Position numbers and translations under genes: made by a program. DNA of 64,000 nt from Bradymonas sediminis (GTDB lineage Bacteria > Myxococcota_A > Bradymonadia > Bradymonadales > Bradymonadaceae): contig NZ_CP030032.1 of NCBI RefSeq assembly GCF_003258315.1, forward strand, positions 2,333,804 through 2,397,803, in the 5' to 3' direction. The notes beneath the pieces are model-generated. The model saw only the letters and a program-made list of their open reading frames with translations. It did not search any database and was not told where the DNA came from. Positions 1-64,000 of this stretch are shown one piece after another (position 1 is the first letter of the stretch; the number at the start of each line of letters is the position of its first letter).

Positions 1-519
1 CCCTCTACCGAGAAGTCGACCATCGATATCGTGTTGAGCAGCAGCGCCTTTAAGGATGGTGAGGCCATCCCGACGAAATATACCTGCGACGGCGACAACC
101 TGTCGGTGCCGCTTACCTGGTCGAACCTCCCCGAGGGCACCGAGAGCGTGGCGGTCGTGATGCACGACCCCGACGCCCCCAACGGCACCGTATATCATTG
201 GGGTATTTGGACGATCCCGGCCGCCGCCACCGGGCTCCCCGAGGGGCTCCCGCCGTCGGCCGAGGTCGCGCTGAGCATAAGCGCCGACACGAAGGTCGTC
301 GCCTCGCAGAGCAGCAACATCGCCAAGACCGTCGGCTATACCGGCCCCTGCCCGCCCGAAGGCGACGACGCCCACCGCTATATCTTCGAGGTCTTCGCTC
401 TGGACCATCCCGGCACCAGCTTCGCCAATACGCCGACCGCCGAAGCCCTGCTCAGTGAGTTACAGACGGACGCGAACGCGCACGGTACGCTCACCGGCAC
501 CTACCAACGCCAGAAATAA
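1..519 (+). CDS. YbhB/YbcL family Raf kinase inhibitor-like (PEBP fold) protein, 5' partial
   Basis: The reading frame is open to the left edge, so the true start probably lies outside the window; the first usable internal start is GTG at 31. The protein has the bacterial PEBP signatures: DPDAP followed by HWGIW, and later GPCPPEGDDAHRY, which form the small anion-binding pocket of this fold. Bacterial members are soluble proteins of about 150-180 residues, which fits the length seen here. Their biochemical role is not well established, so no specific substrate is proposed. The stop at 519 is followed within 25 bases by a strong terminator. Family assignment is confident; function is not. Confidence 0.88.
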   Translation, partial: PSTEKSTIDIVLSSSAFKDGEAIPTKYTCDGDNLSVPLTWSNLPEGTESVAVVMHDPDAPNGTVYHWGIWTIPAAATGLPEGLPPSAEVALSISADTKVVASQSSNIAKTVGYTGPCPPEGDDAHRYIFEVFALDHPGTSFANTPTAEALLSELQTDANAHGTLTGTYQRQK

Positions 520-542
520 TCACGCGGTATCAGGCAAAAAAA

Positions 543-576
543 GCCCCGACGCGAAGATTCGCGTCGGGGCTTTTTT
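543..576. terminator. Bidirectional Rho-independent terminator
   Basis: A perfect GC-rich inverted repeat (GCCCCGACGCGAA / TTCGCGTCGGGGC) sits between an A-run on its left and a T-run at 571-576. It lies between the convergent PEBP-like gene and the Cys-rich lipoprotein gene and can terminate both. Confidence 0.9.
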
Positions 577-609
577 CAGCGTGGCTCGCAGGCTAAGGCG
601 AGCGCGGCA

Positions 610-1536
610 TTATTCGCAGGGGAGTTGCACGCCCATATCGGCCGGTAAGCAAACGCCTTGTCCCATCAGGACGCAGCATTGATCTCCGCCACTGCACTCC
701 GAATCCGCGGCGCAAGTGGTGATTTCACCACCGCCGGGCAGTCCACCGTCGCCGGGCAATCCACCGCTTCCGCCACACTCCGGTGCGCAATAATTACCGA
801 GCGGACTCGGACAGCATTGGTCAGCGCTGCCGCATTGCTCGTCGACCTGGCAACCCTCGCCGCCGCCGGGCAATCCACCGCCGCCACAATCGGTCGCGCA
901 ATAGTTGCCCAGGAAGCCGGAGCAGCATTGCTCAGCGCCAGCGCAATCCTGGTCCGCTTCGCAGGCGCCGCCACCGCCGTTGTCGCCGCCGCCGTCATCT
1001 GCGCAGAAGGTCGAGCAAAGCTTGGGAAGCCCCTGACCCAACTCACAGCAGCCCTCGCCCTCGCCGCATTCATCGGCGACCTCACAGATTCCGCCGCCGA
1101 CCTGGCAGGACGCTGCCGGCATGCACACCTGCTCACCCTGCATCCCGCTGATACAGCACACCTCGCCATTGCCGCACTCCGAATTGCTGGCGCACGTGCC
1201 ACCAGGGCCGGCGTCGACCGACCCAACATCCGCGGGACCTGCATCAACAGCGGGACCTGCATCAACAGCAGGGCCTGCATCCCCAGCGCCGTCACCATCC
1301 GGACCGGGCGAGATCGCATCGGTCAGACCTGGGTCCGTCGAGCCATCGGCGGTCCCTCCGCCATTATCAACGTCGGAGGCCGTGCCCGCGTCGGTTGCAT
1401 CCCCCTCGTCGAGCTGTCCGTCGGGGTCAATCCAACCTTCGCCGTTATTGCGATCGGCGACTGACTCGGTGCAAGCCGCGCCACCCATCAAAATAATCAG
1501 GCCAAGCGGAGCCATCCAGCGCAGTAAATTTCTCAT
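610..1536 (-). CDS. Cys-rich repeat lipoprotein, function unknown
   Basis: The 308-residue protein starts with a lipoprotein signal ending in GGAAC, giving a lipidated Cys at residue 22. The start is supported by AAGGA six bases upstream. A low-complexity linker rich in Asp, Gly and Ala follows, with PAVDAG repeated. The rest is five Cys-rich modules of about 30-40 residues, each with the spacing C-x5-C-x5-CC and one or two further Cys, for example CEADQDC...EQCC and CQVDEQC...DQCC. Such modules are common in surface lipoproteins of myxobacteria-like organisms and probably form disulfide-knotted units outside the cell. No enzymatic motif is visible. The gene stands alone between two terminators. 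A binding or structural role is inference. Confidence 0.85.
   Translation of the reverse strand: MRNLLRWMAPLGLIILMGGAACTESVADRNNGEGWIDPDGQLDEGDATDAGTASDVDNGGGTADGSTDPGLTDAISPGPDGDGAGDAGPAVDAGPAVDAGPADVGSVDAGPGGTCASNSECGNGEVCCISGMQGEQVCMPAASCQVGGGICEVADECGEGEGCCELGQGLPKLCSTFCADDGGGDNGGGGACEADQDCAGAEQCCSGFLGNYCATDCGGGGLPGGGEGCQVDEQCGSADQCCPSPLGNYCAPECGGSGGLPGDGGLPGGGEITTCAADSECSGGDQCCVLMGQGVCLPADMGVQLPCE
1234..1287. repeat. 18-bp tandem repeat inside the lipoprotein gene
   Basis: Two exact copies of GGGACCTGCATCAACAGC (1234-1251 and 1252-1269) are followed by a third, diverged copy (1270-1287). On the minus strand they encode repeats of the DAGPAV type in the linker after the lipid anchor. The length is a multiple of three, so copy-number change would keep the frame. 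Confidence 0.85.
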
Positions 1537-1869
1537 TCTCTATCCTTATTATTTGAGGCGATTCATCGATTAGAATCGCCATCGGGATGCAAAATACTTC
1601 CAACAATTGACATCGGTCACGCAAAAAATAACGCATTAGATTTCAAGGCGCACTCTGGCAAAAAAGACGCGCAAATTCAACTCGCCAACGCCCATAAAAT
1701 CCGGGCGCGCACCCTCTCGTCTACATCGTATACCACGACCTACTTCGGGCTTAATTGCGATTTTCGCCGTTTTAAGGTAGTTAGAGCGCTCACATACGCT
1801 TATTTGGCCGGCCACGACGCTCGCCAATCGCGGCTTTAAGTCCGGCCTTTTCTCCCAAGGAATCCATCG
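1537..1869. other. Intergenic region with one inverted repeat
   Basis: This divergent intergenic stretch of 333 bases is more AT-rich than its flanks. It contains an inverted repeat GGCGATTC (1557-1564) and GAATCGCC (1573-1580) with an 8-base loop, located about 20-45 bases upstream of the lipoprotein start, where an operator or 5'-UTR hairpin could act. No credible ORF or RNA gene was seen. Confidence 0.45.
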
Positions 1870-2217
1870 ATGAAACCTGCCAGCATGGAGCTGAACACCG
1901 ATAATTTTGAGCAAGAAGTCCTCGAGTCTGACCTGCCCGTCGCCGCCTATTTTTGGGCCGAGTGGTGCGGACTCTGCAAGACACTTACCCCCGTGCTCGA
2001 CGAGCTGGCCACGGAATATGAGGCGCGCATTCAGGTCGGCCAGGTCAATATCGACGCACATCCGGCGCTGACCAACGAATACCGCATCCGCGACACCCCG
2101 ACGCTGATTTTCTTCCACAAAGGCAACGTGCTGCGCCGGCTGACCGGCGACGCCAGCCGAAGCCACCTCGAAGAGATGTTCGAGCAGATGGCAGAAATCG
2201 CCGAAGAGCAGGACTAA
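1870..2217 (+). CDS. Thioredoxin-like protein with WCGLC active site
   Basis: The 115-residue protein covers one full thioredoxin fold. The active site is W32-C33-G34-L35-C36, where the usual motif is WCGPC. The conserved cis-proline that faces it is present as TPT around residue 77, and the N-terminal part (NFEQEVLESDLPVAAYFWAE) matches the beta-alpha-beta start of the fold. There is no signal peptide, so a cytoplasmic thiol-disulfide role is expected. Replacing the Pro between the cysteines usually alters redox potential, so this may be a specialised thioredoxin and not the general trxA. A strong terminator follows at once, and the gene looks monocistronic. Confidence 0.9.
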   Translation: MKPASMELNTDNFEQEVLESDLPVAAYFWAEWCGLCKTLTPVLDELATEYEARIQVGQVNIDAHPALTNEYRIRDTPTLIFFHKGNVLRRLTGDASRSHLEEMFEQMAEIAEEQD

Positions 2218-2220
2218 AAA

Positions 2221-2252
2221 AGGCGTCGCGACCACGGTCGCGACGCCTTTTT
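2221..2252. terminator. Rho-independent terminator
   Basis: A 13-bp perfect stem AGGCGTCGCGACC / GGTCGCGACGCCT with a two-base gap is followed by a T-run and preceded by an A-run. It lies between the convergent thioredoxin and lipase-like genes. Confidence 0.9.
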
Positions 2253-2296
2253 GATTGCCCCGCAGATGCTGCCTGCGGCGCGACCAATCAATACAC

Positions 2297-3856
2297 TTAT
2301 TCCTGCAACTCAGCCCCACGACACGTCACCGGGGCGCGTTGCTCACAGATGCTCGCTCCCGCGAAGGTCTCGCCGGCGAGGCGAGCGTCGACGAAATCCA
2401 AAATCTCGGGGAGCGCGAGTAAGGTCGTCTCGCCATGCTTGGCGCCCGCGCATTCCAGATATTCCATCTGCAAGCCCTGCGCGCAGAGGGTGTCGAAGGA
2501 GTCGCGCTCAATCGCCGTATCGACGAGTTCGTCGTTCTCGCCCAACACAAAGAGAATCCCGTAGGAGTCGCTCTCGGGCGCGATGCGCTCGACGCTCGTG
2601 GTCGTCAAACCGTTCTCCGCGGTGATGCAGCCCCAGGGCTGCATATCGAGGAGCGTGCCGTCGACGGCCGCGTCGATAAGCGGTTGCTGGAAGATATCGG
2701 CCGGCGAGGTCGGCTCAGCAGGAAGGACGTCATCGAAGCTGCAGCCGGCGCCCAGCGCAGCCGGCACATCCACGTCGAGCGGCGACACGAAGACCTCGTC
2801 GAGGCGGTCCCCATAACCGTACCAACCCGCGCTCGCCCCGAAGAACGCCGCGGTATTTCCGCTGGCCCTCACCAGGTCTTTGAGCGCGCGCTCCATCTGC
2901 CCGATCATATCGGCCGGCGGGACGGTCGCGACGGTCCCGAGGAGCTCAAATTCCTGGGCATAATACGGGGCCAAGCGGTCCATCCAAAGCGCCGCATGCC
3001 CGCCCTGGGAGCCACCGATGGTGATGATGCGCGGGTTCAAACACCAATCGCCCCGCTCTTCGCCGCTCATGCGCATCGCCGCGCGCACCGCGTCGAAAGA
3101 CGAAATCGCGGCCGACTGACCGACAAGATAGGGATGCAGATATTCGGTGGGCTCGCCGACCCCGTTAAGGCCAATATAATCCGGCGCGACGACGATATTG
3201 CCGAAGGATGCGATAAGCGCCGCCAACGCCTGATACTCGAGCTCTTCGGTGGCCGAACACGCGTCGGTAAACCCGGTCGTGCCGTGCAAGAGGACGATGA
3301 TATCTTTGGGCGCGTCACCGGGCTCAAAGTCGGTCGGGAACGCGACCAGCGCGCTCGCCTGAACCAACTCACCGCGGTCCTGGGTTGTATACTCGTATTG
3401 GCGAACCCGCACGTCATGGGCGATCGCGCGCGGCGCGTTCGCCCCGAGCGCGGTGATGGCCGCCTCGAGCGCCGCGACCGTGAAGTTGCGCTTCAGGCCC
3501 AATTTGGTGACTTCACCCAGCCCCTCACCGGCTGCGCCCTGGGCGAAATCGGTCAGCCAGCCAAAGGATGCCTGGCCACATTGGGCGGCGTCGGCGGCAA
3601 AGGCCGCGGTCTCGGGCGTGCTCGCGACAAGCATCTCTGGGGGCATCGGACACCCATCGGAGGTCACGTCCTCGCCGAAGGCATCGCCACCGGTGCCATC
3701 CTCTTCGCCCGCATCCGTGGCGTCGACGTCCGTGGAATCGACGGCGTCGCCGCCGGCGTCACTGACGTTTGACGGCGAGGAGTCATCCCCGCAGCCAACC
3801 GCGACACACCAAAAACACATCACCAATAACGCGCGCCATCGAATATTCGTTGTCAT
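2297..3856 (-). CDS. Secreted lipase-like alpha/beta hydrolase lipoprotein
   Basis: The chosen start (MTTNIRW) gives a short lipoprotein signal ending VAVGC; an ATG five codons earlier (3871) is possible but its GAGG is too close. After an acidic linker of about 45 residues comes an alpha/beta hydrolase of the secretory-lipase/cutinase-like type. The nucleophile elbow GGSQGG puts the Ser near residue 283, the oxyanion segment is LLHGTTG, and the likely acid and base are in LGENDE and AKHGET near the C-terminus. It is probably anchored at the outer membrane and acts on esters outside the cytoplasm. The exact substrate cannot be read from sequence. It is followed by a terminator shared with the thioredoxin gene. 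Confidence 0.82.
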   Translation of the reverse strand: MTTNIRWRALLVMCFWCVAVGCGDDSSPSNVSDAGGDAVDSTDVDATDAGEEDGTGGDAFGEDVTSDGCPMPPEMLVASTPETAAFAADAAQCGQASFGWLTDFAQGAAGEGLGEVTKLGLKRNFTVAALEAAITALGANAPRAIAHDVRVRQYEYTTQDRGELVQASALVAFPTDFEPGDAPKDIIVLLHGTTGFTDACSATEELEYQALAALIASFGNIVVAPDYIGLNGVGEPTEYLHPYLVGQSAAISSFDAVRAAMRMSGEERGDWCLNPRIITIGGSQGGHAALWMDRLAPYYAQEFELLGTVATVPPADMIGQMERALKDLVRASGNTAAFFGASAGWYGYGDRLDEVFVSPLDVDVPAALGAGCSFDDVLPAEPTSPADIFQQPLIDAAVDGTLLDMQPWGCITAENGLTTTSVERIAPESDSYGILFVLGENDELVDTAIERDSFDTLCAQGLQMEYLECAGAKHGETTLLALPEILDFVDARLAGETFAGASICEQRAPVTCRGAELQE

Positions 3857-3973
3857 TCTAATTTTATCCATCCTCAGTTCATAAAATAACTCAGGACAGA
3901 TAGTAGCGATTTTGAAGACTCAATGTCCACCAGAAGCTCGCCTGACCAGGCAGAATTCCCAGCCCCAGGCGAC

Positions 3974-4822
3974 TTAGTTTCGCATCCGCCGCACCCGCGC
4001 GCGCACGAACTCCGCCGAGTCCCGAAAGCCCAGCATCTGATAGGCTTTGTCGAGCTCAAAATAGCGCTGGGCGGGGTCCAGATCCGCGCTCCAATGCAGT
4101 TTACGCAGGCAAACCGGGCAGAGGTGAATCGGCCGGCGGTCCGACTCATCGAGATAATTCGACCCGTTGAGGCCGCACTCAAAATAGGTGCAATGGGTCA
4201 ACCCATACATATGCCCAATCTCGTGGGCCATGACCTTCAGGCTGCGGCGAAGCGTCAGATGCGCATCTCCCTCGGCCATATAGCGCGCAAAGCTATAGAC
4301 CCCGACCCTATTTCGCAGGCTCGCCTGCCCAAAGACAAAATTCCAATTCGGGTCCGGATAGAGGTCAACCAGCGAGATGCCGAGCATGCAAAACGCATCA
4401 TCGGGCAGCGAGTGCGCCAGCAGGCGAAGGATATCGGTGGTGAGCAATTGGCGCTGGCCCTCGTGGGGGTTCTCGCGCTCGGTGACGTGAAGATTGCTCA
4501 GGGCGATGGACGGCAGCACCTCGACCGGCTGGCCAAAAAACGAGCGCGCGTAATGCTGAAGCGCGGCCAGCGATGGACACGTCGGCAAGCGCCAATCCCC
4601 CATCGGTTGCAGGTAGATCACGTTGCGCCTGGTGTCGGGACGATTGGGCTTTGACTGCTTAAAATCATCCAACGACTGTCCGCCCTCATCGTGCTGTGCC
4701 AACCACTCCCCAGGCTTGGGATGTCCCTTGAGACGAAACCCCTGCGATGAGAATAATCCTCGAACGTCCGCTGGGATCGCGAACGGCGAGCCCAACGCGG
4801 GATGAAACTCATTCAAGTTCAT
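3974..4822 (-). CDS. Archaemetzincin-like zinc metalloprotease
   Basis: The start MNLNEF is chosen because GGGGGAGG lies just upstream; an earlier ATG would add 12 residues. The C-terminal third has HEIGHMYGLTHC, the extended zinc site of metzincins, followed by the spacing C-x4-C and a later CPVC pair. This matches the archaemetzincin family (HExxHxxGxxHCxxxxC...CxxC), which carries a second structural zinc. The methionine usually found shortly after the second Cys appears to be Asn-Gly here, which is a deviation to check. No signal peptide is seen, so action in the cytoplasm is expected. Substrates of bacterial members are unknown. It is not in an obvious operon. Confidence 0.82.
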   Translation of the reverse strand: MNLNEFHPALGSPFAIPADVRGLFSSQGFRLKGHPKPGEWLAQHDEGGQSLDDFKQSKPNRPDTRRNVIYLQPMGDWRLPTCPSLAALQHYARSFFGQPVEVLPSIALSNLHVTERENPHEGQRQLLTTDILRLLAHSLPDDAFCMLGISLVDLYPDPNWNFVFGQASLRNRVGVYSFARYMAEGDAHLTLRRSLKVMAHEIGHMYGLTHCTYFECGLNGSNYLDESDRRPIHLCPVCLRKLHWSADLDPAQRYFELDKAYQMLGFRDSAEFVRARVRRMRN

Positions 4823-5033
4823 CTTTGCCTCCCCCTGATTTTTCATAAGACCCCTCAATCCTTAGGCGCGCTGAACATATGATATCGGCGCCGCGCCGCA
4901 CCATCGAATCTATCCCCGCCTTTGGATTGAGCAACGTCGGCGCGCCAATCTCGCCTTGAGCTAGCCCGCCCGATGGCCTAAGAGAAAACCCGGTTTTGAT
5001 GCCCTCGACCGCACCATCGCGTGAGCCCCAAAG

Positions 5034-6005
<972 letters not shown>

Positions 6006-6040
6006 CGCGGGGCGAACCATCGCCGCTTGCCCGCCAGAGC

Positions 6041-6724
6041 TCACGCAAGAAAGAGCGTCTGATACCCTAAAAATAGCGCGCTCACGATCAACGCGACGCT
6101 CAGCCCCTTCTCAACCCGCGCCAGCACGGCGCGGGAATAACGCTCCCGAAATAGATTGAGCAGAATCACCTCAATCGCGGTCCACAAGATCTTGCCTGCG
6201 CCCACGGCCACGGCGAAGAGAAGCTGGCCCACCAGGTCTGCTTTGAGCTGAAATAACGAGAAGAAATACGCGACCGCCAGGGTCCAATTTATGATGAGAA
6301 TTGGGTTTAGAAAGGAGACCGAGAACCCACGCATAAAGTGGGAAAAGGATGTCCCCGTCGAGGCGTCGGCGGCGAGCTCGGGATCGCCCTGCTCGGCCAA
6401 ATTGGGATGTGCCGGCGCGGGGTGTTTTTTGTAGGATTGATAGAAAAAGTAGAGCCCGACCCCGAGCAGAATACTGGCAGAGATGAGCGCCAGGAGTTCA
6501 CTGGTGACGCCCGCCTTGCTATGCAAAAGTCCGACGCCGGTCACCGCCAGGGCCGCATAGATCACCTCGGCGACGGCGCCCCCGACGCCGGTAAAAAACG
6601 CGAATTTGAGCTGCCCCTTAAAGACCCGATTGATCATCATCAGGGCGACCGGGCCAAGCGGGGGGATCGAGCCGATAAAGCCCATCCCGAACCCGACTAA
6701 GATGACCCAGAAGACGTCGCCCAT
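6041..6724 (-). CDS. LysE/RhtB-type membrane exporter
   Basis: The 227-residue protein has five to six hydrophobic segments and the characteristic N-terminal pattern of the LysE family, a glycine-rich first helix followed by GSIPPLGPVALMMI. Family members export amino acids or other small metabolites from the cytoplasm in exchange for protons. A short polar loop rich in His and Pro lies near the middle. The substrate cannot be told from the sequence. It faces the convergent ctaA gene at a distance of 35 bases, and the upstream YceI-like gene on the same strand ends 39 bases before its start, so the two may be co-transcribed. Confidence 0.85.
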   Translation of the reverse strand: MGDVFWVILVGFGMGFIGSIPPLGPVALMMINRVFKGQLKFAFFTGVGGAVAEVIYAALAVTGVGLLHSKAGVTSELLALISASILLGVGLYFFYQSYKKHPAPAHPNLAEQGDPELAADASTGTSFSHFMRGFSVSFLNPILIINWTLAVAYFFSLFQLKADLVGQLLFAVAVGAGKILWTAIEVILLNLFRERYSRAVLARVEKGLSVALIVSALFLGYQTLFLA

Positions 6725-6763
6725 CGCTGTGCCGCTCCGTCTGAGGAGGATGAGAGGAAGGAA

Positions 6764-7345
6764 TCAGCGGTTCGCGGCGCCCTTTAGCGCGTCAAAGCCG
6801 AGGCCGAGGCGAAGCTCAATCTCCACGTCGGCCTGCACCTTAAGGGCGCCCATCAGCGCGCGGAACGGCTCGATGCCGAAGTCGGGCTGATGCAGGCGCA
6901 CCCGCGCGACGCTCGCCTCGGCGTCCCCTTTTACGGACACCGAAATCGCGCGCTCGACGCCGTGCAAATTAAGCGTGCCGCGCACTTCCAATATATCGCT
7001 CGCGTCGCCGGCCGACACCCCCGTTGACTCAAATCTAATCACCGGGAAGCGCGCCGTTTCGAGCACCTTCTTTTGCATGCTGCTCTCGATCTTCGCGCGG
7101 TCGCGGGCCGAGAGCGCCGCCGAGGTCATCGTCTGCGGGTCGGCCGCGCGCGCGTATTCCTCCTGGGTTCCCAGCACGCGAAGGGAGTCGGCCTGGAATT
7201 GGGCCGAGATGCGCGGCGCGTGCGTGTCGACCTCCACCGAAAACGCCCCCACCTTGAGCACCAGGTCGTGGCCGACCGCCGCGGCGAGTCCCTCACGATA
7301 AATTCGTACCAGACATTGCCCCGTCGACGCGTCGAAATTTGGCAT
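6764..7345 (-). CDS. YceI-like protein without signal peptide
   Basis: The start MPNFDAS at 7345 is chosen because AGGAG lies six bases upstream; the longer frame to 7501 has a start with no ribosome site and a Cys-rich leader unlike the family. The 193 residues carry the YceI lipocalin-like pattern: a phenotype such as AAVGHDLVLKVGAFSVEV, then VLETARFPVIRFES, and the closing LNLHGVERAI followed by the F-GIEPFRALMGALKV tract. Many YceI proteins are periplasmic and bind long isoprenoid or amide lipids; this one lacks an export signal, so it would be cytoplasmic. Function is inferred only at fold level. Confidence 0.82.
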   Translation of the reverse strand: MPNFDASTGQCLVRIYREGLAAAVGHDLVLKVGAFSVEVDTHAPRISAQFQADSLRVLGTQEEYARAADPQTMTSAALSARDRAKIESSMQKKVLETARFPVIRFESTGVSAGDASDILEVRGTLNLHGVERAISVSVKGDAEASVARVRLHQPDFGIEPFRALMGALKVQADVEIELRLGLGFDALKGAANR

Positions 7346-7640
7346 ATTCTCTCCTAAAGATTGATAATGTTCCGGGCAAAGTCCTGCCCGGACTGAGCGC
7401 TTTCCTTTTATATAGCACCCTATTCTCTTTCCTAAAATCTCGGCCGTCCGCCCGCGCGCGACGTCCCGTTTCGACACGCCTGAGCCAACCGGAAAAATCA
7501 CGCCCGCCCCCGCCGGGGCGGGCTAAAGCGGCACCTCAAACCTTGACCTCGCCAAGCGCGTGCCTAGCTTGGCCTCCAGTAGCAAAGCCGGCGCATCCAA
7601 TGCGTTGGTTTCACCCACCTTCAAGGCCACGGAGTTTGTT

Positions 7641-7997
7641 ATGAGTTTTTTCTTATCCTGGTTGGTAATGGCCTTGGCCGTCTGGCTGACGGCCACTATT
7701 TTGCCGGGCGTCCACGTCAAAAACCTGCCCAGCACCCTGATCATCGCGGCCATCTTTGGCGTGCTCAACTTCCTGCTCGGCTGGCTCTTCTTCACGGTCT
7801 TTACGATCGCGACCCTTGGGCTCGCCTGGCTCTTCGCCGTGGTCACCCGCATCATCATCGACGCGATCATCCTCAAGATGACCGACGCCACGACCGACCG
7901 ACTCAAGATCGACGGGTTTGGCTGGGCGGTCGGCGCAGCGGTCATGATCTCGGTGCTCGGAAGCCTCGGCGAGTACGCGGTCAAGGCAATCTTCTAA
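7641..7997 (+). CDS. Small four-helix membrane protein, phage-holin family IV-like
   Basis: The ATG at 7641 is preceded by GGAG at good spacing; the longer frame from GTG 7560 adds a non-hydrophobic leader and is not preferred. The 118-residue protein has about four membrane segments: one at the N-terminus, two around residues 30-70 with FGVLNFLLGWLFFTVFTI, and one at the C-terminus. This matches the PF04020-type membrane family, annotated by convention as phage holin family although most members are chromosomal and of unknown role. The neighbours on both sides run on the opposite strand. No phage context is present. Confidence 0.85.
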   Translation: MSFFLSWLVMALAVWLTATILPGVHVKNLPSTLIIAAIFGVLNFLLGWLFFTVFTIATLGLAWLFAVVTRIIIDAIILKMTDATTDRLKIDGFGWAVGAAVMISVLGSLGEYAVKAIF

Positions 7998-8015
7998 TGC
8001 CGCGGTGTCACCCGC

Positions 8016-8558
8016 TTATGGCTTAGCCTCATCGCTTCGCCACTGCTCCGGCCAGGTCGCGAAGATGATCTCGTCGAGCACCTCACCATTTTTGTAGATG
8101 GCCCGCTTCAGGCGCGCTTCGCGCTCAAAGCCGGCCTTCTCCAACACACGCATCGACGCCGGGTTATTGCTAAATACCCCGGCGTAAATGCGCTCAAAGC
8201 CGCGGGTCTCGAACCCCCAGGGCACCAGCGCGCGCACCGCGCTGGTGCAAATCCCGCGCCCTCGATATCTCTCCGACAACCAATAGCCAATCTCGGCGCT
8301 CTTCCGAAAGACGTCGGTCTTGGTCTCAAACCCCACACCGCCGACCACGATATCGTCGACGACGATGGCAAAGTCGGTCTGCGGGTAGGTCGCGCCCGCC
8401 AGGGTCACCCACTCCTCGGCGTCTTCATGGGTGTAGGGATGCGGAAAAGAATCGCGCAGATAACGCGCGATCTCGCGCCGATTGGCGTGGCGCACCAGGG
8501 CGTTGACGTCCCCGTATTCCCAGCCACGCAGCGTGCATTCTTGCAGCTCAAATTCCAT
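8016..8558 (-). CDS. GNAT family N-acetyltransferase, RimJ/RimL-like
   Basis: The 180-residue protein has the GNAT acetyl-CoA-binding motif RYRGRGICTSAVRAL, followed by NPASMRVLEKAGFE, the conserved C-terminal part of the fold in the RimJ/RimL subgroup. Such enzymes transfer acetyl groups to amines on small molecules or protein N-termini. The acceptor cannot be told from sequence. It is convergent with the small membrane protein gene, with only 18 bases between the stops. The upstream yaaA gene on the same strand ends 62 bases before its start. Confidence 0.87.
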   Translation of the reverse strand: MEFELQECTLRGWEYGDVNALVRHANRREIARYLRDSFPHPYTHEDAEEWVTLAGATYPQTDFAIVVDDIVVGGVGFETKTDVFRKSAEIGYWLSERYRGRGICTSAVRALVPWGFETRGFERIYAGVFSNNPASMRVLEKAGFEREARLKRAIYKNGEVLDEIIFATWPEQWRSDEAKP

Positions 8559-8620
8559 CGCAAACTCGCTCTCGTCTCGCGGCGCACCGCATCCCTACGG
8601 ACCTGCTGACCGGAAATCGC

Positions 8621-9406
8621 TCAGGGCTTCTCATCGCGCAAAAACACAAGGGTATCTTTGGAAGAACGCTCCGGGCAGAAATAATAATTTCGCTCCTTAA
8701 AGTTCTTAAGCTCTTCGAGCGAGTCCACCTTATTGCGAACCATCCAGTCGACCATCGTGCCGCGCAGACGCTTCAAATAGAAGGTGATCGTCTTATATTT
8801 GTCGCCTTTAAGGTCCATAAACTTCACGTCGACCACCCGCGCGTTCAGGCGTTTAAAGTCGACGCTGCTGAAATATTCTTTGGAGGCTAGGTTCAGTAAA
8901 ATGGGCTCATCGCCCTGCGCCTGCGCCTCGAGCGCCACGGCCAGCGCGTCGGTGATACGCTCTCCCCAGAACTCATAGAGATTCTTTCCGCGCTCATTCT
9001 CCAGTCGCGTGCCCATCTCCAGGCGGTACGGCTGAATCAGGTCCAGCGGGCGCAGCAACCCGTAGAGCCCCGACAAGATGCGCAGGTGGTCCTGCACATA
9101 GTCGAAGTCCTCCTCCCGGTATTTTGCCAATTGGAAATCCGTATAAACATCGCCCGTAAAGGCGAAGATCGCCGGGCGCGCGTTCTCGGGGGTAAAGGGC
9201 GTCTCGAAGGCGTGGTTTCGCTCGACGTTGAGCTCCGCCAGGTTCTCGCTGACGCTCATCAGCTCGCGCAGTCCATCGACGTCGAATCCGCGAAGTTGGT
9301 CAATCAGCAGCTGTGACTGGTCGAGAAACTCGGGCTGCGTGTAGAGATTGGTGGGCAATTCGCTCTCAAAATCCAGCGATTTCGACGGGGATACGATTGC
9401 AAGCAT
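8621..9406 (-). CDS. yaaA: Peroxide stress protein YaaA
   Basis: The 261-residue protein begins with MLAIVSPSKSLDFES, the N-terminal signature of the YaaA/DUF328 family, and keeps the family blocks FTGDVY, LRILSGLYGLLRPLDLIQPYR (seen in the middle) and NLASKEY. Length is typical. GGAG six bases before ATG supports the start. In E. coli, YaaA limits intracellular iron during peroxide stress and can bind DNA. It is cytoplasmic. There is no visible OxyR-type site upstream that I could recognise. It may be co-transcribed with the downstream GNAT gene. Confidence 0.93.
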   Translation of the reverse strand: MLAIVSPSKSLDFESELPTNLYTQPEFLDQSQLLIDQLRGFDVDGLRELMSVSENLAELNVERNHAFETPFTPENARPAIFAFTGDVYTDFQLAKYREEDFDYVQDHLRILSGLYGLLRPLDLIQPYRLEMGTRLENERGKNLYEFWGERITDALAVALEAQAQGDEPILLNLASKEYFSSVDFKRLNARVVDVKFMDLKGDKYKTITFYLKRLRGTMVDWMVRNKVDSLEELKNFKERNYYFCPERSSKDTLVFLRDEKP

Positions 9407-9457
9407 GGGCTACTCCAATTTTGATAAAAGTAAATTTCGTGTGTTCAATTCGTTGGT

Positions 9458-10435
9458 TTAAGCGCCCCAGATGTCCGGCAGCGCGGCTTCAAACTCCATC
9501 ATTTCCCCGCTGTCGGGGTGTGGCATAATCAACTTCCAGGCGTGCAAGGCGTGGCGGTCAAACGCGAGCTGCGCCAGCAATTCCGGGTCCCTGGGATTGC
9601 TCGTAATCGCCATAAAGAACTCATCGGTCTGCCCGTAGAGCTTGTCTCCGGCGATGGGGGTTCCCTGCAGGGCCAGGTGAATGCGAATCTGGTGCTGGCG
9701 CCCGGTCTCAATGCGCACCCGAAGGTCGGCCATCGGCCCGAACGCGTGGTCGAGCCGCCCGAGCACCTCGACGTGCGTGCGCGCCTCGAGGTCGCCGACG
9801 CCCATGCGCACGTCCATGCGGCTGGTCGTGTCGCTCCCCAGCGGCGTGTCAATCCAGCGACTCTCGCCGACCTGCCAAACCTCGTCCGGGTCGAGCACCA
9901 ACGCGCGGTAGATCTTCTGGGGATGCGCGGTCGCAAATAACCCGCGCAGCGTCGGCACGCAGTCGCGGCGCGCCGCGCAAATCAGCACCCCGCTGGTCTC
10001 GCGGTCAAGCCGATGCACCGGCTCCGCGTCCTCCAAACCCTGGCGCTCCAGATACATCTGCACCGTATTGAGGCGCACCGAACTACTCTCGTGCACGAGC
10101 ATCCCGGACGGCTTGCCCACCACGATCAACGCGTCGTCGTGGTGGATAATTTCGACCTGCGCGTCCTGCACCCGCTCCGGGTCGAGTTGCTGGCGCACGA
10201 TGACCACGTCGCCGGTGCGCAGGCGGGTCCCCGCCTTCACCTTGCGCCGCGGAATCACCTGCACATCCCCATCACGCGCGATGCGCCCGGCCAGGCTGCG
10301 CGACACCCGCGGCATGCATTGGGTCAAAAAACGGTCGAGGCGCCAGCCGTTATTATTGCCGTCCACATCGTAATGGCGCTCACGCACATTCTCGGTGATG
10401 AGCTCCCCCAGGTTTTTCTCTTCTTGCTCGGCCAT
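9458..10435 (-). CDS. RluA family pseudouridine synthase
   Basis: The 325-residue protein has an N-terminal S4-like RNA-binding domain (residues about 20-85, with RLDRFLTQCMPRVSRS) and the catalytic RluA domain with the motif VHRLDRETSGVL, where the Asp is the nucleophile that isomerises uridine. A later GRQHQIRIHL block is the second family signature. These enzymes modify rRNA or tRNA uridines. Which site is modified (RluA, C or D type) cannot be decided by eye. The start lacks a clear Shine-Dalgarno sequence. It is upstream of yaaA on the same strand with a 51-base gap. Confidence 0.92.
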   Translation of the reverse strand: MAEQEEKNLGELITENVRERHYDVDGNNNGWRLDRFLTQCMPRVSRSLAGRIARDGDVQVIPRRKVKAGTRLRTGDVVIVRQQLDPERVQDAQVEIIHHDDALIVVGKPSGMLVHESSSVRLNTVQMYLERQGLEDAEPVHRLDRETSGVLICAARRDCVPTLRGLFATAHPQKIYRALVLDPDEVWQVGESRWIDTPLGSDTTSRMDVRMGVGDLEARTHVEVLGRLDHAFGPMADLRVRIETGRQHQIRIHLALQGTPIAGDKLYGQTDEFFMAITSNPRDPELLAQLAFDRHALHAWKLIMPHPDSGEMMEFEAALPDIWGA

Positions 10436-10558
10436 AATAAATTTCGCCCAAATCCTCGTTTTCGCCCGCTATAGCTCGCCAAATTGACGCCGCCGCCTTT
10501 ATTGGTCTACACTGCAAGGCACCTAATCTGACCTCATTTACATCATTCGGAGCGAATA

Positions 10559-11893
10559 ATGTCTAAGCATTTATTGATCGGCGCCCTCGCCCTCTCTCTC
10601 ATCGCGGCCGCCTGTGGCGACGACGGTGGAAATGACAACCCCGCGGAGAACAACACCACCAATAACACTGCGAATAACGACGCGGGCGAGGCCTTCTCGG
10701 AGGATTGCACCGAATTCGTCACCGCGACGGACGACGCCGAGCAAAACCGCATCAATATCAGCGAGAAGTTAAACCTGCTCAGCAGCGACAGCGTCCTCTG
10801 CATCAACGACGGGGTTTACCCCATCAACGCTCAATTGCAACTCAATGACCCAAATCTCTCCAATATCGAGATTCGCGGCGAGAGCCAGGATAACACGATT
10901 CTCGACTTCAAAAGCCAGGAATCGGGCGGCAACGGCCTGCTGATCACCGGCGTCGACAATTTCCGGGCGGCCAATTTCACCATCAAAAACACCGCCGGCG
11001 ACGGAATTAAAGTCCAGGAAGCCGACGGCGTCGAACTGGTCAACCTGACGGTGACCTGGGACGGCGGCCCCAAAGAGAGCAACGGCGCCTACGGCGTGTA
11101 CCCGGTGCTGACGACCAACGTGCTCATCGAGGGCTGCAAGGTGAGCAACGCCTCCGACGCCGGCATCTACGTCGGCCAGACCAAAAACGCGATCGTGCGA
11201 AATAACGAAGCCTTCGGCAACGTCGCCGGCCTCGAGCTGGAGAATACCTCCTTCGCCGACGCCTACGACAACCACCTGCACGACAACACCGGCGGCCTGC
11301 TGATCTTCGACCTGCCCAACCTCTCGGTCACCGACGGCTCGAGCAATAAGGTCCACAACAACCTGATCGAGAATAATAACCAGGCCAACTTCGCCCCCGG
11401 CGGCAATATCGTCGCCAACGTCCCGCGCGGCACCGGCATCTTGATCCTGTCGAGCAGCAAAAACGACATTCACGACAATACCATCAAGGGCAATATTTCG
11501 CTGGGGCTGATCATCGCCAGCTACCTCGCCCTGAGCACCGAGATCGACGACGCCTCCTATTACCCCTTCTCCGAGGCAAATTATGTCCACAACAACACCT
11601 TCGAGAATAACGGCACCCAACCCGAAGGACTGGCTTCGATGATCTCCCAAACCCCGCCGATTCCCGACCTTGCCTTTGGTGGCTTCGTGAACGCGGGCTA
11701 CGCGGATGCGGGGAAGACCTTCGAAGACATTCGAAACTGCTTCTTCGAAAACACCAGCGACGGCGCCCCGTCGAGCTTCATCCACGCCAATCTGGGCAAC
11801 GCGACGATCGACGCCACCAGCTGCTCCGCTGATTGGATGGACTTCTGCCACTATGAGTGTCAGGGAACCGAACTCCCCGCGATCTCCTTCTAA
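10559..11893 (+). CDS. Parallel beta-helix lipoprotein, partner of diheme cytochrome
   Basis: GGAGCG six bases before the ATG supports the start. A lipoprotein signal ends in AAAC, followed by an Asn- and Thr-rich linker. Most of the 444 residues form repeated turns of the right-handed beta-helix type, with recurring N-x-I-x-N-N patterns such as VRNNEAFGNVAGLELEN and VHNNTFENNG. This resembles the family (TIGR03805 by memory) regularly found beside a SO2930-type diheme cytochrome, which is the next gene here, 12 bases downstream. The pair probably works together in the periplasm or at the outer membrane. The ligand or substrate is unknown; beta-helices often bind polysaccharide. Confidence 0.87.
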   Translation: MSKHLLIGALALSLIAAACGDDGGNDNPAENNTTNNTANNDAGEAFSEDCTEFVTATDDAEQNRINISEKLNLLSSDSVLCINDGVYPINAQLQLNDPNLSNIEIRGESQDNTILDFKSQESGGNGLLITGVDNFRAANFTIKNTAGDGIKVQEADGVELVNLTVTWDGGPKESNGAYGVYPVLTTNVLIEGCKVSNASDAGIYVGQTKNAIVRNNEAFGNVAGLELENTSFADAYDNHLHDNTGGLLIFDLPNLSVTDGSSNKVHNNLIENNNQANFAPGGNIVANVPRGTGILILSSSKNDIHDNTIKGNISLGLIIASYLALSTEIDDASYYPFSEANYVHNNTFENNGTQPEGLASMISQTPPIPDLAFGGFVNAGYADAGKTFEDIRNCFFENTSDGAPSSFIHANLGNATIDATSCSADWMDFCHYECQGTELPAISF

Positions 11894-11905
11894 TCAGGTC
11901 ACACG

Positions 11906-13024
11906 ATGTCTCGACCCAACGCTTTATTGCTGCGCGCCTCACTGCTCGCGCTCGTCGCTGCCGCCACGCTTATCGGCTGCAGCGACGACGCGAACGACGG
12001 CCAAACCTCGACCTGCGAGCTCACGCTTCCGCCGGTCGGGGAGTATTTCGACAACCTGTCGGACTATTGCTTCTTCCGCGGCGACCTCGCCGCCCATATC
12101 CCCTCCGACGGGTTGGTCCCCTATAGCGTCAACACCAAGCTCTATAGCGACCATAGCTCCAAATTTCGCTTCATCGCGCTGCCGGACGGCCAAAAGATCA
12201 ACTTCCACGAGGCGGAGATGTGGGAGTACCCGGTCGGCACGACCATCGTCAAAACCTTCTATTTCCCCGACGATCTGCGCGCCCCGGAGGGGGAGCGTCG
12301 ATTGGTGGAAACGCGCCTGATGCGGCGCGACGAAAACGACTGGAGCACGCACACCTATCTTTGGGACGAGGAGCAATCCGAGGCGGCGTCCTTCCTGGCC
12401 GGCAAAAATATCGACGTGACCTATATCGGCGAGGACGGCGAGGCGGTCGACGCGAAGTACCGCATCCCATCACGCAGTGACTGCCGCAATTGCCACGCCT
12501 CTGGCAATAAAACGGTCCTGCTCGGACCGCGCACCCGTCAGCTCAATCGCCTCAATGATTATGGCGACGGCCCGGTCAATCAGCTTGAGCATTTCGCCGC
12601 GCTGGGCATGTTTGATACGGCGATACCGCCGGTCGACACCCTGGACAAACTCATCGACCCCAAGGACACCAGCTTCCCCTTGGAGCAGCGCGCGCGCACT
12701 TATCTCGAGGGCAATTGCGCGCATTGCCATAACCCGGGCGGCTCCGCCCGAAACTCGGGTCTTTATCTGAACATCGACGAGGAGCAGCCAATGGCCTGGG
12801 GTCGCTGCAAAACCCCGGTGGCCGCAGGAAAAGGCGCAGGCGGGCTTTATTATGATATCTACCCCGGCAAACCCGAGGAATCGATCATGATTTACCGCAT
12901 GGACTCCATGGAAGCCGGCGTCAAAATGCCGGAGCTCCCGCTGACCACCATCGACCATTTCGGCGTCGACCTCATCAGTGAGTGGATCGCCGCGATGCCC
13001 GGCGATTGCCCGCCAGTAAATTAA
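11906..13024 (+). CDS. SO2930-like diheme c-type cytochrome lipoprotein
   Basis: AGGT seven bases upstream supports the ATG. A lipoprotein signal ends LIGC. The 372-residue protein has two heme-binding motifs, CRNCH near residue 195 and CAHCH near residue 272, so it carries two covalently bound hemes and is exported. The blocks around them (RSDCRNCHASGNKTVLLGP and LEGNCAHCHNPGG) match the family I recall as SO2930/TIGR03806, which is found next to beta-helix lipoproteins. The likely role is electron transfer or a peroxidase-like reaction outside the cytoplasm; no enzyme activity is established. It ends just before a strong terminator. Confidence 0.88.
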   Translation: MSRPNALLLRASLLALVAAATLIGCSDDANDGQTSTCELTLPPVGEYFDNLSDYCFFRGDLAAHIPSDGLVPYSVNTKLYSDHSSKFRFIALPDGQKINFHEAEMWEYPVGTTIVKTFYFPDDLRAPEGERRLVETRLMRRDENDWSTHTYLWDEEQSEAASFLAGKNIDVTYIGEDGEAVDAKYRIPSRSDCRNCHASGNKTVLLGPRTRQLNRLNDYGDGPVNQLEHFAALGMFDTAIPPVDTLDKLIDPKDTSFPLEQRARTYLEGNCAHCHNPGGSARNSGLYLNIDEEQPMAWGRCKTPVAAGKGAGGLYYDIYPGKPEESIMIYRMDSMEAGVKMPELPLTTIDHFGVDLISEWIAAMPGDCPPVN

Positions 13025-13062
13025 GAGCACGGCGCCAAAACCGACTGCGCAAAGAGCAAAAA

Positions 13063-13105
13063 GCCGCGCCCCGGGAGGTGAACCTCCCGGGGCGCGGCTT
13101 TTTTT
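13063..13105. terminator. Strong bidirectional Rho-independent terminator
   Basis: A 17-bp perfect stem starting GCCGCGCCCCGGG with a two-base GA loop core is followed by seven T and preceded by an A-run. It separates the convergent cytochrome gene and the membrane protein gene on the minus strand. Confidence 0.93.
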
Positions 13106-13128
13106 ATCTATCTTCAAATCGATTCGGC

Positions 13129-14094
13129 TCAATCACCCTGATTGACCTTCTCGGGCATCTCGAAGCTCAGTAACTCTTCCGTACTCTCCGGCAGGCGCTC
13201 AAATTGGCGCTCCAGCCCGCGTACGACATGCAAAATCCCCTGCCCTTCGGGGACTTCGGGGTTCTCTCCGTAGAGAAGCGCGTGGCGCGCAGCGTTGAGC
13301 TGGCGGATATACGCGCCTTTGACGTCGCGCACCGAGTTGAGCGCGTATTCCATCACGCCGCCGATCACCAGGGTGCCAAGCACACCGCCGGCCAGGCCCA
13401 CCGCGCCGACCCAACCCGGCACCTGAAAGCGCCCGAGCTTCATCAGCGTTCGGTTATAGAAATTAAGCCGCGAGCGATAGATTTCGCCGGCCGCGTCGGT
13501 CCCCACGCCGAAAAAGCTCACCTTCCCGAAGAGGATATACCCCAGGGTCGCGGGCAGCCCGATCTTGACGCCCGAGCGAATCGCCTGGGCGAGCAACGGG
13601 TCATGGGCGATCTCTTCTTCCATGCTGGCCAGCAGGTGTGCGCGCACATCTTCCAGGCTCATCTGCCCATCGCCCTCGATATTCTCGAAGGTCTTCTCCC
13701 ACTGGTCCTGCTCGAAGTCCTTAAATAAGCGACGCAGCAGACTCTCAAGCTCATCCGAGCTGACAACCTCGCGCTCGAACGCCTCGGTGAGGCGGTCCGA
13801 GGTGTAGGTCGAGGTCGAGAAATCCGGCCCTCCGGCCGCCTTCGAGACCCCGGCGACCATATTTCGGGCGCTGATAAAGATATCAGCCACGCCGGTGCGC
13901 GGCCCCACGCTTCGGGCCAAGACCCGGCGAAGGCTGGTCAGATGACGGTCGACAAAGCCGGGGACACGCGCGATGGCCTCGTCAAAGAATGTATTGACCT
14001 GCGCCTCAAAACGCTCTTCCCAATCACTGGCCTGAGCTTGTTCGCTAGTATCGAGCGCGGCGTCTTTTGGGATTTCAATCTCTTTTTTACTCAT
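13129..14094 (-). CDS. Membrane-associated protein of unknown function
   Basis: The start MSKKEIE is preferred: AGGAA lies eight bases upstream, while the longer frame uses a TTG. The 321-residue protein has a charged, coiled-coil-prone first half with several Glu- and Gln-rich stretches. It then has two weakly hydrophobic segments (LPATLGYILFGKVSFFGVG and a Gly-rich one near GAVGLAGGVLGTLVIGG) and a charged C-terminus. I do not recognise the family. It could be a peripheral or bitopic inner-membrane protein. It follows dapD on the same strand with a 148-base gap and ends at the strong terminator. Confidence 0.75.
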   Translation of the reverse strand: MSKKEIEIPKDAALDTSEQAQASDWEERFEAQVNTFFDEAIARVPGFVDRHLTSLRRVLARSVGPRTGVADIFISARNMVAGVSKAAGGPDFSTSTYTSDRLTEAFEREVVSSDELESLLRRLFKDFEQDQWEKTFENIEGDGQMSLEDVRAHLLASMEEEIAHDPLLAQAIRSGVKIGLPATLGYILFGKVSFFGVGTDAAGEIYRSRLNFYNRTLMKLGRFQVPGWVGAVGLAGGVLGTLVIGGVMEYALNSVRDVKGAYIRQLNAARHALLYGENPEVPEGQGILHVVRGLERQFERLPESTEELLSFEMPEKVNQGD

Positions 14095-14242
14095 CGACAC
14101 GATTCCTATCTGCAAGATGATTCCACTGGGCGTTTCAACGCCTACACTCTAAGCACGAATCGCAAAAATAAAAGCCTCTTGCGATATTTATCCTATGGCG
14201 CGCGCCGCGGCCGGAGCGACGCGTCGCGCAGGCCGGCCCAGC

Positions 14243-15097
14243 TTAGCGAAACGCATCCTCGAGCGCCGTGCTCTTATCGGTCTTGGCGTCGCGATATTTC
14301 ACGATCATCAGCGCCGCCATCTGGAGTCCGTTGCGCTGGGCGAAGTCGCCGCTGGCCGGGCGACTCCCCGGAACCACCACGGCTCCGGGCGGAATCACAA
14401 GCGGCGAGGACGCGGTGCTGCGATAGACCTTCTCGCGCACCAGGTCGAAGACCGGCGTGCCCGCGGTGACCACGCAACCCGCGGCGATCACGGCGCCCTT
14501 GCATACCCGAACGCCCTCATAGAGTCCGGTATTTCCGCCGACCAGCACATCGTCTTCCACGATCACCGGCGCCTGACCAATCGGCTCAAGCACCCCGCCG
14601 ATCTGCGCCCCCGCCGACAGATGAACCCGCTGCCCGATCTGCGCGCAACTGCCGACAAGCGCGTGCGAGTCGATCATCGTGCCGTCACCGACATAGGCCC
14701 CGACATTGACATAGGACGGGGGCATCATCGTGACGTTATGCCCCAGATAGGCGCCTCGTCGCACCGCGCTTCCGCCGGGGACCACGCGGATATTGCGCGC
14801 CTGCATCGGCAACTTCTGCACCGGATAGGTATTCTTATCCCGAAACCCAAGCGGCCCGGCCGGCGCCATCAGCTCACTTTCCCCGAGGCGAAACCCCAGC
14901 AAAATCCCGCGCTTAACCGACGGCTGAACCTCCCATCGCAGCCCGTCCTCGCCGGCATCCACCGGCGTCGCCGCCCGCAGGTCGCCGGACTCAAGCCCCG
15001 CGATGAGCTCTTCGAAAACACCCTGAGCGTCGGGGCCAAGCTCGGCGGGAGCCAACTCAAAAAGACGGTCGATTTCAGCGAATAGCACCTGGCTCAT
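14243..15097 (-). CDS. dapD: Tetrahydrodipicolinate N-succinyltransferase (DapD)
   Basis: The enzyme succinylates tetrahydrodipicolinate with succinyl-CoA in the diaminopimelate/lysine pathway, supplying cell-wall DAP. GGAG eight bases upstream supports the start. The 284-residue length is usual. The N-terminal helical part is followed by the left-handed beta-helix with hexapeptide repeats. Characteristic DapD blocks are PGGSAVRRGAYL, MMPPSYVNVGAYVGDGTMID and HLSAGAQIGGVLEP. No other lysine genes are adjacent. A terminator stands between secG and this gene, so dapD probably has its own promoter in the 15098-15160 gap. Confidence 0.95.
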   Translation of the reverse strand: MSQVLFAEIDRLFELAPAELGPDAQGVFEELIAGLESGDLRAATPVDAGEDGLRWEVQPSVKRGILLGFRLGESELMAPAGPLGFRDKNTYPVQKLPMQARNIRVVPGGSAVRRGAYLGHNVTMMPPSYVNVGAYVGDGTMIDSHALVGSCAQIGQRVHLSAGAQIGGVLEPIGQAPVIVEDDVLVGGNTGLYEGVRVCKGAVIAAGCVVTAGTPVFDLVREKVYRSTASSPLVIPPGAVVVPGSRPASGDFAQRNGLQMAALMIVKYRDAKTDKSTALEDAFR

Positions 15098-15164
15098 CTA
15101 CATCTCTCCATCAAAACTTATCTATGCGGATCATTTAGTTCTTGAAACGAATTATCTTCAAAAC

Positions 15165-15197
15165 AAAAAAGGCTCCACCCGGGGGCGGAGCCTTTTT
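15165..15197. terminator. Rho-independent terminator after secG
   Basis: The hairpin GGCTCC...GGAGCC, with inner CCC/GGG pairs and one mismatch, is flanked by six A on the left (T-run on the minus strand) and five T on the right. Its position 60 bases after the secG stop suits termination of secG on the minus strand. Confidence 0.85.
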
Positions 15198-15261
15198 CCA
15201 AAATTTCGACTGCAATGTCGACTTATTTCGACCAAGATTGAGTCAGCCCGAGACTCATCTA

Positions 15262-15720
15262 TTACTCGGTTTTTTCCGAATCATCTTCCGTCGGAGCGGC
15301 GGCCGGGTCGGCCTGCTCTTCGTCAGCCTGCGGAGCCGCGTCGAAATTAATCGACGGCGCTTCCGCCTCAGCCGGGGTGTCCGATACGGCCGGCGCAGCG
15401 CCCGAGCCACTGGTGATAATCGTCTCCGCCTGCGTGGCTTTGGACTGACCGCTGGTCGCGCTCTCAATGCCCGCCAACGCAGATTTGGGCCGGCTCGCCA
15501 TATAGGACAGCGCCATACTCGAGATCATAAAGACCGCGCCAAGCACGACGGTCATTTTGAGCAAAAAGCCACCGGCGCCCGAGCCACCAAAGACTTTGGT
15601 ACCCGCAGAGTGACCGCCAAACCCGGCAGCCAATCCACTTCCCTTCCCGGACTGCAACAAAATCGCCACGATCATAATCAATGATGTCACGACAAGAATA
15701 ACGGTAAATAGGGTTTCCAT
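15262..15720 (-). CDS. secG: Preprotein translocase subunit SecG
   Basis: SecG is a small inner-membrane subunit that assists SecYEG protein export. The N-terminal 75 residues carry the two membrane segments and the conserved cytoplasmic loop with LLQSGKGSGLAAGFGG and the block VFGGSGAGGFLLKMT. The family is usually 75-120 residues; here a tail of about 75 acidic, Ala- and Pro-rich residues extends the protein to 152. Such tails are common in related lineages and look disordered. The gene is the first of its transcript, ends at a terminator, and faces a large divergent intergenic region. Confidence 0.93.
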   Translation of the reverse strand: METLFTVILVVTSLIMIVAILLQSGKGSGLAAGFGGHSAGTKVFGGSGAGGFLLKMTVVLGAVFMISSMALSYMASRPKSALAGIESATSGQSKATQAETIITSGSGAAPAVSDTPAEAEAPSINFDAAPQADEEQADPAAAPTEDDSEKTE

Positions 15721-16189
15721 ATGCTCGCTTTATCTTTCTAAGACAACGAAATCTTCTAGTATCTATTAAAAATTGCGCCCAGAGGAACGGCCTCTTAGGC
15801 GGCAACCTTTAGCGTCAGGGGTCGAACTTCAACTCGGCGCCCGGGCCTTTAAGGTTTTGATGGGGCACGGGACGGACGTCTATAGCGCACCGCTTCCCTC
15901 CGCGCAAGCGCGACACCCTTAAGCCCGGCTGAAGGCGAGTTTTTGGCAATCATTACGCCTCTTACTATAGGGGCACAATTCAGCGCCGGCGCGCCCGCGA
16001 ATCGACCGGGACCTAAATACAACCCGGCGCCCCACCTTATTTCATATTTTAGCCCCCTGATAAATACCCTGCTCGCACAGTTTGTTAAGAGTTGCTAAGA
16101 TTCCGCCAGAGCTTGTACAATTCAGACCTTATTGGTTCAAAATAACCTCGCTAGCCGCTGTGGCCGTCCCCCGGAAGTATATTTTGCGC
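15721..16189. other. Divergent intergenic region, no gene seen
   Basis: These 469 bases separate secG (minus) from a lipoprotein gene (plus). I checked for tRNA-like T-loops because a tRNA-Leu often lies near secG, and saw none. No ORF with a ribosome site and no clear promoter hexamer pair was recognised, although promoters for both neighbours must lie here. A frame from 16082 is only the upstream extension of the next gene. Confidence 0.5.
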
Positions 16190-16870
16190 ATGCAATTACT
16201 TTATCGAGCCCGAGTTCTTCAGCTCCTCTGCCTCGCCCTTCTCGGCGTACCGCTGCTCGGCGCCTGCAACCCTGACGCGCCCGACACGGTCGTCGAGGTG
16301 TGCGGCAATCTCAGCATTCCGGAGGAGATCGATTCGTTGCGCGTCGAGATCACCGACCAGGACAATAACCTTATCCGCGAAGGGGTGCGCGAACTGTGGA
16401 GTTGCCCGGGGCCTTCGCTGATGGCGCTGCCCCAGAGGGTCGAGTTTGCGCCCGTCGACGGCGATGTATTCGTGCGCATCCAGGGCATCCGAGACGGAGT
16501 CCCGGTGATCGAGAATACCCTGAGAAAGAGCTTAAACGCTGACGATTTCCGCGCGACCGTTTCGCTGGAGCAAGGCTGCCTGGGCATGAGATGCGGACCG
16601 GGACGGACCTGCTCGCAGGGGCAATGCGAGTTAATCGCCCTGGCCTCCGACACGATCTCGGCCTGTGCGGGCCTAAGCACCCACGACACCCCGGACGCCT
16701 CGGAGCCCGTTGCCGACGCGGGCTCGGACGCGGGGAACCCCGTCGAACCCCCGGGCGCCTATTTATGCCCCCAGCCAGAACCCGATATTTCCGAGGATCC
16801 CGACGCCACAGCGGTCGAGGACGAATCTGGCCTTCAAACAACCGGCGCCGACGCCAACGAGGGATCGTGA
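16190..16870 (+). CDS. Lipoprotein with small Cys motif, function unknown
   Basis: The start MQLLYRA is chosen because it gives a normal lipoprotein signal ending LLGAC; the frame extends upstream to 16082 without signal character. The ribosome site is weak (GGAAG, about 12 bases away). The mature part of about 200 residues holds a beta-rich domain (residues 40-120) and a short Cys motif CLGMRCGPGRTCSQGQC, which is common in lipoproteins of myxobacteria-like organisms. The C-terminus is acidic and low in complexity. Its stop overlaps the start of the next gene (GTGA), so the two are translationally coupled and probably act together at the cell surface. Confidence 0.78.
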   Translation: MQLLYRARVLQLLCLALLGVPLLGACNPDAPDTVVEVCGNLSIPEEIDSLRVEITDQDNNLIREGVRELWSCPGPSLMALPQRVEFAPVDGDVFVRIQGIRDGVPVIENTLRKSLNADDFRATVSLEQGCLGMRCGPGRTCSQGQCELIALASDTISACAGLSTHDTPDASEPVADAGSDAGNPVEPPGAYLCPQPEPDISEDPDATAVEDESGLQTTGADANEGS

Positions 16871-18867
16871 AAGCTGTAAAACACCTCGCTCAACGTCAAT
16901 GCATCGGTCGCCGCGGTCAAACGCGCCGGCGGCTCGCTGCCGTCGGCGCCCTTTTGTGCCTAATTCCGCTGCTAAGCTGCACCGACGTCGGGTTATATAG
17001 CCCCGGCAAGGAGCCGAAACAATCCGATCGACTCTCGCTCACCGGGCGCGTCTGCACCGAAGATCCCCTGCGGGCGAAGTTTCCGATGCGCGTGATTGTC
17101 CTGGCCGATCAGGCGGCGGGGCCCTTGTTCTCGGACTACGACGCGGCGGGGCTTCGCGCCGGCGCGCTCAACGACTTTGTGCGCACCACGCTCAACCAGA
17201 GCAACGTCGAAATGGCGGTCATTGGCTACGGCGGCCGCCCCGAGAAGCTCGCCCCAACCGACGGCGCGTTCACCCGAAACCCGGGCGAACTCTTCAACGC
17301 GGTCAACCGCCTCACGCTGGCAAAGCCCTGCCAGGGCGAGCGCTGTCGCGACTATCGCGAAGCCCTGCGCAACGCGCGCGCGCTGATCGAAGACGACCTC
17401 GCCGCCACACCAAAGGGTGAGCGCCTGCGCACCCACTACGCCCTGGTGATGATCAACGCTGGCCCTCAGCAGCCCATCGCGGTCGGCAGCGATTGCTGTC
17501 AGGGCACGACTCTCGAGTGTATCGAAGACAACGACCAGCCCTCCCCCGCCTGTGAGACCCAATTAGACGCCGGCATCATCGCGTCGATGCGCAAATACGC
17601 CATCAGCCAGGGCGCGGCCGGGCTAGGATTCCAGGCGATGCATCTGGCCGCCGAGGCCGACGACGCCATCAACCTGCAGGTCCAGGACGCCATGGAGGCG
17701 ATGGCCTTTGCCGGCGGCGGCGCCTACCAGCGATTCAACAACGCCTCGGGCTTCTCCATCAACACCATCGAGTTGCTCCGCTCCCGCGCCGAGATGCGCC
17801 CGAAGTTGCTGATGGCGTCCAATATCAATGCCCTGGCGGACCCCGATGGGCCGGTGGTGGACTCCGACGGGGATGGCCTGAGTGACGCCGAAGAGCTGCG
17901 CCTGGGCACCGATCCCACCAACCCTGACACCGACGGCGACGCGATCAGCGACCTGGTCGAAGCCCTTATGGGCCTGGACCCGCTTCATTTTGACCGCCCC
18001 GCCGCCTGCAGCGCCATCGTGCCGGCCGATCGCGACACCGACCTCGACGGGCTCACAGACTGCGAAGAGGCGCTGCTCGGCACCGACCCGACCCTGGTGG
18101 ACACCGACGGCGACGGGATTCCGGACCGCCTGGAGTTGATTCAGGGCACCGACTATCTGAACCCGGATACCCAGGCAGACACCGACGGCGACGGGGTCTC
18201 AAACGGCGAGGAGTTGCTCCAGCACACCGACCCTCGAAGCACCGACACCCGCGCGCACCTCTCATTTGGGTATCGCTATGAGGTCAATGATCTGGGCAGA
18301 ATGGAGAGCCTGGTCGCCGACCGGCCCCGCTTTGTCACCGGCGTTCATATCACCGCGATTAGCGAGGCCACCACGGCCGGCGTCGGCGAGCTATTCTTCG
18401 ACCCGGCCGGCCCCACCCTGCAGTGGCGCGACGCCGACGACGGCGTGCCCGGCCCGCCGGTGCTGATCGACGCCGCCGGCGTCTTCGAGTTGGACTCTGC
18501 GCGCTCCGCAGGGCTGCCCGACGACCAGAAGCGCAAGATTTCGGTCGACATTAATCCAACGCTATTGCCCGACGAGGCGCGCAGCGAGACCATCCGCGTC
18601 GTCGCCGAGCAGCGCCACTGCATGGATTATACGATCCGCAATATCAAATTGATGTCCACCGTTGAGCTCGCCGACGGCACGCCCGCCGGCATCAACAATA
18701 TTCTGCTCTATTTTAACACCGCCGTGGGCGGGCGCCTCGATGCCCCGGGCCCGTTTCGCATGGCCCAGATCCCGGTGCTCTACCGCCCTCCCAACACCCG
18801 CGTCCCGAGCGACGCGGTGCTCGGGGTTAAGGACGACGAGTTCGTGCGGCCGAACCTGACGCGGTGA
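16867..18867 (+). CDS. Surface lipoprotein with VWA-like domain and TSP3-type calcium repeats
   Basis: The GTG at 16867 overlaps the previous stop by four bases and is followed by a lipoprotein signal ending LLSC; the longer frame from 16591 overlaps the upstream gene and is rejected. Residues about 65-300 look like a von Willebrand A fold (MRVIVLADQAAG ... HYALVMINAG), but the metal site DxSxS is replaced by DQAAG. Residues about 330-460 contain thrombospondin type 3-like repeats of the DSDGDGLSDAEE and DTDGDGIPDRLE type, which bind calcium. A beta-rich C-terminal region follows. It likely forms a calcium-stiffened surface structure or adhesin. The last is inference. Confidence 0.82.
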   Translation: MKAVKHLAQRQCIGRRGQTRRRLAAVGALLCLIPLLSCTDVGLYSPGKEPKQSDRLSLTGRVCTEDPLRAKFPMRVIVLADQAAGPLFSDYDAAGLRAGALNDFVRTTLNQSNVEMAVIGYGGRPEKLAPTDGAFTRNPGELFNAVNRLTLAKPCQGERCRDYREALRNARALIEDDLAATPKGERLRTHYALVMINAGPQQPIAVGSDCCQGTTLECIEDNDQPSPACETQLDAGIIASMRKYAISQGAAGLGFQAMHLAAEADDAINLQVQDAMEAMAFAGGGAYQRFNNASGFSINTIELLRSRAEMRPKLLMASNINALADPDGPVVDSDGDGLSDAEELRLGTDPTNPDTDGDAISDLVEALMGLDPLHFDRPAACSAIVPADRDTDLDGLTDCEEALLGTDPTLVDTDGDGIPDRLELIQGTDYLNPDTQADTDGDGVSNGEELLQHTDPRSTDTRAHLSFGYRYEVNDLGRMESLVADRPRFVTGVHITAISEATTAGVGELFFDPAGPTLQWRDADDGVPGPPVLIDAAGVFELDSARSAGLPDDQKRKISVDINPTLLPDEARSETIRVVAEQRHCMDYTIRNIKLMSTVELADGTPAGINNILLYFNTAVGGRLDAPGPFRMAQIPVLYRPPNTRVPSDAVLGVKDDEFVRPNLTR

Positions 18868-19032
18868 GGGCGGATAAGTTTGGTGTTTTCCTAATTTTCA
18901 GCTTAAAGAAAGACATCAAACTTGGTAGTAGATAACCCCCAACTTTTTTTGTCATGCTTGTTCGGGCGACTGCAATCTTGGTAGCATCGCCTTAGGATTT
19001 CAACTCTTTAACTCCGCACCCAAGGTGTCTCT

Positions 19033-19713
19033 GTGGAAGTGATTACGACATATTTGGAAGATGGCGGCCGGGTCATGTATGTGATTCTGTCCGTCTCAAT
19101 ACTCGGCGTATTGATCTTCGTAGAGCGCCTCTTCGCCCTCTACATTCAAAACCGGCTCAACGCGCGCTCGTTTATTCGCCAGGTTGTCACGCACGTGGAG
19201 AACCGCCGGTTCCGCGAGGCCCTGGATATGTGTGAAATCTCGTCGCATCACCCGCTCGGCCGGGTCATGAAGGCCGGGATTCTGCGGGCCAATCGTCGCG
19301 ACACCGAGATTGAGCGCGCGATGGAAAGCGAGATGCTCGCCTCCCTATTGACGCTGCGAAAACGCATCTCGCTGATGGCTCTTCTGGCCAATAGCTCGAC
19401 GCTCCTGGGACTTCTGGGGACGATTTTCGGCCTGATCTCGGCCTTCGCCAGTATCAGTATGGCCTCGGCGGCTGCCCGCCAGGACGCGCTGGCGGCCGGT
19501 ATTTCGACCGCGATGTATACCACCGCGTTCGGCATTAGCGTGGCCGTGCCGCTGCTGGTCTTCCATCACATCCTGTCGAACCGCTCCGAGAAGATTCTGA
19601 TTGAAACCGAAGGCGGCGCCACCACCCTGCTGGTCGCGCTGACCGGCGTGGTCCGCGAGATTCGCGCGCCCAATAGCGCCAAGACCGACGGCTCAACCGA
19701 GATCGCGAGCTAA
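19033..19713 (+). CDS. TolQ/ExbB/MotA-type proton channel subunit
   Basis: The GTG start has AGGTGTCTCT upstream. The 226-residue protein has three membrane segments: one near residues 12-32, and two near 115-185 with the conserved block LLANSSTLLGLLGTIFGLISAF, which lines the proton path in this family. Such proteins form a pentamer around a dimer of ExbD/TolR-type stators and turn proton flow into force on a periplasmic partner. It heads an operon with two ExbD-like genes and an AgmX-type protein, the same set of parts used by Agl/Glt gliding motors and Tol/Ton systems. Which of these it serves is open. Confidence 0.92.
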   Translation: MEVITTYLEDGGRVMYVILSVSILGVLIFVERLFALYIQNRLNARSFIRQVVTHVENRRFREALDMCEISSHHPLGRVMKAGILRANRRDTEIERAMESEMLASLLTLRKRISLMALLANSSTLLGLLGTIFGLISAFASISMASAAARQDALAAGISTAMYTTAFGISVAVPLLVFHHILSNRSEKILIETEGGATTLLVALTGVVREIRAPNSAKTDGSTEIAS

Positions 19714-19805
19714 GCGCGCCTTTTATTTGAGCGCGCCCTTATCAGGTGAAAACCAACGAGCGCGGACCCCCGACTCCAACCTCTGCGGCCCCCGAAGGAC
19801 TCGAA

Positions 19806-20390
19806 GTGTTTGACGAATTACGCCGCGCAAAAGAAGAGGCCGAAGAACTCGACCTCACCCCGGTCATGAACCTCTTTATGGTTCTGATTCCGTTTTTGTT
19901 GATGGGAGCTGCCTTCTTTACGGTCGGCGTGATCCCGACCTCGACCCCGAACCACACGCCGGGCGGCTCGAACGCGCCGCCCAACCCGGCCTCGGTCTCG
20001 GCCTCCCTGGTGATTGAGCCCGACGAGCTGCGCCTGACCTTCTCCAGCGCGGATGTTGATCCGGCGCAGCTGGACCAATTGTCCACGCAATGGAGCGTCG
20101 AAAATGGCGAGATGCCGGCGCAGAAGCTTCAGGATCACCTGCGCAGCGTGAAGCAGAAATACCCCAAAAGCACGACCCTGATCGTGCTGCCTTCCGGCGA
20201 CCTGCCCTACCAAAAATTGGTGAGCGTGCTCGACAAAACGCGCGAGTTTAAATCCGGCGCGACCCCAGAAGGCGACCCGATCTACACCGAATTATTCCCG
20301 GTCACCGTCTTCTCAAAACTCATCAAGGAAGACCCGGCCGAGGCCGCCGGTGACGACGCACCCGGCGCCCCAGCAGGGGAGGCACCATGA
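19806..20390 (+). CDS. ExbD/TolR-type stator protein 1
   Basis: Start choice: GTG at 19806 has AAGGA six bases upstream; an in-frame GTG at 19746 would add 20 residues but lacks a ribosome site. The N-terminus holds the key pattern LDLTPVMNLFMVLIPFLL, where the Asp just before or in the single membrane segment is the proton-carrying site in ExbD/TolR (D-x-x-x-x-D pattern partly changed). A Pro-, Asn-rich linker leads to a periplasmic domain of about 120 residues and an Ala-rich tail. It overlaps the next gene by four bases (ATGA), so the two stators are co-translated. Confidence 0.85.
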   Translation: MFDELRRAKEEAEELDLTPVMNLFMVLIPFLLMGAAFFTVGVIPTSTPNHTPGGSNAPPNPASVSASLVIEPDELRLTFSSADVDPAQLDQLSTQWSVENGEMPAQKLQDHLRSVKQKYPKSTTLIVLPSGDLPYQKLVSVLDKTREFKSGATPEGDPIYTELFPVTVFSKLIKEDPAEAAGDDAPGAPAGEAP

Positions 20391-20866
20391 AGAGTAAATT
20401 CGTAAAATCAAAGTCCCCGCCCGGGCTGATGCTGACCTCATTGCTCGATATGTTCACGATTATCTTGATCTTTTTGATCGTGAACTTTCAGGCCGAGGAC
20501 CACAACTTCGAGCTCAACGACCAGATTGAACTGCCGACCTCGACCTCGCGCTCGCCGTTTAAGCCATCCACCGGGGTCACGGTCACGGGCGATAAGATCC
20601 TGGTCGGCAAAGATATCATCCTGAATATCGCCCCAGAGGGGCTGCCGCGCGCGTATTTCGACGACGGTAAAATTCCTGAGCTCGTCGCGCGCCTGGAGAC
20701 CGACTTCGCCGACGTCACCAAGGCCCAGGCGCGCGACCCCGAGATTGAGGCCATTGTGCTGGTGCAAGCCGACAAGGACCTCGACTACGACACCCTCTAT
20801 TTGGTGCTCCGCTCCGCATCGATCGCGGGATTCTCTAAATATCGCATGGCGACCATGAAACAATGA
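20387..20866 (+). CDS. ExbD/TolR-type stator protein 2
   Basis: GGGGAGG upstream and an ATGA overlap with the preceding gene support the start. The 159-residue protein has a short basic N-terminus, then LMLTSLLDMFTIILIFLIVNF, the single membrane segment with the conserved Asp of the ExbD/TolR family, and a periplasmic domain of about 115 residues that ends with the family-like D-x-x-Y-x-x-L-Y-x-V-L pattern. Two different ExbD-like stators after one TolQ-like channel is the layout known for AglR-AglQ-AglS of gliding motors. The stop overlaps the following gene by four bases. Confidence 0.88.
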   Translation: MKSKFVKSKSPPGLMLTSLLDMFTIILIFLIVNFQAEDHNFELNDQIELPTSTSRSPFKPSTGVTVTGDKILVGKDIILNIAPEGLPRAYFDDGKIPELVARLETDFADVTKAQARDPEIEAIVLVQADKDLDYDTLYLVLRSASIAGFSKYRMATMKQ

Positions 20867-21285
20867 AAATCATGACACCAAAAAACCGAATCCTCGCCCT
20901 TCTCCCGGCCGCTCTCGGCCTGACCCTGGCGCTGACGTTTGCGACACCAGCCGCGGCCCAAGATAAGTCCGCCGACTCCACGCAAGACGCCGGCGAAGAC
21001 GGCGCGGCGGCCGACGGCGACGGCGAAGTTGCTGAAGGCGAGGCGGACACCTCCGCGACCCCGTCGCTGCGCCGCGGCAACCGCATGGAGTTCGACGCGC
21101 GCCTGATCCGCGGTGAGTCCGCAGGCTCCGGCGCGGTCTTCCTATTCCAGCGCGCGCAGCGGCCGCTGCCATCGATGATCAACAAACGAAATAGCTTTTT
21201 GCGCGACACCGTGGATACCTTGCTTGGCGCACAATGGGCCGAGAAGTTCGACGAAGCTCAGACTAAAAACGCCCAAACGGATTGA
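20863..21285 (+). CDS. Small exported protein in motor operon, function unknown
   Basis: The ATG overlaps the previous stop (ATGA). A signal peptide of about 32 residues ends at ATPAAAQ. An acidic low-complexity stretch of 35 residues follows. The C-terminal 65 residues look conserved and positively charged: MEFDARLIRGESAGSGAVFL, then QRAQRPLPSMINKRNSF and a short amphipathic helix. No known family was recognised. Location and coupling imply a periplasmic accessory subunit of the motor. It could link the stators to the TonB-like protein encoded next, which is inference only. Confidence 0.8.
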   Translation: MKIMTPKNRILALLPAALGLTLALTFATPAAAQDKSADSTQDAGEDGAAADGDGEVAEGEADTSATPSLRRGNRMEFDARLIRGESAGSGAVFLFQRAQRPLPSMINKRNSFLRDTVDTLLGAQWAEKFDEAQTKNAQTD

Positions 21286-21293
21286 CCCCAACG

Positions 21294-24176
21294 ATGAGCC
21301 AATCCAGTAAAATCCGATACGTCCCGCTCTCCTCGCTCACCACCCACAATGAGCTGGAGTCGTGGCTTGCCTGCGCGATTCACGCCGACGGCGCGCGCAA
21401 CCTGGTCGTCATCGAGCGCATCCCGCGCGTGGTGAGCCAGCAGCAGGAATTGCTGCGCGCGGGCTACCGCGAGATCAAGCGCGCCGCGGCCCTGGACCAC
21501 CGCGGCCTGCTGAGCGCGCGCGACCTTTTTCGCCGCGATGACGGCTATTATATCGTCCGAAATTTCGCCCCGGCGGAGTCTCTCGACTATATTTGGCGCT
21601 CCTATGCCGCCGAGGGACGCCCCGCGCCCCTGGCCCTGACGGCGCGGGTCATCGCGGAGGCCGCGGCCGCCCTGGACTTCGTGCGCCGCCAGGACGCCGA
21701 AGCGCAATCGCCGCTGGTCCACGCACACCTGAGCCCGCATAGCCTCTTGTTGGGCTACGACGGGAAGACCCGCATCGTCGGCCACGGCACCTCAACGATC
21801 CACAAGGCCCTGGGCCAGGCCCGAGGCGGCCTGCCGACGAGTAACCTCGAATATTGCGCCCCGGAGTTGTTCAACGGCGCCCCGGCGGACGCGCGCAGCG
21901 ACATCTTCGCCCTCGGCGTCATCCTCTGGGAATTACTCACCGGCAAGCGACTCTTCGCCCGCTCGGGCCCCTTCGAAGTGATGCGCGCCATCTGCGACGA
22001 GCCGGTCACCAAGCCATCGGCCATCGCCTCAAGCGTGCCCTCGCGCCTGGACGCCATCGTCGGGCGCGTCCTGGCCAAGGAGCCGAGCCGACGCTTCGCG
22101 GACTATACCCAATTTCTGGGCGCGCTGGAGTCGATCCTCCAGTTACCGGGCGTGTCGGACCAGTCCATGCGCCTCGTGTCGCTGCTTGAGGAGCGCTTTC
22201 CGATGCGCGCCTCGACCTGGGGCGAGGTGTCGCGCGCCGAGAACGCCGGTGATTTCAAACGCGCGTCTACGCTGGTCACCGCCCTGGAACAGGCACCTGC
22301 GCCAACTCCCGCCGCCCCGCCAGCCCACCTTGATGAGCCGTTTTTGCGCGATGATCTTGGCGCAGACCTCGAGGCGGACCTGCTGGGAGAGCGCGCTGCT
22401 CCGACGGCGCCGGCGCAAGAAGAAACGGTGGAGCGGGCCGTTCCGCAGGCCTTGCTGAGTCTCCAATCCGAGCATTCGCACGCCTTTGAGGAGCCCACGC
22501 AAATAACGGGCCCGTCGCCGTCCCAATCGCAGCCTGCGCCGTCCATTCCCGACGCAGCGCTTGATTTGCCCAGCCCGCCGCCGGCCGACAAGCCGCAGCC
22601 GGCAAATTTCGATCTCGACGCGAGCGCCGCGTTCTCGGCGCCCGAACCTCCGGTCGTTGAGCCCGCGCTCCCCCAGCAATTTCAAACGCCAGCGCCCGCT
22701 CCATCTCTGCCCGAGGCGCCGTCGACGCCGCCCCAGCCCGACGCCTATTTTGACGCGCTCGATTGGGAGTTCGTCGGCGACGACGATGACGAAGATGAGG
22801 CGTTCGAGGCCCCCTTCGCCCTCGAAGAGATCCTGAAGCCCGCCTCACAGGTGGGCGCGGCGCGCGAGGAGCGCGCCGGCTCCAACGTCATGGAGCTCGT
22901 GCGCCACGCCAACGACCGCGCCTTCGCGATCTACACGTTGCGCGGGTTGAAGCGGCGCTATCGCGACCGCGAAGCGCCTTTTAGCGCCACGCTGGGGACG
23001 AAAGCCGGCACGATTAAGATTCGCAAGAAGCTCGCACAATCACAGGAGCTGCGGGGCTGGATTGAACGGCGTAACGACGGCAATCGCCGGCGCCCCATCG
23101 ACGATCTTAGCCAAAAAATCGAGCTGAAACCCGGCGACCAATGCGAACTTCAGCTCGGCGAGGTCGCCTGGCGCATCCGCCTATTTCGCCCGCCCTTGGC
23201 CCCGCCGAGCTCGCAGCCAACCCTCACGCGCCAGAATATCACGCTCTACGCCGTATCCCTGGGCCTCGCGATTCTCTTCCACCTGGGCGCGATGCTCGGC
23301 GTGGTCGGCATCCAGGCGGCCGGTGTGCAGATGACCGTCAAGCCCGACCCGGAGCAGATCGAGGCGTTCGCTGAGGGCAAACTCGCCGACCTCAAAAAAC
23401 CCACGCCGCCCGAGGAGCCCAAGCCGCTGCCAAAGAAGTTAGAGCCGACCAAGCCGACCCCCGCCCCGGTGCCCGACGACCCCGCGGAGCAAGAGGTCCA
23501 GATCCCGGAGACCATTAAAAAGGCGCTGGCGAAACGAACATCGACGCGCACCAACGCCAACGCCAGCGACAGCGAGAAGGCCGAGGACGTGCTCAATATG
23601 CTCAAATCGCCCAACCCCGGCAGCGGCTCGAGCATCAAGGATGTGGTGAGCAATATCGACGCGGTGCAAAAGCCCGGCGGCGGCGACGGCTCGTTTAATG
23701 TCAGCGGCGCCCTCGACGCGCTCAAGGGGAATGAGGTCAATATGGCCGTGGGCGGCGGCGGAAAACGCGGCAAAACCAGCGGCTCCAGCGCCCTGAGCAA
23801 AAATGTCGGCAAGGTCGAGAAACGCAAGTCCTCGGGCAAGGTCCGCGGCAAGGTGTCGAGCATCAAGGCCCTGGGTAAAGTCTCCGGCTCGCTGACGCGC
23901 GCCGACGTGGCGAAGACCCTGGACCGGTATATCGGCAAAATGCAGGCATGTTATGAGAGCCGGCTCACCGACAACCCCTCGCTCTCGGGCAAAGTTGTCT
24001 TCTCATGGACCGTCAAGACCGATGGCCGCGTCAAAGACGTGCGCCAACGCTCCAGCACGCTGGCCGACGCCAAGACAACGCGCTGCCTGAGCGGGGTCGT
24101 CAAGAGCATGAAATTCCCGCGCCCCAAAGGCGGAGAGGTCGAGATCTCGTATCCCTTTATGTTCCAGCAGCGCTAA
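21294..24176 (+). CDS. Pseudokinase-transmembrane-AgmX/TonB-like fusion protein
   Basis: The ATG at 21294 is used; a TTG at 21282 that overlaps the previous stop is possible. Of about 961 residues, the first 280 follow a Ser/Thr kinase fold, with CAPELFNG, RSDIFALGVILWELLTG and the C-lobe intact. The catalytic residues are lost: the HRD loop reads HAHLSPHS (Asp to Ser), DFG reads VGHG, and the VAIK Lys is replaced (VVIE). A Pro/Ala-rich linker, a small folded domain (about 540-640) and a single membrane segment (about 649-674) follow. The periplasmic part is Pro/Lys-rich and ends in an AgmX/PglI C-terminal domain with two Cys. The likely role is to pass a cytoplasmic signal to a proton-driven periplasmic arm. 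Confidence 0.87.
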   Translation: MSQSSKIRYVPLSSLTTHNELESWLACAIHADGARNLVVIERIPRVVSQQQELLRAGYREIKRAAALDHRGLLSARDLFRRDDGYYIVRNFAPAESLDYIWRSYAAEGRPAPLALTARVIAEAAAALDFVRRQDAEAQSPLVHAHLSPHSLLLGYDGKTRIVGHGTSTIHKALGQARGGLPTSNLEYCAPELFNGAPADARSDIFALGVILWELLTGKRLFARSGPFEVMRAICDEPVTKPSAIASSVPSRLDAIVGRVLAKEPSRRFADYTQFLGALESILQLPGVSDQSMRLVSLLEERFPMRASTWGEVSRAENAGDFKRASTLVTALEQAPAPTPAAPPAHLDEPFLRDDLGADLEADLLGERAAPTAPAQEETVERAVPQALLSLQSEHSHAFEEPTQITGPSPSQSQPAPSIPDAALDLPSPPPADKPQPANFDLDASAAFSAPEPPVVEPALPQQFQTPAPAPSLPEAPSTPPQPDAYFDALDWEFVGDDDDEDEAFEAPFALEEILKPASQVGAAREERAGSNVMELVRHANDRAFAIYTLRGLKRRYRDREAPFSATLGTKAGTIKIRKKLAQSQELRGWIERRNDGNRRRPIDDLSQKIELKPGDQCELQLGEVAWRIRLFRPPLAPPSSQPTLTRQNITLYAVSLGLAILFHLGAMLGVVGIQAAGVQMTVKPDPEQIEAFAEGKLADLKKPTPPEEPKPLPKKLEPTKPTPAPVPDDPAEQEVQIPETIKKALAKRTSTRTNANASDSEKAEDVLNMLKSPNPGSGSSIKDVVSNIDAVQKPGGGDGSFNVSGALDALKGNEVNMAVGGGGKRGKTSGSSALSKNVGKVEKRKSSGKVRGKVSSIKALGKVSGSLTRADVAKTLDRYIGKMQACYESRLTDNPSLSGKVVFSWTVKTDGRVKDVRQRSSTLADAKTTRCLSGVVKSMKFPRPKGGEVEISYPFMFQQR

Positions 24177-24202
24177 TATTGCTCCCAATAAATAGGTTTA
24201 GA

Positions 24203-24790
24203 ATGACAACATCGCGTTTTGGATGCCCTGGAAGAAGGCTCTTGCTGAAGGCATCGGCGGCAGCTCTATTGGCAGGATTGCTGGTCGCCGGTTGCGGTGA
24301 CGCCGCCGACTCAAGCGGCGGCCCCGCGATTCTTCCCCACCAGTCGCCGGTCTCGTTTGGCGAGCTCTATCCGCAGGGAAATAGGGACCCGGAGCCGGGG
24401 AGTTCGCTTCGAACCCCCTACGAATGGGTGCTGTTGCTGCAATCAAGCGGCGAGGCGGCGCTCAAGATCGACAAGGTCTGCCTGGTCGGCACCCGTGAAG
24501 ATGGCGCCGACGTCAGCGCGTTTAGCGTCGAGGTCGAGAACCAGGACCTGCCGGCGACCGTGGAGTCGCGGCGCGACTTCGGCGTGCGCCTGACCTATGA
24601 CCGCCAGAGCCCGAGCGCCGACGCCGACCAGATCGCGCTGGTCGTCCAGTCGAACGCCACAAACTTCCCGACCCTCATCGTGCCGGTTTGCGCCCGGGTC
24701 ATCGGCGAGGGAGAAGAGCGCGGGAGCGTGGCCTGCGAGGCGCCCGTGAGCGTGCCCGCCGGCGAGAGCGACCCGACGCTGTGCGACTAA
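24203..24790 (+). CDS. Lipoprotein at the end of the motor operon, function unknown
   Basis: The start MTTSRFG is chosen because it begins a typical signal ending LLVAGC; the frame opens far upstream inside the previous gene. The 196-residue protein, after a short linker, has a single beta-rich domain with the pattern of an immunoglobulin-like ASH or 'anchor' domain (VSFGELYPQG ... VCLVG ... VCARVIGEG). It lies 26 bases after the pseudokinase fusion gene and before a terminator, so it belongs to the same transcript. An outer-membrane attachment point for the periplasmic machine is a reasonable but untested idea. Confidence 0.75.
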   Translation: MTTSRFGCPGRRLLLKASAAALLAGLLVAGCGDAADSSGGPAILPHQSPVSFGELYPQGNRDPEPGSSLRTPYEWVLLLQSSGEAALKIDKVCLVGTREDGADVSAFSVEVENQDLPATVESRRDFGVRLTYDRQSPSADADQIALVVQSNATNFPTLIVPVCARVIGEGEERGSVACEAPVSVPAGESDPTLCD

Positions 24791-24815
24791 GCGCGCAACT
24801 TTAAGCCGATGAAAA

Positions 24816-24861
24816 AACCCGCGTACGCCGTTCATGGCGCACGCGGGTTCTTTCGTTTTTT
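24816..24861. terminator. Rho-independent terminator
   Basis: The inverted repeat AACCCGCGTACGCC / GGCGCACGCGGGTT has one mismatch and a six-base loop. It is followed by a T-rich tract and preceded by six A. It closes the motor operon and also serves the convergent HEAT-repeat gene. Confidence 0.87.
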
Positions 24862-24885
24862 GCTCAGGGCGATAGAGCCCTGGAT

Positions 24886-26754
24886 TTAGTCAATTACAGC
24901 CAGACCGTAGGCAGCCTGGGCCCTAATCACCGGGTCTTTCGAGCCCAACAGACCGCGGTAGGTCGCGCCGAGGTCCGAGCTGGTATATTGCAGAAGCGCG
25001 GCGACCGCAGCCTGCTGGAGTGCCGGCATCCCATCGGTCCCGCGGACCAACTTCTCCAGGAGAACCTGGTCTTTTGGCGAGTTTTTGGCGGCGACCAATT
25101 TGAGCAGGGAAAGGCGCGTGGACTCCTCCACCTTGCCGTCGAGCAGCACCTTGCGCGCCAGGTCGAGGGTCTCATCCCCGAGGCGCTCCACCGCGACGAG
25201 CGTCTTCGCCCGCGCGCTATTTCCGCCGTTTCGCAGCAGGTATTCCAGCACCTGAATGCGCGTGCTGGCCTTGAGCTTGACGATATCGTCCATGAAATCC
25301 ACCGGCGGATTTCGCAGCGCGCGCGGCATATCCGCCAGGCCCTGCTTGGGCGAAATCTCGAGCGTGCTCAAAAAGACCTGCCACTGAATCGCGAGGTCGC
25401 GGTCGTTCTTAAGGACCTTCATCGCGCTGAGGACGTCTTTGTCGCCGAGCTTTCGCATGCCCTGGACGACCGCCAATTTGACCTGCGGGTCCCGGTCGGT
25501 GGTCTGAAAGCGCAGAATTTGCAGCGATTTCGGATTCTTAATCGACGCGACCGCCTCGATAACCGCCAACTTCACCTCGCGGTCACGCTCGGCGCTCATC
25601 GCGCGTTGAAGCGCGTCCAGCGCGCCGGGTTTGCCGAGCTGCCCCAGGCCGCGCGCCGCGTCCAGGCGAATCGTGCGCTCGCCCTCAAAGAGCGCCCGGC
25701 TGAGCAAGCCAACCGCCGTCGTCGAACCGGTGAGCCCAAGGGATTTCACCGCGAAAATGCGCTCGTCGAAGTTCGTGCTCCCGAACATCTCGTTAATCTT
25801 AGCGAGCACTTCGGCATCCCCGGTCACCGCCGCCAATTGCCAGCCGACCGACTGCAACTCCTTATTCTCGGACTCCATCAACGGCGCCGAGATTTTCTTG
25901 TCGACCCGGGCCTGATGGGCCAGCAAAAAGGTCGCCAACCCGAGCTTCTTGGCCTCATCTTCTTCCTTCGTGAGCGCAGCCGCGAGGAAATCGACGCCCT
26001 CCCTATGCCCCTGCTCCACCAGATAGCGCGCCGACTGGTCGGCGATCGCCGCCGTCTTATTCTTAAGCGCCGACTTGAGCACCGCGACCGCCTTGGCGGA
26101 GCCGCCCGGGCTCTGCGCCAGGCCGATGGCGAGCTTCAAGCCATCCGCGCGAATCGCCTCGTCCTTGCTCTTGAGCATCTTCTCGGCGTAATCGCCGGCG
26201 TCTTCATGCGCCGTGTAGAGGGCGGCTTCGAGCGCCGGAGCGCGCAGCGCCGGGTCTTTTTGCAGCAGATACTCACCCAGAACGTCGTAGACATCCCCAT
26301 ATTGTCCCGCCAGATAACGGAAGATATCGCGAACCTGCTCGGGCTTTGCAGCCTTAAGCAGAGCTTTCAAAACCTGGACCTCTTCCTTCTCAGGAAGCAG
26401 GTTCGCCGAGCTCACCAACGCCTCGTAGAGCTGAGGTGATGCGGCCAACTCGGCGACGAGCGTTGCCTCCGCGTTGCGCCCGCCGGCGAGCACCAGGCCC
26501 ATCCCGGCGCCCATGCGCACGGTCGCGTCGGCATCTTTTGCAAGCGCCACGAGGTCTTTCTTCGCGCTTTTTTTATCGATCACGGCCTGCGTCATCAGCG
26601 CATAAAAAGTCGCCCGAGCATTCTCATCTTCCCGAATCGAGTCGACATAACCCTGAAGTTCCGCTTTAAGCTCCTTATTCGGAGCGGCCGCGGCCGATAC
26701 GGGCCAAACAAGTAAGCTAATGAATAATACGACGAGCAACTTCTTAATTGACAT
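24886..26754 (-). CDS. Exported HEAT-repeat protein
   Basis: The start MSIKKLLVV is chosen because it begins a signal peptide cut near SAAAAP; 23 upstream residues in frame are rejected. The 622-residue protein is almost wholly alpha-helical and made of HEAT-type repeats of about 30-37 residues, visible as recurring pairs such as RTIRLDAARGLGQLGKPGAL and VKLAVIEAVASIKNPKSL. HEAT solenoids are protein-binding scaffolds. It would act in the periplasm. No partner is apparent: the neighbour upstream is the small PHA-system protein, 81 bases away on the same strand. Function is otherwise unknown. Confidence 0.85.
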   Translation of the reverse strand: MSIKKLLVVLFISLLVWPVSAAAAPNKELKAELQGYVDSIREDENARATFYALMTQAVIDKKSAKKDLVALAKDADATVRMGAGMGLVLAGGRNAEATLVAELAASPQLYEALVSSANLLPEKEEVQVLKALLKAAKPEQVRDIFRYLAGQYGDVYDVLGEYLLQKDPALRAPALEAALYTAHEDAGDYAEKMLKSKDEAIRADGLKLAIGLAQSPGGSAKAVAVLKSALKNKTAAIADQSARYLVEQGHREGVDFLAAALTKEEDEAKKLGLATFLLAHQARVDKKISAPLMESENKELQSVGWQLAAVTGDAEVLAKINEMFGSTNFDERIFAVKSLGLTGSTTAVGLLSRALFEGERTIRLDAARGLGQLGKPGALDALQRAMSAERDREVKLAVIEAVASIKNPKSLQILRFQTTDRDPQVKLAVVQGMRKLGDKDVLSAMKVLKNDRDLAIQWQVFLSTLEISPKQGLADMPRALRNPPVDFMDDIVKLKASTRIQVLEYLLRNGGNSARAKTLVAVERLGDETLDLARKVLLDGKVEESTRLSLLKLVAAKNSPKDQVLLEKLVRGTDGMPALQQAAVAALLQYTSSDLGATYRGLLGSKDPVIRAQAAYGLAVID

Positions 26755-26835
26755 GACGCTGGTGGTCCTAAAACAAGGAAAGGATGCCGTGAGGCGAGCG
26801 CGCGGCGTGCGCGCTCGCGCCAATCTATCCGTGAT

Positions 26836-27123
26836 TCAACCGAAGTGACGGTCAAGGTGGCGCTGAATCTTGTCGGCGATCTTACCCTTCATCGGCTTTA
26901 CAAAGAATTTAAGGTCGATATCGACCGAGACGGCGGTCGCGTCGACCGCGAATTGCCCCTTAAACCCCGTCCCCTTTACCGTGGCGGAGGTCTGGTCGGA
27001 ATTCCAATCCACCGACTCGATAACATCCATCTTTTCTTCGAGACCCGAGACAACCTCATGGACCTTGGTCTTGGCTGAATCGAAGTCCATGCCATGCTCT
27101 TTTCGAAGGCTAATATCTGCCAT
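26836..27123 (-). CDS. Polyhydroxyalkanoic acid system family protein
   Basis: The 95-residue protein matches the small PF09650-type family: an N-terminal MADISLRKEHGMDFDSAK, a central region with VDWNSDQTSATVKGTGFKG, and a basic C-terminal helix ending RHLDRHFG. Members are linked to polyhydroxyalkanoate granules in some bacteria but are also present in species without PHA genes, and no PHA synthase is seen nearby. It is cytoplasmic. The role here is therefore uncertain. It is the first gene on its strand, preceded by a 320-base gap. Confidence 0.85.
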   Translation of the reverse strand: MADISLRKEHGMDFDSAKTKVHEVVSGLEEKMDVIESVDWNSDQTSATVKGTGFKGQFAVDATAVSVDIDLKFFVKPMKGKIADKIQRHLDRHFG

Positions 27124-27443
27124 TATCTATCTCCATTGGGTAGAAAACCGACTCGGGCCGCCGCCTGGGCGGACCGATAGAATATCTGAACTAAACACCG
27201 AAACTCGGCCGCCTCGACGCTACCAGCCTGCCGAAAGATCTGTCAAATCTGCTCCCTTTTTTGCCCCTTCCCGCCCCCCGCTCGCCGCCACCGATAATGC
27301 TCACGGCGCATCGCGACGCGCCGAAGCGATTCGACACCACGTGGCCCGAAGACTCGTCGGCCCCGGCGCTGCGATTGTTTTCTTGATCACACTAGACTAG
27401 TATTATTTACATATCGCTATTCCAATTTTATCGTAGACTTCTA
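27124..27443. other. Divergent intergenic region
   Basis: A 320-base gap between the PHA-system gene (minus) and the Pro-rich membrane protein gene (plus). The right end is AT-rich and contains an ACTAGACTAGT near-palindrome at about 27391-27401, but no hexamer pair with proper spacing could be assigned. No gene was seen. Confidence 0.4.
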
Positions 27444-28433
27444 ATGTCTAAAGATACGCAAAATTTTCAGCGATCTGCTGCCGCAGATATGATCGCGAGC
27501 ACGGCGAACGCCGATCAGACCGTGGAGATTCCGCGGGCGGAGTTGGCCGCGATCCGACAATCCGCGTCGCTGCCCGAGATTACCGCGGCCTCACGCCCGC
27601 GCCTGGCGCCGCGGCGTGTCGCCGAGAAACCCCGAGATCGAGAGTCCACCCCTCAATTCGTGGACATCGCCCAAACCCTGGAAGCGAGCGCGGACAACGA
27701 CCCGACGCTGAGTTTTAAGCGCAAGAGCATCGAGCATATGCTCAAGCAGGACCAGCCCGCGATGAAGATCAAGAAGATGGCGGCCAAGCTGCGCAGCGCA
27801 GCGCAAGCCAAGTCAGCCCACGCCCTATCCACGCGACCGATGCCCCCGGTCAGCGCGCCCAGCGACCAGACCGAAACGCTCGAGCAAGCACCGCCCCTAG
27901 ACTTTAATGACGAAAGCCTGGCGTTCTTAGACGACGGGATGCTTCACAACATCGTGTTCAGCGGCGCCCCGCCCCATGCGTCGAATCCAGGCGGCGCGAC
28001 CGCGGCGAGGCAGGTGGCGAGTCAACGCGCCCCAGAAGCGTTCAACGCGCCCGAGCCCCCAAAAACACGCATGCCTGGGCCGGCGCGCGCCAAGGCACCG
28101 CCGCCTTCGCTCCCCACATTCGAGCCAACGCCCGTGGGTAAGCCCGCAGAGATTAGCCTCGCGCCGCCCGCGCAATTCGTCCTGCAGACGAACGACGCGC
28201 TCATCGCGACGCCTCCGGAAAGCCAGACGTCGAGCGACGCCTGCTCGGCGCCCTCGAAAAATGCCCACCCTCTCGTTATTTTATGTGCCGTGCTTGGGAT
28301 GCTCGGGATTGTCGGCGCCGTCGCCGGGCTTGTGTTTCCCGACGCCCGCTTCGCGCTGTCGCCAACTCGCCAGGCGCTGATCCTGGCCGCAGGAGCCTTG
28401 CTACTCTATCTTAGCGCGCTCCTGCGGCGTTGA
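27444..28433 (+). CDS. Pro-rich protein with two C-terminal membrane segments, function unknown
   Basis: The 329-residue protein has no signal peptide. Residues 1-270 are hydrophilic and rich in Pro, Ala, Ser and charged residues, with short segments that may fold (TLSFKRKSIEHMLKQDQ and LDFNDESLAFLDDGMLHNIV). The last 60 residues hold two membrane helices: HPLVILCAVLGMLGIVGAVAGL and a final one before LLRR. It should sit in the inner membrane with a long cytoplasmic tail that could recruit a partner. I do not recognise a family. It is convergent with pyrG with only 10 bases between stops. Confidence 0.75.
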   Translation: MSKDTQNFQRSAAADMIASTANADQTVEIPRAELAAIRQSASLPEITAASRPRLAPRRVAEKPRDRESTPQFVDIAQTLEASADNDPTLSFKRKSIEHMLKQDQPAMKIKKMAAKLRSAAQAKSAHALSTRPMPPVSAPSDQTETLEQAPPLDFNDESLAFLDDGMLHNIVFSGAPPHASNPGGATAARQVASQRAPEAFNAPEPPKTRMPGPARAKAPPPSLPTFEPTPVGKPAEISLAPPAQFVLQTNDALIATPPESQTSSDACSAPSKNAHPLVILCAVLGMLGIVGAVAGLVFPDARFALSPTRQALILAAGALLLYLSALLRR

Positions 28434-28443
28434 TTGGTCCGAT

Positions 28444-30042
28444 TTACTTAATGCAGGCCGCGATATAACTCGCGAAGAGGGGGTGCGCGTGGGTCGGGTG
28501 ACTCTGGAATTCCGGGTGGAATTGGCACGCGATAAACCACGGATGGTCCGGTAACTCGACCATCTCAACCAGAACCTCGTCCGGCGATGTTCCGCTGATC
28601 ACGAGGCCATTGGCCTCAAGCTGCTCGCGAAACGCGTTGTTGACCTCAAAGCGATGCCGATGACGCTCGCTGATCTGAATACTATTGTAGATCTCTGCTG
28701 CGCGAGAGCCCGTCTTCAGCACGCAGGGATAGGCCCCCAGGCGCATCGTACCGCCCATATCCACGACATCCTTTTGCTCAGCCATCAGCGCGATCACCGG
28801 ATGCTCGGTGTCGGGGTCAAACTCGTGGCTATCCGCGTCTTCCCAACCGCAGACATTTCGCGCGTACTCAACCACCGCCAACTGCATGCCCAGGCAGATG
28901 CCGAAGAACGGCACGTTTCGGGTGCGCGCATAGTTGATCGCCTTGACCTTGCCCTCGGTGCCCCGCTCCCCGAAGCCACCGGGAACGAGCACGCCGTCGC
29001 AGCCGTCGAGCAATGCCTCCCAATTGTCCTTCTCGAGCAACTCGGCGTCGACGAAGCGAAGGTTGACCTTGGCTTCATTCTCGATCCCGCCGTGGAACAA
29101 CGCCTCGTTCAGCGATTTATACGCATCGCTGAAATCGATATATTTGCCGACGATGGCGATCTCGACGTGGTGTTTCGGGTTCTTGATCCGGTCAACGATC
29201 CGCTCCCAATCGCTGAGGTCGGTCGCGCGCGACCAGATATTAAGCGCGTCACCCAATTCATGGTCGAGGCCCTGGGCGGCCAGCAGCAGCGGCATCTCAT
29301 AGATCGACTGGACGTCGCGCGCGGTGATGACGCGTTTGGGGTCGACATTGCAAAATAGCGCGATTTTGCGCTTAAGGTCTTCGCTGAGGTCGCGCTCGGA
29401 GCGACAAATCAGGAACTCGGGCTGGATGCCGATCTCACGCAATGCCTTTACCGAGTGCTGGGTTGGCTTGGTCTTCATCTCCTCGGCGGCCGCGATATAG
29501 AGCACGGGCGTGACGTGAATCGAGACCGAGTTGCGGTCACCGAGCTCAATGCGGGCCTGGCGAACCGCCTCCAAAAACGGCAGCGACTCGATATCCCCGA
29601 CGGTCCCGCCGACTTCGACGATGCCGATATCGGCGCCTTCGCACGCCCGGTAAATCGACTCTTTAATCTCATCAGTGATATGGGGAATCACCTGCACGGT
29701 GCGCCCCAGGTACTCGCCGCGACGCTCGCGCGAGATAACCCGGTCGTAAATCTGACCGGTCGTGAAGTTATTCGCCTTGGTCATACGGGCGGTCGTGAAA
29801 CGCTCGTAATTGCCCAAATCTAGGTCGGTCTCGGCGCCGTCATCGGTTACAAACACCTCGCCGTGTTGCAGCGGATTCATCGTCCCAGGATCGACGTTCA
29901 CGTAGGGGTCGAGCTTTACAAAAGAGACCTTCAGCCCCCGGTTCTCAAGCAGCGCTCCGAGCGCCGAGGCCGATATCCCTTTGCCGAGGCTAGACATCAC
30001 GCCGCCCGTCACGAAAATATATTTGGTCTGATTCCTAGACAT
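28444..30042 (-). CDS. pyrG: CTP synthase
   Basis: The enzyme converts UTP, ATP and glutamine to CTP, the last step of pyrimidine nucleotide synthesis. The 532-residue length is normal. The N-terminal synthetase domain has the ATP site [17 protein letters not shown] and the block [20 protein letters not shown]. The C-terminal class I glutamine amidotransferase domain has the nucleophile Cys in [10 protein letters not shown] and the His-Glu pair in the closing QFHPEF. No canonical ribosome site is obvious. It is transcribed alone on the minus strand. Confidence 0.97.
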
Positions 30043-30393
30043 AATAAATCACTGCTTTTTTACGGAAGATGGGTTTCGCTCCATGCGACTGCTTCATACG
30101 ACGATATAAAGCCAAATACACACCATTGAATCACCCTCTGGTTGGAGGGCGCTTCGGGCGCTTCGTCAGTCGATGGAATGGGTAAGAAATGTTTTGTTGA
30201 ATCCCGCAAGCGCGGGTTCGCGGCACTATAGAGAGGCAGACGAGAGTTGGCAACCGATCAAAACCGATGCTCCCGCCAAATAATGAGCGCGGCACTCCGG
30301 GGATTGCCCCCAGGAGTGCCGCGCTAAAACACGTGCTCGGTTCGCGCGAATCACCGCCGGGTGGTGTCCCAGCGGCAGTTACTCACCACAAGA
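30043..30393. other. Intergenic region between pyrG and clpB
   Basis: A 351-base gap on the minus strand. It contains the long hairpin at 30286-30325 (entered separately), and the rest should hold the pyrG promoter. No ORF or RNA gene was recognised. Confidence 0.45.
30286..30325 (-). terminator. Long hairpin after clpB, possible terminator
   Basis: Outer arms AGCGCGGCACTCC and GGAGTGCCGCGCT (13 bp) enclose an inner GGGG/CCCC pair. It lies about 70 bases past the clpB stop on the minus strand. A clear T-run is missing on that side (CATTATTT follows), so it may terminate weakly or protect the mRNA end. Confidence 0.45.
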
Positions 30394-33006
30394 TTAAGCC
30401 CCTAGTTTTTCGGTCGCGCCGCTACCTTTGGCCCGAAACTCAAGAGAATCCCCATCTTCGGTCAGGTCAACATAGATGGTCTGACCCGGGACAAAGTCTC
30501 CGGCCAATAACCGCTTGGCCAGCTGATTCTGAATCTCGTTTTGCAAGACACGCTTCAGCGGGCGCGCGCCGTAGACAGGGTCAAATCCGCGGTCGCCAAG
30601 CCAATGCGTCGCAGCCTCGGAAACCTCAAGGCTGAGGTCGCGATCGCCGAGCAATTTGGCGACATAACGCAATTGGATATTGACGATATGATCCATATTC
30701 TCGCGCGTTAAGGCGTGGAAAATGATCGTGTCGTCCACTCGGTTAAGAAACTCGGGGCGGAACATCGCCTGTAATTCCTCTCGGACCAACTCTTCGGCCT
30801 TCTCGGGATCGGTCAGCGCGTGCTCCTGAATATGGTAACTGCCGACGTTCGAGGTCATGATAATGACCGTATTGCTAAAGTTGACGGTGCGCCCCTTGCC
30901 GTCGGTGAGCCGGCCGTCATCGAGGATCTGAAGCAGGATATTGAAGACATCGGGGTGCGCCTTCTCGATCTCATCAAAGAGTACGACGGTATAGGGGCGG
31001 CGGCGCACATGCTCCGTGAGATAGCCGCCCTGCTCGTAGCCGACATAGCCCGGAGGGGCGCCGATCAGGCGCGCGACCGCGTGCTTCTCCATAAACTCCG
31101 ACATATCCAGACGCACCATATTCTGTTCATCGTCGAAGAGAAATTGGGCGAGCGCCTTGGCCAACTCGGTTTTACCGACGCCGGTGGGGCCGAGAAAGAT
31201 GAAGCTACCGATGGGGCGCTCCGGGTCCTGTAGGCCACTTCGGGCGCGCCGCACCGCGTCAGATACGGCCTCAACCGCCGAGTCCTGCCCCACCACGCGC
31301 TCATGAAGACGCTCCTCCATGCTGAGCAATTTCTGCTGCTCGCTCTCCAACATTTTCTGTACCGGAATCCCGGTCCAGCGGCTGACGATCGAGGCAATAT
31401 CCTCGTCGCTGACCTCTTCGCGCAGATAACTTCCGCCAGCCTGCAATTTCTCCAGCTCCTGCTGTTGAAGTTCGAGGGCTTTTTCGGCCTCCGGCAGACG
31501 CCCGAAGCGAATCTCGGCCGCGCGATCCAATTCGCCCTTTCGCTCGGCCTGGTCGTATTCGGTGCGCAGATCATCGATGAGTTGCTTTTTATCGCGTAAA
31601 TTTTCGATGACCTCGCGCTCGCGCATCCACTGGGCTTTCATGCCGCTGGCTTCCTCGCGCAGCTCCGCGATCTCCTCGGCCAACGCCTCGCGATGCTTAA
31701 TACTCGCGGCATCCGTCTCCTTGGTGAGCGAGTGCTTCTCGATGTCCAGGGACGTAATCTGGCGCTCGATACGATCGATATCGGTCGGCAAGCTCTCGAG
31801 TTCCATCTTCACGCCGGCCGCCGCCTCATCGATCAGGTCAATCGCCTTGTCCGGAAGAAAGCGGTCGGCAACATAGCGGTCACTCAACTTCGCCGCGGCG
31901 ATAATCGACGCGTCCGAAATTCGGATCCCATGATGCACCTCGTAGCGCTCCTTTAGGCCGCGCAGAATCGTGATGGTGTCCTCGACCGTCGGCTCGTCGA
32001 CCATCACCGGCTGGAAACGGCGCTCCAACGCCGTGTCAGCCTCAATATACTTCCGATACTCATTGGTCGTGGTGGCGCCGATAGCGTGCAACTCGCCGCG
32101 AGCGAGCGCCGGCTTGAGCATATTAGACGCGTCCATCGAGCCCTCCGCCGCGCCCGCACCAACAAGGGTGTGAAGCTCGTCGATAAAGACGATAATCTGC
32201 CCCTGCGCAGCGTCAATCTCGCGCAGCACCGCTTTGAGACGGTCCTCAAACTCACCGCGAAACTTCGCTCCCGCGACCAATGCGCCCAGGTCGAGGGCAT
32301 GCACACGCTTATTCTTGATGCTCTCGGGCACATCTCCGGCCGCGATACGCAACGCAATTCCCTCGACGATGGCAGTCTTGCCAACACCGGGCTCGCCGAT
32401 CAGCACCGGGTTATTCTTCGTGCGCCGGCTTAAGACCTGCAGCGAGCGCCGAATCTCGGCGTCTCGACCGATGACCGGGTCGAGCTTGCCCAGCCGCGCA
32501 AGCTCGGTGAGATCACGCGTGTACTTCTCGAGGGTTTGATATTTACCCTCCGGGTCGACATCGGTCACCCGCTGAGAGCCACGCACCTCCTTCATGGCGT
32601 GGAGCGTGTTGTCACGCGTGACTCCCTGCTCGCGCAGCATCGCGCCGGTCGTTTCCTTGGCGTCGGTCAACGCCAACAGAAGATGTTCGGTGGAGACATA
32701 CTCATCACCCAGTTTATCCGCTTCTTTCTGGGCGCTGCTCATCACCTCGGCGAGGGCGGAGGAAATCCCAAGACGGCCACCTTCGACACGCCCCAGACGG
32801 TCCAACTCACGCGCTACCGCCGACTCAAGCCGTTCAGTAGGCACCCCAATCTTCTCGATGATCGGCACGACGATGCCATCGCGCTGCGCGAGCAGTGCGC
32901 TCAGCAAATGCACCGGGCGAACCTCGGCATGCTTGCGCGCATCCGCCAAATCCTGAGCTTCAACAACGGCTTCACGCGACTTAATCGTAAATTTTTCAGT
33001 TCTCAT
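30394..33006 (-). CDS. clpB: ATP-dependent disaggregase ClpB
   Basis: ClpB is a hexameric AAA+ chaperone that pulls apart protein aggregates with DnaK. The 870-residue protein has the N-terminal ClpN repeats, the first AAA+ domain with [15 protein letters not shown], the long coiled-coil middle domain (residues about 410-525, with many Glu and Lys), and the second AAA+ domain with [15 protein letters not shown] and the Walker B VLFDEIEK. The middle domain identifies ClpB rather than ClpA or ClpC. AGGAGGG just upstream supports the start. A heat-shock promoter is expected, but I could not recognise a sigma-32 match. Confidence 0.96.
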
Positions 33007-33459
33007 TGAACCCTCCTAAATAACTCTATACCCGCTCAATCCATCAGTGTTCTTCAATTTGTGCCCGCCGCCGAGTCCAAAGACGCGACCAAAGTGGGCG
33101 CAGCGTTACCCGGACAGGCCATCTTCAGGGAGCATGTCACCAGGTTTATTGCGTTCAACGATGAATGATGGGTTTGGAAAATTGACCACGGATTCCGGGG
33201 AAACCCCGGCCGCAACGGCGTTTATTCGGGTCAACAATAGACACGACCCGCAGCGAGTCAAACCACTGAATATCTTTTCATTCAAACCACCAATCCAACG
33301 CGATATCCGGCGCGCAAAAGCGGTCGGGTTATTGCGTGTAAGATAACATCAATCATGCTAAAAACCGTGCAGCTCCCGTGAAGTGGCCCGCAACCCGTTG
33401 TATCGATAGATTGCAGGGCCCTGTCGCGGACTCAACTATCACCTAATTAGGAGGTCACT
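33007..33459. other. Divergent intergenic region, no gene seen
   Basis: A 453-base gap between clpB (minus) and the FMN reductase gene (plus). A plus-strand frame at 33047-33346 has low-complexity, Pro- and Arg-rich translation and no ribosome site, so it is not accepted. No CIRCE element (GCACTC-N9-GAGTGC) was seen. The right end carries the strong ribosome site AGGAGGT for the next gene. Confidence 0.5.
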
Positions 33460-34026
33460 ATGTTAAACCTACAAGTCATCGTCGTCAGCACCCGCCCGGG
33501 TCGCAAAGGACCGTTGGTCGCCGACTGGTTCCTGGAGATCGCCAAGAAAAGCCCGCATTTCGAGGTCGAGTTGGTCGACCTCGCCGAGGTCAACCTGCCT
33601 CTTTTTGACGAAGCAAATCATCCCCGCCAGCAAAAATACGAGCACGAACATACGAAGCGCTGGAGCGAAATCGTCGACCGCGGCGATGCGTACGTCTTCG
33701 TGACCCCCGAATATAACTATGGCACCCCACCGTCATTGACGAACGCCCTGACCTACCTGGGTTATGAGTGGAGTTATAAGCCCGCCGCCTTCGTTAGCTA
33801 TGGCGGTGTGTCCGGCGGAACCCGCTCCGTGGAGTCCACCAAGAGCATCCTCACGACGCTCGGCGTGATGCCCCTGCCGCAGGCGGTAGCGCTGCCCTTC
33901 TTCGGCAAATCGATCGACGCGGAAACAAACGAATTCGCCCCCGCGGAAAGACAGTCGGAAGCCGCCACAAAGGTGCTCGACGAACTTGCACGCTGGGCGA
34001 AGGCGCTTAAGCCCATGCGCGCCTAA
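33460..34026 (+). CDS. NADPH-dependent FMN reductase family protein
   Basis: AGGAGGT five to six bases before ATG gives a strong start. The 188-residue protein has a flavodoxin-like fold: the phosphate-binding loop VSTRPGRKG near the N-terminus binds FMN phosphate, and the block TPEYNYGTPPSLTNAL is the family signature for flavin and dimer contact. Such enzymes reduce quinones, azo dyes, chromate or flavins with NAD(P)H. The physiological substrate cannot be given. It is a single-gene unit closed by a perfect hairpin. Confidence 0.93.
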   Translation: MLNLQVIVVSTRPGRKGPLVADWFLEIAKKSPHFEVELVDLAEVNLPLFDEANHPRQQKYEHEHTKRWSEIVDRGDAYVFVTPEYNYGTPPSLTNALTYLGYEWSYKPAAFVSYGGVSGGTRSVESTKSILTTLGVMPLPQAVALPFFGKSIDAETNEFAPAERQSEAATKVLDELARWAKALKPMRA

Positions 34027-34050
34027 GGCAGAACATTAAAAGCATCGCTT

Positions 34051-34098
34051 GAAAGAGCAAAGGCCGCCCCGGCTATCCGGGGCGGCCTTTGCTCTTTC
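34051..34098. terminator. Bidirectional hairpin terminator
   Basis: A 22-bp perfect stem starting GAAAGAGCAAAGGCC with a CTAT loop. The arms end in AAAG/CTTT stretches in place of a free T-run, so the unpaired U-tract is short. Position between convergent genes supports a terminator. Confidence 0.78.
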
Positions 34099-34178
34099 GG
34101 ACCTCGATAATTAGGCACCGAGCAAATCAGCGCGTTTTGTTTCGAGCGGGCGCGCAAATCGCGCCAACGCATCTTCGG

Positions 34179-34718
34179 TTAAAACGCCATCGCAGCGCGC
34201 ACCCGCCCCAGACCAAGTTGACTGGCGACGTCATCCGGACGCCCGTTTGCGCGCGTCTCCTCGAATTTCCGAAAGAGCAACTCCGTGAATTGCTCCATCG
34301 ATTGGTCGTCGAACTCAAGCTCTTCCAAACACACCGAGTGCAGCTTCAGGGCGAGTTGGCGCAGCGGCTCAAACCCCGCCTCGACCTGCCCCACCAACAC
34401 ACTCTCGAAGGCCGTGAGGGCAGCGCGAAACTCCTGCCGAGACATCAACTGTAGCGCGCGGCAATAATGAGCAAAGCGCTGCGACTCCCCGCCGGTATAT
34501 TTGCCGCTTACGTACACGAGCGCCTGGCGCAACGAGCGCTCCGACAGGGGCGCGGTATCATGGCCAAGCGCCGCCAAGGTTTGCCGCGCAACCTCGCTCA
34601 AACGCGCGTCGATATATTGCTGGGTCTTAAGCGCGGCGCGCCTCTCGGCCGCCGTCACGCTGAGAGACTCGAGATTTTGCGAATAATCCTGACCACAGTC
34701 GACCTGGTGGTTCAACAT
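34179..34718 (-). CDS. Small helical protein of unknown function
   Basis: AAGGAG six bases before the ATG makes this a credible gene. The 179-residue protein is predicted to be mostly helical and soluble, with no signal peptide and no membrane segment. The middle (ESQRFAHYCRALQLMSRQEF and ALTAFESVLVGQVEAGFEPL) resembles a TPR-like pair of helices, but the match is too weak for a family name. There are few Cys and no catalytic motif. It lies alone on its strand. Confidence 0.65.
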   Translation of the reverse strand: MLNHQVDCGQDYSQNLESLSVTAAERRAALKTQQYIDARLSEVARQTLAALGHDTAPLSERSLRQALVYVSGKYTGGESQRFAHYCRALQLMSRQEFRAALTAFESVLVGQVEAGFEPLRQLALKLHSVCLEELEFDDQSMEQFTELLFRKFEETRANGRPDDVASQLGLGRVRAAMAF

Positions 34719-34930
34719 AAACTGCTCCTTTACCTACAAATTTCAACCTGGGCATCCGGGCGCAAAGGTGCACATCCACACGTCAAACGCGCAACGGGAT
34801 ACCGGGATACCGCCCACGCGCGCATTGTGGCACGCACCGGCCAGCATCATAACAATCTCAACGGAGCGGAGAGGCGCAGCCGAGGTTCACGAAACAAAGG
34901 CCGTAAACCTGCGATCACGAGCGCTCTCGC

Positions 34931-35332
34931 TCAGGCGAAAATTGCGATTTGTGGGTCTGAATTTTTAGGAGCAATTCGATAGATTGGAATATCCGCGAAT
35001 TCCGAGCGAAGGTCCGGCTGGAGCGGCGCTTCGAGTCGGCTCGGCGCGGAGATATGCGTCGATGAAAACGCGCGCGCGCCTGGGAGAATAAACGCCCAGG
35101 CGCCCCCAAAGTTCGACCTTACGCTCGGCGCAAGGTAGGCCTGCAACGTGGAATGGTCGGCTTGAGGGGTCTGATGGCAATTCGAGGGCTGGGCGCCATA
35201 GGATTTCGGCGCGCACGACGAGGCCCTTGAGTCAGCGAGGGCGCTGGCCATTAAGCAAAGCACGCCCGCAGCGATAACAATCGCCAGGTTTAGCCCTTTC
35301 CAGGCCGCGGGTTTTTGCTTAAATGGCTCCAT
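34931..35332 (-). CDS. Putative small exported protein
   Basis: The frame from ATG 35332 (MEPFKQ) codes for a basic N-terminus and a hydrophobic segment (LNLAIVIAAGVLCLMASALA) that reads as a signal peptide or anchor, followed by about 100 residues with two Cys and many Ser, Pro and Ala. A GTG three codons upstream is possible. There is no strong ribosome site and no recognised domain. The signal-like N-terminus is the main reason for keeping it; it could still be a chance frame. Confidence 0.4.
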   Translation of the reverse strand: MEPFKQKPAAWKGLNLAIVIAAGVLCLMASALADSRASSCAPKSYGAQPSNCHQTPQADHSTLQAYLAPSVRSNFGGAWAFILPGARAFSSTHISAPSRLEAPLQPDLRSEFADIPIYRIAPKNSDPQIAIFA

Positions 35333-35447
35333 CTCACTCACTCGTGGACTATCAAATCACCTTCGAAATCACGCGTCTACAAAATCGTCACGTCATCAAA
35401 ACGGCCGTCCCGGGATTTTCATTCCCCAGGAACCAAAATAAATACGA

Positions 35448-37094
35448 CTACGCGCTTTTCTTTTCAATCTTCGCCATTGCCCGCTCCGCAAGCGCTGTAA
35501 TCGTCAGCGATGGATTCACCCCTGGATTCGCCGAAACCGCAGATCCGTCAACGACATACAGCCCCTCATAGCCATGCACGCGATGCTCCGCGTCGATCAC
35601 ACCGGACTGCGCGTCTTCGCCCATGCAACACCCGCCAAGAATATGCGCCGTGGTCGGAGTGCCCATCAAAGTCTCCGTAAGCAGCCCCATCGTCACGCCG
35701 CCGACCTTCTTGGCCCAGCGCCGCGCCAAGTCGGTCGCTTCGGGCATAAACGCAGATGGAGCGCGCGCAGGGTCATCGAGCTTCGACACCAAACCGCGCG
35801 CAAACCCCGTGTAAACGCTGCGGCCGAGACGAAACGACAACGTACTCTCAAGCGTGCGCATATATAAGAGGATTTGGGTGCGCTTCGACCAATCCGTGGT
35901 CAGCATCGCCCTGGCCCACAAGCGCGGCTGGCGCGCAAAACCGCCAGCGACCTGGGCGAACCGCCCGAAGATATTCTCTGAGGGCGCGTGCGGAAGCGCC
36001 AGCAGGCGGAAGAAGTCCGACCCCGCCCCGTAGCGCACCGGCTCGATGTGGCTGTGCTCGTCGGTATGCAGAATCGATGTGATCGCGACCCCGCGCGACA
36101 TATCATCCCCATTATCGGGATGAATGACGCCTAAAAGCGCCTCGTTATTGGTGCGCACCGCGTCACCCACCCGCGGGGACAACCCCGGCAATCCGTCCGG
36201 GTCCTCCCGCAACTTCAGCAGCAGCGGCACGGTCCCCATCACACCACCGGCGAAGATCACCCGCCTGGCCCGGTAGGTAATCGCGGGCTCGGATTTATCG
36301 AGCGACGGCTCGGTCTCCACGCGATACCCGCCATTTTTGCGCGGGCGCACTGCGGTCACCTCGCGCTCGGCCTCAATCCTGAGCCCCTGACGCTCGGCCA
36401 GCCATAGATAATTATAGTCCAGCGTATTCTTGGCATTATACGGGCACCCGGTCATGCACTGGCCGCATTCAATACAACCGGTACGCGTGGGGCCCTCGCC
36501 GTCGAAATAAGGGTCCTCCACCTCGACCCCGGGCTCCCCAAAATACACCGCCACGTCGGTCTTCTCGAACCGGTCCCCTCGCCCGATATCCTCGGCGATC
36601 TCCGCCAGTATATCCTCCGCGTGGCTATGCCCGGGGTAGCGAGTCGCGCCGAGCATGCGCCGAGCTGTGCCATAGTGCTCCTGGAGCTCGGATTGCCAGC
36701 CATCCTCGCTCAAATGCGCCCAGGATTCGGCGTTAAAAAAGCCCTCCGTCGGCGTGGGCAAGGTATTCGCGTACACCAGGGAGCCGCCGCCAACCCCCAC
36801 ACCATGCATGATCGTGATATGCTTCAGGAAGCTCATCTGAAACAGCCCTTTCATGCCCACCTGCGGCTTCCAAAGCCAGCGCCGCACATCCCAGTTGGTC
36901 TCCGGGAAATCCTCGGGCGCGAATCTGCGCCCCTTCTCGATGCACAGCACCTTATAGCCCTTCTCGACAAGTCGCAGCGCGGACACACTCCCGCCAAACC
37001 CCGAACCTATAATGATCCAATCCCACTCGACTTCCGCGGGGTTTGAGCCGCCCTTACCCACACCTTTACCGCTCCCTGCGCTAAAACCTTTCAC
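35448..37094 (-). CDS. GMC family FAD-dependent oxidoreductase
   Basis: A GTG start at 37094 has AGGAG eight bases upstream and is preferred over the track-length frame to 37214. The 548 residues begin with the FAD dinucleotide fold IIIGSGFGGSVSALRLVEKG. A Cys-rich segment CIECGQCMTGCPYNAKNT follows near residue 205, as in cholesterol-oxidase-like GMC enzymes. The C-terminal block GLYVVDGSAVSANPGVNPSL is the GMC signature holding the active-site region. The substrate is probably an alcohol or sterol-like compound. It is divergent from lexA. Confidence 0.88.
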   Translation of the reverse strand: MKGFSAGSGKGVGKGGSNPAEVEWDWIIIGSGFGGSVSALRLVEKGYKVLCIEKGRRFAPEDFPETNWDVRRWLWKPQVGMKGLFQMSFLKHITIMHGVGVGGGSLVYANTLPTPTEGFFNAESWAHLSEDGWQSELQEHYGTARRMLGATRYPGHSHAEDILAEIAEDIGRGDRFEKTDVAVYFGEPGVEVEDPYFDGEGPTRTGCIECGQCMTGCPYNAKNTLDYNYLWLAERQGLRIEAEREVTAVRPRKNGGYRVETEPSLDKSEPAITYRARRVIFAGGVMGTVPLLLKLREDPDGLPGLSPRVGDAVRTNNEALLGVIHPDNGDDMSRGVAITSILHTDEHSHIEPVRYGAGSDFFRLLALPHAPSENIFGRFAQVAGGFARQPRLWARAMLTTDWSKRTQILLYMRTLESTLSFRLGRSVYTGFARGLVSKLDDPARAPSAFMPEATDLARRWAKKVGGVTMGLLTETLMGTPTTAHILGGCCMGEDAQSGVIDAEHRVHGYEGLYVVDGSAVSANPGVNPSLTITALAERAMAKIEKKSA

Positions 37095-37262
37095 AAACAC
37101 CACTCCTTCAAGACTGAAAACTAAGGACAAACGACCCGCGAAAACGCTAGCAGAACGCCCCGCCGATGCAACCGCCGGCAATGCTAAACACCCCCAGGTG
37201 TGCGGCCAGGCCATTCGACCATTAACTTAAATCTGAAAAATATCTTGACTCAAGCGCGGACG

Positions 37263-37291
37263 TTGACACCTTTACACTCGTTCAGTAGATT
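37263..37291 (+). promoter_or_regulatory. Predicted sigma-70 promoter of lexA
   Basis: -35 TTGACA (37263-37268, perfect) and -10 TAGATT (37286-37291, four of six) are separated by exactly 17 bases. Transcription would start near 37298, about 85 bases before the lexA ATG. Confidence 0.65.
37270..37286 (+). promoter_or_regulatory. Predicted LexA-binding site 1
   Basis: CTTTACACTCGTTCAGT matches 15 of 17 positions of the myxococcal LexA motif as I remember it (CTRHAMRYBYGTTCAGS). It covers the spacer of the predicted promoter, where bound LexA would block RNA polymerase and autoregulate. Confidence 0.6.
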
Positions 37292-37305
37292 CACGCATGT
37301 TCAGG
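37289..37305 (+). promoter_or_regulatory. Predicted LexA-binding site 2
   Basis: ATTCACGCATGTTCAGG matches 14 of 17 positions of the same motif, with the GTTCAG core intact. It covers the -10 and start region, 19 bases after the first site, so both sites would lie on the same face region of DNA in tandem. Confidence 0.5.
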
Positions 37306-37383
37306 CGCTTCTCCCAACCCCGGGCTAAGCACGCACTAAACTCCGACCGAAACTCGGTTTAAGATAAGATAGGGTATGATAAA

Positions 37384-38082
37384 ATGACTAGCGCATCCAA
37401 AAATGAATCGCTCACAAAGCTGACGAAGCGCCAGATGACGGTGTTGGCCTATATTATCGAGTGCATCGACACCGAAGGGTATCCACCGACGATCCGAGAA
37501 ATCGGAAACCATATGAGCATCAAATCGACCAACGGGGTCAACGACCACCTTAAGGCGATTGAGCGCAAGGGTTATCTGGAGCGCGAAGACGGCAAATCCC
37601 GCGCGCTCAAACCCCTCTTCAATCCGGACGGCTCAAGCTACCAGCGCGGCGACATCGCGAGCGACGACACGACGACCGTCTACGATGAGGGCATCCGTCG
37701 CATTCCGGTCGTTGGGCGAATCGCCGCCGGACTCCCGATGCAGGCCATCGAGAATACCGAAGAATTTCTGGCCCTGGGCGAAGGACTCTTAGGGAGAACG
37801 GGCGACATTTTCGGGCTCCGAGTCACCGGGGAGTCGATGATCGACGACGGCATCCACGACGGCGACTATATATTTGTCGCCAAGCAAAAGACCGCGCGAA
37901 ACGGCGAAATCGTCGCCGCCATGGTCGAAGGCGAGGCGACGGTGAAGCGATTCTACCGCGAAGGCTCCAGAATTCGACTTCAACCCGCTAACGCCACAAT
38001 GGACCCGATCTACGTCAACGCCTCCGACGGACGAGATGCTGACATCCTGGGCCGAGTCATCGGCGTGTATCGCAAATTATAA
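37384..38082 (+). CDS. lexA: LexA repressor
   Basis: LexA represses DNA-damage genes and cleaves itself when bound to RecA filaments. The 232-residue protein has the N-terminal winged helix-turn-helix (TKRQMTVLAYIIECIDTEGY and TIREIGNHMSIKSTNGVNDH). The cleavage site is AAGL (Ala-Gly bond). The catalytic Ser is in GESMIDDGI and the Lys in GEATVKRFY, so it should be active. The linker between the domains is longer than in E. coli LexA (about 200 residues). The promoter and two predicted operators lie 80-120 bases upstream. Confidence 0.95.
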   Translation: MTSASKNESLTKLTKRQMTVLAYIIECIDTEGYPPTIREIGNHMSIKSTNGVNDHLKAIERKGYLEREDGKSRALKPLFNPDGSSYQRGDIASDDTTTVYDEGIRRIPVVGRIAAGLPMQAIENTEEFLALGEGLLGRTGDIFGLRVTGESMIDDGIHDGDYIFVAKQKTARNGEIVAAMVEGEATVKRFYREGSRIRLQPANATMDPIYVNASDGRDADILGRVIGVYRKL

Positions 38083-38134
38083 TCGACGCTCGCCTATTCG
38101 GGGGAGTCGGCCACGGCATTGGCTGCGCGCGGGT

Positions 38135-38152
38135 TGCGCCAAAGTTTGCGCA
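38135..38152. promoter_or_regulatory. Near-palindrome upstream of nuoA
   Basis: TGCGCCAAAGTTTGCGCA is an 18-bp near-palindrome, 28 bases upstream of the predicted -35 box of the nuo operon. No T-run follows, so it is not a terminator of lexA. It could be an operator. No regulator is proposed. Confidence 0.3.
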
Positions 38153-38179
38153 TTATCGGGCCGGAATGACGCGCCGAGT

Positions 38180-38208
38180 TTGACACTTCTCGAAAGTGCG
38201 TGATAGGG
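38180..38208 (+). promoter_or_regulatory. Possible promoter of the nuo cluster
   Basis: A perfect -35 TTGACA (38180-38185) is followed after 16-17 bases by GATAGG or ATAGGG, a weak -10, with a TG just before it. It lies about 85-115 bases before nuoA. Confidence 0.4.
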
Positions 38209-38293
38209 GAGGTCGCGCCTCCGTTTGGAGGTTCTTCGCACCCTATGAAGGCCGGGCAACACACGGTCACACGATGCTAAGGATCACATTGCT

Positions 38294-38671
38294 ATGGAAG
38301 TTGCAGATTATATTGGTTTAATCCTCTTGGCGGCCTTGGCCATTGCCACCGCCGGGGCAGTTGCAGGACTCGCGCGATTTGTCGGGCCCAAGAATCCCAC
38401 GCGCGAAAAGCAAATCCCCTATGAGGCGGGCTCCGATCCTATCGGCAGTCCGAGAAGTAGTCGGTTCAGCATCAAATTCTATATGATTGCCCTGAGCTTT
38501 ATCCTCTTCGATCTCGAGACCGTATTTGTGATCCCGTGGGTTATCTCATGGCGTCACAGTGATGCGCTAGGTTTCGGACTGTACTCGCTGGGTGTCATGT
38601 CTATTTTCATCGCCATTCTGACCATTGGCCTGGTCTACGAGTGGAAGCAAGGAGGTCTCGAATGGGACTAG
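38294..38671 (+). CDS. nuoA: NADH-quinone oxidoreductase subunit A
   Basis: NuoA is a small membrane subunit of respiratory complex I near the quinone site. The 125 residues have three membrane helices and the conserved loop [21 protein letters not shown], followed by [10 protein letters not shown], the signature of the family with its acidic residues. Length is usual. It is the first gene of the cluster, and its last ten bases overlap nuoB. Confidence 0.96.
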
Positions 38672-39216
38672 AACATCAATTGCCGGAAGTCGTCACCACT
38701 CGCCTTGAAAGTGCGGTTAACTGGGTTCGAAAATACTCACTCTTCCAATATCCCTTCGTCACGGCCTGCTGTGGCATGGAATATATGGCCACCGCGGCGG
38801 CACGCTATGATATCGCCCGCTTTGGTGCGGAGATCCCGCGCTTCTCGCCGCGCCAGGCAGACCTCCTCTGGGTCGTCGGGACCGTCAATCACAAATTGGC
38901 GCCCCATCTTCGGCGCATCTATGAGCAGATGGCCGAGCCCAAATGGGTGATGGCTTTTGGCGTTTGTGCTTCGACCGGCGGCTTTTACGACAACTACGCG
39001 ACCGTCCAGGGCATCGACAAGATTATCCCGGTTGACGTTTATATTCCGGGTTGCCCGCCGCGTCCCGAGCAGGTCATTGATGGCCTGATGGCGTTGCAGG
39101 ATAAGATCCAGCAAGAGCCGTGGAAGAAATACGCCTACGAAGAGAAAGTTCGCTCGCGCGACGGGATCTACACGCCCGCTCCGGACAAGCACTCGTTATT
39201 CGAGCCAGCTGAATAA
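38662..39216 (+). CDS. nuoB: NADH-quinone oxidoreductase subunit B
   Basis: AGGAGG six bases before the ATG at 38662 fixes this start, which overlaps the nuoA stop by ten bases; the frame extends back seven codons. The protein carries the N2 cluster, the last Fe-S centre before quinone. The adjacent Cys pair is in [10 protein letters not shown], and further Cys ligands are in GVCASTGG and [12 protein letters not shown], as in NuoB. The 184 residues include a C-terminal extension. It is a peripheral-arm subunit at the membrane junction. Confidence 0.96.
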
Positions 39217-39323
39217 GCGCGTACTATTGAATTCCGCCGACTTCACCCGACGCCGACAAGTGTGGGCGAGGTCGGCCCTTGTATCGATGGGACTTTGGCA
39301 CCCAGCAACGACCCGAATTAATT

Positions 39324-39875
39324 ATGGCTAAGAAACTCATAGCACTCGTGGAGCGCAAATTCAGCGACGCCGTCCTCGACGTCCACTCCCGACTGGGACA
39401 GGACACGGTGACGGTGGAAGCCGAATTCTTGCCCGCAATCATTCAGTATTTGCGGGACGACGAAAGCGCAAAAATGGATTTCCTTCGCCTGGTTACAGGC
39501 GTGGACTACCTGACGCGCACCCCGCGATTTGATGTTGTTTATGTGCTCTACAGCACCACTCACAAACACATGTTAACGGTTCGGGTTCCCCTGCCAGCTG
39601 ACAACCCAAAAGTCGGCAGCATTCATGAACTCTATCAATGCGCCGGCTGGTTTGAGCGCGAGGTTTGGGACTTCTACGGTATCGACTTTGAGGGCCATCC
39701 GGATATGCGCCGGGTCCTCAACTACGAGGAGTTCGAAGGTCATCCGCTACGCAAAGACTACGATAAGCAACGCGCACAGCCGCGCATCGACTTGCTCGAT
39801 CGCGAGCGCGATTCGGTCGAAGAGTTCTACGAATATTCGAAAAAGCACCCTGCTGCGGGTTCACGAGAATCCTGA
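39324..39875 (+). CDS. nuoC: NADH-quinone oxidoreductase subunit C
   Basis: The ATG at 39324 begins the family-like sequence; a TTG 45 bases upstream is rejected. The 183-residue peripheral-arm subunit has the 30-kDa subunit signature WFEREVWDFYGIDFEGHPD followed by LNYEEFEGHPLRKDY. NuoC is separate from NuoD here, not fused as in E. coli. A 107-base gap separates it from nuoB and contains no recognised gene. Confidence 0.95.
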   Translation: MAKKLIALVERKFSDAVLDVHSRLGQDTVTVEAEFLPAIIQYLRDDESAKMDFLRLVTGVDYLTRTPRFDVVYVLYSTTHKHMLTVRVPLPADNPKVGSIHELYQCAGWFEREVWDFYGIDFEGHPDMRRVLNYEEFEGHPLRKDYDKQRAQPRIDLLDRERDSVEEFYEYSKKHPAAGSRES

Positions 39876-39919
39876 AGGGTCGGGTTTATTAGTCCGTCCT
39901 TTCAATGAGGAAATCAATC

Positions 39920-41146
39920 ATGGCTGAAGACATCTATTCGCGGGCTCCAGAAGACCTGGAAATCATCGACCAGGACATCCATACCGAGCCGATGATCTTG
40001 CAGATGGGACCGAGTCACCCTGCTACACACGGCACGGTGCGCTTTACTCTCACGCTTGATGGCGAAACGGTTATCAAATGCGACACCGAGGTCGGTTATC
40101 TGCACCGCGGTTTCGAAAAAGAGTGTGAGCACTCGACCTATACCCAGGTATTCCCCTACACGGACCGCCTGAACTACGTCAGTCCTCTGCTCAACAACTT
40201 CGGCTACGCGATGGCCGTCGAGAAGCTCCTCGGCATCGAGCCGCCAGAGCGCGCGCTGTGGATCCGCACCCTGATGGGTGAGGTCAGCCGCTTGAGTGAC
40301 CACCTCACCTCGGTCGGCGCTGGCGCGCTTGAACTCGGGGCGATGAGCGCGTTCCTCTACGCCATCGAGGCGCGTGAGCTGGTCTGGGATCTCATCGAAG
40401 CCGTCACCGGCGCTCGCCTCACCGTCAGCTACGGCCGTATCGGTGGCGTCAAAGATGACCTCACCGAGGACTTCGAAGACCGCTGGAAATACGTGCGTGA
40501 GCGGCTCAAAGAAATCCACGCGATGACTCATAGCCTCCTGACGCGCAATCGTATTTTCCTCGACCGTATGCAGGGAACCGGGGCGTTCAGCCGCGAACAA
40601 GCGATCACGATGGGCTATACCGGCCCATGCGGTCGCTCGGCGGGCTTCGACTACGACGTCCGAAAGGACCACCCCTACTTCATGTACGGTGAGGTCGATT
40701 TTGACGTGCCGATCGGTGAAAACGGCGATAACTACGACCGCTACCTGATCCGCATGGAAGAGATCACCCAATCGATACGCATCATCGACCAATGCCTGGC
40801 CAAGATGAAACCGGGCCCGGTCAACGCCGATGCCCCGCACGTCGTTCTTCCGTCCAAGCCGAAGGTCTATAACTCGATCGAGGGCATGATTAACCACTTC
40901 AAGATTATCTTTGAGGGTATTCAGGTCCCGCCGGGCGAAGTCTATAGCTTTACCGAAGGCGCCAACGGCGAGTTGGGATTTTATATCGTCGCCGACGGTA
41001 CCGGTAAGCCCTATAAATTGGGCGTGCGCTCGCCGAGCCTTGTGATGATGGGCAATATTCATCGCCTATTTGAGGGCGGCTTGTTGGCCGATATTATTCC
41101 GACCTTCGACACCATCAACATGATCGGTGGTGAGTGCGATAAATAA
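39920..41146 (+). CDS. nuoD: NADH-quinone oxidoreductase subunit D
   Basis: AGGA eight bases before the ATG at 39920 supports this start over one five codons earlier. The 408-residue 49-kDa subunit has GPSHPATHGTVRFTLTLDGE at the N-terminus, with the His involved in quinone binding, and the block YLHRGFEKECEH. The C-terminal end has GMINHFKIIFEGIQVPPGE and a terminal Arg-Cys region (GGECDK). It forms the quinone pocket with NuoB. The Cys-poor sequence is normal for the family, since NuoD has no Fe-S cluster. Confidence 0.97.
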   Translation: MAEDIYSRAPEDLEIIDQDIHTEPMILQMGPSHPATHGTVRFTLTLDGETVIKCDTEVGYLHRGFEKECEHSTYTQVFPYTDRLNYVSPLLNNFGYAMAVEKLLGIEPPERALWIRTLMGEVSRLSDHLTSVGAGALELGAMSAFLYAIEARELVWDLIEAVTGARLTVSYGRIGGVKDDLTEDFEDRWKYVRERLKEIHAMTHSLLTRNRIFLDRMQGTGAFSREQAITMGYTGPCGRSAGFDYDVRKDHPYFMYGEVDFDVPIGENGDNYDRYLIRMEEITQSIRIIDQCLAKMKPGPVNADAPHVVLPSKPKVYNSIEGMINHFKIIFEGIQVPPGEVYSFTEGANGELGFYIVADGTGKPYKLGVRSPSLVMMGNIHRLFEGGLLADIIPTFDTINMIGGECDK

Positions 41147-41253
41147 TATTTCGCGCATCGCTTAGCTGGCTTAAGCCTTCGAATCATTTGTGAATTTCAA
41201 TGCGCGCACCGGCCCCATCGGCCGGGCGCGACACGAGTAGAATAGGTCTAAAA

Positions 41254-42867
41254 ATGCCTAAAGTGACGATCAACGGGACTGAAGTTGAGGTCGATAAGGG
41301 AACCACCGTCTTGCGCGCAGCCGCGATGGCTGGCTACGAGGTGCCCCACTTCTGTTACCACCCTGCCCTGTCCGCGCCGGCAAACTGCCGCATGTGCTTG
41401 GTTCAGATTGGAGACGCTCCCAAGCTTCAGCCGAGCTGCTATATGCAGGTCACTGACGGCATGGTCGTGCATACCGAGAACGAAGCGGTCATCAAGGTTC
41501 GCAAAGCCGTTTTGGAGTTCATCCTCGTCAACCACCCGGTTGACTGCCCGATCTGTGACAAGGCCGGCGAGTGTAAGCTTCAAGACTATTATATGGCTTA
41601 TGACACCCAGGAATCTCGCCTGCGCGTCGAGAAGGTCCAAAAGATCAAGGCCTACCCTATTGGCCCGCATATTGTTTATGACGGCGAGCGCTGCATCCTT
41701 TGCACCCGCTGCGTGCGCTTCTGCGAAGAGATCACCGGCACCGGCGAGTTGACGACCGCGGGCCGCGGCGATATGACCGAGATTCGCACCTTCCCGGGTC
41801 GCTCGCTCGACAATAACTACTCGATGTGCACCGTTGACGTCTGCCCGGTCGGCGCGCTGACCAGCCGTGACTTCCGCTTTAAGTGTCGCGTCTGGCTGCT
41901 GACCTCGACCGACAGCGTCTGCACCGGCTGCTCCATGGGCTGCAATATCCACCTCGAGCACTTCCGCAACGAGATCCAGCGCTATCGCCCGCGCTATAAT
42001 CCCGAAGTCAACGACTATTGGATGTGCGACGAGGGACGCCTTTCCTACAAAGACGTCCACACCGACCGCCTCCTTCGCCCGATGACCAACGGAGCCGAGT
42101 TGTCCTGGCACGCCGTCTCGGGTGTGGTCGCCGACAAACTCGCGCGTGCTGAGAATATCGCCTTCGTGCTCTCGCCCCAGGCATCCTGTGAAGATATCTT
42201 CGCGGCCAAGCGCTTCGCCGAAGAAGTCCTCGACACCACGAACCTCTATATGGGTGGCAAGGCAAACGGCTTTGAAGACGATTTGCTGATTAAGGCCGAT
42301 AAGAACCCGAATACCCGCGGGATTGAGGCGGTCTTTGGTGGCCTGGATTCGCTGGCGAGCTTTGAGCAACTTGTCGATGATATGGAGTCGGGCAAGGTAA
42401 CGTCGCTCTATATGATGGGCACCGAGACCCCGGTGGACTCTGCGACACGTCGTCGCTTCGAATCCCTGGCCGCAAATCTCGACCTATTTATCCTTCAGTC
42501 GTTGCATCGCAGCCAGCTGTATGAAATGGCGCATGTCGCTTTGCCGGCCTGTAGCCACGCCGAGAAGAACGGCACCTTCGTCAACATTCAGGGCATCGCC
42601 CAACCCATTACGAAGGCATTCGAGACTCACGGCGACTCCCTGCCCGACTGGCAGATCTTCCTGCGACTTGCGTCAGCTATGGGCAAGCCCTTGGGCTACT
42701 CGATGTTGAGCAAGATCCAGGACGACATGTTCGAAGCCTCGCAGAAGCAGGCTGCCGACGAGCCCGAGGCGACGGACGCCGCCAAGGGCGACGATTCAGC
42801 CGGCGATGATGCCAGCGCCAAGAATGAGACAAAAGCCGCTGCGACGGCCGCTGTTGTCGAAGACTAA
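41254..42867 (+). CDS. nuoG: NADH-quinone oxidoreductase subunit G, short form
   Basis: The ATG at 41254 starts the ferredoxin fold (MPKVTINGTEVEVDKGTT). The 537 residues hold the 2Fe-2S ligands in CYHPALSAPANCRMC, the His-Cys cluster in HPVDCPICDKAGEC, and the 4Fe-4S ligands in CILCTRCVRFC with VDVCPVGAL. The N7-type ligands are CTGCSMGC plus a Cys after about 26 residues (MCDEGR). The molybdopterin-like domain is much shorter than in E. coli NuoG (about 900 residues). The last 45 residues are low-complexity Ala/Asp/Lys. No nuoE or nuoF lies beside it. Confidence 0.93.
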   Translation: MPKVTINGTEVEVDKGTTVLRAAAMAGYEVPHFCYHPALSAPANCRMCLVQIGDAPKLQPSCYMQVTDGMVVHTENEAVIKVRKAVLEFILVNHPVDCPICDKAGECKLQDYYMAYDTQESRLRVEKVQKIKAYPIGPHIVYDGERCILCTRCVRFCEEITGTGELTTAGRGDMTEIRTFPGRSLDNNYSMCTVDVCPVGALTSRDFRFKCRVWLLTSTDSVCTGCSMGCNIHLEHFRNEIQRYRPRYNPEVNDYWMCDEGRLSYKDVHTDRLLRPMTNGAELSWHAVSGVVADKLARAENIAFVLSPQASCEDIFAAKRFAEEVLDTTNLYMGGKANGFEDDLLIKADKNPNTRGIEAVFGGLDSLASFEQLVDDMESGKVTSLYMMGTETPVDSATRRRFESLAANLDLFILQSLHRSQLYEMAHVALPACSHAEKNGTFVNIQGIAQPITKAFETHGDSLPDWQIFLRLASAMGKPLGYSMLSKIQDDMFEASQKQAADEPEATDAAKGDDSAGDDASAKNETKAAATAAVVED

Positions 42868-42930
42868 TTTGAAGATCTTTTTGATAGGGCGAACCCTTTA
42901 TTACGCTCGCCTTAAATATGAGGAAGGTTC

Positions 42931-44070
42931 ATGCCGGAAATATTAATCACACTCATCAAGATCATCGCGATTGTATTCGTTTTCGTGATGGGATTGGCTA
43001 GCCTGTTGACCCTCTTCGGGGACCGTAAGCTATCCGCGAAGGTCCAGAACCGTGTCGGGCCGATGCAGGCGCAATTCTTCGGGCAAAGCCTGGCGGGTAT
43101 TCCCCACTTCTTGTCCGATGCCGTCAAGATGATCTTCAAGGAGCACGTCGCCCCCAAAGGCGCCCATAAGTTCCTCTACGCCATCGCGCCGTCGTTGGTT
43201 TTCATCCCAATGTTGCTCGGCTGGGCCGTGATCCCCTTCATGGACCACTATTGCGTCGGTGAAGTGCAAGTCCTGGCGAATTACCAGGAGGTTTGTCACG
43301 GGGAATATAAAAACTATTTCCAGATCATGAACTTCAACTCGGGCCTGCTCTTCGCCTTCGCGATTGCGAGTGTCTCGGTTTACGGCGCGGCCATCGCGGG
43401 TTGGGCTTCCAATAGCAAATTCAGCATGTTGGGCGGCCTGCGCTCGACCGCTCAGATGATCTCCTACGAAGTCTCCCTCGGGCTCAGCCTGGCGGGCATC
43501 CTGCTTATTTACTCCACGCTCGACTTCAACCAGATGGTGCTTGAGCAGGGAACCATGCTTTGGGGTTGGATTCCGCTGTGGGGCATCGTGATGCAACCGG
43601 TCGCGTTCTTCATCTTCTTCCTCGCCGGCATGGCCGAGACCAAGCGTGCTCCGTTTGACCTCCCCGAGGGCGAATCCGAGATCGTCGCCGGCTACCACAC
43701 CGAATATAGCTCGATGAACTTCGGTATCATTCAGCTGTCTGAGTATGCCGCGACCATCTTCATCGCCGCGCTCATCACCGTCATCTTCCTTGGCGGTTGG
43801 CAAGTTCCGTATCTGTACGCTGATGGTTTCTATTTCGGCGGCATTGCCGACCCGGCGTTGCATATCGAACTGCCCTATATCGTTACGACGGTGCTTCGGG
43901 TTGTCGCGATGCTGAGCAAGATTGTCTTCATCGTGTGGCTGCAGTTCATGATGCGCTGGACGCTGCCGCGCTTCCGCTATGACCAGGTCATGGTCCTTGG
44001 CTGGAAGATTCTGCTGCCGCTGAGCCTGGCGAACCTTGTCATCACCGCAATCATCGTCGCGATCTTCTAA
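42931..44070 (+). CDS. nuoH: NADH-quinone oxidoreductase subunit H
   Basis: NuoH is the membrane subunit that connects the quinone cavity to the proton-pumping arm. The 379-residue protein has eight or more membrane helices, the early block GDRKLSAKVQNRVGPMQAQ, and the conserved acidic loop APFDLPEGESEIVAGYHTEY. The final third has LQFMMRWTLPRFRYDQVM. AGGAAGG before the ATG supports the start. A loop of about 40 residues (YCVGEVQVLANYQEVCHGEY) with two Cys between the first helices is longer than in many homologues. Confidence 0.96.
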   Translation: MPEILITLIKIIAIVFVFVMGLASLLTLFGDRKLSAKVQNRVGPMQAQFFGQSLAGIPHFLSDAVKMIFKEHVAPKGAHKFLYAIAPSLVFIPMLLGWAVIPFMDHYCVGEVQVLANYQEVCHGEYKNYFQIMNFNSGLLFAFAIASVSVYGAAIAGWASNSKFSMLGGLRSTAQMISYEVSLGLSLAGILLIYSTLDFNQMVLEQGTMLWGWIPLWGIVMQPVAFFIFFLAGMAETKRAPFDLPEGESEIVAGYHTEYSSMNFGIIQLSEYAATIFIAALITVIFLGGWQVPYLYADGFYFGGIADPALHIELPYIVTTVLRVVAMLSKIVFIVWLQFMMRWTLPRFRYDQVMVLGWKILLPLSLANLVITAIIVAIF

Positions 44071-44144
44071 TTGATCGGCGCGACGTCGAAATAAATTGCA
44101 TCTCTCGCGCTAACGAAAGCGCTTTTTTGAAGGAGTAGCGACTC

Positions 44145-44681
44145 ATGGGTACAGTACGAGTCAAACAAGTAGAACGTGTCAAATCCGGCCTCTGGGAGAA
44201 GAGTTATATCCCCGAGATCGCGCGCGGATTGGGTGTGACGATGAAGCATTTCTTCACCAACCTGAACCCGTCGGTCAAAAAGCGTCAGATTTTCACGCGT
44301 GATTACCCCTTCGGCCCGGCCGACTACTATCCCGAGCGCTACCGCGGCATGCACCGATTGATGGTGCGCGAAGACGGAAACGTTCGCTGTGTCGCGTGCA
44401 TGTGCTGCTCCACGATTTGCCCGGCCGACTGTATTCACATCGAAGCCGGCGAGCATGACGACCCGAGCATCGAGAAATACCCCAAGCTCTTCGTCATCGA
44501 CGAATTGCGCTGCATCGTCTGCGGACTCTGCGTGGAAGCCTGCCCGTGTGACGCCATCCGTATGGATTCGGGCGTGCATATTAAGCCCTTCACCGACCGC
44601 AAGGATGCGTTCTTTGACCGCGACCTCCTCATGGAGCATGGCGGCATGTCGATGGCCAAACAGGGTGGCGTGCGCACATGA
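44145..44681 (+). CDS. nuoI: NADH-quinone oxidoreductase subunit I
   Basis: NuoI holds two 4Fe-4S clusters (N6a and N6b) between NuoG and NuoB. The 178-residue protein has both motifs: CVACMCCSTICPADC and CIVCGLCVEACPCDAI. The last group is preceded by the usual ELRCIVCG. AAGGAG upstream supports the start. The TGA overlaps the ATG of the following unknown gene, so they are translationally coupled. NuoJ would normally come next but is absent. Confidence 0.96.
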   Translation: MGTVRVKQVERVKSGLWEKSYIPEIARGLGVTMKHFFTNLNPSVKKRQIFTRDYPFGPADYYPERYRGMHRLMVREDGNVRCVACMCCSTICPADCIHIEAGEHDDPSIEKYPKLFVIDELRCIVCGLCVEACPCDAIRMDSGVHIKPFTDRKDAFFDRDLLMEHGGMSMAKQGGVRT

Positions 44682-45601
44682 ATTGGCGCGCTGCCAAATG
44701 GTTGCTCCCCGCTGCGATATTAGTCGTCGCGGGGAGTTTTAGTATCATTGCCCAGATTTTCTTTCTCCCGGGAGATATCAAACCCGAAGATTGGAAGTCC
44801 GCGGCGGATTATGTCCTCGAGCATATCGGGCCCGAGGATGTGATCAACGTCCAGCCAAATTGGTCCGAGGCCCCCTACCCCTATCTCACCGACGTCGGCC
44901 AGCAGATCTTACGCCAAGAGTCGCCGCTGGTCAGCGATATTCATGACCGCGAGAATCTCTGGCTCCTGGTCGAGACGGACCGACTCGACAAGGTGCTCGC
45001 GAAGATGCCGTTTCCGGCGACTTCGCGCGAAGCATTCGACACCATCTCGGTCGTTCAAATCGAGATTCCCGTCGAGAACCCGGTGGTCTACGACCTGCTC
45101 GCCAACCTTGAAGACGCGCGCGTTGAGCGCGTCGACCCCGCCGGTAAAATGCTCAACCATTGCAATACCTGGAACGCCGGCAAGCGAACCTGGTATTGCG
45201 GCCGTCCCGACGCGTGGATTTACGTCGGTGAGAACTTCCGCACCCTTGGCATTGATCCCCACCGTTGCATCATGGCCAACCCACCCAAGGCCCCAGAGCG
45301 CTGGCGTGTCACCTTCAAGGATATCCCGCTGGCCGACACCTTTCGGCTACGCAGCGGGCTCGACTTTATCGGGGCGCGCAGTCGCCGCGGCACTGACGTG
45401 AATATCCGCGTCAGCGTAGCGGATAAGTGGTCTCAGGAGCGCATCATCCCTGCGCGTGAGACGAGTTGGGACGCGATTGATTTTGACACCAGCGCGGTCG
45501 CCGGCGAGCAGGCCGACGTGAGCGTCGAGATCTGGGCCGAGAAGCCTCTCGACCGTTTTCTTTGCTTCAACGGGTGGAGCCTCCGCGCGTCGACGCCCTA
45601 A
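44678..45601 (+). CDS. Membrane-anchored protein of unknown function coupled to nuoI
   Basis: The ATG overlaps the nuoI stop by four bases. The 307-residue protein has one N-terminal membrane segment (KWLLPAAILVVAGSFSIIAQ) and no lipid-anchor motif; the remainder should lie in the periplasm. Residues 38-130 look like an alpha/beta domain (SAADYVLEHIGPEDVINVQP, then LVSDIHDRENLWLLVETDR), similar in plan to the soluble region of some glycosyltransferase or dolichol-linked proteins, but I cannot assign it. The second half is a beta-rich, carbohydrate-binding-like region with CNTWNAGKRTWYCG. A role in complex I is possible only by position. Confidence 0.8.
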   Translation: MNWRAAKWLLPAAILVVAGSFSIIAQIFFLPGDIKPEDWKSAADYVLEHIGPEDVINVQPNWSEAPYPYLTDVGQQILRQESPLVSDIHDRENLWLLVETDRLDKVLAKMPFPATSREAFDTISVVQIEIPVENPVVYDLLANLEDARVERVDPAGKMLNHCNTWNAGKRTWYCGRPDAWIYVGENFRTLGIDPHRCIMANPPKAPERWRVTFKDIPLADTFRLRSGLDFIGARSRRGTDVNIRVSVADKWSQERIIPARETSWDAIDFDTSAVAGEQADVSVEIWAEKPLDRFLCFNGWSLRASTP

Positions 45602-45775
45602 CGTAGAGCTGCGCATCCGATCCCTTTGCCCGCTCTGGCTCACCCCCGCGTTTTCTCATCCTTCCTCGAATCTTCCGCGAAAAACTTGGCGAAAACGCAT
45701 TTTCTCGTACACTGGCTTCTGCGAGACGTGCTTGTCCCACATATGAGCACATAGACGCCCACCCCAAGGACGGTG

Positions 45776-46756
45776 ATGGGCGGCGCGAGAATTTCAGGCC
45801 TCAGGGCCGATTCGACGCATAGAGCCCACACGGAGGTCGCCATCAAACCTGCACGAAATACAACCCACCTTATCGTTGCTGCAGCCGCATCACTTGGACT
45901 GGTTGGTCTCCAGGGTTGCGCACCCGGCAATAATAGCCCCTTTCATATCTACGATTCGCCGCTGCTAGCCGGTGATTTCGACTCAAATTACCCACGCTCA
46001 CGCTCCTATGACCCCTTCGCCTCCAAGCAAGGCGGCGGGCCGACGCGAGCGGTGCGGGACGCCGACGGGGCTAAGCCTGCGAGCGTCGAGATCGCGTCCG
46101 CCGGCCGCGACACGTCATCCGACATGCCGCCATTGATCAGCCAAAAACGGCAACATCCGACCCAGAAAGGCGCGCCGGCGCCCGATGAGGAGAGCGCACG
46201 CTCGGCGCCCCAGCCAGCGCCTGAGACGCGCCCCGCTCAACCCAGATCCGGCGCTGCGGCCGACGCCGCCGACTATATCTGGAGCGTCTACGCCCTCAAC
46301 GGCGTCGCGTTCCCCGCGGACAGCCGCCGCTCGCTCCCTGCGCTCTTTCGAGCCTGCAAAGATCGCGGCGAGATCGATCACTCCACGGCCCCCGCGATTG
46401 GAGATATCGTATTCTTTCACAATAGCGTCGACAGCAATCAGGACGGCCGAAATAACGACTGGTACACCCACGCGGGCATCGTTGAGTCGCACGCCGACAA
46501 CGGCTCGGTGACTCTTCTCAGCTACCGCGGCGACAAGGTCGACCGACTAATTATGTCGCTGGAGAGCCCCGATGCCTCCATGGACCGCCACGGCGGCAAG
46601 CTCAACTCACAATTGCGCGCGCCCGCCGACGACGACGCACCCTTCACCCAATACCTGGCAGGCCAACTCTTCGCGGGCACCTGCTCGGCCCTGGGCGAGC
46701 GGGCCCAATTCGTCATCGTCGACAATTGGGAACCCGGTATGCACCTGGAGAAATGA
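45776..46756 (+). CDS. Lipoprotein with NlpC/P60- or CHAP-like domain lacking the catalytic Cys
   Basis: The ATG at 45776 has AAGGA five bases upstream and gives a long leader before the lipobox LVGLQGC. An ATC at 45842 with GGAGG five bases upstream would give a normal 25-residue signal. Residues 160-320 resemble an NlpC/P60 or CHAP fold: DYIWSVYALNGVAFPADS, then GDIVFFHN and WYTHAGIVES with the catalytic-type His. The usual Cys before the first helix (D-C-S) reads D-A-A here, so peptidase activity is doubtful. A long Pro/Ala/Ser-rich linker joins the anchor to the domain. It may bind peptidoglycan. Confidence 0.75.
   Translation: MGGARISGLRADSTHRAHTEVAIKPARNTTHLIVAAAASLGLVGLQGCAPGNNSPFHIYDSPLLAGDFDSNYPRSRSYDPFASKQGGGPTRAVRDADGAKPASVEIASAGRDTSSDMPPLISQKRQHPTQKGAPAPDEESARSAPQPAPETRPAQPRSGAAADAADYIWSVYALNGVAFPADSRRSLPALFRACKDRGEIDHSTAPAIGDIVFFHNSVDSNQDGRNNDWYTHAGIVESHADNGSVTLLSYRGDKVDRLIMSLESPDASMDRHGGKLNSQLRAPADDDAPFTQYLAGQLFAGTCSALGERAQFVIVDNWEPGMHLEK
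45831..45844 (+). promoter_or_regulatory. Shine-Dalgarno sequence before a possible ATC start
   Basis: CGGAGGT at 45831-45837 lies five bases before the codon ATC at 45842, in frame with the lipoprotein gene. Translation from there would give MKPARNTTHLIVAAAASLGL and a lipobox Cys, an ideal lipoprotein signal. Non-ATG ATC/ATT starts are rare but known. Confidence 0.4.
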
Positions 46757-46776
46757 TTCGCCCTTGAGCGACGCGC

Positions 46777-49062
46777 TTAGCCTTCGCCTGGCGCGTCGAC
46801 ACGCCACCCCAGATAGGCCGCATCCCGCCAAAGATTGGGATAGGACTTCGCGACCACCCAGGGTTTCTTAATCGTGATCGCTGCGCCATGGGCGCTCAGC
46901 AATAGCGCGGCCATCGCCATGCGGTGGTCGCCGAAGGTCTCCACCTCGGCGTCCCTCGCGCGTTGAATCCCCGCGGGGATTCGAATGCCGTCCTCCATCG
47001 CCTCGATCTCAACACCGACCGCATCGAAGAGTTCTACAAGATCTTCGATGCGATTGGACTCCTTATGGCGAAGATGCGCGACGCCCTCGACGCGCACCTC
47101 GGTCTCGACGCGGCTTGCCGCGACCGCGATGACCGGCACCAAATCGGGAGACGCCTGTAAATTAAGGCGGATGGACCCATCTCCACGCTTCGACGCCTCG
47201 CGCAATCGGGCGAGGATCTCGACGACCCCTGAGTCCGGCTGCATGGCCGGGGCTTGGTATGCCGACATATCGACCGGCACCCCCAAATACTCCGCCACCG
47301 CCCAGACCGCGGCGCTGCTCGCGTCGGGCTCAATCTCAAGTGTGCTCGGGCGCTCAAATCCATCGCCGGCGTAAACCCGAAACGACTGACCGGCCGGGAT
47401 ATCCCGCTCGTCCACATTCAAGCCCACACGCCGCAGCATCTCGAGCGTCATCGTGAAATAAGGCCGGCTCGCCATCTCATTGCCCGAGGCACGCTCGCTG
47501 CGCACGATGAGCTCAAGCGGCGCCCCGGTCGCGCTGAGCATTGCCAGGGCCGACGCAAATTGGGAGGAGATTCGGCCGTCGATCTCGATCGACTCGGGCG
47601 CCTGCTGCCAACCTCGCACGCTGAAGCCGGCGCCTCGCGCGTCGGTAATCTCGTCAATCTGCGCGCCTCCCTGTCGGAGCGCGTCGAGAAGCGGCGCATG
47701 TGGACGCTTCAAGAGTCCGGGGTGCGCGTAGAGCCTCGTCTCACCGGGGCGCGTGGCCGCAAACGCGAGCAAAAACCGCAGCGTCGTGCCGCCCTCGCCG
47801 CAATAGACCGCGACCGACTCTTCGGGGGCGACCGACTGAATCGCCCCCAGGGTCGAGCGCAAATAGAACACGTCCGCGCTCGAGGAGTCCCCCCGAACCT
47901 CCACCTCGTATGGGTGCAAGGCGGCGATAATCTGGGCGCGATTTAGCTCCGACTTACTCGCCTCAATCGCCAGCGGAGCCGCGGCCCTTCGCTCGGGCTC
48001 AAACGCGCCTACGACCCGCAGCGGACGCCCCAGCCACCGAGCGTGCTCCTGCTCAAGGGCGATGAACCAATCCGCCGGCGCCACTGTATTCGTCACGTAG
48101 GGTTGACCGGCGGCGCTGAGCAATACCGAGCGAAGCTTGCCGGCGATTCGCTTTTTATCGCGGCGAAGAATCGCCACAAATTCGGCGCTCAACCCCTCTT
48201 CGAGCAGCGCATTGAGCGGCTGATTATAGCGCAGCAATGGGTCGATATGGCTGCGCAACCGCGCGGCGTCCGCCGGCGAGAAATCCCCCTGCTCCACCGA
48301 AACGCGCGCCGCGGCGAGCATCCCCCAACCGACGGCCTGACCGTGGGAGAGCCCGCAAATGAGCTCCAGGGCGTGCGCCGCGGTGTGACCGAGGTTAAGG
48401 ACCGTTCGGATGCCTTTACTCTCGAAGGGGTCCTCCTCGACGACCTTTTGCTTCACGCGAACCGCGCGCTCGACCAGCTCCATGAGGCGCGCTGAAACAT
48501 CGCCGAACGCCTGGGCGCCGAGCGCCGCGACGCCGCCCTCGGCCTCCAGGCGCGGCAGCGCCGCTGCGTCCCCCAGCCACAACCCCTTGATAAGTTCGAA
48601 GAGCCCGTCCTGGCGCTCGCGGGTGGGCAAGGTCCCCAGGATCTCATCGACCAAGATGACCTTTTCGGCCGGATAGAACGTCCCGAGCTGGTTCTTCGCA
48701 GAGCCCAGGTTTACCGCCGTCTTGCCGCCGTGCGCCGAGTCCACCATCGCCAGCAGGGTGGTCGGCACATGCCACAATTGCACGCCCCGCCACAGAATAC
48801 TGGCCAGGAACCCCACCGCGTCTCCCACCGAACCACCGCCGACCGCGACGATTGTCATAGGCTTTGATGCCTGGCGCTTCAGAACCTCACCGGCCAGCCG
48901 CTCAATGCTCGCCAGCGTCTTAAGCCCTTCGCCCGCGTCGACCAGGATCGGCCGGGCCAGCGCGCTCAAGAGATTGGCGGGGAGCGAGCGGTCCGCGACG
49001 ACCACCGCGTTTGGAGGAATCTCGAGCTCTTCGAGCGACGCTACGCGCAATAATACCGACAT
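46777..49062 (-). CDS. Fused 3-dehydroquinate synthase / EPSP synthase (AroB-AroA)
   Basis: One frame of 761 residues joins two shikimate-pathway enzymes. Residues 1-345 are AroB: NAD site AVGGGSVGDAVGF, VPTTLLAMVDSAHGGKTAVN, and zinc ligands in LFELIK, LNLGHTAAHALE and LSHGQAVGWGM. Residues 350-761 are AroA: ASKSELNRAQ (Lys, Ser, Arg), CGEGGTTLRFLLAF, GRISSQF, PDASSAA, LRHKESNRIEDL and GDHRMAMAALL. All key residues appear kept. The two reactions are not consecutive (steps 2 and 6). The ATG at 49062 is preferred to a GTG one codon earlier. No other shikimate gene is adjacent. Confidence 0.93.
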   Translation of the reverse strand: MSVLLRVASLEELEIPPNAVVVADRSLPANLLSALARPILVDAGEGLKTLASIERLAGEVLKRQASKPMTIVAVGGGSVGDAVGFLASILWRGVQLWHVPTTLLAMVDSAHGGKTAVNLGSAKNQLGTFYPAEKVILVDEILGTLPTRERQDGLFELIKGLWLGDAAALPRLEAEGGVAALGAQAFGDVSARLMELVERAVRVKQKVVEEDPFESKGIRTVLNLGHTAAHALELICGLSHGQAVGWGMLAAARVSVEQGDFSPADAARLRSHIDPLLRYNQPLNALLEEGLSAEFVAILRRDKKRIAGKLRSVLLSAAGQPYVTNTVAPADWFIALEQEHARWLGRPLRVVGAFEPERRAAAPLAIEASKSELNRAQIIAALHPYEVEVRGDSSSADVFYLRSTLGAIQSVAPEESVAVYCGEGGTTLRFLLAFAATRPGETRLYAHPGLLKRPHAPLLDALRQGGAQIDEITDARGAGFSVRGWQQAPESIEIDGRISSQFASALAMLSATGAPLELIVRSERASGNEMASRPYFTMTLEMLRRVGLNVDERDIPAGQSFRVYAGDGFERPSTLEIEPDASSAAVWAVAEYLGVPVDMSAYQAPAMQPDSGVVEILARLREASKRGDGSIRLNLQASPDLVPVIAVAASRVETEVRVEGVAHLRHKESNRIEDLVELFDAVGVEIEAMEDGIRIPAGIQRARDAEVETFGDHRMAMAALLLSAHGAAITIKKPWVVAKSYPNLWRDAAYLGWRVDAPGEG

Positions 49063-49128
49063 CACAACTTACCTTTATCCACCCGCATCCCGCGGGATAT
49101 ATGACTAATAAATACGCCTGATACGACT

Positions 49129-50781
49129 TTATAGAAGCGGACTAAATAGCCGCGCAGTGCTCTCCACGATGCGACTCTTGAGCGGCCGATCGGTGAAGTC
49201 ATGCAGCGCCATCTCCTCGCTTTTACTTATATAATACGCGATGAAATCGCTCATATACTGGTTAAGCTCCGGGCTGCGCAGGGTGGCGTTAACCTCGAAG
49301 TTCAGGTCAAAGCTGCGCATATCCATATTCGCGCTGCCGACCACAACCCATTCATAGTCGACCACCACCGCCTTGGCATGGATCATCTGCTCGGCGTACT
49401 CAAAGATGCGCACGCCCGCGCGCAGCAATTCCTCGTAGAAGGAGCGCCCTGCTGCCTGGGCCAACCAAACATCGCTCATCCCCGCGGTCAATATCCGAAC
49501 ATCCACGCCGCGCAACGCGGCGGTCTTCAGGGCCACGAGGATCGACTCGTCGGGTACGAAATACGGCGTCGCAATATAGAGGCGCTCGACCGCGTGGGTG
49601 AGCCCGATAAAGAAGATACTCTTGATGGGGCTGTCCGGCCAATCGGGGCCGCTGGCGACCAGCCGTCCGACCAGACCGCCAACATCCGGCGGCTCTAAGT
49701 CGCTGAGTTTCTTAGGGATACGCTCCGCTTCGGGCCGCGGGCCGGTGTCCTTTTTGACGCTTAATTCCGTGCCAAAGGAGCCGTCTCGCGCACTTTCCAG
49801 CGATGCCGCGAGCGCGAGCGACGGGTCACTCTGCTGGGCCTGACGGCGCGCCAAATTTCCGACGCTCAGCCCCTCTTCGGGCAGGAAATACCGCCGCGAC
49901 CCGAGGTCCTCGCCCGTGGCGAAATACCAATCTTCCACGAAGGTTTCCTGGAGTTGCAATGAAATCGGCCCGTCGAAGCGAAACGCCATATCGACCCAAT
50001 CCAGGTATTCTTCGCCGATATTAACCCCCCCGATAAAGCTCACGCGCCGGTCGACCACGATGATCTTGCGGTGATTTCGAAAGTTGATGCGCAGCTGGCG
50101 CTCGAAGACGCGCAGCGGCATAAAGGGCGCGACATGCCCGCCGGCGTCGATCAGCGGCTGCATAAACCCGCGGCTCACCGGCGAGCCTCCGACGGCATCG
50201 TAGAGCACGCGCACCCCGACGCCCTCGCGGGCCTTCTGGGTGAGCAGATCCCGAAACCGGCGCCCAACCGCGTCGCGTTGCCAGATATAAAACTCGAAGT
50301 GGATATGCTCGGTCGCCTCGCGCACCGCGGCCTCAAAGGCGTCGAAGGCGTGCTTGCCCGACGGCAGCACCTTCAGGCGATTGCCGGTGGTCGCCTCAAA
50401 GATCCCCTCGTTCTGGCGCAGGCAAAACAGGTCGGCGCTATTGAACAGTGTGCCGTTCCCGTCGAGCACGACGCCGCCCTCCTCGACCTGGCGGGCGGTG
50501 AGCTGGGATTTGATATCCGCCAGGCTCTCGACCATCTGCGCGTGCGAGACCTTGCGCCGGCGCCGGCGCCGCTCGACATGATTTAGCCCGATCATCCACC
50601 ACAAAATGACCCCCAAAAACGGCAGGGATAGCAAACAGAGGATCCAGGCCAGCACCGTCATCGGGCGTGAGCCGCGGCTGAGCAACACCGATGGGATGTG
50701 GAGAATCGCAAAGATCGTCGCCCCCGACCACAGCAGCGACCACCAGTTCAACCCCCAAGTCAGCTCTAAAAAACCAGGCAT
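49129..50781 (-). CDS. Cardiolipin synthase, phospholipase D family
   Basis: The start MPGFLELT follows GAGGG at suitable spacing; an in-frame start 17 codons upstream is less likely. The 550-residue protein has two N-terminal membrane helices and two PLD HxK motifs: HRKIIVVDRRVSFIGGVNIG and HAKAVVVDYEWVVVGSANMD. It joins two phosphatidylglycerol molecules, or a related pair, into cardiolipin at the inner membrane. The linker between the two PLD domains is longer than usual and rich in charged residues. It is upstream of the aroB-aroA fusion on the same strand, 66 bases away. Confidence 0.9.
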   Translation of the reverse strand: MPGFLELTWGLNWWSLLWSGATIFAILHIPSVLLSRGSRPMTVLAWILCLLSLPFLGVILWWMIGLNHVERRRRRRKVSHAQMVESLADIKSQLTARQVEEGGVVLDGNGTLFNSADLFCLRQNEGIFEATTGNRLKVLPSGKHAFDAFEAAVREATEHIHFEFYIWQRDAVGRRFRDLLTQKAREGVGVRVLYDAVGGSPVSRGFMQPLIDAGGHVAPFMPLRVFERQLRINFRNHRKIIVVDRRVSFIGGVNIGEEYLDWVDMAFRFDGPISLQLQETFVEDWYFATGEDLGSRRYFLPEEGLSVGNLARRQAQQSDPSLALAASLESARDGSFGTELSVKKDTGPRPEAERIPKKLSDLEPPDVGGLVGRLVASGPDWPDSPIKSIFFIGLTHAVERLYIATPYFVPDESILVALKTAALRGVDVRILTAGMSDVWLAQAAGRSFYEELLRAGVRIFEYAEQMIHAKAVVVDYEWVVVGSANMDMRSFDLNFEVNATLRSPELNQYMSDFIAYYISKSEEMALHDFTDRPLKSRIVESTARLFSPLL

Positions 50782-51094
50782 GCACACCGCCCTCACGTTG
50801 AACGCATTAAAATAATTCGACCGGTCACCCAATCACAGGAGACGCTGGCGCAACCTGCGTCAAAACTGCGCACCCAGGCGCGCGTATCACGCGATATACT
50901 CACCGACTCCCCCGCGACACAAGCCACATAGCCGCACTCGGCAAGCCATATATTCAAGAAAATGACCCTAGCACAAAAACGGCCCCAGCGACGGCGCCCG
51001 CGGCTCACCGATATTGATTTCAAGGCCGACGCGCCAAGATTCAGGGTTCGTGGCCCAAGCCCCCTCACGTCATCACCTCTATAGGAGCACGCAA

Positions 51095-52306
51095 ATGGAT
51101 CATTTTAGCAACGCGGACTATCAGGCGCTTCTCGAGGTTCAGCGGGGACCGGCGGTGTCGATCTATTTCCCCTCCGAGCGCATCGACAATAAGGGCAAGA
51201 ATAATCAGCTCGGCTTCCGCGCCCATGTGGACCGTGCGCGCAAACTCTTAGCCGAGCGCTACGAGCCGAGCGAGTATAACGAGGTCCTGGAGATGATGCG
51301 CGCGCGCCTGGAGGATACGGAGCTCTGGGGGAATCTAACTCACGGCGTCGCAGCCTTCTTTGCCCCCGGCTTCGAGCGCGTCTTCCGACTCAGCCAGGAG
51401 GTCCTGGCCGAAACCATCGTGAGCAACACCTTTCACACCCGCCCCATGCTTGGCCTGCTCGCCCGCCCCCACCACTATTGGGTGCTCGCGCTGGACTCCA
51501 AGGACACCCGCCTCTACGAGGTCAGCGGCCGGGAAATCGACCAGGTCGGCATCGGCGTGATCCCGACGAGCGTGGAGAGCGCGCTCTTTCAGCCCTACCC
51601 ACCTCAGCAACAGGACCGCCAGCGCGAGGTCACCAGCACCCCCGGGGGCAACGCCGGGGTGCACGGCGTTGGCGACGGGCGCGACGGGCGCCCCGAGTTG
51701 CTGCGCCAGTTCGCCCAGGTGGTCGACGCGCGCCTCAAAGAGTTTCTGCGCGGCGATAACGATCCGCTTATCTTGGGCGCCGCCGGCCAGATCAAGGCGC
51801 TCTTTCGCCAGGAGAGCACCCTGGACAACCTCTTCTCCGAAGGCCTTCAAGAGAGCCTATCACACCTGACCACGGCCGAGATCCGCGCGCGAAGCCAGCC
51901 GCTTATCCACCGCTTTGCCGAACATAAGGTCGACAATATCCTCGCCCTCTGGGAGCGCGAATACGGCCGTGGCCAGGGTGAAATCGACCTGCAACAGATC
52001 GCCACGCGAACCCTGATGAGCCAGGTGCGCTATCTTTTTATCGAGCGCGGCCGGCGCATCTGGGGCAGCCTCAATCGCAACAATGGCACCATCACCATCA
52101 GCGGCGAAAATGGTGAGAACCAACAAGATATGCAAAGCGGTCGCTCCGATATCCTCGACGAACTCGCCGAGTTCGTGATCTCGCGCGGCGGCGAGGCGTT
52201 TGTGCTGGAGCCCGAGAAAATGCCGAGCGACACGGGCGCCGCGGCAATTCTTCGCGGCTCCGGGCCTGCGGTGATACCGGAGCCGCCGCGCCCGCGAATC
52301 AACTAA
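51095..52306 (+). CDS. baeRF family 3-like protein (eRF1-related)
   Basis: The ATG at 51095 has GGAG a few bases upstream; the frame to 51014 is not preferred. The 403 residues match the bacterial archaeo-eukaryotic release-factor-like family: an N-terminal region starting with GPAVSIYFPSER, a middle block (FFAPGFERVFRLSQEV ... LALDSKDTRLYEVSGREIDQ) and a C-terminal eRF1 domain 3-like part (LAEFVISRGGEAFVLEPEKM). Proteins of this group are suggested to act at stalled ribosomes or as hibernation factors, but few have been tested. There is no signal peptide. It is a single gene between divergent and downstream units. Confidence 0.85.
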   Translation: MDHFSNADYQALLEVQRGPAVSIYFPSERIDNKGKNNQLGFRAHVDRARKLLAERYEPSEYNEVLEMMRARLEDTELWGNLTHGVAAFFAPGFERVFRLSQEVLAETIVSNTFHTRPMLGLLARPHHYWVLALDSKDTRLYEVSGREIDQVGIGVIPTSVESALFQPYPPQQQDRQREVTSTPGGNAGVHGVGDGRDGRPELLRQFAQVVDARLKEFLRGDNDPLILGAAGQIKALFRQESTLDNLFSEGLQESLSHLTTAEIRARSQPLIHRFAEHKVDNILALWEREYGRGQGEIDLQQIATRTLMSQVRYLFIERGRRIWGSLNRNNGTITISGENGENQQDMQSGRSDILDELAEFVISRGGEAFVLEPEKMPSDTGAAAILRGSGPAVIPEPPRPRIN

Positions 52307-52465
52307 ATCTGGGCCGGCACGGGCAGTCGCGCCGCGCTTTGTTCGGTCAACGGCAATGGGTTGATTTGACATCTATTTGTTTTGAAATACCGTGGCCGAG
52401 CTATTCGTTGAGGCAGTAGGCATATGTAGCGCCTCAAACCTTTTCTCATTACCCAGGAAGTATCG

Positions 52466-52720
52466 ATGGCAGATGTTAAGATCTACGTCACAGAATATTG
52501 TGGCTATTGCAAAATGGCCGAGCGTCTCCTCACGGAGCTGAATATCGCCTATGAGGAGATCGACGTGACCCACGATGTCGAGCAGCGCAAGGCGTTGGTC
52601 GAGATCACAGGCAAGCGAACCGTCCCCCAGATTTTCATCCGCGACGAGCCGATCGGCGGATATACCGACCTCAAAGCGCTGCAGGATTCCGGCAAACTCG
52701 CCGAGCTCTTCCCGAGCTAA
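52466..52720 (+). CDS. Glutaredoxin, GrxC-type
   Basis: The 84-residue protein covers one glutaredoxin fold. The active site is C-G-Y-C (C11-G12-Y13-C14) where E. coli Grx3 has C-P-Y-C. The glutathione-binding part TVPQIFIRDEPIGGYTDLKAL is normal, with the cis-Pro in TVPQ and the Gly pair. It reduces disulfides with glutathione in the cytoplasm. The start is preceded by AGGAAG. A terminator follows. Confidence 0.92.
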   Translation: MADVKIYVTEYCGYCKMAERLLTELNIAYEEIDVTHDVEQRKALVEITGKRTVPQIFIRDEPIGGYTDLKALQDSGKLAELFPS

Positions 52721-52747
52721 GCGACCCCGAACCGACGCAAACAAAAA

Positions 52748-52777
52748 GGCCGGCGCTCAATGAGCGCCGGCCTTTTT
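52748..52777. terminator. Bidirectional Rho-independent terminator
   Basis: A near-perfect palindrome GGCCGGCGCTCA / TGAGCGCCGGCC with A5 on the left and T5 on the right, between the convergent glutaredoxin gene and the AgmX-type gene. Confidence 0.92.
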
Positions 52778-52800
52778 AGGTCTACGTCTTCGGGTCGAAC

Positions 52801-54165
52801 TTATTCGATACCGGTGAAGACGAAGGGATAGTTGATGATGCAGATACCGCCGTCGGGTTTGTCGAAGCGCATGCGCTGGATAACGCGAGCGATACAACCT
52901 TCGACTTTACGGTTATTCATGGTCGTGCTCGCGATGGAGGCGCTCATGACTTTTCCGTCCAGGCCGACTTTCCACTGAGCCGAGATTTTACCCGAGAGTT
53001 TCGGGTTCTGCTGAAGCTCACGCTCGAAGCAATACTTGATGGCGTTCGACTTGGCCGACACGACGCGGCGGATATTGCCCTTGTCGCAGAAGTCACCGAT
53101 CTGCGGGGTGCCCTGGCTCAACTTCGGCTTGACCTTACGCGCTTTCTTTTTGCCGATGCCGCCGCCGGTGCCTTTACCACCACCGGTGTCGACTTTACCG
53201 AGGCCCTGGATACGACCGAAGCCTTCGCCGCCGCCGCCTTTACCGACACCGCGCATTCCCATGCCGCCGGCGCCACGACCGATGACCAGGTCTCCACCTT
53301 CACCGCTCATCGCGACGTTCATCTTGGAGTCGAAGCCCTCCTGGTTGCCGAAGATATCCTTGAGCGGTCCTGCGCCCAAGATTTCGGAACCCAGAGCGGC
53401 GTTGACGCCGATATTCTTAACATCGATCTCGTCGACCATTTCGCCGTCCACTTTCGGGACTTTGGACTCCGGAATCTCGGAATCTTCGTCGCCAAATTTA
53501 CCCTCTTCACCACCGGCTTTTTTACCGGTCGTGTCTTCTTCGGGGATCTCGAGTTCCTCTTCTTCGAGAGGATCCGCGATATCTTCGGCCATAAACTCAA
53601 CAAAACGGTCGGATATCATCTGGCGCTCCAAATGGGCGTCGGGGTCGTAGCCCAACAACGTCCAGATCAAGAAGATAATATGCAGCATCGCTGACAGCGA
53701 GAGACACGCCAAAAGCGCCATCTCAATCCTGCCACGAATGCCGCGCGCCGGGATCACTTCGTTCTGAACGAGCACCTGGAAGAATACGTTAATATTCCCC
53801 AACTGGAACATGCCCCAGTCGCCCTCTTTGACGAGGACCTGGTACACATCGGCCGAGCCGTTCTCGGTATTCACCGAATCCTGGCGGCTGGCCTTCTTGT
53901 CCTCGATAAGCTCTTCGAGGTCCCAGTCTTCGCCGTCGACCGAAATCGAGCCGTCGATTTTATTGGTAAACCGAGCGGTATAACCCTCGTCGGTACGCTC
54001 AAACATCTGGAATAGCTCAGCTAATCCAGGGGCAGGAACCGAGAATTCGTTTCCATCGCCGATCCCTACGGTGACGATAGATTCATTCTTCTTGGTATAG
54101 GTTTTCTCTTGGAAAACCGTTCCATTCCAGACGATTGCGACTCTGAGGCAATGATCGTTTCTCAC
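52801..54165 (-). CDS. AgmX/PglI C-terminal domain protein with FHA-like N-terminus
   Basis: A GTG start has GGAG about eight bases upstream. The 454-residue protein has a cytoplasmic N-terminus of about 145 residues; the part VTVGIGDGNEFSVP resembles the phosphothreonine-binding FHA fold. A membrane helix at about 148-172 follows, then an acidic periplasmic linker (EEEELEIPEED) and a Gly-rich stretch (about 290-345). The last 95 residues form the AgmX/PglI (GltJ/GltG-type) C-terminal domain with Cys in CFEREL and EGCIARVIQRMRFDKP. It is a TonB-like force-transducing plan. It is unlinked to the motor operon at 19-24 kb, whose AgmX-type subunit has a pseudokinase in place of the FHA-like part. 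Confidence 0.87.
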   Translation of the reverse strand: MRNDHCLRVAIVWNGTVFQEKTYTKKNESIVTVGIGDGNEFSVPAPGLAELFQMFERTDEGYTARFTNKIDGSISVDGEDWDLEELIEDKKASRQDSVNTENGSADVYQVLVKEGDWGMFQLGNINVFFQVLVQNEVIPARGIRGRIEMALLACLSLSAMLHIIFLIWTLLGYDPDAHLERQMISDRFVEFMAEDIADPLEEEELEIPEEDTTGKKAGGEEGKFGDEDSEIPESKVPKVDGEMVDEIDVKNIGVNAALGSEILGAGPLKDIFGNQEGFDSKMNVAMSGEGGDLVIGRGAGGMGMRGVGKGGGGEGFGRIQGLGKVDTGGGKGTGGGIGKKKARKVKPKLSQGTPQIGDFCDKGNIRRVVSAKSNAIKYCFERELQQNPKLSGKISAQWKVGLDGKVMSASIASTTMNNRKVEGCIARVIQRMRFDKPDGGICIINYPFVFTGIE

Positions 54166-54431
54166 CAGTTCTGCTCCATGAGGAAAACCGCTTTATTGCG
54201 CGGCTGCATTTCCTATTCCAACTACACCTGCGTCGAGCCTTCGAGCCTCAAAATGAGGCGCGGACTCAATCGATACCGCAGAAGTGCAGCGCAACATACT
54301 TAGTCGACTCTATAGCGTCAAGCTACGAGCGCGCTTCGATGCCAGACAGCGCGACGCTCGCTTATAAACAGGTTCATATCGCGAAAGAAAGAAGGTCCTG
54401 AACATCCAGATGACTGGTATATAAAGGAGGG

Positions 54432-55754
54432 ATGAAATTGCGGAGGCACTCATCTTACCCTAGTATTCTCAGCGTTCGAGGCTCGCCACGACGCTCCTCG
54501 GGATTACAGACACCCCTAATATCGATGAGTTCCATGCAATTTCGCTTTTTATTCAATACGCATTCTATCCGCTCGCGATTCGCCCCGATATTGGGCCCGA
54601 AGCGACGGTCGAGGAACCGCCTGGCGAAAGCTGCAGTATTAGTAGGCGTGGGGTTGTGTGTGGGGTCACCGAGTTCGGCGACGGCACAGCAAAGCCCGGG
54701 CGCCGAGAACCCGGGTTGGGTGCGGACATTCGACGATGTCAGCGTCCGTCATATCAAGCCCGAAGACCTGCCCGAGGCCAGCGAACCCGGCGCCGCGATC
54801 GGCCTGTTGCGAACAAGCAGCAAAGACCTGCCGCGCCACGCATCCCAAGAAGACCTCCAGAAACTCGCCGAGAAGACCAACGCGCGGGTGATGCGAATCG
54901 TCGCGGTGCAAATCCCCCCGCGCCCCTATCGCCAGGTGCCGATGTTATTCTTCGGCCACGCGCTCTGGGTCTCACCGCCCGCGCTCCCGGACACGGCAGA
55001 CACAAACCCAGGCTCCACGACAGACTCGGGCGCAAACCCCGGCCGAGACAGCAATATCAAGAGTCGATATGCCAACCGAGTCACGCGTGGCGCTGCGCGA
55101 GAAGACGCCGCCCCGCCCGTGCAAAGGCCCGTGCTTATCTCCTCGCTCGATTGGCTCTCGACGGCCGACCAGGTTTACGCCCTCCCCCACGACATTTCGC
55201 TTGATGATGAGAAGAAACAGACCTCGAAGCACGTCAAAAAGGCGGACGACTCGGCGGCGAGTTGGCGCGCGACCCGGCGAAGCCTGGAGCAACTGACCGC
55301 GGGGACTGGCGGCGAGAAGTGGCTGAAGAAGCACAAGGATAAACTCATTGAGCTCAGCCCGCTTAACCCCGATCGCCACCGCAACCTGGTCCAATTAAAA
55401 AGCGCCGACGCCCGCCTCGCCCCCCCAGCGTCCGGATTTGAGCTCTTCGACACTGCAAATCAGGCGCTCTTTAAACTCTACGGCTACAGCCCCTACGCCG
55501 GGAAGTTCTTGACGAATACGATGCTCTACGGGAGTCACCCCGAGAACCCCGCGCTGACCTTCTATTGGCAGACGAATTACGCAGCGATCCTCGGCGCGCC
55601 GCTTATCGCCGAAGACGGCAAGCTGGTCTCCATCAATACGACCCAGCACCCCGACGACACCCAGATCTTCCTGTCGGTCCCGACCGATGCGATCGCGAGC
55701 TACCTGCGCCAGCATCGCGCGTCAAAGGACGCGAAAGCCGAGGAAAAAGAATAG
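54432..55754 (+). CDS. Exported protein with degenerate trypsin-like C-terminus, function unknown
   Basis: AAGGAGG lies one base before the ATG at 54432, which is too close; a TTG at 54438 has ideal spacing, and ATGs at 54525 or 54534 would give a shorter leader. A hydrophobic segment (AKAAVLVGVGLCVGSPSSATA) then reads as a signal peptide. The mature part of about 350 residues has no clear family. The end, LGAPLIAEDGKLVSINTTQH, resembles the last strands of trypsin-like proteases, but the GxSGxP serine is missing (YAAILGAP). It may be an inactive protease relative. It runs just ahead of tilS with a 2-base gap. Confidence 0.7.
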   Translation: MKLRRHSSYPSILSVRGSPRRSSGLQTPLISMSSMQFRFLFNTHSIRSRFAPILGPKRRSRNRLAKAAVLVGVGLCVGSPSSATAQQSPGAENPGWVRTFDDVSVRHIKPEDLPEASEPGAAIGLLRTSSKDLPRHASQEDLQKLAEKTNARVMRIVAVQIPPRPYRQVPMLFFGHALWVSPPALPDTADTNPGSTTDSGANPGRDSNIKSRYANRVTRGAAREDAAPPVQRPVLISSLDWLSTADQVYALPHDISLDDEKKQTSKHVKKADDSAASWRATRRSLEQLTAGTGGEKWLKKHKDKLIELSPLNPDRHRNLVQLKSADARLAPPASGFELFDTANQALFKLYGYSPYAGKFLTNTMLYGSHPENPALTFYWQTNYAAILGAPLIAEDGKLVSINTTQHPDDTQIFLSVPTDAIASYLRQHRASKDAKAEEKE

Positions 55755-55756
55755 AC

Positions 55757-57232
55757 GTGAGCGAATTGAGCCTCGAGCTTCGACCCGAACTTGCCGCCGC
55801 GGGGATCCTGGTCGCCTGGAGCGGCGGCCTGGACTCGACCGTCCTCTTATATCTATTGCGTGAATGGGCCGCCGAACACGGCGCGCAGCTCCACGCACTC
55901 CATATCGACCACCGACTGCGCGCGTCGAGCGGCGAGGACGTCGCGTTCTGTCGCCGGGTGGCCGCCAATTTAGGGGTATCATTTTCGGTCGAGACCCTGG
56001 CGGTTAGCGCTGCGGGTTCGACCCAACAGAACGCGCGCGTCCAGCGCTACGCGACCCTGGCGCGCGCGGCGAACCGGCTGGGGCTCGGCGTGGTGGCGAC
56101 CGCCCACCACGCAGACGACGCGCTCGAGACCGCCCTGCTCAACCTGCGGCGCGGGACATCCAGCGCCGGGTTGAGCTCGGCGGCGCGTGTGGCGAGCGCC
56201 CCGATTCCGGCCTGGCCGTGCGATATTCGCCTGGAGCGCCCGATGCGGGGCATCTTTCGGCGCGAAATCCGCGCCTTCGCCCTCGCCAATAAGATCGCGT
56301 GGCACGAAGATCCGAGCAACGCGACCTCGAACTATCAGCGCAACCAATTGCGCCACGAAACTCTGCCTGACCTCACGGGCGACGGGCGTTATTCACGAGG
56401 CATCCTGCGCTCGCTCGAAAACCTCGCCGCCGAGAACCAGGCCCTCGATGATATCGCAAAGTCGACGCTGCAGGCGGCGACGCTCACGCCTCCGGATGCC
56501 GAGAGCGTCGCGCTGCGGGCAGAACCGTTTCACACGCTGCCCCCGGCAATCGTGACGCGCGCCCTGCAACTCGCGGCGCGCCTCTTGCCGACCGAGGTCG
56601 GCCTCACCCGGGGCCATCGTGACCAACTCGCCGAGGCCGTCGCGACCGGCGCCACGCTGCGCCTGGACGTGCGCGGCGCGGTGATTCATATCACGCCACG
56701 CGCTATTCTTCTCGAAGTTGCGCGCGGGCGCGGCGCCCCACACCTTCACCAGCGCGAGGCTGCAGCTATCCCCCTGAAATTTCCGATAGCCGGCGAAAAA
56801 TATCCCCTTGAAATCCCCTGGTTCGGAAGCACCTTCGCGTGGCAAAACAACGGGAGCGCTGACGACTTCGCCGTGAACCCGGCGCTCGTCTATGTGTTCG
56901 GCGTGCCGAGCGCCGCGCCTGGCACACCGCTTATGATTCGCGGGGCGCGCCCCGGTGATCGCATCAGGATCAGCGGACTCGACGGGCATAAATCGGTCAC
57001 CGCTCTATTAGCCGAGGCGAATATCCCGGATTTTTTGCGCTGGCGCTGGCCCTGCCTGGTTGCCGCTGACGGGTCGAATTTGGTGGCCTGGGTGTGCGGG
57101 ATTCGCCACGCCGAGCAACGCGTGGGTGCGGCAGCAGACGCGCGCCCCGCCCATCTTCAGTGGAAGCCAAGGGATGGCTCAATCTTCTCCATGCTTCTTT
57201 CGAAAACTTCGCAGCAATGCGATCGACAATAG
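55757..57232 (+). CDS. tilS: tRNA(Ile)-lysidine synthase
   Basis: TilS attaches lysine to C34 of tRNA-Ile(CAU), so it reads AUA codons; it uses ATP. The GTG at 55757 lies 2 bases after the previous stop; the longer frame to 55565 lies inside the previous gene and is rejected. The 491-residue protein has the N-type PP-loop SGGLDST at residues about 22-28, the block HIDHRLRASSGEDVAFC and VVATAHHADDALET. The C-terminal third holds the TilS substrate-binding domain (PGDRIRISGLDGHKSVTALL). The start lacks a strong ribosome site, so coupling to the upstream gene is likely. Confidence 0.93.
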   Translation: MSELSLELRPELAAAGILVAWSGGLDSTVLLYLLREWAAEHGAQLHALHIDHRLRASSGEDVAFCRRVAANLGVSFSVETLAVSAAGSTQQNARVQRYATLARAANRLGLGVVATAHHADDALETALLNLRRGTSSAGLSSAARVASAPIPAWPCDIRLERPMRGIFRREIRAFALANKIAWHEDPSNATSNYQRNQLRHETLPDLTGDGRYSRGILRSLENLAAENQALDDIAKSTLQAATLTPPDAESVALRAEPFHTLPPAIVTRALQLAARLLPTEVGLTRGHRDQLAEAVATGATLRLDVRGAVIHITPRAILLEVARGRGAPHLHQREAAAIPLKFPIAGEKYPLEIPWFGSTFAWQNNGSADDFAVNPALVYVFGVPSAAPGTPLMIRGARPGDRIRISGLDGHKSVTALLAEANIPDFLRWRWPCLVAADGSNLVAWVCGIRHAEQRVGAAADARPAHLQWKPRDGSIFSMLLSKTSQQCDRQ

Positions 57233-57666
57233 CGGCCCTAAACTGAGTGGACGAAATTATTTACACTGTGCGTGAAATAATCCAGCAACAACATACCTTT
57301 GTTATGGGACGAAGGCAGTACAAGCTGGCGAAATTCAACCCAAGCAATTGCCCGCTGCTCGCCGACGTCCGAAAAACACCTGAAGCAACGGTCGAGCGGT
57401 TGAATTGGCCCGCGTGAAGGTGCTATAGCAAAACGTCGGAGCGGACTTTGCGACGCTCTGCCTCTTTAAGACTGACAAAACCAAGTCTCGATGACGCTTG
57501 AACCTGTCAACTAGAGCGCAGCGTCGCACTGAGCCTTACCAAACTTCGACCTCAACATTCGTTTTAGAAATTTTCAAATAACTCGGGTTGCTTTTTTCGC
57601 CGGTGATTTCGAGAAATCACAACTCGACCGTCGTATAAAAACCAAATCCGCTGCCGAGGACCCAAC
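57233..57666. other. Intergenic region between tilS and ftsH
   Basis: A 434-base gap. At 57256-57281 there is an AT-rich hairpin (ATTATTT / AAATAAT with an inner CAC/GTG pair) 25 bases after tilS; it lacks a T-run. A GGTCGAGCGGTTGAATTGG stretch near 57390 recalls a tRNA D-arm, but no T-arm or acceptor was found. The rest should contain the ftsH promoter. No gene was seen. Confidence 0.45.
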
Positions 57667-59643
<1,977 letters not shown>

Positions 59644-59671
59644 TCCCGGCTTGATTCTCAGGTAGTTTATC

Positions 59672-59712
59672 GACGTGCCGGGGGCTCTTAACCCGCGGCA
59701 CGTCTTCTTTTT
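59672..59712 (+). terminator. Rho-independent terminator between ftsH and folP
   Basis: The stem GACGTGCCG / CGGCACGTC with an inner GGGG/CCC pair is followed by TTCTTTTTGG. It ends 12 bases before the folP start, so folP must rely on read-through or on a promoter inside the hairpin region. Confidence 0.85.
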
Positions 59713-59723
59713 GGTTGAAAAAA

Positions 59724-60632
59724 ATGACGTTTATCGCGCACCCACACCCCCGCCCCACCCCATCTGACCTCTGCGTCGCCGGGCGCACGCTCGCCTTTGG
59801 CGAGCGTTTTTATGTGATGGGAATCCTCAATACGACGCCGGACTCCTTCTCCGATGGCGGCCAATTTCTAGACCCACAAGCCGCCATTGAGCGGGGCCTG
59901 CGCATGGTTGAGGCCGGCGCGGATATCATCGATATCGGCGGCGAATCGACGCGCCCCGGCGCCGAGGCGGTTGACGCCGACACCGAAATAAAGCGGGTCG
60001 TTCCGGTCATCGAGGCGCTCAACCGCCACCTCAATCCCGCGGGGCAGCCGGCCCAAACCCTGCTCTCCATCGACACCTCCAAGGCCCTGGTGGCCGAGGC
60101 GGCGCTGGAGGCCGGCGCGAGCATCGTCAATGATATCAGCGGCCTGGGCTTCGACCCACGGATGCCAGCAGTCGTCGCCCGTGCCGGCGCCGCGCTGGTC
60201 CTCATGCATATTCGCGGCACGCCGCGGACCATGCAGACCGACACCGAATACGAAGACCTCATCGGCGAAGTTCACGCCTATTTCGTTGAGCGCATCGCGC
60301 GCGCATGCGCGGCCGGCGTTCGGCGCGATAAGATCATCCTTGATGTGGGCATCGGTTTTGGAAAAAGCGTCGCCCAAAATTACCAATTGATCCGCGAGCT
60401 TCATCGCTTCACCGACCTCGAATGCCCACTTCTACTGGGCTCAAGTCGCAAGAGCTTCCTGGGAGCAGTCCTGAATAAACCCGCCGAAGAGCGCGTCTTT
60501 GGCACAGCGGCCAGCGTCGCCTGCGGCCTCTACGCCGGCGCAGATATCGTGCGGGTTCACGATGTCGCCGAAATTTGCGACGTCGTGCGCATCACCGAGG
60601 CCATCATCGGAACCCGGGATTCTCAGGGGTAA
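59724..60632 (+). CDS. folP: Dihydropteroate synthase
   Basis: FolP joins p-aminobenzoate to the pterin pyrophosphate in folate synthesis, and it is the sulfonamide target. The ATG at 59724 is used; a TTG three codons upstream is possible. The 302-residue protein has the signatures VMGILNTTPDSFSDGG, ADIIDIGGESTRPGAE and LLLGSSRKSFLGAVL. Key residues Asn, Asp and Arg appear in place. There is no clear ribosome site, and the start lies right after the ftsH terminator. The next gene starts 200 bases later. Confidence 0.95.
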   Translation: MTFIAHPHPRPTPSDLCVAGRTLAFGERFYVMGILNTTPDSFSDGGQFLDPQAAIERGLRMVEAGADIIDIGGESTRPGAEAVDADTEIKRVVPVIEALNRHLNPAGQPAQTLLSIDTSKALVAEAALEAGASIVNDISGLGFDPRMPAVVARAGAALVLMHIRGTPRTMQTDTEYEDLIGEVHAYFVERIARACAAGVRRDKIILDVGIGFGKSVAQNYQLIRELHRFTDLECPLLLGSSRKSFLGAVLNKPAEERVFGTAASVACGLYAGADIVRVHDVAEICDVVRITEAIIGTRDSQG

Positions 60633-60677
60633 AACCGGCGCCAAAAATTTATGCCGCCGAGGCCGTTTAAAACTAGT

Positions 60678-60704
60678 TTTACACTTAAATTGCGGGTATA
60701 TAAT
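60678..60704 (+). promoter_or_regulatory. Predicted promoter of the cdaA operon
   Basis: -35 TTTACA (five of six) and a perfect -10 TATAAT (60699-60704) with a 15-base spacer, shorter than the usual 17. It lies about 130 bases before cdaA and would start a separate transcript for cdaA-cdaR-glmM. Confidence 0.5.
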
Positions 60705-60834
60705 AAACCGACAACCTTCATCCCCACTGCGGAAACTCCGCCAAAACACGCATTAATTGACGAGAAACACAGCACCGCCCCCGCGCCCAACAGACGCGTA
60801 ACCCGTTGAAATACCGAATGTTCGAGCCTAATTG

Positions 60835-61833
60835 ATGGAGCAAATCCTTGACATATTCCGCATCCACGGATGGACGGATGCGCTGCGCGTATTTTTCGAC
60901 GTGGCCATTGTCTATTATGTCATCTACCGAATTTTGCTGCTCATCAAAGGCACCCGAGCCGTGCAGATGCTCTTCGGGCTGGTCGTCGTCATCGTGTTCT
61001 TCATCATCAGCCAGAAGCAATACCTGAATCTGGCGACCGCGCATTGGTTTATTGAACAATTTATCGCCAACTTCATCATCATTATCGTGATTATTTTCCA
61101 ACACGATATCCGCCGCGCGCTGGCGCATTTCGGGCGCAGCTCGATGCTCTCGGGCGGCAGCGTATTTGAAGAGACGCAGGTCCTTGAAGAGATTATCAAG
61201 GCCTCGGTGATGCTGTCGTCGCGCAAAATCGGTGCGCTTATCGCCATCGAACGCGAAGCCAATCTCGACGACTATACCGAAGAAGGCATCAAGATCGACG
61301 CGGTGGTCACCAAAGACCTGCTCTATAGCATCTTCGTGCCCGAGCATCAGAACCCGCTGCATGACGGCGCGCTGATCGTCCAACAGGGACGCGTCACCGC
61401 CGCCGGCTGCTTCTTGCCGCTGACCAATAATAACCGCGTCGAGAAGACCCTGGGCACCCGGCACCGCGCCGGCATCGGCCTGAGCGAGGAGACCGACGCG
61501 GCCATCGTCATCGTCAGCGAAGAAAGCGGAACGATTTCAGTCGGTTATCGCGGCGAGCTCACCCGCGACCTCGACGCTAACCAGATGCGCGATCACCTTC
61601 AGCGCATCTTCAGCGCCGCCCCGCTCAACCAGTCGAGAACGACCCTGGTCGACCGCTGGCGCGACTGGCGCAGCAGCGTCAAGCGGAACGCGGCGCTGCA
61701 TGCCGCCACCAAGCGAAATGCCCCGGCGACTGACGGAGCGGCCAAATCCTCCGGCACCTCGCCCGATTTGTCGAAGCCGGCCGAGGCAGGCGCCGACGAA
61801 AAGGTCAGCGAAACACACGAGGCTACGCACTGA
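60835..61833 (+). CDS. cdaA: Diadenylate cyclase CdaA
   Basis: CdaA makes cyclic di-AMP from two ATP. The ATG at 60835 is used; a TTG just before it is less likely. The 332-residue protein has three membrane helices in the first 90 residues, then the DAC domain with the catalytic DGA (NPLHDGALIVQ) and RHR (GTRHRAGIGL) motifs intact, which point to an active enzyme. The C-terminal 70 residues are Ala/Lys-rich and low in complexity. It is followed by the YbbR-domain gene with a one-base overlap and then glmM, the standard cdaA-cdaR-glmM order. Confidence 0.96.
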   Translation: MEQILDIFRIHGWTDALRVFFDVAIVYYVIYRILLLIKGTRAVQMLFGLVVVIVFFIISQKQYLNLATAHWFIEQFIANFIIIIVIIFQHDIRRALAHFGRSSMLSGGSVFEETQVLEEIIKASVMLSSRKIGALIAIEREANLDDYTEEGIKIDAVVTKDLLYSIFVPEHQNPLHDGALIVQQGRVTAAGCFLPLTNNNRVEKTLGTRHRAGIGLSEETDAAIVIVSEESGTISVGYRGELTRDLDANQMRDHLQRIFSAAPLNQSRTTLVDRWRDWRSSVKRNAALHAATKRNAPATDGAAKSSGTSPDLSKPAEAGADEKVSETHEATH

Positions 61834-62810
61834 TGTTGGAGACCGTCGAGTATATATTGCGTCGGGTTTTTCTGCAGAACCTGCATATGAAGATGGTGGC
61901 CTTGCTGCTCACGCTCGCCCTATACCTCTGGGTCAGCGTCGACCGCGAAGTCGAGCGAACCCATTATATTCCGGTGCGCTATAGCGTCCCCGAGCAAATG
62001 GTGTTGGTCAACGCCCCGCCGCATAAAACCGGCGTCACCATCCGAGGGAAATGGTCGGACCTCAACCAACTCGACGCCACCAAGATCAAGATGATCCGGG
62101 TGACCATCGACGCCGGGATGGGAACCCGCGGCCAGATTCCGCTGTCGGCCGACATGATCGACCTGCCGCCGGGATTGCGCGCCGTCGACATCGAACCCAA
62201 CTCGGTCCAATTCCGCCTCGAAGAGCGCCGCTCCAAGGTGGTCCCCATTCACGCAAAATTGGTGGGCGACCCCCCCGACGGCTATCGGGTCGGCAAGGTC
62301 TCGGTCACCCCGCAGAAGATCACGGTCAGCGGCCCGGAGCAATCGCTGGTCCAACTCACGAAGGTCTCGACCGACCCGGTGGCCATCCAGGAGCGCACCC
62401 AATCGTTTGTCGCCGATGCCTACTTGCGCGTCGACGACCCTTTGGTGGAGTATCGCCTCGATAAGCCCGCCCAAGTGTCGGTCGAGATTCTAACCCAGCA
62501 AGTCGAGCGCAGCTTCCCGAATATCGGGGTCGAGGCGCTCAACGCAGACAGCGCTCTGGTCAAATCGATCAAGCCCGCCACGGTCACGTTGAACCTGCGC
62601 GGCCCGAAGTCGATTATGGATTCCCTGGATCCCGACCAATTACTGGCTTCGGTTGACCTTAAGGGCGTGGCGCCCAAGGACGCACGCACGGTGGAGCGCG
62701 AAGTTCAGATTCGCAATATCCCCGGCGGCGTCGAACTTTTAGGCAAGCAGCCCCAATTTTTTCGCGTTTACCTGGCTCCCCGCCCCACCGAAATTGCGGC
62801 GGATGACTGA
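61833..62810 (+). CDS. cdaR: YbbR-domain protein, CdaR-like regulator of CdaA
   Basis: The ATG overlaps the cdaA stop by one base. The 325-residue protein has an N-terminal membrane helix (LHMKMVALLLTLALYLWVSV) and then about three YbbR domains in the periplasm: each has the pattern of short beta strands with PV-x-V/I repeats, such as VTPQKITVSGPEQSL and IKPATVTLNLRGPKSIMD. In Gram-positives CdaR binds and modulates CdaA. By position the same role is expected here. Confidence 0.9.
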   Translation: MLETVEYILRRVFLQNLHMKMVALLLTLALYLWVSVDREVERTHYIPVRYSVPEQMVLVNAPPHKTGVTIRGKWSDLNQLDATKIKMIRVTIDAGMGTRGQIPLSADMIDLPPGLRAVDIEPNSVQFRLEERRSKVVPIHAKLVGDPPDGYRVGKVSVTPQKITVSGPEQSLVQLTKVSTDPVAIQERTQSFVADAYLRVDDPLVEYRLDKPAQVSVEILTQQVERSFPNIGVEALNADSALVKSIKPATVTLNLRGPKSIMDSLDPDQLLASVDLKGVAPKDARTVEREVQIRNIPGGVELLGKQPQFFRVYLAPRPTEIAADD

Positions 62811-62888
62811 GACCACCAAACTTTAGACTTATCCGGCGCCGCGCATCACGCGCCCCGTAAAACGTCAAATCACACTGAGATCTTCGCT

Positions 62889-64000
62889 ATGACTGAACGC
62901 AAACTATTCGGCACCGACGGCATTCGCGGCGTGGCCAACAAATACCCGATGACGCCCGAGATTTCGGTGCGCCTCGGCCAGGCGATTGCCCATCATTTTA
63001 AGCAGGACAACCGCCTCAAGCGCGCCCCCGGTCATCACCCGCGCATCCTCATCGGCAAGGACACCCGCCTGTCGGGCTATATGTTCGAGTCTGCGCTGGC
63101 CGCCGGCATCACCAGCATGGGCGCCGACGTCCAGCTCGTCGGCCCGCTGCCAACCCCGGCCATCTCCTTCTTGACCACGAGCATGCGCGCCGACGCCGGC
63201 ATCGTCATCTCGGCCAGCCATAACGGGTTCCAGGATAACGGCATCAAGATCTTCGGCGCCGACGGATTTAAACTCCCCGACGCCGAAGAAGCGTTGCTCG
63301 AGCAGATGGTGCTCTCCGACTCGCTCAAGGGCGTGGAATCGGGCGATATCGGCAAGGCGATGCGTATCGACGACGCCGGTGGGCGCTATATCGTCTTCCT
63401 CAAAAACACCTTTCCCAAAGAGCTGAGCCTCGAGGGCGTGCGCGTGGTCATCGACTGCGCCCACGGCGCGGCCTACCGCGTCGCACCCGACGTGCTGCGC
63501 GAGCTGGGCGCCGACGTCTTTACCCTGGGCAACGAGCCCAACGGTACCAATATCAACTTCAAATGCGGCAGCACGTACCCGGAGGCGACCATCCAGCGGG
63601 TGCGCGAGACCCGCGCGGATATCGGCATCTGCCTGGACGGCGACGCCGACCGCGTCATCCTGGTCGACGAGAACGGCGAAGTCGTCGACGGTGACACCAT
63701 CCTCGCCCTGGCCGCGATGACCATGGCCCAGCAGGGAAAACTCGCAAAGAACACCCTGGTCGCCACCATCATGAGCAATATCGGCCTGGAGATCGCGCTC
63801 AAGAAACGCGATATCGCCATGGTCCGCACCGCCGTTGGCGACCGCTATGTGGTCGAAAAAATGCGCGAAGACGGCTTTAACCTGGGCGGCGAGCAGTCCG
63901 GCCACCTGATCTTCTCGGACCACACCACCACCGGCGACGGCATGTTGGCCGCCCTGCAGGTGCTCGCCATTTTGCAGCGCGAGCAACGCCCCTTGAGCGA
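62889..64000 (+). CDS. glmM: Phosphoglucosamine mutase, 3' partial
   Basis: GlmM converts glucosamine-6-phosphate to glucosamine-1-phosphate for UDP-GlcNAc and cell-wall synthesis. The window ends 370 codons in, about 80 short of the usual length. The start [17 protein letters not shown] is the family signature. The phosphorylated Ser lies at residue 110 in ISASHN, the metal site is DGDADR, and the later [10 protein letters not shown] block binds sugar. It is the last gene of the cdaA operon, 78 bases after cdaR. Confidence 0.96.

Follow-up and report, generated by a model that had tools for sequence, protein, structure and literature searches.

What does a kinase-like domain that, judged by its motifs, has lost catalysis do at the cytosolic end of a membrane-spanning motor arm? 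This question is raised by a gene at positions 21294-24176 (+) of the window, by which we mean the whole stretch of 64,000 nucleotides of Bradymonas sediminis DNA that was analyzed. The open reading frame runs from an ATG at 21294 to a stop at 24176 and encodes 960 amino acids. Its coordinates are those of the initial annotation, which described the product as a pseudokinase joined through a disordered linker and one membrane helix to an AgmX/PglI C-terminal domain. This arrangement holds. Absent from the annotation were a folded beta domain of ~100 amino acids, a helical tail behind the kinase domain and the operon with its ExbB/ExbD/ExbD genes. A chance or artefact origin of the kinase-arm fusion was ruled out by the Pfam match, the predicted structure and orthologs with an identical domain order.

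Results

A kinase fold without its catalytic residues

The pseudokinase domain comprises residues 1-290 (21294-22163, +). The Pfam family Pkinase (PF00069) matches residues 38-269 with E=2.2e-17, and the sequence matches of the N-terminus in the PDB are the kinases PknB and PknA. An AlphaFold2 model of the domain, based on an alignment of 7 orthologs, has a mean pLDDT of 87.1 and a pTM of 0.88. Of the five models, two were of good and three of poor quality (mean pLDDT 87, 87, 59, 56 and 47); therefore the depth of the alignment is limiting. The closest solved folds found with Foldseek are PknB and PknA from M. tuberculosis (E 4e-15), and the VIA superposition on PknA covers 254 residues with an rmsd of 2.0 and a Z of 29.1. 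Hence Pfam, AlphaFold2, Foldseek and VIA agree on the kinase fold that is expected of a pseudokinase.

The motifs were compared in an alignment with six canonical kinases from the same genome and one kinase from a related locus. In this alignment the glycine loop GxGxxG is missing, the Lys of VAIK is replaced by E41, HRD by H143-A-H145 (HAH; the Asp position is H145), the Asn of the catalytic loop by S150 and DFG by G163-H-G165 (GHG; the Asp position is G163). Thus all three of the residues by whose loss pseudokinases are recognized, namely the VAIK Lys, the HRD Asp and the DFG Asp, are gone, as the initial annotation had proposed. The alternative that a catalytic Lys or Asp is shifted in position was ruled out, since the alignment to the kinases of the same genome offers no substitute. 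The Glu of alphaC, the APE Glu (E191), the alphaF Asp (D203) and the alphaH/I Arg (R267) are kept. On these motifs the kinase fold of the arm would have lost catalysis.

The arm behind the kinase domain

The kinase domain is followed by a helical tail with an FPxRxxxW motif (residues 291-333, 22164-22292, +), the modelled helices of which are ordered, and by an acidic, Pro-rich linker that is disordered by its composition (residues 334-529, 22293-22880, +). Then comes a small all-beta middle domain (residues ~532-640, 22887-23213, +), for which the model of the C-terminal part gave pLDDT values mostly of 82-91. This domain is common to arms of the FHA and TPR types and lies partly within the match to the GltG profile NF033760.

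Hydropathy and the model place a single transmembrane helix at residues ~649-676 (23238-23321, +). The transmembrane helices of TonB and TolA carry an SxxxH motif; the motif here is AILFH, i.e. AxxxH and not SxxxH, with the His in an SxxxH-like position. This His is an invariant column in alignment A1 and is present in nearly all relatives. The translated periplasmic linker (23322-23894, +) is rich in Pro/Lys and in Gly, and its pLDDT is low, mostly <55.

The C-terminal domain (residues 868-958, 23895-24167, +) matches the NCBIfam profile myxo_SS_tail (NF033768) with E=1.1e-28 and 99 bits, the cut-off being 40. Foldseek matches to TonB C-terminal domains have E values from 6e-4 to 1.5e-2 and TMt values of 0.47-0.66 in the best ten, so that the domain is assigned a TonB fold on a modest match. 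The GltG equivalog profile NF033760 covers residues 603-959 only and scores 102.5 bits, where 650 are needed; Pfam detects no FHA domain at the N-terminus, where it finds Pkinase instead. For these two reasons the name GltG was rejected. Its transmembrane helix and AgmX/PglI domain, encoded next to one ExbB and two ExbDs, do place the protein with the GltG-like transducers in a wider sense. The window contains a second AgmX/GltG-like arm of 454 amino acids at 52804-54165 (-), which scores 167 bits with NF033760 and lacks any known type of cytosolic head.

The operon and its motor genes

The first gene of the operon (16867-18867, +; start estimated) encodes a VWA/TSP3-repeat lipoprotein (TSP3_bac E=3e-26; VWA_2 weak), the orthologs of which are found in the same place with identities of 35-53%. 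A partial MtsD-like match (E=1e-40) is far below the cut-off. The lipoprotein thus partly resembles MtsD/CglD-type proteins, and it may be the partner of the machine at the cell surface.

An ExbB/TolQ/AglR-like motor subunit, a conserved neighbour of the arm, is encoded at 19033-19713 (+; PF01618 E=1.4e-26). Two ExbD/TolR-like subunits are encoded at 19746-20390 (+; PF02472 E=1e-12) and 20387-20866 (+; PF02472 E=3.6e-13). The second subunit retains the Asp in the middle of the membrane (SLLDMFTIILIFL), unlike the first, in which an Asn takes its place (PVMNLFMVLIPFL) in the window as well as in L038, L039, L040, L041, L042, L048 and L099. The set of one ExbB and two ExbDs is that of AglRQS. 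A mid-membrane Asp has been stated for both AglQ and AglS (PMC9389320); with its Asn, subunit 1 departs from this type. The lasting Asn/Asp asymmetry points to an axle formed by a heterodimer in which one subunit carries protons.

The small secreted protein encoded at 20863-21285 (+) has a conserved MEFDARLIRGE motif and in-place orthologs with 40-72% local identity; by eye it is possibly GltF-like. The last gene encodes a small lipoprotein (24203-24790, +), with in-place orthologs (L038-L041 and L043) that are 42-49% identical. Its start was set at 24203, as the start of the open reading frame at 24005 lies too far upstream. The ortholog in L039 has a weak choice-of-anchor D match.

The order lipoprotein, ExbB, ExbD, ExbD, small secreted protein and arm is kept in L038, L039, L040, L041, L042 and L048. 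Downstream and on the opposite strand the relatives encode a GltC-like protein (NF033756 E 3e-15 to 6e-17), a TPR protein of ~1090 amino acids, which is the size of GltD, and a protein of ~200 amino acids. The counterparts of these genes are unlinked in the genome of the window, where the TPR ortholog, 1106 amino acids long and 50% identical, is found at G000:2119774. Judging from this gene content the operon looks like a further trans-envelope machine of the Agl-Glt type, with the 960-amino-acid protein in the position of GltG.

The same genome has at least two further Glt-like clusters, L053 and L054 (G000:372-381 kb and 3.66-3.67 Mb). L053 contains a separate GltJ-like zinc-ribbon arm and L054 a GltG with FHA, which scores 413 bits with NF033760, still below 650. 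Short arms are found at L057 and at position 52804 of the window.

Different heads on related arms

A search of 379 genomes of the phylum with the C-terminal half of the arm identified 22 genomes with close arms. The domain order of the window protein, for which the initial annotation had proposed a search in sequenced genomes, recurs in relatives: the kinase-type N-terminus occurs in nine genomes, eight of the window's family, including one that was detected at a contig end through its kinase domain, and one of another family. The same-family relatives are one member of the Lujinxingiaceae (Bradymonadales) and otherwise Myxococcales or Deltaproteobacteria MAGs. The N-terminus is of the FHA type in G254, G336, G119 and G058 and of the TPR type in G159 and G228, the latter assigned by its sequence likeness to G159. 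The arms of G053 (f3) and G265 (f53) are cut at contig starts, and their N-termini lie outside the sequence.

Arms with a TPR head are encoded at L099:6187-8736 and L100:8186-11113 in Sandaracinus-type genomes. The operon is complete at the TPR-type locus L099, and in other families the FHA-type loci have retained part or most of it. In L102 an FHA-type operon of this kind and a canonical Ser/Thr kinase gene (17576-19252, +) are arranged divergently; the kinase is the one clear active-kinase neighbour among the FHA loci that were read, and we do not claim a general link between kinases and the operon. L104 encodes an arm that has neither an FHA nor a kinase head, beside a kinase/NTPase-like fusion protein (1-2277 and 2308-3780, -).

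A tree of the C-terminal domains groups the kinase and TPR forms (support 96/96) and places the decayed forms of f3 next to them (92/91), with the FHA forms outside. A single kinase clade appears in 51% of the bootstrap trees. G043 falls outside the group of kinase, TPR and f3 forms; hence the kinase may predate this group or may have been gained independently. The occurrence of a kinase head where relatives carry FHA or TPR indicates that one docking module was swapped for another in evolution.

Catalytic residues drift, structural residues persist

The kinase domains of the orthologs are 26-33% identical to that of the window. The glycine loop and the Arg of HRD are altered in 9/9 kinase-type orthologs. 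The other catalytic elements drift: the beta3 Lys is retained in two of the nine (G031, G006), the Asp at the HRD position in two (G006, G017), the Asn of the catalytic loop in three (G031, G005, G006) and the Asp at the DFG position in five. All four are kept in G006 only (VVVKQI, HGD, N and DMG). In a seven-row alignment the invariant columns are for the most part structural (His143, Pro190-Glu191 of APE, Asp203, Trp212, Gly217 and Arg267). An AIC motif in alphaG is present in 8/9 kinase-type members and the F..R...W motif of the tail in 9/9, both being found in 0/7 ordinary kinases; together with the APE Glu, D203 and R267 they persist while the catalytic residues change.

A profile of the family kinase domain, with the best five candidates scored per genome, separates the members (306-508 bits) from the other kinases of the 379 genomes (<=266 bits). 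The domain of G005, which was left out of the model, scores 245 bits. No kinase domain off the arm was found to score like the family among these best five candidates per genome. The heads of G055, G047 and G043 are without a Pfam match and further decayed; the family profile recognizes them with E 1e-8, 1e-4 and 2e-8, respectively, as compared to 0.57 for the best shuffled decoy. The tail behind the kinase domain is still recognizable in the decayed members.

Possible phosphorylation motifs in the linkers

PknA-dependent sites are characterized by acidic residues ahead of the Thr (PMC7164672). The linkers of the kinase-type arms contain 26 acidic-T-Q/V sites as compared to 7.9 in shuffled sequences (0/5000); the Q/V+1 part of this motif was chosen after inspection. 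The linkers of FHA-type arms have 3 such sites versus 1.9 in shuffles, which is not above chance, and no enrichment was found in decayed or FHA-type members. The linker of the window protein itself has only two of these sites. In the genome of the window 35 matches to FHA and dozens to kinases were found.

Discussion

The pseudokinase arm is a real and conserved variant of the GltG/TonB-type transducers and not a new kind of machine. A core complex of GltC, GltD, GltE and GltG with AglRQS has been described by Luciano et al., who showed binding of GltG to AglR in M. xanthus (PMC3169522). The protein shares with GltG (PglI) of M. xanthus a cytosolic head, a middle region, one transmembrane helix, a periplasmic linker and an AgmX/TonB-like C-terminus; GltG works with an ExbB- and two ExbD-type proteins, as the present arm would too. 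The difference is at the N-terminus, which is FHA there and a pseudokinase with a helical tail here. With GltJ (AgmX) it shares the C-terminal domain and topology, but the head of GltJ is a zinc-ribbon/GYF. TonB and TolA resemble it in the His in an SxxxH-like position of the membrane helix, the extended linker and the fold of the C-terminal domain; however, they are usually without a cytosolic domain.

No pseudokinase on a TonB/AgmX arm was found in our literature search, in which many subscription papers were beyond reach. Dead kinases have a place in other envelope systems. EssB/YukC of type VIIb secretion has a cytosolic pseudokinase, one transmembrane helix and an extracytoplasmic domain, and it serves an envelope machine as a hub for interactions. 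YukC/EssB does not bind ATP; what it binds is its ATPase, at the FHA region (PMC9600267). It differs in that it is Gram-positive, has a helical extracellular domain and is without a TonB domain or an ExbBD motor. The neighbours of the window protein are ExbB/ExbD and lipoproteins instead of a type VII context, and its outer domain is TonB-like. In M. tuberculosis the pseudokinase tail of MviN (MurJ; ActPs3 family) recruits FhaA after phosphorylation by PknB (PMC12599244). MviN is also a membrane protein with a dead kinase domain tied to FHA signalling, but there the domain sits on a peptidoglycan-synthesis protein and not on a TonB-like arm.

We consider it fairly likely that the protein is the GltG/TonB-like arm that transmits force from the inner membrane towards the outer membrane in an Agl-Glt-type machine and that its head is a non-catalytic platform for docking and control. 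The conserved His in the membrane and the synteny with the motor genes suggest that the arm is coupled to its own ExbB-ExbD-ExbD motor, which would move the transmembrane helix; with these genes adjoining that of the arm, the proton drive assumed in the initial annotation is well founded. The periplasmic linker and the TonB-fold domain would extend to a partner in the outer membrane, which likely is linked to the operon's VWA/TSP3 surface lipoprotein. On the cytosolic side the pseudokinase would most likely stand in for the FHA head. Partners, which may be FHA proteins, a kinase or a cytosolic scaffold, could bind to its surface, to the family-specific tail or to phosphothreonines of the linker, and their binding would recruit or gate the motor arm. 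Docking is preferred because of the precedents of dead-kinase hubs, the sites in the linkers and the FHA and kinase matches in the genome; the head is probably wired to the Ser/Thr-kinase and FHA network of the cell. A more specific version of docking, in which a dead kinase and a phosphorylatable acidic linker replace the FHA head as a phospho-signalling hub and make the motor arm controllable by kinases and FHA proteins, is conceivable and we advance it tentatively.

The initial annotation had suggested a sensor, in which a nucleotide or metabolite occupies the pocket and gates the arm. The bilobal fold is predicted with good confidence, the alphaC Glu is kept, and some relatives retain the Lys, the Asn or the DFG Asp. 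Yet all ligands of ATP and Mg are gone in the window protein, the glycine loop is lost throughout the kinase-type members, the distant members are decayed further, and ATP is not bound by EssB/YukC or MviN, two comparable pseudokinases. The nucleotide part of the idea, the least supported in the annotation, is thus not borne out, although a ligand or a protein partner may still be bound; as a whole we regard a sensor as unlikely and less likely than a docking head.

It is a little less probable still that the kinase domain is a decaying passenger without function and that only the arm matters. Progressive decay in the f3 and f7 families and the presence of a TPR head instead of the kinase in another family fit this explanation, but orthologs of such low identity have preserved open frames, the residues that define the fold, the AIC motif and the tail, which is recognizable even in the decayed members.

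Some catalysis, by a weak kinase or by a transfer of the SelO or SidJ type, may persist in the G006 ortholog with its full set of Lys, Asp, Asn and DFG-position Asp; for the family we judge it improbable, as the members have no common set of polar residues in the pocket and their invariant columns are structural. That the protein is an ordinary TonB-like energiser of uptake through TonB-dependent receptors, unrelated to Agl-Glt, is just as hard to sustain: an ExbB/ExbD operon and a TonB-fold domain would suit it, but the conserved genes of the operon do not include one for a receptor, and one ExbB with two ExbDs, the GltG-like profile match and the GltC/GltD-like neighbours fit Agl-Glt.

The pseudokinase-type operons add a TonB-type arm to the small number of bacterial pseudokinases for which a membrane-machine context is known, namely EssB/YukC and MviN. 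If the phospho-hub version were true, the arm would have turned from a reader of phosphorylated partners into a phosphorylated partner itself. With the G006 ortholog, in which the canonical polar catalytic residues are present, and other members at stages of decay, the path from kinase to scaffold is traceable within one family. Most work on arms of the TonB, TolA and GltG type approaches them from the periplasm; a set of orthologous motor operons in which the head of the arm is FHA, TPR or a pseudokinase is a natural experiment on the role of the cytosolic end.
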